A program made the position numbers and the translations under genes. Below are positions 1 through 20,293 of a stretch of DNA of 20,293 nucleotides, one piece after another (within the stretch, counting starts at the first letter, position 1; every line of letters begins with the position of its first letter). Below the pieces are notes generated by a model, which saw only the letters and a program-made list of their open reading frames with translations, searched no databases and had not been told where the DNA came from. Source of the DNA: a virus; IMG/VR virus record IMGVR_UViG_3300025009_000412, positions 1-20,293 of that record; one strand, 5' to 3'.

Positions 1-209
1 CGGTTTCTTTGGGCGTGGCTGCTGGTGGTGTAACCATCGTAGCTGCTACCGCCCTGGCAGTAAGCAAGGCGGTAGGATCGTACACGGCTCTTACCCTTGC
101 GGCTCACTCAGTGGCGGCAAACTCCATGCTGATTGCACGACATACCGGCATTGCTGTAACTGAGGCCGGTAAGTACAAGGTGCAGGTAAGGTATCGCTTT
201 GTCGATTAG
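1..209 (+). CDS. C-terminal end of a phage head/structural protein (5' partial)
   Basis: The reading frame is open from the left edge of the window, with codons beginning at base 3, so the true start lies outside. About 68 residues are visible, rich in Ala, Val, Thr and Gly. They end in the strand-like segment KYKVQVRYRFVD, which fits the last beta strands of a small capsid-decoration or head protein. No catalytic motif is seen. Its place directly before head-tail joining genes supports a structural role, but the family cannot be named from this tail. The next gene starts inside its last codons. Confidence 0.55.
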   Translation, partial: VSLGVAAGGVTIVAATALAVSKAVGSYTALTLAAHSVAANSMLIARHTGIAVTEAGKYKVQVRYRFVD

Positions 210-819
210 CGAACACTGGCGCAAACATGCAGGTGAAACCTGCTTGATTATCGCCAACGGGCCAGGGCTGAGGGATATTCCGCTTGACTTCTTGCGGCGT
301 TTCCCAAGCTTTGGCACAAACCTGATTTACAAGCTAGAGGGCTTCGTGCCCACGTACTACACGGCAGTAGACCACAAGATACTTATACCGCTAGCTAAGA
401 CACTAGAGGCGCGCCTGCCAATACCGAAATTTGTACCTGATAGATACCCTGACTACCAGGCGCGCCCCGTGTACTACTTCCACCATCGCCCCGGCGAAGT
501 GTGGGAGGGCAATGCTGAAGGCGTGGAGATGCTAACGGCTCCGGGGATAGCCTATACATCCGTCACCCATGTAGCCCTGCAACTTGCATACTACATGGGC
601 TTTACCACCATGCTGATTGTGGGGCTGGATCACACGGACGATGGGCAGCACTTCTACGGAAGCGGCGGCAAGCTATCAGACCTGGGTGCGATAGACAAGG
701 GGTACGGGGCACTCGATAAGGCGTTTCGAGAAGCGAAGATACCCAGGCACATTATCAATATATCCACCGCGACGAACACAGAAGCATTTGAGCGCGGAGA
801 ATGGCAGGAGTATGACTAA
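199..819 (+). CDS. DUF115/MAF- or sialyltransferase-fold protein A
   Basis: A 206-residue protein with a TTG start preceded by AGGTAAGG; it overlaps the previous gene by 11 nt. Residues 15-24 (CLIIANGPGL) resemble the nucleotide-binding loop GNGPSL of Campylobacter Cst-type sialyltransferases and of MAF/DUF115 proteins. FGTNLIYKL (38-46), PTYYTAVDHK (51-60) and LIVGLDHTD (139-147) follow the usual order of strands in that Rossmann-like fold. I infer a sugar-nucleotide- or nucleotide-binding protein; transferase activity is not shown by the sequence. The gene lies within the head block and is followed at once by a second protein of similar type, so the two may act together, perhaps modifying a virion or cell-surface component. 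Confidence 0.6.
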   Translation: MSISEHWRKHAGETCLIIANGPGLRDIPLDFLRRFPSFGTNLIYKLEGFVPTYYTAVDHKILIPLAKTLEARLPIPKFVPDRYPDYQARPVYYFHHRPGEVWEGNAEGVEMLTAPGIAYTSVTHVALQLAYYMGFTTMLIVGLDHTDDGQHFYGSGGKLSDLGAIDKGYGALDKAFREAKIPRHIINISTATNTEAFERGEWQEYD

Positions 820-1663
820 AGCAGTGGCGCTGGTTGGATTCAGCAAGCGCAGTAACCAGATGGTGTACAGCCTGCCTGAAGATGTGGCTATCTGGGCAAT
901 GAATCACGGGCATTTGCACGGCTACCCGCGCATAGATCGTTTGTACGATATGCACCCGTTTGAGCTTATTCAAGACCCGCACTTTTACACGCGCGACTAT
1001 CAGCAAGGGCATCTGGACTATTTGAGATCAGAGCATCCCTACCCGGTCTATATGCTTGAGCAATACCCGGAGATACCCGCCGCCGTGCGCTACCCGAAAG
1101 ACGCGGCGCTGGAACTGGCGGGCGATTATCTGCACTTTACCAGCTCATTCTGCTACATGGCGGCCTCGGCTATTCTGGAAGGTTTTGATAAGTGGTACGT
1201 GCTGGGCTTTGATATGGATTACGGCACGGAATACGAAATCCAGCGCGAGGAAGCGTTGAAGTGGATTGCATATGCCAAAGGGCGCGGAATTGACGTATTT
1301 ATCCCGCCCGAAAGCGGACTGCACACCAGGCGGCTATTGTATGGCTATGAAGGGATACCGATGATTGGCAGACAACTGATTGAGGTACACCAGAAGCAGT
1401 ATCAGCGCGAGGAGCAAAAGGCGCTGGACGAAATGCACAAGTGGATGGGCATACTGGATGAGCGCAAGAATAACGCCGCCAGCCGCCGCAAGATTGAGGA
1501 GGCCAGCCAGCAGGTATTGATGTATGACAGGCAGGCTGCACGGAACGAAGGCGCGGCAAAGGCGCTTGAATACCTGATTGAGACAAGCGACTTGAAAGAA
1601 GTTTATCCGATTTTAGATAGTCCGGCGCTAATACCGGCTGAAAGGGCTAACGATGAAAGTTAG
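812..1663 (+). CDS. Rossmann-like phage protein B, related in fold to protein A
   Basis: 283 residues. The ATG at 812 is preferred to the TTG at 788 because GGCAGGAG precedes it and the start overlaps the previous stop by 8 nt, a translational-coupling arrangement. The N-terminal segment AVALVGFSKRSN (4-15) looks like a nucleotide-binding loop. IWAMNHGH (27-34) and YDMHP (45-49) follow, then FTSSFCYMAASAILEGF (109-125), YVLGFDMDYGTEYEIQREEA (129-148) and GRGIDVFIPPESGL (157-170). This order is common in phage proteins of unknown function that align loosely with DUF115/sialyltransferase-fold proteins. Residues about 190-265 are charged and helical, a likely coiled coil. The function is unknown; a partner role with protein A is inferred from adjacency. 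Confidence 0.6.
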   Translation: MTKAVALVGFSKRSNQMVYSLPEDVAIWAMNHGHLHGYPRIDRLYDMHPFELIQDPHFYTRDYQQGHLDYLRSEHPYPVYMLEQYPEIPAAVRYPKDAALELAGDYLHFTSSFCYMAASAILEGFDKWYVLGFDMDYGTEYEIQREEALKWIAYAKGRGIDVFIPPESGLHTRRLLYGYEGIPMIGRQLIEVHQKQYQREEQKALDEMHKWMGILDERKNNAASRRKIEEASQQVLMYDRQAARNEGAAKALEYLIETSDLKEVYPILDSPALIPAERANDES

Positions 1664-1877
1664 ATTTATTCACGGGTTCCAGGGACGCGAGACAAACGAG
1701 CTGTATTACGAGGCCGGGCAGGTGGTTGAGTTTGACAGTGATTTGGCGCAGTTATTGATACGCGACGGGCGGGCGATGCTGGTTGAAGAACCAGCGGTAC
1801 TGGTTGAAGATGAGCCAGTGGTAGCACCACCCAAGCGCGTAATTGTGAAGCGGACAACCAAGAAGGTGAAGCAATGA
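1653..1877 (+). CDS. small head-region protein, unknown function
   Basis: 74 residues, overlapping the previous gene by 11 nt, with AAAGG 8 nt upstream of its ATG. The first 45 residues form a compact beta-type module (MKVRFIHGF... QVVEFDSDLAQLLIRDGRAM). This pattern is common in short phage proteins next to capsid and connector genes. The tail alternates Val/Glu/Pro and then becomes strongly basic (KRVIVKRTTKKVKQ), which could contact DNA or an acidic partner. No enzyme motif is present. The stop overlaps the next start as ATGA. Confidence 0.6.
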   Translation: MKVRFIHGFQGRETNELYYEAGQVVEFDSDLAQLLIRDGRAMLVEEPAVLVEDEPVVAPPKRVIVKRTTKKVKQ

Positions 1878-2242
1878 AGAAGATGCGATTATACGGCACT
1901 TGCAGCGCGCTTGGCGCGCTGACTGTCACGGGCGAGAGAGCTATCAGCGGGATGCTGTACGCTGTGAAATATCTAGATACGTCATTCGCTGCAACGGCGG
2001 ATATTGTTATTTCGTCCACCAGCGCGGACGGGCTGAATACCAATCTACTGACCATCACGGACGGGACGGCGAGCGCAATGTATTACCCGCGTCATGTAGT
2101 TCACTCGGAAGCTGGCGCGGCTCTGACCGGCACGTCTGGCGGTGATCGCGCCCTACCACTGATCGAAGGCATCCCGCAGATGGTTGTAGCAGACGGTGGC
2201 GACGGTGGCGTGGGCGGTGTGATCCTGTACTGGTTGGAGTAA
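1874..2242 (+). CDS. small beta-rich phage structural protein
   Basis: 122 residues, starting in an ATGA overlap with the previous stop. The sequence is rich in Thr, Ser, Gly and Ala with alternating hydrophobic residues (ADIVISST, NLLTITDGT). It contains YYPRHVVHSEAGAALTGTSG near residues 74-93 and ends in a Gly-rich strand, GGVGGVILYWLE. Short proteins of this look, with a conserved YPR segment, are frequent between capsid and connector genes in siphoviruses, and I take it as a virion or assembly protein. There is no signal peptide or membrane helix. The exact role (decoration, connector or chaperone) cannot be decided here. Confidence 0.55.
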   Translation: MKKMRLYGTCSALGALTVTGERAISGMLYAVKYLDTSFAATADIVISSTSADGLNTNLLTITDGTASAMYYPRHVVHSEAGAALTGTSGGDRALPLIEGIPQMVVADGGDGGVGGVILYWLE

Positions 2243-2246
2243 GCCA

Positions 2247-2834
2247 ATGACCATAACCAACGGCTATTGCGACCTGGTAGAGATCAAGGCGCGGCTGGGC
2301 ATCGACAACTCTAACGCCAAAGATGACACCATTCTGGAAGCGGAAGTAGAAGCAGCCAGCCGGTTCTTTGATAACGAAACGCAGCGCACGTTTTACGCCC
2401 GCACAGAGACGCATTATTTTGACATTCCAAAGGGGCGCGAGCTGCGATTAGATGATGATTTGTTATCTGTCACCACGCTTACCAACGGGAACGGCGTCGC
2501 AATAGCCAGCACGGAATATACCGTAGTTCCGCGCAATAAACCCCCGTACTATGCAATCAAGCTGAAAGAGGGTAGCAGCGTCGGATGGGAGCTGGACAGC
2601 GACGGCAACAGCGAGGGCGTGATCGCCCTGGCCGGAACATGGGGGCGCATTGCGACCACCCCTGCAAACGTGAAAGAAGCCTGCGTACAGATTGCCAGCG
2701 CCGCGTATAAGCGCAGGTTTGGCGAAAACTTAGGCGCGGTGACAACCATCACGGCAGCGGGTATCACCATCACACCGCAGGATATTCCAACCTACGCCTG
2801 GCGAGTTATCAACGTTTACAAGAGGCGGGCATAA
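2247..2834 (+). CDS. head-tail connector protein, HK97 gp6 / SPP1 gp15-like
   Basis: 195 residues. The N-terminal half has the helical pattern of gp6/gp15-type adaptors: DLVEIKARLGIDNSNAKDDT followed by ILEAEVEAASRFFDNETQRT, that is, a short helix, an acidic loop and a long helix. A beta-rich middle follows, with GTWGRIATTPANVKEACVQI around residues 130-149. That GxWG...P..VK.A...A module is typical of this family. The protein would sit below the portal ring and join the capsid to the tail. The next gene starts in its stop codon (TAATG). Confidence 0.75.
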   Translation: MTITNGYCDLVEIKARLGIDNSNAKDDTILEAEVEAASRFFDNETQRTFYARTETHYFDIPKGRELRLDDDLLSVTTLTNGNGVAIASTEYTVVPRNKPPYYAIKLKEGSSVGWELDSDGNSEGVIALAGTWGRIATTPANVKEACVQIASAAYKRRFGENLGAVTTITAAGITITPQDIPTYAWRVINVYKRRA

Positions 2835-3280
2835 TGGCACTCGCTATTGCAACCGTAGCCGATAGCATCTCAAAGCTATCTGTCACCGGCCTGACGATAG
2901 AAGATGTGGACGATATGAGCGTGAGCATCCCCACACAGAACCCCACGCTTGCCCCGCGCGCAGACGATTACATTAGCAACATGGAGCTGATTTACGACAG
3001 CCAGGGCAGCGGGGATGTGGCGCAGATGACGTTCAGGTACGACCTGAATTATCGCCTGTACTACAAGCCGGTTGGCAGCGGGATTGAACTGGAAGCATTT
3101 GACGGGCTGGTGGATATGATAGCCCTTATTCTGGATGCGGTGATCGGGATTGTGAACTTGACCGGCGCGGTGGAAACCATACCAACCGGAACGATACGCC
3201 CCGGCATTGTGGTAGCCCCTGACGGCACGCTGCATTGGGGCTGCGACCTGTCTTTTCGGGTGATGGAGTTTATCAATTAG
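2834..3280 (+). CDS. probable tail completion / tail terminator protein
   Basis: 148 residues, starting in a TAATG overlap with the connector gene. It has an alpha/beta composition, with LELIYDS-like and MTFRYDLNYRLYYKP strands, then a helix (FDGLVDMIALILDAVIGIVN) and a last strand HWGCDLSFRVMEFIN. The size, position between the gp6-like connector and the tail-tube genes, and alternation of strands with one helix fit the neck or tail-terminator proteins that cap the tail tube. The assignment rests mainly on gene order and is less certain than that of its neighbours. Confidence 0.55.
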   Translation: MALAIATVADSISKLSVTGLTIEDVDDMSVSIPTQNPTLAPRADDYISNMELIYDSQGSGDVAQMTFRYDLNYRLYYKPVGSGIELEAFDGLVDMIALILDAVIGIVNLTGAVETIPTGTIRPGIVVAPDGTLHWGCDLSFRVMEFIN

Positions 3281-3288
3281 AGGTAACT

Positions 3289-4059
3289 ATGGCAACTGGA
3301 AGAACACTCAATAGATGGGCGCGGGTGTACGTGGCGGGGTACGACCTCTCCTGTTATTCGCGCACCATTGGACCGCTGGTAGCCGATTACAACGCGGCGG
3401 ACGTTACAGCGGATATGTGCGACGCGGTCAGGGGGTATCTGCCCGATGCGCCAAATATCAGCCCCGGCACACTGAATGGCGTAATGGACAATACCGCCAC
3501 AAGCGGGCTGCACGTTACCGCCTCCACATGGCCGGGAACCGGGAAGATCGTAACCGCCGCGCTGGGGATCCGCGCCGCGCCTGCTGCTGGCGATCCAGTC
3601 TTTCACGGGCAATTCCAATTGAACTCGTACCAGGTATTGGAAAGCGGCGGGGCTATCACCGTGACCGCGCCATTTGGCAACTACGACGAAACGGCAATCA
3701 TCAATCACAACAAACCCTGGGGGGTACTGCTGCACGCTAATTCAGCGGTGACGGCGGTCAATGCGGCAGCAGGGATTGACGACAGGGGCGCGGCTTCATC
3801 CCTGGGTGGGTACATGGTGTATCACGTTCTGGCGGGTGACGGTACAGCCACAATCAAGGTACAGGATGCAGCCGTGAATAATGACGGCGGCTTTGCAGAC
3901 CTGAGCGGAGCCACAACTGGCGTGATTGACTGTTCCACCGTATCAAGCGGAATTGTAGCATTAGCGATTGGCGCAACCGTCCGGCAGTATCTACGCTGGC
4001 AGGTAGTGTTAGGCACGGCTTCAACCGTTACATTTGTTTTATCGTTTACTCGGACATAA
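3289..4059 (+). CDS. major tail (tube)-like protein, long form with extra C-terminal beta domain
   Basis: 256 residues from the ATG at 3289. This start is chosen over in-frame codons back to 3235 because AGAGG precedes it and because its first residues, MATGRT, match those of the next gene. Residues 1-160 parallel the next protein: MATGRT..RW, then ADVTA..DA..G.LPD.P, then LGIRA....GDPVF. The remaining ~90 residues (HVLAGDGTATIKVQDAAV to YLRWQVVLGTASTVTFVLSF) form a separate beta-sandwich-like domain of a type often attached to phage virion proteins. The layout recalls lambda gpV, a tube domain with an added surface domain. Which of the two paralogues builds the tube is not decided by sequence. 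Confidence 0.6.
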   Translation: MATGRTLNRWARVYVAGYDLSCYSRTIGPLVADYNAADVTADMCDAVRGYLPDAPNISPGTLNGVMDNTATSGLHVTASTWPGTGKIVTAALGIRAAPAAGDPVFHGQFQLNSYQVLESGGAITVTAPFGNYDETAIINHNKPWGVLLHANSAVTAVNAAAGIDDRGAASSLGGYMVYHVLAGDGTATIKVQDAAVNNDGGFADLSGATTGVIDCSTVSSGIVALAIGATVRQYLRWQVVLGTASTVTFVLSFTRT

Positions 4060-4071
4060 GGAGATCAGACT

Positions 4072-4569
4072 ATGGCAACAGGAAGAACTGTAAAACGCTG
4101 GGTGCGCTTTGTTTTGGATGATAGCGCAGGCACGGTGCGAGAAATCCCCATCAACTCTATCAACGGCGTGGGGCTGGATTATGCAGAGGCGGACGTAACC
4201 GCATTTCAAGATGCGCTGGTAGGCGTTCTGCCAGACACCCCGGATTGCACCATCACAATCGGCGGGCCGTTTGACAACAGCGCCGCCGCTGCTGCTGCGG
4301 CATCCGGCGCGGCCCCTACCCTATCGGGATCGCATACCGTGTTGTCTGGTATCGCTGGTGGGCAGACCCCCCTGACTTTGGGCGTTTATATCGGCATCCG
4401 GGCGTATTGGGCGACTGGTGATCCGGTTTTCGGTATCACGTCCAGCGCGACTGCTGGGTTCCTTTGCTTGAATTACAGCGTGAACCCGGACAACGCCAGT
4501 TATACCGCCACATTCAAGATGTACCCTGGCAGCACCGCCCCGGCATGGGGCACGGCAGCCGTGACCTAG
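4072..4569 (+). CDS. major tail (tube)-like protein, short form
   Basis: 165 residues with AAGGAG 9-10 nt upstream of the ATG. It starts MATGRTVKRW, nearly the same as the previous gene (MATGRTLNRW), and shares the ADVTA, LPD.P and GDPVF landmarks. It lacks the extra C-terminal domain. An alanine run (DNSAAAAAAASGAAP) around residues 68-82 is probably a flexible loop. The position directly before the tail chaperone and tape measure is the classic place of the major tail protein, so this short form may be the tube subunit, with the longer paralogue as a decorated or minor variant. Confidence 0.6.
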   Translation: MATGRTVKRWVRFVLDDSAGTVREIPINSINGVGLDYAEADVTAFQDALVGVLPDTPDCTITIGGPFDNSAAAAAAASGAAPTLSGSHTVLSGIAGGQTPLTLGVYIGIRAYWATGDPVFGITSSATAGFLCLNYSVNPDNASYTATFKMYPGSTAPAWGTAAVT

Positions 4570-4583
4570 AAAGGTAGTGACAT

Positions 4584-4791
4584 TTGAGCCGAGTAATCGA
4601 ATCACCCGTAAAACGGTTTAGCGGAACGGTTGTTCTATCAGACCCGCTGGCATTTAGAGAATGTCCCCGCGCACCCGGCGCGCGACACCTTCCCGGCTAC
4701 ACCCAGCAAACCGGCAGCGCAGCTTGCCGCGTGGCTGGTGAATGAAATAACGGCGCTGTATGACGAGGCTGAAAACGTCCCTTTGGAGTAG
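4584..4791 (+). pseudogene. tail assembly chaperone, first part (lambda gpG-like), apparently broken
   Basis: A TTG at 4584 preceded by AAAGGTAG begins VIESPVKRFSGTVVLSDPLA, which looks like the N-terminus of a siphovirus tail chaperone. In that frame it reaches a stop at 4743-4745 after an unlikely Cys/Arg-rich stretch. From about 4645 the next frame instead reads RWHLENVPAHPARDTFPATP and LAAWLVNEITALYDEAENVP, ending at TAG 4789-4791, which is the expected C-terminal half. The two halves meet in different frames around 4641-4657, and the middle of the protein seems to be missing. A small deletion in a decaying prophage, an assembly or sequencing error, or a +1 shift at TTT-AGA could explain it. 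Tail chaperones guide tail-tube and tape-measure assembly. Confidence 0.6.
4779..4785 (+). promoter_or_regulatory. programmed -1 ribosomal frameshift site CCCTTTG
   Basis: The heptamer is C CCT TTG in the frame of the upstream chaperone half, an exact X XXY YYZ slippery site, six bases after which comes the in-frame TAG. Slipping back one base lets reading continue as GGA GTA GCG into the downstream 4785-5054 frame. A GAGG Shine-Dalgarno-like stretch (4765-4768) lies 10 nt upstream and a 5-bp hairpin (4789-4793 with 4806-4810) follows. The position between the tail tube and tape measure genes matches the lambda G/GT arrangement. Confidence 0.7.
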
Positions 4792-5054
4792 CGGCGGCGG
4801 CCTATCGCTACGCGGACGAGGGCGGCGCAATGCCGCGCGAGCTGGAGTTATACCATCTGGTGCAATCCTACGGGGCGCAGGCCATCTATGGACGCACCAT
4901 GGGCGCGGGTGAAGTACGGCGCATGAACACGGCGGCGAACATAGTCGCCTACTATCGCCAGCGGGCGGCTTCAAGCGATTGGGGGAAGTGGGCAACGGAT
5001 AACCCGGACGAAGCGGCGGCGCTGAACAGGGCAATGATGGCAGGCGGTGAGTGA
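4785..5054 (+). CDS. tail assembly chaperone, frameshift extension (lambda gpT-like)
   Basis: This frame has no good independent start before the ATG at 4830, yet coding-like sequence begins upstream of it (AAYRYADEGGAMPRELELYH), joined to the slippery site. It is therefore best read as the extension made by -1 frameshifting. Features typical of this part of the family are PRELELYHLVQSYGAQAIYG, GAGEVRRMNTAANIVAYYRQ and WGKWATDNPDEAA. In lambda the frameshifted gpGT binds the tape measure and tail subunits in a fixed ratio to gpG. The stop overlaps the tape-measure start. A standalone 74-residue product from 4830 is possible but less likely. Confidence 0.65.
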   Translation, partial: GVAAAAYRYADEGGAMPRELELYHLVQSYGAQAIYGRTMGAGEVRRMNTAANIVAYYRQRAASSDWGKWATDNPDEAAALNRAMMAGGE

Positions 5055-6877
5055 TGAATGAAGATGTAAATATCGTTATCAGCGCAACCGATAAAGCAAG
5101 CCAGCAGCTAAAGAATATTGGTAAGGCTGGCAAAACAACATTTACCGAATTGCGTTCTGCTATCGGCCTGGCTAACCAGGTGCTAGGGGCGGCACAAGGC
5201 TTCATTCGGGATACCGCCGGGGAAGCGGCAAGCTACGCTAAACAGGTGCGCGAGCTGCAAACCGCCATTGGCGCAACCCCAGAGGAAGCAAGCAAACTGA
5301 TACAGGTTGCTGATGACGTTGGTATCAGTTTTGAGCAAATGAATAGTGCAATGGAGGCGGGTATCCGTAAGGGAGTAAAGCCTACCATTGAGAATATTGG
5401 CAAGTTATCAGACGAATATCTTTCCCTCGCTCCCGGTATTGATCGTACAGAATTTCTAATGAAGAAATTTGGGCGCACAGGCCAAGACCTGGCGCGCCTC
5501 ATGGAATTGGGCAGCGGTAAGATTGACGAAATGGGGGATAGCATCGAAGGCACGGCGCGCCTCATGGATCAGGATGCGCTAGACGCAGCGGAGGCATATC
5601 GGGTTAGTTTAGATAATCTAAATGACGCCGCGCAAGACTTGAAGCTGTCTATTGGACAAGCGATTATCCCCGCGTTAAATAGCATAACAAAGGCATTTCT
5701 GGATAACGCTGCCGCAGAGAATACAGCGAAACAAGCAATGGAAGCCGGGATCATTACTGAGCGCGAGTATCTCAAGATAGTGAACGGCGGGAGGATGACT
5801 CAAGAGCAGTTCAATCAAGCAATTGCAGACATTGAACCAAAACTTGAGGGTTATAACAAGATGCTTGCGGACGCAGACAAACGCAGTCGCGGGCTTGGTC
5901 GTTCTACTAAAACCCATAGAGATGCGGTTACAAGTTTAGACGCAACCCTACGAAGCGCAAGCGACGCATACGACGAACAGGCGCAAATTGTAGATGGTTA
6001 CACCACCGACGTATTCAAGCTAACACGCCAGATGGATAGTTTACACGAAGCTATGTCTGGCAGCATGGAAGATACACAGAAAGAGTTTATCAGGAACACT
6101 GAAGATTTACGGATAAAGACAATCGGCCTGAAAGACCAGATTGAAGTCCTAGAAAGCAAGTCCTATCTTACCGACGAACAGAAGGCGGAGCTAGACGGTT
6201 TACGGGGTGAATTGGACGAAACAGAAACCGCGATTGGCGACCTTGCAAACGCCCACGAGGAAGCTACAAAGCGCATCCTTCACGGCATGTTAGAGCAGAA
6301 ACTGGCCGCCAATGGGCTTACAACAGAAGAGGGTGCGCTACTTGAAGAACTGGCTAACAAGTGGGGGCTAGTAGATCAAGGTGTTAGAGACGCCCAGCAA
6401 GCAACCACCGAGGCGACAGGCATCATGGAGAGCAACGTCGCAAACGCAACCGCAAGAGTAAATCTATTTTACGACGCATGGAACGCCCTAAACTCCCTCG
6501 GACAAGTCAAGGACTTTATGATCCGCGTGGCGCTGGAAACACAGGAGCGGGTTAGCGCGTGGGGTGGTGACACAAACCCCTACGCGCCACAGACAACGCC
6601 GGACGTTGAAACTCCGCAAGGATCAGGCAAGGCAGCAGGCGGCAACGTCTACGCGGGCGTACAGTATCCCGTTGGCGAGCGCGGCGTAGAAATGTTTACC
6701 CCCGCCACGAATGGCTACATCACCCCCAACAATCAGCTAGGCGGCGTAACCAATAACTATTTCACCGTCAATACCCTCCCCGGAATGGACGCACAACAGA
6801 TAGCGGCGCACCTGTTCAGCATGATGAACCGGGGCAGTATGCGCGGGCGCGCGGGCATCGGCTACGCAGGAGCATGA
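5054..6877 (+). CDS. tail tape measure protein
   Basis: About 607 residues. The ATG at 5054 overlaps the previous TGA; a GTG one codon earlier (5051) is the alternative. The N-terminus (NIVISATDKASQQLKNIGKA) is the common opening of tape measure proteins, followed by long helical, coiled-coil-rich segments and the amphipathic stretch LDNLNDAAQDLKLSIGQAII. The C-terminus carries the family's usual GGNVYAGVQYPVGERGVEMF and TNNYFTVN motifs. Tape measure length sets tail length; at about 0.15 nm per residue this predicts a tail near 90 nm (inference). A GGCGCGCCTCATGGA sequence occurs twice about 60 nt apart inside the gene, without clear meaning. Position before the distal tail gene supports the call. 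Confidence 0.85.
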   Translation: MNEDVNIVISATDKASQQLKNIGKAGKTTFTELRSAIGLANQVLGAAQGFIRDTAGEAASYAKQVRELQTAIGATPEEASKLIQVADDVGISFEQMNSAMEAGIRKGVKPTIENIGKLSDEYLSLAPGIDRTEFLMKKFGRTGQDLARLMELGSGKIDEMGDSIEGTARLMDQDALDAAEAYRVSLDNLNDAAQDLKLSIGQAIIPALNSITKAFLDNAAAENTAKQAMEAGIITEREYLKIVNGGRMTQEQFNQAIADIEPKLEGYNKMLADADKRSRGLGRSTKTHRDAVTSLDATLRSASDAYDEQAQIVDGYTTDVFKLTRQMDSLHEAMSGSMEDTQKEFIRNTEDLRIKTIGLKDQIEVLESKSYLTDEQKAELDGLRGELDETETAIGDLANAHEEATKRILHGMLEQKLAANGLTTEEGALLEELANKWGLVDQGVRDAQQATTEATGIMESNVANATARVNLFYDAWNALNSLGQVKDFMIRVALETQERVSAWGGDTNPYAPQTTPDVETPQGSGKAAGGNVYAGVQYPVGERGVEMFTPATNGYITPNNQLGGVTNNYFTVNTLPGMDAQQIAAHLFSMMNRGSMRGRAGIGYAGA

Positions 6878-6880
6878 CGC

Positions 6881-9325
6881 ATGACTTATAAAGCCAGATT
6901 TGTTCACGGATCGCGCAGCTTCAACCTTGACGCTGGCGCATACGATTTATTTCAAGATTTCATCTTCCCCGTAGCAGAGGAAAGCCTGAACATGGGCGCG
7001 CCTGCTGCCAGGAGCATGACGGGCGGCGAGGTGGTCAGCAAGACCGCGCAAGACCGCTGGTGGGCGTGGAGCGTGCGTATCATGGGCAGCAGCGGCACGC
7101 ACACGCACCAGGCGGCTGGCAGACTATCCGCATGGCTAAATAACGCGCTGGCCGATAAGACAAGCAAGCTGTATTTCGAGTACACGCCGAATTACGTTGT
7201 ACCCGCGCCCGTCTGGGGGCAGCATGGGCAGCCCTACCGCTGGGAGGTCAAGGCGGCGATAGTGGATATTGACGGCAGCTACTACCATTACACCATCCCA
7301 GACGCGACGCTGATCGTACCGATAAGCCTGCTGGTCGGCCCCTACGCATTGGGCGCGCGGCAGCTATTGGCGCAGGCGAAGGGCGGCGTGATTGAGGATA
7401 CGATTGGCACGGACGGTATCAGCCGGGGCACGATAGTAGCATCTGCCACGACGAACAAGATGACTAATCCGATATTCGGGAACAGCCTCACTGACTGGAC
7501 AGCTGGGGCGTCATTAAGTGCGGCTGTCAATACCGATATGAGTTATGTGCTGTGGGGATCACAAAGCGCACTGATTGCGCGCTGGTGGGAGGCTACAACT
7601 CGCGTATTATATCAAACCATAACTGCCGGGAATACCAACCCGCATTATTTGCAAGCCTATGTAAAAAAGCGTGATAGTTCAGCGATAACCTCCAGCGACT
7701 TAACACTTTTCTACAACGAAGCAATTTCAACAACTTACACCGCTCTTGGAGATGGCTGGTATAGATTATCAGCGCCAGTTACGGGAATCGCAGCGGCAAC
7801 GATTACGGGCGTCGCGGTGGTCGCATACGATACGCCGTATTATGTCGCTGGCGTCCAGCTTGCAGAGCTGGCAGACCCGACGCCAATGACACACGGCGAC
7901 ATGATCGGATGCGCCTGGACTGGCACGGCTCACGCGAGTACCAGCACAAGAACGGTATCGTATATGCGTATTCCCACCGCCGGGCTATTTAGCGTTCCTG
8001 GTGGCTCAATCATGGTTGCAGTGAAGCACATGCAGAGATACGACAGGACGGTAAGCGGTCATCTTTTCAACGACGGAACAATGATCGCGTCTTATAACTT
8101 CACCAACGACGACTATCGGCTGACGGAAGGAACGGCAACCGCAGAGGGTGCAGCACAAACATTTGTTGCCGGGGATATTCAAGTATTACATTTCGTTTGG
8201 GGACCGTCTGTTCTAAATATCTACCTGAACGGGGATATCTACGCAACGTCTGCATCACTGACCCCTTGGACGGTTGGAGAGTACCTGTATATTGGATCGA
8301 GCAACACACCTGGATCACACTTCAACGGCACGATAATGGACTTCGCCATTTGGGACACACCCCTCACCGCCGCGCAGGTTGCCGCAGATTACGCGCAGGT
8401 GAGCGCCCTCGTCACGGGCGGCGACGGTTACGGGCAGCGGCTATCCAGCATCCCCTACTTATGGACGAAGGACGGGGATAACCAGGTGGATAACTACACC
8501 GACGCCACGCATAACCACTTTGCCGTCATAGCAGGTATTCAGGGGAGTGAATACGCAGAGACAGAGATTATCGGCACGCCCGGAACGGCTTTTAGCGGAC
8601 TGAACCTGAGTAACTTCGCAACGCGGCGCTATTTCAATCCTTCTTTGTTTTTCGCGGACTGTGGTGGTACTGCCGTCGCTGACTCTGTGGGCGGTTCGGC
8701 CTACGTTACGTCAATCACCACAAGCAGCAGCAGCTTTACCGCAGGCGGCGGCGGCGCTGTAGCGTGGACGAAATCAGCTTATCCAGAATTGAGCGAGGCA
8801 CAATTTTATCTACTGGCGAGAATAAAAGACGCATCGTCTGCCTATATTCGTGTTCAGTCGTATATGGCCTCCAATGGCTACGGTGTAAATCTCAATTCGG
8901 ACTTCTCGCGCCCTTATGCGACTGGAACAACATACGCCCTGTATAGGACTTATACGGGCGTAACTCAGAAAAATTACAGCGGTTACGACACAGAACCGCA
9001 GGCTCTATCTGTTTACGGCTACCGTAATAGCGGAACGGCGAATATCACGACTGACTATTTCGCTATGTTCCCGCGCCCTTATCAATATTGTCAAGGATAC
9101 ACAATGACATCATTCAGGCTGACAGGAAACACTTTGGTTCAGGTTTCGGGAGGTATCACTCCGGGAATGGTTAGTGTTCTAAAAACAACTGGGGATATTA
9201 TCGAGTTTGCCCCGAATTGTTACAACATCCTTCAGACGCTCATGGGGTACGAAGGCGAAAACCCTGCCCTATCCTATACCCTCACCTATGATATTTACTA
9301 TACACCGCGCTATCTACTAATCTAA
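6881..9325 (+). CDS. distal tail protein with CBM-like and LamG-like domains (receptor-binding candidate)
   Basis: 814 residues, ATG 8 nt after AGGAG. Residues 1-160 have the layout of Dit-type distal tail proteins. Residues about 190-330 (TNPIFGNSLTDWTAGASLSA..., DGWYRLSAPVTGI..., VAGVQLAEL) look like a carbohydrate-binding beta-sandwich. Residues about 360-507 (YLNGDIYATSASLTPWTVGE, LYIGSS, FNGTIMDFAIWDTPLTAAQV) have the hallmarks of a concanavalin/LamG-type lectin fold. Residues 510-814 are further beta-rich sequence with no recognised family. Such enlarged Dit proteins often help attach to cell-surface glycans, which I infer here. The stop overlaps the next start (TAATG). Confidence 0.7.
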   Translation: MTYKARFVHGSRSFNLDAGAYDLFQDFIFPVAEESLNMGAPAARSMTGGEVVSKTAQDRWWAWSVRIMGSSGTHTHQAAGRLSAWLNNALADKTSKLYFEYTPNYVVPAPVWGQHGQPYRWEVKAAIVDIDGSYYHYTIPDATLIVPISLLVGPYALGARQLLAQAKGGVIEDTIGTDGISRGTIVASATTNKMTNPIFGNSLTDWTAGASLSAAVNTDMSYVLWGSQSALIARWWEATTRVLYQTITAGNTNPHYLQAYVKKRDSSAITSSDLTLFYNEAISTTYTALGDGWYRLSAPVTGIAAATITGVAVVAYDTPYYVAGVQLAELADPTPMTHGDMIGCAWTGTAHASTSTRTVSYMRIPTAGLFSVPGGSIMVAVKHMQRYDRTVSGHLFNDGTMIASYNFTNDDYRLTEGTATAEGAAQTFVAGDIQVLHFVWGPSVLNIYLNGDIYATSASLTPWTVGEYLYIGSSNTPGSHFNGTIMDFAIWDTPLTAAQVAADYAQVSALVTGGDGYGQRLSSIPYLWTKDGDNQVDNYTDATHNHFAVIAGIQGSEYAETEIIGTPGTAFSGLNLSNFATRRYFNPSLFFADCGGTAVADSVGGSAYVTSITTSSSSFTAGGGGAVAWTKSAYPELSEAQFYLLARIKDASSAYIRVQSYMASNGYGVNLNSDFSRPYATGTTYALYRTYTGVTQKNYSGYDTEPQALSVYGYRNSGTANITTDYFAMFPRPYQYCQGYTMTSFRLTGNTLVQVSGGITPGMVSVLKTTGDIIEFAPNCYNILQTLMGYEGENPALSYTLTYDIYYTPRYLLI

Positions 9326-11223
9326 TGGCATACACTGATAACGGATTGACGATTGAAGTTTACGTGGTTGGCAGTAGTGCGCGTGCGCTGCTGGAAGACC
9401 CAGGCGGCGATGTTTCCCGCGCCTATGGCCTGCAATTCGGCTCCACCTTCCCCGGCGGGCTGTATGCGGACTGTTCGTTCTACGTGCCGCGCGACCTCGC
9501 AAGCTATTGGAATGTGCGCGGCGCCAAACAGGTTGTTATCAGGAACGGGATAAAACCTGTTTACGAAGGCAAGATCGATATTCTCTCAAACCAGATTGAC
9601 GGCGCGGATACTGGAACACTTGTTCAGTGTACCGGCTACTGGGGGGCGTTGGCGATGCGCTACGCAATCCGCAAGCGTTGGGCGGACAAGCGGATTACGG
9701 AAGATGTGTGGAAGGTAGTAAACGGCACAAGCGGCGAGCCTAAATGCACCATCGACAGGCAGAGCCGGATACGCTTCACGCCGAAAGCCGTAGCGTGGGC
9801 GACGAATAACGTAGTGGCTGTGCGCTACAAGATGCCAACCGGACAGACGGCAAAGCGCATTAAATACACCTATGCTTTCGCTGAAGCTGCCCAGGCGTGG
9901 CGCATTGATGTCCGGCGCTCTACGGACGGGGTAACATTCACGCAAATGACAAATGCCAGCGGAGAGACATACACAACTGGAACAACAACGGTTATTGATG
10001 ACGATGGCGGCGAGCCGCTTGGTAATGTTGACGTAACCCTAGCCACACCCAGCCAGTATTTAGATTTGCGCTTTTACTCCGAAGCAGACCAGACCCCGGC
10101 GGCAGACGGTACGATTTATGGCGAGTTTAGCGCAATCACCGTTTACGGCGAGACTGGCACAATCGACGCGGAAGAAATCACCTATGACGTGATGGGGTTA
10201 TGTAGTGAAATGAGTAGCAGTCAGGGCGGATCGTGGCTGAGTCTAGAAACGCTGCCGGCGATTGACTTCTTCATCTTCGACGACTTCACTACACTGGCAG
10301 ATATTCTCACGGCGGCGGCAAGCTATGGCAATACCAGCGACGAGTCTATCTACTTTCAGATGATTGCAAGTGAGCTTGGCGAAGCGAATGACGGCAAGCC
10401 CGTCTTATCCAATGGCGTGTACCCTGACTTATCCTCCGCTGATTACGTTATCCGCTTTGGCGACAGTAACGTGGTGAGCGGGCAGATCGAGCGGGATTAC
10501 TCGCGCATCACAAACTGGCTTGCGGTCAAGTACACCGATGAGCGCGGCGAACAGCAGACCATCACGCCGGACGACGCGGGCTACACGGCGCTAACCGATG
10601 CGACCAGCGTCGCGGCATACGGGCGGCGGGTGAGCAACCTCACAAGCGGCACGTACATGAGCCAGGAATTTGTCAGCCAGCTACCAACCATTATCGGGCG
10701 CAAGGGGCAGCCATTCACGGCACGCCCATCTACGGCGGCGCTTGCCTTGTATCACGGTAAGCGGCACTTGAAGCGGTGGAAAGACCCGAAATGGAAGGGC
10801 AGCATCACCGTCACGGGTTACGTGCTGGGCGCCGGCGGCAATCGCATCCCGGCCTCGGAGATTGAGGCGGGCAAGGTGCTTGACCTGGCTAACTACGTGG
10901 TGGACGAGGTATTAGCAGATGACACGCTGGATAACCCGCGCGTGATTATCACGGCGACCAGCTACGATAACGACAGCGAAACCTGTACGATTGCCTTTGG
11001 CCCGCTTGACGACCTGGTGCAGCCTGAGGCGTATTTCCTGCCACGTTACCCGGCGGCCATCATCGAAAGCGGCGGGGCGACCAGCGGGGGCAAGGCGGGC
11101 AAGCTGAATTGGAAGCGCAAGAAGGGGATCGAAGAAGGCTCCGCGATGTGGGACGAGGCGGTGAAGCTGGGCAAGAAGGCGTGGGAAGCGAAGTATCCGA
11201 ATTGGAAGAAGCCGAAGGGGTAG
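9325..11223 (+). CDS. baseplate hub / tail-associated protein (Tal- or gp37-like)
   Basis: 632 residues. Large beta-rich protein in the slot after the distal tail gene, where siphovirus hub proteins lie. The N-terminus (YGLQFGSTFPGGLYADCSFY and PVYEGKIDILSNQ) matches the opening barrel of hub proteins such as gp27 relatives. A middle insert (about residues 150-275) resembles a small galactose-binding-type beta domain. The central part contains YSRITNWLAVKYTDERG, common in this family. The last ~50 residues are Lys/Trp-rich (KLNWKRKKG, KKAWEAKYPNWKKPKG), possibly binding cell-wall polymers or DNA; no peptidase or lysozyme motif is seen. It is the last rightward structural gene here and is followed by a terminator. 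Confidence 0.7.
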   Translation: MAYTDNGLTIEVYVVGSSARALLEDPGGDVSRAYGLQFGSTFPGGLYADCSFYVPRDLASYWNVRGAKQVVIRNGIKPVYEGKIDILSNQIDGADTGTLVQCTGYWGALAMRYAIRKRWADKRITEDVWKVVNGTSGEPKCTIDRQSRIRFTPKAVAWATNNVVAVRYKMPTGQTAKRIKYTYAFAEAAQAWRIDVRRSTDGVTFTQMTNASGETYTTGTTTVIDDDGGEPLGNVDVTLATPSQYLDLRFYSEADQTPAADGTIYGEFSAITVYGETGTIDAEEITYDVMGLCSEMSSSQGGSWLSLETLPAIDFFIFDDFTTLADILTAAASYGNTSDESIYFQMIASELGEANDGKPVLSNGVYPDLSSADYVIRFGDSNVVSGQIERDYSRITNWLAVKYTDERGEQQTITPDDAGYTALTDATSVAAYGRRVSNLTSGTYMSQEFVSQLPTIIGRKGQPFTARPSTAALALYHGKRHLKRWKDPKWKGSITVTGYVLGAGGNRIPASEIEAGKVLDLANYVVDEVLADDTLDNPRVIITATSYDNDSETCTIAFGPLDDLVQPEAYFLPRYPAAIIESGGATSGGKAGKLNWKRKKGIEEGSAMWDEAVKLGKKAWEAKYPNWKKPKG

Positions 11224-11252
11224 CCTCACGTACCATGTGTACGAGGAGATCA

Positions 11253-11280
11253 AAAAGCCATGGCGAAATCCATGGCTTTT
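11253..11280. terminator. bidirectional rho-independent terminator between convergent operons
   Basis: AAAAGCCATGG (11253-11263) pairs perfectly with CCATGGCTTTT (11270-11280) around a 6-nt loop. T-runs follow the stem on both strands (four on plus, five on minus). It lies 29 nt after the hub gene stop and before the end of the leftward operon, so it can stop transcription from both sides. Confidence 0.85.
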
Positions 11281-11331
11281 AGCTTTGTGGGATAATGTGG
11301 GTTAGTCCTTATTTGTCATTCCTTTACCAAC

Positions 11332-11640
11332 TCACTCACTCGCTATAATCTTCAACTTCTCTAGTAAGTATGCAAGCGATGTGTTTTCTCCACTATCGTA
11401 TTTTTCTTGAGCGTCGCTGATAGCATCTGTTACTTTCCAGAACAAATCATGTGTCAGCTTATTCTCTGCGCGCAGGGCGTCCTCAAGCGGGCGGGTGTTC
11501 CACTGCTCGACAGTCTCGCACTCAGCGCCACAGTATTCACAAAGCGGGTACTCAATCCATTTTTTATTGACCGGACGCGTGGCGATAACTGCTGCCCGCT
11601 TGCCGCAGAACGGGCAGGCTTTCAATACTTCGCTATCCAT
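11332..11640 (-). CDS. Lar-like restriction alleviation zinc-ribbon protein
   Basis: 102 residues from the ATG at 11640, which has AGGAGG 6 nt upstream; an in-frame codon further up (11661) lacks such a site. The N-terminal half has LKACPFCG (6-13), then CEYCGAE, then the closing WNTRP motif. This CPFCG...C..CGAE....WN.R arrangement is that of Lar-family proteins, which in the Rac prophage weaken host type I restriction, in part by acting on the EcoKI modification balance. The C-terminal half is helical and charged with no known motif. It is the last gene of the leftward operon, just before the terminator. Confidence 0.7.
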   Translation of the reverse strand: MDSEVLKACPFCGKRAAVIATRPVNKKWIEYPLCEYCGAECETVEQWNTRPLEDALRAENKLTHDLFWKVTDAISDAQEKYDSGENTSLAYLLEKLKIIASE

Positions 11641-11650
11641 TCCATCCCTC

Positions 11651-11893
11651 CTACTCTGCAATCCACTTGAACAGCCATTCCCACCACTCCACCACTTCCG
11701 GCTCTGGATACGGCGCTAGCGTTGGCATCGGGTACGGCTCCGGCGTTGGCGTGGCGGTATTGCGTACGCGCTGAACCTCTACCTTCGTCGCGGCGGCGGT
11801 CTCCCACGCGGGCGGGCGCACAGGCGCGTCGGCGTAGGCGGGGGCGGCTAAGAGCAGCAGTACGATTATAATAATCGCGATTAGTTTAATCAT
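11651..11893 (-). CDS. small exported protein with signal peptide and Trp-rich end
   Basis: 80 residues. MIKLIAIIIIVLLLLAAPAYA is a strong secretion signal (short Lys-containing n-region, long Leu/Ile core, AYA-DA cleavage site after about residue 21). The mature part contains a Pro-rich linker (TPTPEPYPMPTLAPYPEPE) and ends in an aromatic amphipathic segment, VVEWWEWLFKWIAE. It has no Cys and no lipobox. I do not recognise the family. Export plus a Trp-rich tail suggests contact with the membrane or cell envelope, such as superinfection exclusion or a lysis accessory, but this is inference. The start is directly adjacent to the stop of the upstream gene (11894). Confidence 0.65.
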   Translation of the reverse strand: MIKLIAIIIIVLLLLAAPAYADAPVRPPAWETAAATKVEVQRVRNTATPTPEPYPMPTLAPYPEPEVVEWWEWLFKWIAE

Positions 11894-12187
11894 TCATTCT
11901 TCCAGCAGTCTAACCAGCTCAGCGACGAACTCCTGCCCCGCGTGCGCCCGTATCGTCGCGGCGGCTGAGGCGGGATCGCTGAGGTTGATTGCACGGCGCG
12001 GACGGGGCTTATGCAGATGATAGCCCAGCTTGCGCGCCACATGACGCGGCGGGCGGTAGCCTGGATCGTTGGCGATATGCCACAGATAATAGCTATTCAC
12101 GTTGTAGCGACGCGCCAGTTCGGGATAGCCAAATTGACTGAGCGAGTCTATGATGGCGTTTCTGTCTGTGAACAAGCTACCGGACAT
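11894..12187 (-). CDS. small helix-turn-helix-like protein
   Basis: 97 residues. Residues about 20-53 (YPELARRYNVNSYYLWHIAN, then DPGYRPPRHVARKLG) follow the pattern of a Cro/MarR-like helix-turn-helix seen in many small phage and plasmid regulators, with helix 2 at ELARRYNV and the recognition helix at NSYYLWHIAN. A basic linker HKPRPRR follows and the C-terminal helix is predicted to be amphipathic (FVAELVRLLEE). AGGAG lies 12 nt before the start, a rather long gap. A perfect palindrome (12219-12230) lies 32 nt upstream and could be its own operator. Function as a DNA-binding regulator is inferred. Confidence 0.6.
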   Translation of the reverse strand: MSGSLFTDRNAIIDSLSQFGYPELARRYNVNSYYLWHIANDPGYRPPRHVARKLGYHLHKPRPRRAINLSDPASAAATIRAHAGQEFVAELVRLLEE

Positions 12188-12218
12188 AAAAAATCACCGC
12201 TCCTGTTAAAATCCCTAA

Positions 12219-12230
12219 TAACACGTGTTA
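12219..12230. promoter_or_regulatory. perfect 12-bp palindrome TAACACGTGTTA, candidate operator
   Basis: The palindrome is exact and sits in the only notable gap (12188-12240) within the lower part of the leftward operon, just upstream of the HTH-like gene that ends at 11894. Palindromes of this size are typical binding sites of small dimeric regulators. No convincing -35/-10 pair is visible next to it. Confidence 0.4.
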
Positions 12231-12240
12231 AGTCGGAAAC

Positions 12241-12324
12241 CTAACCAGCCAGCGCCAGCACCGTCGCCGCGAACGCAGCCACGAACAGCCAGGCGGCCAG
12301 GAACAGCATCACGCGCGTGGTCAT
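12241..12324 (-). CDS. 27-residue single-pass membrane microprotein
   Basis: ATG at 12322-12324 overlaps the stop of the upstream gene as ATGA, with GGGAG about 9 nt before it. The peptide is a short N-terminus (MTTR) followed by one hydrophobic helix, MLFLAAWLFVAAFAATVLAL, and ends AG. It is too small for most gene finders. The exact stop-start coupling, which is also used by the neighbouring genes, supports it as a real gene. Function unknown; a holin-like or membrane-protein-modulating peptide is possible. Confidence 0.55.
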   Translation of the reverse strand: MTTRVMLFLAAWLFVAAFAATVLALAG

Positions 12325-12539
12325 GGGTATAGTCTCCCAATCCCAGTCATATCGAGCACGTCATCTAAATCCTTCCGCGCCCTCAAAGACTCATCGTGCT
12401 TTCCAAGCTCATACGCCATAACGATTATCATATCCGGGTTGCTCTCGTCATACAGCACGCCGCAAAAACTACTCCCGCGTATCCGGTTAACAATCGTTGT
12501 CGCCAATGTTTTTAGTACATTCGTAAAGTATTCGTCCAT
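12321..12539 (-). CDS. small phage protein, unknown
   Basis: 72 residues from the ATG at 12539, placed 4 nt after AGGAGG; a second ATG directly before it is too close to that site. The start overlaps the stop of the upstream gene by 1 nt (TGATG). The sequence is mixed alpha/beta (DEYFTNVLKTLATTIVNRIR, DMIIVMAYELGKHD). One cysteine (FCGV) and no metal motif. I do not recognise the family. Its place within a run of membrane genes and its ATGA overlap with the 27-residue peptide downstream suggest coupled translation. Confidence 0.6.
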   Translation of the reverse strand: MDEYFTNVLKTLATTIVNRIRGSSFCGVLYDESNPDMIIVMAYELGKHDESLRARKDLDDVLDMTGIGRLYP

Positions 12540-12940
12540 CATTCCTCCTTGTGTTCGTCTGCCCACCTCTCGAATGGCTCAAGGTATTCGTCGTCTGCCT
12601 CTATTGCGTCAAGCCCCATAGCCATGTCGCTTGCGGCGTCCGCACTATTATTTATATTCTCCGTTAGCCACCTGAAAGCATCTGCGGAGTCATTCACAAA
12701 ACTAAACGACTGTGCTTCAACGTCCTTCCACGCGCCATTAATCTTGACGCTAAAAGTAAATGGTTCCGCGTGTGCTATGTGGCTGTTTGCCCTGAACAGC
12801 GCGGCGCGGTTCTTCTTATCCTGCTCAATCGCCGCCTTGAGTTCTCGCACCCGCGCCTCAGCGCGCGCCCGTTGCACCGTTGCGATTATGCCTATCACAA
12901 ACATGACCGCAATCATGACAATAAAAACAGGTATGCTCAT
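12539..12940 (-). CDS. membrane-anchored small protein with N-terminal helix
   Basis: 133 residues. The first 22 (MSIPVFIVMIAVMFVIGIIA) are a clear transmembrane segment or uncleaved signal anchor, followed by a basic/helical stretch (RARAEARVRELKAAIEQDKK) likely to form a coiled coil. The rest is a soluble alpha/beta part (FTFSVKINGAWKDVEAQSFS) ending acidic (EPFERWADEHKEE). AGGAGG lies 5 nt before the ATG. The overall plan is like that of inner-membrane spanins or small membrane organisers, but no family motif is visible. Its neighbours on both sides also encode membrane proteins. Confidence 0.6.
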   Translation of the reverse strand: MSIPVFIVMIAVMFVIGIIATVQRARAEARVRELKAAIEQDKKNRAALFRANSHIAHAEPFTFSVKINGAWKDVEAQSFSFVNDSADAFRWLTENINNSADAASDMAMGLDAIEADDEYLEPFERWADEHKEE

Positions 12941-13537
12941 TCATTCCTCCTGTGTTACCGTGCGTGTTACGCCTGCACCGTCATCCTGGCGATAGGCAAC
13001 CGCAACGGGGGAGGGTAGGGAGGGCATCTGGTAGAACGTCTCAAAGAACCTCACTCCCTCGTCCGTTAGCTTCGCCCCACTACCATCATCTGTACTGTAC
13101 CCCTCGTTTAGCAGCCAGTTATAAAGTTTCTTGTAGCTGCCCTGCGGGCGAAACAAATCCTGCTGGTCGCGATAAGTTACGCCGTGACCTCCGGCTATCA
13201 CTCGCACCGCGATTGTGTAGAGCTGGTCGTAACTCGCCGGACAACTTGACGGCACGGTGTGGCTTGCGTTCCGCATCGGGCTTTCGTGGCGCTCAATCCT
13301 CACCACCGGCGCGGGCAGCACTCGCGGCGGCTTGTCGGCTTCTTCCATCCGCGCCCACCACAGCATCCCGCGCAGCAGCGACACGCTTGCCACCACGCAG
13401 GATGCGATGATAAACGGCGGGCGGAGGTCCACGCGATAGGGCATGGCAAGCGCGACGGCTATCAGCCCAGCGTACACGCCCAGCGCGATACTGGCGGCAA
13501 ATATTACGGCGGCGCGGGCGATACGTTCCATACCCAT
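12941..13537 (-). CDS. two-helix membrane protein with winged-helix-like C-terminus
   Basis: 198 residues; the ATG shares a base with the previous stop (TAATG). Two hydrophobic helices span about residues 9-31 (AVIFAASIALGVYAGLIAVA) and 40-56 (PFIIASCVVASVSLLRG). A Pro/Arg-rich linker follows. The part around residues 105-170 (QLYTIAVRVIAGG, YRDQQDLFRPQGSYKKLYNW, LLNEGYSTDDGSGAKLTDEG) has the look of a winged helix: two helices, then a beta hairpin, then LTDEGVRFFE. A membrane-tethered DNA-binding or sensor protein is one reading, but the role is unknown. Confidence 0.55.
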   Translation of the reverse strand: MGMERIARAAVIFAASIALGVYAGLIAVALAMPYRVDLRPPFIIASCVVASVSLLRGMLWWARMEEADKPPRVLPAPVVRIERHESPMRNASHTVPSSCPASYDQLYTIAVRVIAGGHGVTYRDQQDLFRPQGSYKKLYNWLLNEGYSTDDGSGAKLTDEGVRFFETFYQMPSLPSPVAVAYRQDDGAGVTRTVTQEE

Positions 13538-14178
13538 TATTTTAGCCTAGACAGTTGATCTGTCAACATGGCAATCTGAGCCGCATGTTGCTTGGTTAGC
13601 GCGGCGATATTCTCCTCTAGATGTTGAATAGCCTCAGCGCGCTTGCGTTCTTCCTCTTGGCGCTTGCGTTCTTCCTCGCTGATGGGGTAACTGATGCAAG
13701 CCCAACCATACGGAGCTTTAGCAAACTCGTAACCATCTTCTCGCAACCGATAGCGGCAAGCACCAGCGGTAGAGTTCGAGCACCCAGAGATAACGGCAAA
13801 CACTTCGTCGTCTGGGATGGGTAAGTTCTGGTCTGCGAGATTACGATAAACGTCAATGTACTGACGGCGCGTCAATGGTGCTGGTTTCCCGTTCCCGTTT
13901 TGCGGCGCAAACAGAGGTGCACTATCAGCGACACCCTTGTTCTTTCCGGTGGCTGGACTATACTTCGCGAATACGGAAGCCCACTTTTGATGCAGTTCAC
14001 TTCCGGCAGTATAGCCGCCACGTATGGCGTCCGCAAAGGACTTGAAGTTATCGTATACCTCGCCCTTGACAAGCTCTTTGGCGATTAGATAGGACTTGTG
14101 GTCTTCCCAGCCACCCGCCTGAAGATCAAGCATTCTGGCATCGGCATATCGTAAGGCACGTGCAAATTCTAGATCCAT
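13537..14178 (-). CDS. phage protein with C-terminal coiled coil, unknown
   Basis: 213 residues from the second of two adjacent ATGs (14178), 5 nt after AGGAGG. The N-terminal part is helical (DLEFARALRYADARMLDLQA, SYLIAKELVKGEVYDNFKSF). The middle, LTRRQYIDVYRNLADQNLPI to GACRYRLREDGYEFAKAPYG, has the look of a small DNA-binding winged-helix domain. The end is a long charged coiled coil (EERKRQEEERKRAEAIQHLE through LTDQLSRLK). It resembles phage accessory regulators in general layout only. It is preceded by a 26-nt gap containing its ribosome site, so translation here is less tightly coupled than in its neighbours. Confidence 0.55.
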   Translation of the reverse strand: MDLEFARALRYADARMLDLQAGGWEDHKSYLIAKELVKGEVYDNFKSFADAIRGGYTAGSELHQKWASVFAKYSPATGKNKGVADSAPLFAPQNGNGKPAPLTRRQYIDVYRNLADQNLPIPDDEVFAVISGCSNSTAGACRYRLREDGYEFAKAPYGWACISYPISEEERKRQEEERKRAEAIQHLEENIAALTKQHAAQIAMLTDQLSRLK

Positions 14179-14204
14179 CATATCCTCCTGTCTAAAAACT
14201 ATGA

Positions 14205-14423
14205 TTAGTCGTTCTTGCAATGCGGGCATACGCCCGTTGAGTCGCACACGGTACAGCCCAACATAAAGCTAGGATGCCCGCCACAATTCGGGCAGCGTTT
14301 GGTATCGTAACATTCCACACACGCAACCGGCGGGCGTTCCCGCTTCGCCTTCAGCGTCGCGGCGGTGCGCTTCATCCACGACGGGCGCTTTTCTGGCGCG
14401 TTCTTGGGATTGTATTTAGCCAT
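14205..14423 (-). CDS. small CxxC zinc-finger protein (DnaJ-type spacing)
   Basis: 72 residues from the ATG at 14423, preceded by GGGAGG. The N-terminal half is basic (MAKYNPKNAPEKRPSWMKRT). The C-terminal half carries four CxxC pairs: CVEC, CPNCGG, CTVCDSTG and CPHC, a spacing like the zinc-binding region of DnaJ and of anti-TRAP-type proteins. It probably binds two zinc ions and could hold an RNA or protein partner; the actual partner cannot be read. The gene follows immediately after the coiled-coil gene (stop 14425). Confidence 0.6.
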   Translation of the reverse strand: MAKYNPKNAPEKRPSWMKRTAATLKAKRERPPVACVECYDTKRCPNCGGHPSFMLGCTVCDSTGVCPHCKND

Positions 14424-14424
14424 C

Positions 14425-14682
14425 TCACCCTCCCAACCCATATAATTCATTCTGCAGAAAAGCTATGTTATCCACCAGCCGCGCTATCTCCGCGTTGGCG
14501 GCGGCAAGCTCGGCGCGCAGGGCGTCTAGCTCGTCGCACAACTTTAGCACAGCGCAGGGATAATGGCGGTACTCACACTGGCTATTGTGCGACGCTCCGT
14601 ACTGCCACACATCTGTCATATATTTATAGTTCTCGTCTTGAACTACCCCGCGCATACGTTTGGTATCAATCTCTTCGCTCAT
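14425..14682 (-). CDS. small coiled-coil protein
   Basis: 85 residues. The ATG at 14682 overlaps the stop of the 32-residue membrane gene (ATGA) and has GGGAGGG 4 nt upstream. The first half contains CEYRHYPCAVLKLC with three cysteines. The second half is a heptad-rich helix, ELDALRAELAAANAEIARLV, continuing DNIAFLQNEL, a probable dimerising coiled coil. No known family. It lies in a coupled run with the genes on either side. Confidence 0.6.
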   Translation of the reverse strand: MSEEIDTKRMRGVVQDENYKYMTDVWQYGASHNSQCEYRHYPCAVLKLCDELDALRAELAAANAEIARLVDNIAFLQNELYGLGG

Positions 14683-14777
14683 CTCGCCCTCCCGTCCCAT
14701 TCAATCCAGACTATAAACACAATCAGCGCCACCAGCGACGCGGCTGCCAGCAGGATCAGGTCGGTGCTGGGGGTCAT
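14679..14777 (-). CDS. 32-residue single-pass membrane microprotein
   Basis: MTPSTDLILLAAASLVALIV continues FIVWIEWDGRAR: a short N-terminus, one hydrophobic helix (about residues 7-25) and a polar, positively ending tail. Its ATG overlaps the previous stop as ATGA, and its own stop overlaps the next start as ATGA, so it fits exactly between two genes with no spare base. That precise fit, more than its length, argues that it is translated. The function is unknown. Confidence 0.6.
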   Translation of the reverse strand: MTPSTDLILLAAASLVALIVFIVWIEWDGRAR

Positions 14778-14983
14778 GGCTGCGGCTCCGGTTTTGCGTC
14801 ACCGACAAGTCCTGTGAGGCTGTAAACCTCTGTAAACTCGGTGTGGCATTGACGACACTTGCCGTTTACCCGATGAGTAAAGTCCGTTATATAGTGTTGC
14901 GCAGCGCCAAACCACAAGTCTCGACTACCACACTTGGGGCAATATGGGTATTCTTTGTACTGGATAATATCTATGTCGTACAT
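14774..14983 (-). CDS. small zinc-ribbon protein
   Basis: 69 residues with AGGAGG 8 nt before the ATG. CPKCGSRDLWFG near residue 15 and CRQCHTEFTEVY near residue 43 form a CxxC-CxxC zinc ribbon, the only recognisable feature. Proteins of this kind are common in phage early operons and often bind nucleic acid or host polymerase parts, but no specific target can be given. It follows recT, from which it is separated by 52 nt that contain a hairpin (14998-15017). Confidence 0.65.
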   Translation of the reverse strand: MYDIDIIQYKEYPYCPKCGSRDLWFGAAQHYITDFTHRVNGKCRQCHTEFTEVYSLTGLVGDAKPEPQP

Positions 14984-14997
14984 CTCTCAATCCTCCT

Positions 14998-15017
14998 GGG
15001 GCAGCTTTCGCCGCCCC
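14998..15017 (-). promoter_or_regulatory. RNA hairpin with GAAA tetraloop between recT and the next gene
   Basis: On the minus-strand transcript GGGGCGGC and GCTGCCCC pair over 8 bp (one G-U) around a GAAA loop. It has no following U-run; the next gene's AGGAGG comes directly after it. It is therefore more likely an RNA-stability, processing or translation-control element than a terminator. Confidence 0.5.
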
Positions 15018-15035
15018 GTTGCGTGACCTACTTGC

Positions 15036-16046
15036 CTACTTGGGCATCTCGCCCTTATTGGCGTACTCGGCAGCCTTCTTGCTGTCCGCGCCGATATCGC
15101 GCCAACCGCGATATGCCCGCATCCAGGCTACCGCGCCGTCATTCGTGGTTGGTACTGGCTTTGCTTTCGCTAGTGCGTTCTTGGCGGCGAACTCATTCTC
15201 GGACAATCCCGCCGCTATCACTGCGTCGTAGATACTCACTGGTTCAGCTTCCGGTTCGGTTACTGGCTCAACCTCAACCTCGGCGGCATCCTCAAAGTGT
15301 CCGTCAAGCACATCATCAAAAGCAGGGACGGGAATATCTTGCTCACCCGTGATACGTGGATCAACACCGATAAACGGCGGTGCATCTTCGTCTTGCATCT
15401 CGATTGACATGAGGCCGTAGCGTGAAAGCAGGATACGTAGTACAGTCTTTTTGCCCATGTCATCAAAGTTGGTAAACCACGCGCTCTCTTTCCTGCCACC
15501 ATTCATCCCGTACTGGTAGGACTTCGAGTAGCGCAGGGCATGGCGCTCTGCATCTTCTTTGCTCATGTAGATAAACTTCTCGAAGCCGTTCTTCAGTTTG
15601 AAGTATGCTACATACCCGGTGATGGTGTCGCCTGTGCGCTTGCCGTTCAGCTTGATCCCGCCTGTAAGCCGGTCCACTATGATTTCTTCGCCCTCGTAAA
15701 TCTCGGAGGCGTTGATCGCGTGGTACTGCCCGGTTCGTAGGGCTAACTGGATCATCCCCTTGTATCCGAGAATGAATGTGGCGGTGGTTTTGAACGGTAC
15801 GATATAAGCGAAGCCCAGCTCTTTGGCAATGGGCAGGCGCAGGATCGCTGCTTTGGCAGCGGCGCTCAACACACTGGCAGGCTGGCACTCCAACAGTTTT
15901 TGTTCTGCGTTCACCAGGCTGAGCAGGCCGGACAAAAACTCCGGGGCGCGCTTATCCAGCAGTTGCCGAAAGCGTTCCTGAACATCATCATTCTTCAGGA
16001 TGTCACGGAAGCGGGCATAAGGTGTGATTGCGGTTTGATCTGACAT
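15036..16046 (-). CDS. recT: RecT-family single-strand annealing recombinase
   Basis: 336 residues with AGGAGG before the ATG. RecT landmarks are clear: NAEQKLLECQPASVLSAAAK (46-65), GFAYIVPFK..ATFILGYKGM (78-98), QLALRTGQY (100-108), GYVAYFKLKNGFEKFIYMSK (144-163) and SAWFTNFDDMGKKTVLRILL (188-207). The core ends near residue 220. RecT binds single-stranded DNA and anneals it to complementary strands during phage recombination and replication. Beyond the core comes an acidic Glu/Val/Pro linker (about 225-270) and an extra C-terminal module (SIYDAVIAAGLSENEF... to the end), making it longer than the usual ~270 residues. No RecE-like or other exonuclease is encoded nearby. Confidence 0.9.
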   Translation of the reverse strand: MSDQTAITPYARFRDILKNDDVQERFRQLLDKRAPEFLSGLLSLVNAEQKLLECQPASVLSAAAKAAILRLPIAKELGFAYIVPFKTTATFILGYKGMIQLALRTGQYHAINASEIYEGEEIIVDRLTGGIKLNGKRTGDTITGYVAYFKLKNGFEKFIYMSKEDAERHALRYSKSYQYGMNGGRKESAWFTNFDDMGKKTVLRILLSRYGLMSIEMQDEDAPPFIGVDPRITGEQDIPVPAFDDVLDGHFEDAAEVEVEPVTEPEAEPVSIYDAVIAAGLSENEFAAKNALAKAKPVPTTNDGAVAWMRAYRGWRDIGADSKKAAEYANKGEMPK

Positions 16047-16060
16047 TGGTATCCTCCTAA

Positions 16061-16342
16061 CTAAAATCCTAGCTCTTCTAAAATTGACTTCTTTTGTTCT
16101 TCGGTTAGTGGGTTCATCTCGCGCTCTGCCTTGCGTGTTCTATATGCCACCTCCTCGATGGTTCTAACTTTTATCGCCGTGTGTTGCATGACGCTCCCGT
16201 GTTCAGGGCAGTTTGCGTACCATTTACGCCCAGGTGCGGGGTATTGCACAAGGTATGCGCTGCATAGGGCGCAACGATACTCGCGGACAAAGCGTCTTAT
16301 CTCGGTGTCGTCAAACACAAGCGGGTCAAGCAGGTTATCCAC
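16061..16342 (-). CDS. small cysteine-containing protein, unknown
   Basis: 93 residues from a GTG start that shares its G with the upstream stop (TAGTG). CALCSAYLVQYPAPGRKWYA then NCPEHGS gives a C..C...C..H arrangement, a likely zinc site. The C-terminal part is helical and charged (VRTIEEVAYRTRKAEREMNP, LTEEQKKSILEELGF). I do not recognise a family. It lies directly upstream of recT in the same operon, with only 14 nt between them. Confidence 0.6.
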   Translation of the reverse strand: MDNLLDPLVFDDTEIRRFVREYRCALCSAYLVQYPAPGRKWYANCPEHGSVMQHTAIKVRTIEEVAYRTRKAEREMNPLTEEQKKSILEELGF

Positions 16343-16695
16343 TAGCGCGCGTCCTCTCGCATCTTCACGGCGTATTGCAGGCTGGCCGGGACTTCTCCCC
16401 TGCTGGCAAACTCTACGCAGTCATACTCCCAATCAATAGCGGCGTCGCGGTGGTTGAGCAGGCGTTCAAACTCGGCGGCCTGTTCGGGTGTCCAATCGGT
16501 TGAAGCTCCGGCGGTTTCGTGAAACTCGTCCAGTTCTTTTTGCGCGCGCTTTGTGGCTTCACGCGCCATCGTCACGAACTCAGGGACAGGGTGACGGCTG
16601 TATGTCCCGTCCGCTACGTTGGCCGCGTCCAGCGCCGCCCAGGTGGGGTTGTATTTGCACCAATCTATTACGTAAACTTCGTTGGGTTGTCGCAT
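16342..16695 (-). CDS. early-operon protein, unknown function
   Basis: 117 residues, with AGGAGG 9 nt before its ATG. A folded-looking N-terminus (EVYVIDWCKYNPTWAALDAA) is followed by helices with many charged residues (EATKRAQKELDEFHETAG, EQAAEFERLLNHRDAAIDWE). No cofactor or metal motif and no membrane helix. Unknown; context in the recT operon suggests a recombination, replication or host-takeover accessory. Confidence 0.55.
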   Translation of the reverse strand: MRQPNEVYVIDWCKYNPTWAALDAANVADGTYSRHPVPEFVTMAREATKRAQKELDEFHETAGASTDWTPEQAAEFERLLNHRDAAIDWEYDCVEFASRGEVPASLQYAVKMREDAR

Positions 16696-16707
16696 TTGGT
16701 TTGCCTC

Positions 16708-16917
16708 CTACAATTCCTCGAAGTGGTTGCACTCCAGGCATACGATAAACGCCTTGTGTTCATCCTCGCGGGTGAACGACTTGTAAAGCATCCCGTAGTG
16801 ACGGCAGTTGCCGCAGCGGTGTTCGTAGTACGCGTTCATCAATTCGGGATCTACGTTTTCGCGCTGGACCCACCCGTCCGCTATCAGTTCTTCGTATCGC
16901 TCTCGCCAGTCAGTCAT
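16708..16917 (-). CDS. small zinc-ribbon protein, first gene of the leftward operon
   Basis: 69 residues from the ATG at 16917, preceded by GGAGG with suitable spacing; the longer reading back to 16980 would start upstream of the predicted transcription start. RCGNCRHYGM and VCLECNHFEEL form a CxxC-CxxC zinc ribbon, and the N-terminus is DWRERYEELIADGWV. As the first gene after the leftward promoter it would be made earliest. Its target is unknown; small ribbon proteins in this place can act on host transcription, which is inference. Confidence 0.65.
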   Translation of the reverse strand: MTDWRERYEELIADGWVQRENVDPELMNAYYEHRCGNCRHYGMLYKSFTREDEHKAFIVCLECNHFEEL

Positions 16918-16958
16918 TTGTGTATCCTCCGTGTAGTTATAATTTCGCTGTCGGTATA

Positions 16959-16998
16959 ATAATAACATTTGTTGATGCACTTGTCAAGTACCTATATA
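16959..16998 (-). promoter_or_regulatory. leftward early promoter with shared 17-bp block
   Basis: On the minus strand TTGACA (16987-16982), a 17-nt spacer and TATTAT (16964-16959) make a near-consensus sigma70-type promoter for the recT operon. The -35 is part of TATATAGGTACTTGACA, which is repeated exactly at the rightward promoter (17928-17944), so it probably also holds a common operator upstream of the -35. Confidence 0.75.
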
Positions 16999-17003
16999 GC
17001 AAA

Positions 17004-17028
17004 ATAGCCACCCAGTTTGGGTAGCTAT
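17004..17028 (-). terminator. terminator of the leftward repressor/membrane-gene transcript
   Basis: On the minus strand ATAGCTACCC pairs with GGGTGGCTAT (10 bp, one U-G) around AAACT, followed by a TTTT run. It lies after the membrane gene and directly upstream of the leftward early promoter, keeping the lysogenic transcript from entering the recT operon. The stretch 17029-17176 holds repeats and no gene. Confidence 0.75.
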
Positions 17029-17042
17029 CGAATATGTAAGGC

Positions 17043-17056
17043 TTTCGCCAGCGGTA
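17043..17056 (-). repeat. TACCGCTGGCGAAA, copy of the operator-like repeat
   Basis: It differs by one base from the core of the element at 17124-17140 and by two from that at 17969-17985. The 14-bp core TACCG(C/G)(A/T)GGCGAAA is shared by all three. Located in the non-coding stretch below the membrane gene. Confidence 0.45.
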
Positions 17057-17123
17057 CTTTATGCTATACTGCGTATGCTTATGATAAGGTATCGCCTATT
17101 TACTACCATGCAAAAAACATTGT

Positions 17124-17140
17124 CATTTCGCCTGCGGTAT
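17124..17140 (-). repeat. ATACCGCAGGCGAAATG repeat (inverted copy of Cro-gene leader)
   Basis: Reads on the minus strand; 16 of 17 bases match 17969-17985 on the plus strand, where the block forms the Cro-gene ribosome site and start codon. Here the ATG opens only a 7-codon frame (MTMFFAW), so it is either an operator copy or a relic of a duplicated control region. Confidence 0.5.
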
Positions 17141-17176
17141 AACCTTGTTCCGGATATGTATCATTAACTGAATCAT

Positions 17177-17443
17177 TCACAAGTGATGAAGTTTACCCGC
17201 AGACGCAATATAGATTGCAAAAAGAGACAGCCACAAACCGAATGGCTGCTCTTGTATGATGGATGTTATCAGTAGGATACCGGCGGCAGATAGAACGGCC
17301 AACCGATCGTAGCCGCGCCGTTCAATTTCCCCCACAACTAACACAAACAGGATGCTAGCGCGCTTGCGCAGGCTCAGCGTAGGCCAGGCCTGGATCACCG
17401 CGTCTATTACTTGATCTGGCTCATCGTCTGTGCTGTAATCCAT
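17177..17443 (-). CDS. small membrane protein downstream of the repressor (possible lysogenic-conversion gene)
   Basis: 88 residues from the ATG at 17443, 8 nt after GGAGG. The N-terminal half is acidic and soluble (MDYSTDDEPDQVIDAVIQAW). Then come hydrophobic stretches: RASILFVLVVGEIE, LAVLSAAGILLITSII and PFGLWLSLFAIYIASAG, giving two or three membrane segments. No family recognised. It has its own good promoter (17464-17492) and a terminator below, so it can be expressed in the lysogen independently of the lytic genes. That is the usual profile of superinfection-exclusion or other host-altering genes, an inference from context. Confidence 0.6.
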   Translation of the reverse strand: MDYSTDDEPDQVIDAVIQAWPTLSLRKRASILFVLVVGEIERRGYDRLAVLSAAGILLITSIIQEQPFGLWLSLFAIYIASAGKLHHL

Positions 17444-17463
17444 GTAGATTTCCTCCCACACGC

Positions 17464-17492
17464 ATTATAGCACAGATATTCTATTCTATCCA
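17464..17492 (-). promoter_or_regulatory. promoter of the membrane-protein gene
   Basis: On the minus strand TGGATA (17492-17487), a 17-nt spacer and a perfect TATAAT (17469-17464) preceded by TGC form an extended -10 promoter. The -35 overlaps the end of the repressor gene. The start of transcription would fall about 14 nt before the ATG at 17443. Confidence 0.7.
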
Positions 17493-17863
17493 GGGTCAAC
17501 GACTGGATCGGTCTCCTTGTCCTTGCCCAGCAGAATGTCCATAACGCGTTGTTTCTGGTTGTCATCGGCGGTAAACAGTAGCTTGACGATTGTAAGTATG
17601 GTCTTATCTTCTGGCATGTGCGGTGGTATGCCACATATCTCGTACACATGCGGCCCCAGCTTGTTGGCTATCTTGTAAATGTTCCTGCCAGACGGTAGCC
17701 GCTGGCCGTTCATCCATTGGCTAAGGCTGGTGTTGCTTACGCCCAGCCACTTGGCAAAGCTGGCTGCGCTGGTTATTCTCTTTTTCCCCGTTGCGTACTT
17801 TAGAAATTCATCGTTGAGCCACGCCTCCATCTCTCGTTCACGTGCTCTAATGTCGTCCTCCAT
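17486..17863 (-). CDS. HTH phage repressor (CI-like, no peptidase domain)
   Basis: 125 residues from the ATG at 17863, which has GGAGG 6 nt upstream. After a helical, charged N-terminus (MEDDIRAREREMEAWLNDEF) comes a typical XRE helix-turn-helix at about residues 32-70: SAASFAKWLGVSNTSLSQWM, NGQRLPSGRNIYKIANKLG. The C-terminal ~50 residues are helical (ILTIVKLLFTADDNQKQRVM). There is no S24/LexA peptidase domain, so RecA-driven self-cleavage is not expected, and induction must work another way. It is divergent from the Cro-like gene across a 119-bp control region, the classic immunity layout. Confidence 0.8.
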   Translation of the reverse strand: MEDDIRAREREMEAWLNDEFLKYATGKKRITSAASFAKWLGVSNTSLSQWMNGQRLPSGRNIYKIANKLGPHVYEICGIPPHMPEDKTILTIVKLLFTADDNQKQRVMDILLGKDKETDPVVDPG

Positions 17864-17898
17864 CGCAATCCTCCTACGGAATGTCATATCTAGCATAC

Positions 17899-17913
17899 AC
17901 GATTATAAATCGT
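17899..17913. promoter_or_regulatory. inverted repeat ACGATT-N3-AATCGT over the repressor -10
   Basis: Perfect 6-bp arms with a 3-bp centre. Read on the minus strand the centre completes TATAAT, a perfect -10 for the repressor gene whose start is 36 nt away; the -35 position has no good match. A regulator bound here would cover that promoter, which suggests autoregulation or repression by the Cro-like protein. Confidence 0.6.
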
Positions 17914-17927
17914 ACCACCTTGCATTT

Positions 17928-17967
17928 TATATAGGTACTTGACATTCGTTTGCCTTTGTGATAATAT
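17928..17967 (+). promoter_or_regulatory. rightward early promoter with shared 17-bp block
   Basis: TATATAGGTACTTGACA (17928-17944) contains a consensus -35. The -10 is GATAAT (17960-17965, 15-nt spacing, with an upstream TG) or TAATAT (17962-17967, 17-nt spacing). Transcription would begin near 17972, giving the Cro-like mRNA only about 10 nt of leader. The block is identical to that at the leftward promoter. Confidence 0.7.
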
Positions 17968-17968
17968 C

Positions 17969-17985
17969 ATACCGGAGGCGAAATG
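17969..17985 (+). repeat. ATACCGGAGGCGAAATG repeat at the Cro-gene start
   Basis: Contains the ribosome site and ATG of the Cro-like gene and matches 16 of 17 bases of the minus-strand copy at 17124-17140. A third, shorter copy is at 17043-17056. Confidence 0.55.
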
Positions 17986-18264
17986 TTATCACCTATGCGG
18001 AACACACAACTGCAAGAAATTTTATCCAACTACTTGGAGCAGCACGATCTTACCTATCGAGAGTTTGCAGAGCTGCTCAGTAAGACCTACCCGACAACCC
18101 AGGGCGCTGTTGGTCATTGGATGACGGACAAGTGGAAGCCGTCTGTGCTGCGCCTGCGGGCTTATTTAGAGAGCGACGACGAAAGCGTGAGGGGGTTGGC
18201 GAAGGAGCTAATTAATGTGCGCTTACTTGAGAATACCGCAGTCGAGGATATTGTCAATAGTTGA
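17983..18264 (+). CDS. Cro-like HTH regulator
   Basis: 93 residues, ATG 4 nt after GGAGG; an internal ATG (17995) has no suitable ribosome site. Residues about 11-45 (LQEILSNYLEQHDLTYREFA then ELLSKTYPTTQGAVGHWM) form an XRE-type helix-turn-helix, with the recognition helix near TTQGAVGHWM, followed by KWKPSVLRLRAYLES. The remainder is helical. As the first gene of the rightward unit, divergent from the repressor, it most likely represses the repressor gene and tunes the early promoters. Its start region coincides with the ATACCGGAGGCGAAATG repeat, so operator and ribosome site may overlap. Confidence 0.75.
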   Translation: MLSPMRNTQLQEILSNYLEQHDLTYREFAELLSKTYPTTQGAVGHWMTDKWKPSVLRLRAYLESDDESVRGLAKELINVRLLENTAVEDIVNS

Positions 18265-18287
18265 TACCGTTGCCAATGCGGTACAAA
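18261..18287 (+). promoter_or_regulatory. weak promoter and dyad upstream of the tRNA-like element
   Basis: TTGATA (18261-18266) and TACAAA (18282-18287) are 15 nt apart and would start RNA near 18295-18301. A dyad with perfect 5-bp arms, TACCGTTGCCAATGCGGTA (18265-18283), covers the spacer and shares its TACCG half-site with the repeats of the control region. Both are suggestive rather than strong. Confidence 0.35.
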
Positions 18288-18300
18288 CTACACGAAACAC

Positions 18301-18376
18301 GGGGCTGACAGGCGTTCGCGTAATTGTAGCGCAATCGCTACGATTATAGACCCGCGTTCGATTCGCGGCAGCTCCA
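18301..18376 (+). ncRNA. tRNA-like element with tmRNA/alanine-type acceptor and T-arm
   Basis: GGGGCTG (18301-18307) pairs with CAGCTCC (18369-18375) over 7 bp, with G3:U70 and discriminator A at 18376. These are alanine identity elements and equal the ends of bacterial tmRNA. The T-arm is perfect: CCGCG / TTCGATT / CGCGG (18352-18368). No D-stem or 7-nt anticodon loop can be formed. Instead, 18322-18331 pairs with 18336-18345 (10 bp, one G-U) around CAAT, and a GGCGTTCGCG stretch sits at the D-arm position. CCA is not encoded. The whole resembles the tRNA-like domain of tmRNA with its long P2 stem capped and the messenger part absent. An attachment-site copy of a host ssrA 3' end is the main alternative. 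Confidence 0.55.
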
Positions 18377-18382
18377 TCGTAA

Positions 18383-18396
18383 CCGCCATCCGGCGG
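18383..18396 (+). other. GC hairpin after the tRNA-like element
   Basis: CCGCC (18383-18387) and GGCGG (18392-18396) enclose ATCC. It lies 6 nt after the tRNA-like element. No U-run follows, so it is not a standard terminator; it may mark the 3' end for trimming or simply be chance. Confidence 0.35.
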
Positions 18397-18418
18397 CGCA
18401 GGCAAGGGAGGCGAGGCG

Positions 18419-18547
18419 ATGAACAAGATCCCCAACAGGAATGACTGGATTGACGAGCTGCGCGTCATCGCGCTGTTCACCCTGCTAATCATAATCATGG
18501 GCGCGGTGTTCTACGTGGGCGTCGTCACTAACGCATGGGGAGGGTGA
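18419..18547 (+). CDS. 42-residue single-pass membrane protein
   Basis: The ATG at 18419 follows GGGAGGCGAGGCG. A polar N-terminus (MNKIPNRNDWIDELRV) is followed by one hydrophobic helix, IALFTLLIIIMGAVFYVGVV, and a short tail TNAWGG. The gene sits between the tRNA-like element and the replication initiator, 9 nt before the latter. No family is recognised. A good ribosome site and clean spacing make it likely to be real. Confidence 0.6.
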   Translation: MNKIPNRNDWIDELRVIALFTLLIIIMGAVFYVGVVTNAWGG

Positions 18548-18556
18548 GGATAAAGG

Positions 18557-19357
18557 ATGCCTACGTTTCGTAAATTGCACACCAAGATAATTGATAGCTT
18601 CGACTTCGCTGAAATGCCGGACGATTTTACCCGCGTGTTCTGGCTTCTGCTGATAGTCGCCGCCGATAGCGAGGGGCGCATGATTGACAACTACGCATGG
18701 CTGCGATCCCGAATGTATCCGTTACGATCAGACGTGAAAGACGAACAGATAGAGGCTACGCTTGCATGGCTGGTGGATAGGGGAATGATTGTGCGCTACA
18801 CCGTCGAAGGGCGCGGGTACTTCTATGTTGTGAAGTTCAAGAGTTACCAAACCGGAACGGAACGGGAAGCCAAGAGTGTGTTACCAGCTGTTCAAGAGTT
18901 AGTCATGAGTAACTCGCGAGTAAGTCAAGAGCAGGTAAAACCTGCTGCATCTGCATCTGTATATGAGTCTGTATCTGTATCTGAGCCTGAAATTCTAAAC
19001 ACCGAAGGGAAAGTAATTAATTTCCAGGCTGAAATGTTGGGGGTTTTATCAGACGTTACCAAACTTGATTACAAGATAAAGCGCAATGCAGGACGATTAG
19101 CGAAACCATCAAAAGAATTACTTGACGCTGGTTATCTTCCCGAACAAGTCAAAACCTTTTATAGCTTGGGTAATTGGTGGTACGCAAACGATTGGCGCGG
19201 CCAGAAAGGGCAGCCGCCTACTCCCGAACAAATACTAGAAACCATAGCGCAGGCCGCCAGTGGCGTTAGGGCTAATGGCAGTGGTAAGCGCGCCGAACCT
19301 GCTGGCTACGCTGCTATCCGTGAATACATGGAGGAGCAAAAGAATGGCATCGAATGA
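18557..19357 (+). CDS. replication initiator / replisome organizer with winged-helix N-terminus
   Basis: 266 residues, AAAGG a few bases before the ATG. Residues about 1-95 form the winged helix common to phage replication organisers: FRKLHTKIIDSFDFAEMPDD, FTRVFWLLLIVAADSEGRM, then EQIEATLAWLVDRGMIVRYT and GYFYVVKFKSYQTG. A linker (about 110-150, Ser/Val/Glu-rich) separates it from a C-terminal helical part (DVTKLDYKIKRNAGRLAKPS, EQVKTFYSLGNWWYANDWRG) that probably contacts the helicase loader. In lambda-type phages the origin lies inside this gene, and the linker region here (18912-18989) is full of palindromes and hexamer repeats. The next gene overlaps its end by 14 nt. Confidence 0.7.
   Translation: MPTFRKLHTKIIDSFDFAEMPDDFTRVFWLLLIVAADSEGRMIDNYAWLRSRMYPLRSDVKDEQIEATLAWLVDRGMIVRYTVEGRGYFYVVKFKSYQTGTEREAKSVLPAVQELVMSNSRVSQEQVKPAASASVYESVSVSEPEILNTEGKVINFQAEMLGVLSDVTKLDYKIKRNAGRLAKPSKELLDAGYLPEQVKTFYSLGNWWYANDWRGQKGQPPTPEQILETIAQAASGVRANGSGKRAEPAGYAAIREYMEEQKNGIE
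18912..18989 (+). repeat. palindromes and tandem hexamers inside the initiator gene, candidate origin
   Basis: In order: the palindrome ACTCGCGAGT (18912-18921), the perfect inverted repeat AGCAGGT-AAA-ACCTGCT (18930-18946), and seven tandem hexamers of the type (C/T/A)(A/G)(T/C)CTG, one of them TATATG (18948-18989). An A/T-richer stretch follows to about 19022. Two GAGTAA copies flank the first palindrome. The cluster falls in the linker coding part, as the iterons of lambda O do. Confidence 0.5.
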
Positions 19358-19937
19358 CGAGGTTGCAAAGATACTCGCAATGTTAGCGGCATCCTACCCG
19401 CGCTTCCAGCTCACCCGCGAAACCATAGCCGCATATGTGCAGCTCCTAGGCGACATCCCAACCGATGCGCTGAAAGCTGGCGCAATGCACTGTGCTACTT
19501 CGGGAACGTTCTTTCCATCGGTGCATGAGTTACGCCAAGCGGTAATGAACCTGAACCGCATTGCATCCAATGTGCCAGACGCTTATACAGCCTGGCATGA
19601 TGTTAGCACTGGCCCCAGGGCTGAGTGGCTGAAGTCTCTATCAGAAGAAGATAGCAAGTTTTATATTGACGAACACCCGCGCTTATGGACGCATCCATTT
19701 GTGGAGCGCGTGGCTAAGCTGCTGGGCTGGCCTGACACATTTCCGGGTGACAACGTGGTTGCAGACAGGGCGCATTTTTACAAGGCTTATGAGCAACTGC
19801 TGGATAGTGAGTTATCCAATCAGGGCAGGCTTCCAGCAGTCCAAAGTTATATCGACAACAAATCACAACGACTATTGGAGGTTACTCATGGAAACGATGG
19901 AAGAACAATTGTACAACTTGCGGATAAAGCGAATTGA
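19344..19937 (+). CDS. helicase loader-like protein (G39P / phage loader family)
   Basis: 197 residues from the ATG at 19344, with GAGGAG upstream and a 14-nt overlap with the initiator gene; earlier in-frame codons lack a ribosome site. The N-terminal ~70 residues, EVAKILAMLAASYPRFQLTR, YVQLLGDIPTDALKAGAMHC and TFFPSVHELRQAVMNL, follow the all-helical domain of SPP1 G39P-type helicase loader/inhibitors. These bring the replicative helicase to the initiator. No Walker ATPase motif is present, so it is not a DnaC/DnaI-type ATPase. The C-terminal part (PFVERVAKLLGWPD, FYKAYEQLLDSELS) is helical. Position right after the initiator supports the role. Confidence 0.65.
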   Translation: MASNDEVAKILAMLAASYPRFQLTRETIAAYVQLLGDIPTDALKAGAMHCATSGTFFPSVHELRQAVMNLNRIASNVPDAYTAWHDVSTGPRAEWLKSLSEEDSKFYIDEHPRLWTHPFVERVAKLLGWPDTFPGDNVVADRAHFYKAYEQLLDSELSNQGRLPAVQSYIDNKSQRLLEVTHGNDGRTIVQLADKAN

Positions 19938-20103
19938 GCTTGAGTGTGGCAGCCTGGACCCGGAAGCCTGGCAGCAATTGGCAAGCGAGTATGAGGCTAT
20001 CGGCGCGGAGAGTAACGCCGCCGCCTGCCAAAGGCGTGCGGAACATTGCGCCGCGCAGCAGTGGCAGACGTACCAGCGGCGGTGCGAGGAGATTAGCGAA
20101 TGA
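19888..20103 (+). CDS. small helical protein, unknown
   Basis: 71 residues. The ATG at 19888 has GGAGG 6 nt upstream and lies within the end of the loader gene (50-nt overlap in another frame). The protein is mainly helical, with a heptad-like pattern and three cysteines in the second half (QLYNLRIKRIELECGSLDPE, AWQQLASEYEAIGAESNAAA, CQRRAEHCAAQQWQTYQRRC). No family recognised. The strong ribosome site suggests independent translation within the replication operon. Its stop overlaps the next start as ATGA. Confidence 0.55.
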   Translation: METMEEQLYNLRIKRIELECGSLDPEAWQQLASEYEAIGAESNAAACQRRAEHCAAQQWQTYQRRCEEISE

Positions 20104-20293
20104 CCTACCACTGCCCCGCCCTCGCAGACTACGCCGTCCTGTGGCTTGCGTTCCGTGACGCGGAGCTGCGCGCCGAAATCATACACCACCGCGCTACATG
20201 CCCGACGTGTGTAGCGTTACGGGAGGCCACCATTGACAGACGTATCGCCAGAGAACGAGCAGATCGTATGGCTGGAGAAGTATCTGAGCAGCC
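20100..20293 (+). CDS. early protein with CPTC motif, 3' partial
   Basis: The ATG at 20100 overlaps the previous TGA. The frame is open to the window end: MTYHCPALADYAVLWLAFRD, AELRAEIIHHRATCPTCVAL, then charged helix (REATIDRRIARERADRMAGE). HRATCPTC with the earlier HCP could form a zinc site. The family and true length are unknown. Its visible end overlaps a possible second gene in another frame (20234 on). Confidence 0.45.
   Translation, partial: MTYHCPALADYAVLWLAFRDAELRAEIIHHRATCPTCVALREATIDRRIARERADRMAGEVSEQ
20234..20293 (+). CDS. possible start of the next gene (TTG), 3' partial
   Basis: GGGAGG precedes a TTG at 20234 by 5 nt, and the frame reads TDVSPENEQIVWLEKYLSS to the window edge. 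Too short to assign. It competes with the frame of the 20100 gene over the same bases; overlapping ends are common in this operon, so both could be real. Confidence 0.3.

Follow-up and report, generated by a model that had tools for sequence, protein, structure and literature searches.

Trans-translation is near-universal among bacteria and essential in many. The window, the whole stretch of DNA analysed here, comes from a viral contig of 20,293 bases in total, and an earlier note on its sequence likened the segment at positions 18301–18376 to a tmRNA that lacks the messenger domain. Is this segment such an RNA, and what would a virus do with it? Direct reading of the sequence places a tmRNA-like, tRNA-like RNA on the plus strand at this position. 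It is very probably a tmRNA mimic composed of the tRNA-like domain (TLD) only, referred to below as a mini-tmRNA. Its parts and its surroundings are listed in Table 1.

Table 1. Coordinates of the mini-tmRNA, its parts and the neighbouring features in the window
Feature	Position	Strand	Basis
Compact tmRNA-like RNA, tRNA-like domain only (mini-tmRNA)	18301..18376	+	RF00023, R1, fold
Acceptor 5′ strand GGGGCTG; G3 of G3·U70 at 18303	18301..18307	+	sequence, fold
D-loop-like segment GGCGTTCGC	18311..18319	+	alignment to Rfam tmRNA and R1
Capped P2-like hairpin, 12 bp, loop CAAT	18320..18347	+	fold
GAC linker	18349..18351	+	alignment to Rfam tmRNA
T-arm CCGCG-TTCGATT-CGCGG	18352..18368	+	sequence, fold
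Acceptor 3′ strand CAGCTCC (18369–18375; U70 at 18373) and discriminator A73 (18376)	18369..18376	+	sequence
Repressor-like HTH_3 protein	17486..17896	-	Pfam PF01381; PHROG transcription regulation
Small Cro-like regulator, weak	17983..18264	+	phrog_3, E 0.005
Replication initiation protein	18557..19357	+	phrog_16167, E 1.8e-13
Likely rightward early promoter TTGACA-17-TAATAT, extended -10	17939..17967	+	consensus scan only, 10/12

The two acceptor strands form 7 base pairs, G3·U70 included. The T-arm has a 5-bp stem and a UUCGAUU loop, and the discriminator A73 is unpaired in the fold. Sequence and fold agree with the earlier note on all of these parts. The internal hairpin is continuous and capped by the CAAT loop, as described in that note, but folding gives 12 pairs, two of them G·U, instead of 10. 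This plain hairpin replaces the P2/message/pseudoknot domain and, together with the D-loop, fills an interval of only 44 nucleotides between the acceptor and the T-arm. CCA is absent from the encoded 3′ end. The minimum energy of the RNA is −34.5 kcal/mol (z = −3.7), a stability that all 200 shuffled sequences failed to reach.

The Rfam tmRNA model, RF00023, matches the window RNA with 36.4 bits (E 1.7e-11), spanning model positions 1–374 with about 290 positions in the middle deleted. The match falls short of the 47-bit gathering score. In the comparison of tRNA and tmRNA covariance models, a check proposed in the earlier note, RF00023 is the top model of the clan, ahead of any tRNA model. 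Bacterial tmRNA and the window RNA have in common the G3·U70 acceptor, the D-loop of the GG..UUCGAC type, the GAC linker, the T-arm, and A73. Unlike bacterial tmRNA, the window RNA contains no message-like domain with a tag reading frame and no pseudoknots in its sequence and fold, and a tetraloop caps P2. The T-arm and both alanine identity elements, G3·U70 and A73, are also features of tRNA-Ala. A degenerate tRNA-Ala is nevertheless ruled out. The fold contains neither a D-arm nor an anticodon arm with its loop, ARAGORN calls no gene over the RNA, and the Rfam tRNA model does not claim it and ranks behind the tmRNA model. The combination of TCGAY and GAC is also absent from the tRNA-type matches described below.

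Four sequence patterns were used to find relatives in viral contigs. The first, a compact GGGGCTGA...CAGCTCCA element, matched 42 contigs, and the second, in which acceptor positions 5–6 and the 3′ acceptor strand were unconstrained, matched 50. The third, with a TTCAA T-loop, gave 14 matches, all with a fully paired acceptor and T-stem. The fourth, with the acceptor fixed at G1G2 only (positions 3–6 and the whole 3′ strand free), gave at least 120. The pooled scans comprise at least 174 loci and at least 124 distinct sequences, or at least 102 after clustering at 85%. Element length ranges from 59 to 91 nt, with a median of 79, among the matches listed. Loci L018, L022, L027, L037, L088, and L100 were removed, being variously classed as tRNA-Ala, tRNA, truncated tmRNA, or weak tandem elements. 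When scored with the Rfam tmRNA model, 37 of 44 viral relatives are above the 47-bit cut-off, with matches of 65–90 nt.

An alignment of 28 sequences from other viruses, with the window left out, was used to build a covariance model, R1. The four helices (acceptor, P2, apical, and T) are paired in 98.8% of the cells of this alignment. Compensatory changes, which the earlier note had suggested looking for in related phages, are abundant: 135 cells contain double-sided changes, compared with 33 in shuffles. The covariation score is 0.657 versus 0.147 in shuffles, and no shuffled or slid version comes near. Pairs of the acceptor, P2, and T-stem covary strongly across viruses. P2 averages 6.4 bp in the native sequences and 4.2 bp once 3′ halves are swapped between them (null s.d. 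0.13). In a search of 395 kb, R1 recovers the window RNA with 47.8 bits (E 5e-10); it also recovers nearly all remaining members. The better fit to the tmRNA than to the tRNA model, and the strong compensatory change in a family spread across viruses, support the description of the RNA as a tmRNA without a messenger domain.

The commonest layout of the family is GG-x-UUCGAC, a P2 of 7–8 bp, AAAR, a short hairpin such as CCGCACGCGG, A, P2′, GGAC, and the T-arm. The hairpins at this site are variable among relatives. The window RNA is a divergent member, marked by its D-loop GGCGTTCGC, the plain 12-bp hairpin, and the unencoded CCA. Its hairpin is uninterrupted, with neither the purine-rich internal loop nor an apical hairpin of the CCGCACGCGG type. 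Such a plain capped hairpin is the minority form, found also in L065 and L104, for example. A pattern for the D-loop variant of the window RNA gave no matches, and a search with the replication protein found no close relatives of this virus among the records covered. A RecT-protein search returned 34 loci, none of which has the RNA.

Among 84,980 species genomes of bacteria and archaea, a strict pattern found one genuine case, L094, which is an Acidimicrobiales MAG contig bearing phage-type genes. R1 found nothing beyond L094 itself in 396 genomes of the same phylum. Because cellular genomes yielded just this case, the mini-tmRNA is essentially a viral gene. The Rfam tmRNA model detected no full-length tmRNA in 44 viral records, only short elements or weaker matches. 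The MAG of L094 also has a 390-nt tmRNA of its own, located on a different contig, and through this MAG the Acidimicrobiales are a possible host group.

Several other tRNA-like elements were encountered. At L022 (5055–5303), L027, and L037 (6873–7118), three tRNA-like elements lie in tandem. They have acceptors of the alanine type but weak model scores (23–27 bits in L037; no ARAGORN call in L022), and possibly represent a different tRNA-like family. Weaker matches of about 39 bits occur in Microbacterium phage Skylord (L237, 538–627) and Stenotrophomonas phage QDWS359 (L246, 2448–2529). Both contain G3·U70 and the T-arm and adjoin tRNA genes. They could be divergent mini-tmRNAs or pieces of permuted ones.

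The sequence could also have arisen as an attP site, in which the 3′ end of the host ssrA gene is copied for integration. The ssrA gene frequently serves as attB, and Mycobacterium phages Squirty and Milly have ssrA-type sites beside their integrase genes. These genuine attP sites comprise the T-arm and the 3′ acceptor strand only, and score just 16.9 and 13.9 bits with R1. The relatives of the window RNA are not confined to the 3′ ~40 nt, the pattern that the earlier note gave as a refutation of its reading. They retain a covarying 5′ strand and hairpin, the two parts that the note held to be unexplained by attP. A tyrosine integrase is present in just 6 of 49 records, lies 5–36 kb from the element in the three records where both positions are available, and is absent from the 20,293-base contig of the window. 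The window RNA is not a 3′ part alone with an adjacent integrase. Phage DS6A, which encodes a TLD-only RNA, itself uses tRNA-Lys for integration (PMC10865867). An attP origin is rejected for the family and is extremely improbable for the window RNA.

The window RNA is also not a piece of a permuted two-piece tmRNA, because a single short segment holds both acceptor strands and the closed hairpin. Phages SM1, Marzo, and Rb1 have permuted tmRNAs, and these differ in appearance from the mini-tmRNA. ARAGORN "tmRNA" calls overlap five mini elements (L002, L046, L052, L079, and L082). The calls at L002, L046, and L079, the three inspected of the five, are taken as having spurious 5′ ends.

The third acceptor pair of tmRNA is a signal for AlaRS (PMC8363625). 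Acceptor pairs 4–6 vary freely across viruses, with compensation. All 95 of the genuine elements among the matches listed nevertheless have G·U at 3:70 and A at position 73, although the acceptor was left free in the pattern. Three extra matches outside this set appear to be betaproteobacterial tRNA-Gly loci, out of register.

Residues A15, U17, G19, and A334 of E. coli tmRNA presumably correspond to the D-loop UUCG and the A of GGAC. In the window RNA, T18316 and G18318 are taken to be the equivalents of U17 and G19, and A18350 that of A334. The RNA has the tmRNA-type D-loop (UUCG) and GAC before the T-stem. The U17, G19, and A334 equivalents are kept, and those of A15 and A20 are changed. 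In tmRNA, A15, U17, and A334 form the pocket for Trp122 of SmpB, and G19 is needed for binding SmpB (PMC8363625). A pattern with only the acceptor and T-loop fixed gave 65 distinct viral matches, 29 of which are called tRNA by ARAGORN (28 as tRNA-Ala) and 36 of which are non-tRNA. TCGAY and GAC, which contain the Trp122-pocket residues and G19 and to which the pattern is blind, occur together in 19 of the 36 non-tRNA matches and in none of the 29 tRNA-type matches. The residues known as SmpB contacts in tmRNA thus recur where no pattern chose them.

About 30 loci among the matches listed lie no more than 1.5 kb from tRNA genes. These genes are always on the strand of the element and some abut it, which argues for a processed RNA. 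In L149, for instance, the element occupies 12023–12100 and a tRNA-Tyr begins at 12101; L164 is another abutting case. The element is found in the isolated Streptomyces phages LuckySocke, GiJojo, Alone3, BRock, and pSt2308. Its region is a tRNA array in LuckySocke, Alone3, BRock, and pSt2308, the four of these phages whose regions were examined. It also lies inside a tRNA array in Stenotrophomonas phage Jojan60 and upstream of the capsid gene in Pontimonas phage phiPsal1. In Jojan60 (L245, ON045087.1), the tRNA genes are annotated on the strand opposite to Rfam's placement. A 27-kb Pseudonocardia plasmid (L236, NZ_CP053567.1), perhaps a phage-plasmid or satellite, contains an integrase gene and an unannotated mini-tmRNA at about 15549–15627 that scores 82.6 bits. 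The element has no RNA annotation in the regions examined of the isolated phages and this plasmid. Mini-tmRNAs escape ARAGORN, and in the isolated phages found they are unannotated or lie beneath hypothetical ORFs.

In at least 15 loci, representing at least 10 distinct elements, the interval between a terminase-like and a portal-like gene holds the element (L044, L049, L054, L055, L059, L060, L063, L064, L070, L073, L075, L077, L080, L086, and L087). This is an unexpected site for a tRNA-like gene. The position between TerL and portal genes would suit processing punctuation, in which RNase P and RNase Z excise the tRNA-like element and separate phage mRNAs, as would the positions before the phiPsal1 capsid gene and, in the window, before the replication genes. 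This role would not need an invariant G3·U70, a tmRNA-type D-loop, or GAC, and many copies are in tRNA arrays, where spacers would do. Punctuation is an improbable explanation.

The tRNA arrays that often adjoin the element, with RNA ligase genes nearby in LuckySocke and BRock, could instead point to a bait for host toxins directed at tRNA or tmRNA, with the acceptor end or alanyl-tRNA as the target. This explanation is slightly less probable again than punctuation, as no linked toxin gene was found and the conserved SmpB-contact residues would be left unexplained. The absence of an anticodon loop excludes anticodon nucleases and leaves the decoy against these enzymes, suggested in the earlier note, a weak proposal. 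The arrays of LuckySocke (L231) and BRock (L233) have RNA ligase and thioredoxin genes in or beside them, suggesting a tRNA-repair neighbourhood.

In the window, the gene order from left to right is the HTH_3 repressor on the minus strand, the cro-like gene on the plus strand, the RNA, and the replication-initiation and helicase-loader-like genes from 18557 onward. The predicted promoter is upstream of both the cro-like gene and the RNA. Given this gene order and the promoter match before the cro-like gene, the RNA looks like part of an early rightward operon. The sole long ORF across the RNA (18223–18498, minus strand) is antisense to the neighbouring genes and probably spurious. The sequence ACGATTATA occurs at 17899–17907, in the intergenic region on the repressor side, and at 18340–18348, on the 3′ side of the hairpin stem in the RNA. 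With one mismatch or fewer, it has 11 matches in the window versus 4.1 expected, a marginal excess. It is possibly an operator motif common to the hairpin and the repressor promoter.

A tmRNA without a coding sequence (CDS) is already known in phage DS6A and two plastids (PMC11915505). The "TLD only" ssrA of DS6A is attributed to Mao et al. 2009 in PMC4131195 and PMC11915505. Like the DS6A RNA, described as little beyond the TLD, the window RNA is a lone tRNA-like domain without a message, encoded in a phage genome where phage genes adjoin it. DS6A is one case in one phage and is compared here by description only, whereas the present family has at least 124 distinct forms and a defined capped-P2 architecture. 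The CDS-less tmRNA of Mallomonadaceae plastids (~65 bp, PMC11915505) is likewise a tmRNA cut down to its tRNA-like domain, but is a non-viral organelle gene derived from plastid tmRNA. Other phage tmRNAs include full-length forms, as in mycobacteriophages Bxz1 and Wildcat, Streptomyces BE phages, and Cellulophaga phages, and permuted forms, as in Pseudomonas phages SM1 and Melnitz. The full-length forms are viral ssrA genes with the same TLD, often located in tRNA arrays. They have a message domain and a tag, whereas the window RNA has neither and fits the two strands of its acceptor into about 76 nt. The literature searched, mostly outside subscription journals, contained no description of CDS-less tmRNAs as a wider viral family, and the breadth of TLD-only tmRNA among phages appears to be new.

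Among the roles suggested in the earlier note, competition with host ribosome rescue is, on this analysis, the best supported, with DS6A as its precedent. The favoured reading, held somewhat above even, is that the mini-tmRNA would be an alanine-chargeable competitor of host tmRNA that binds SmpB and EF-Tu. The element would be the gene for a stand-alone tRNA-like domain. Its transcript would be excised like a tRNA, with RNase P acting at the 5′ end and, for the window RNA, CCA being added. Host AlaRS would charge it with alanine through G3·U70 and A73, and EF-Tu and host SmpB would bind it via the T-arm, acceptor, D-loop, and GAC linker. The charged RNA would arrive at stalled ribosomes instead of host tmRNA and bring no message. 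It would tie up SmpB and rescue events, such that nascent chains would escape tagging for proteolysis. This reading draws on the tmRNA model as the best match, the R1 match, the covariation, the invariant G3·U70 and A73, the SmpB-contact residues, the tRNA arrays, and DS6A. Against it counts that the window RNA is divergent and without a close relative found.

The TLD-only RNA of DS6A reportedly inhibits endogenous tmRNA in E. coli (PMC11915505), possibly through titration of SmpB (PMC4131195). An unchargeable version is stated to inhibit as well (PMC4131195). Pure titration of SmpB would thus have no need of an invariant G3·U70. Its invariance suggests that charging is important to the function of the RNA, and the conservation of chargeability could reflect an active role instead of competition alone. 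A serious rival is thus tagless rescue, in which the charged mini-tmRNA and host SmpB would take the nascent chain at stalled ribosomes and release it untagged. This would help the phage to keep ribosomes and truncated proteins, not block host tmRNA. The invariance of G3·U70 and A73 implies that charging is important, and the CDS-less or tag-less tmRNAs of mitochondria and plastids are thought to be helpful there (PMC11915505). A search of 49 viral records gave no SmpB gene, and the RNA would accordingly use the SmpB of the host. The inhibition of endogenous tmRNA reported for the DS6A form (PMC11915505) argues against tagless rescue, and a message-free release route has no demonstrated example. 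Tagless rescue is rather unlikely, although clearly ahead of punctuation and bait.

Competition stays the preferred reading for the window RNA. For the family, a broader proposal has about even chances. It holds that common virus-specific small RNAs, alanylated and bound by SmpB, would subvert ribosome rescue, either by blocking it or by tagless replacement, in phages of several bacterial groups, and would move as independent cargo among tRNA arrays and early and late operons. A single TLD-only phage RNA seemed a curiosity. More than 100 distinct viral forms are now available, some of them in isolated phages that infect a laboratory strain of Streptomyces, which makes the targeting of ribosome rescue by phage RNA mimics directly testable. 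The family suggests that many phages make a decoy of, or a substitute for, the rescue RNA of their host.
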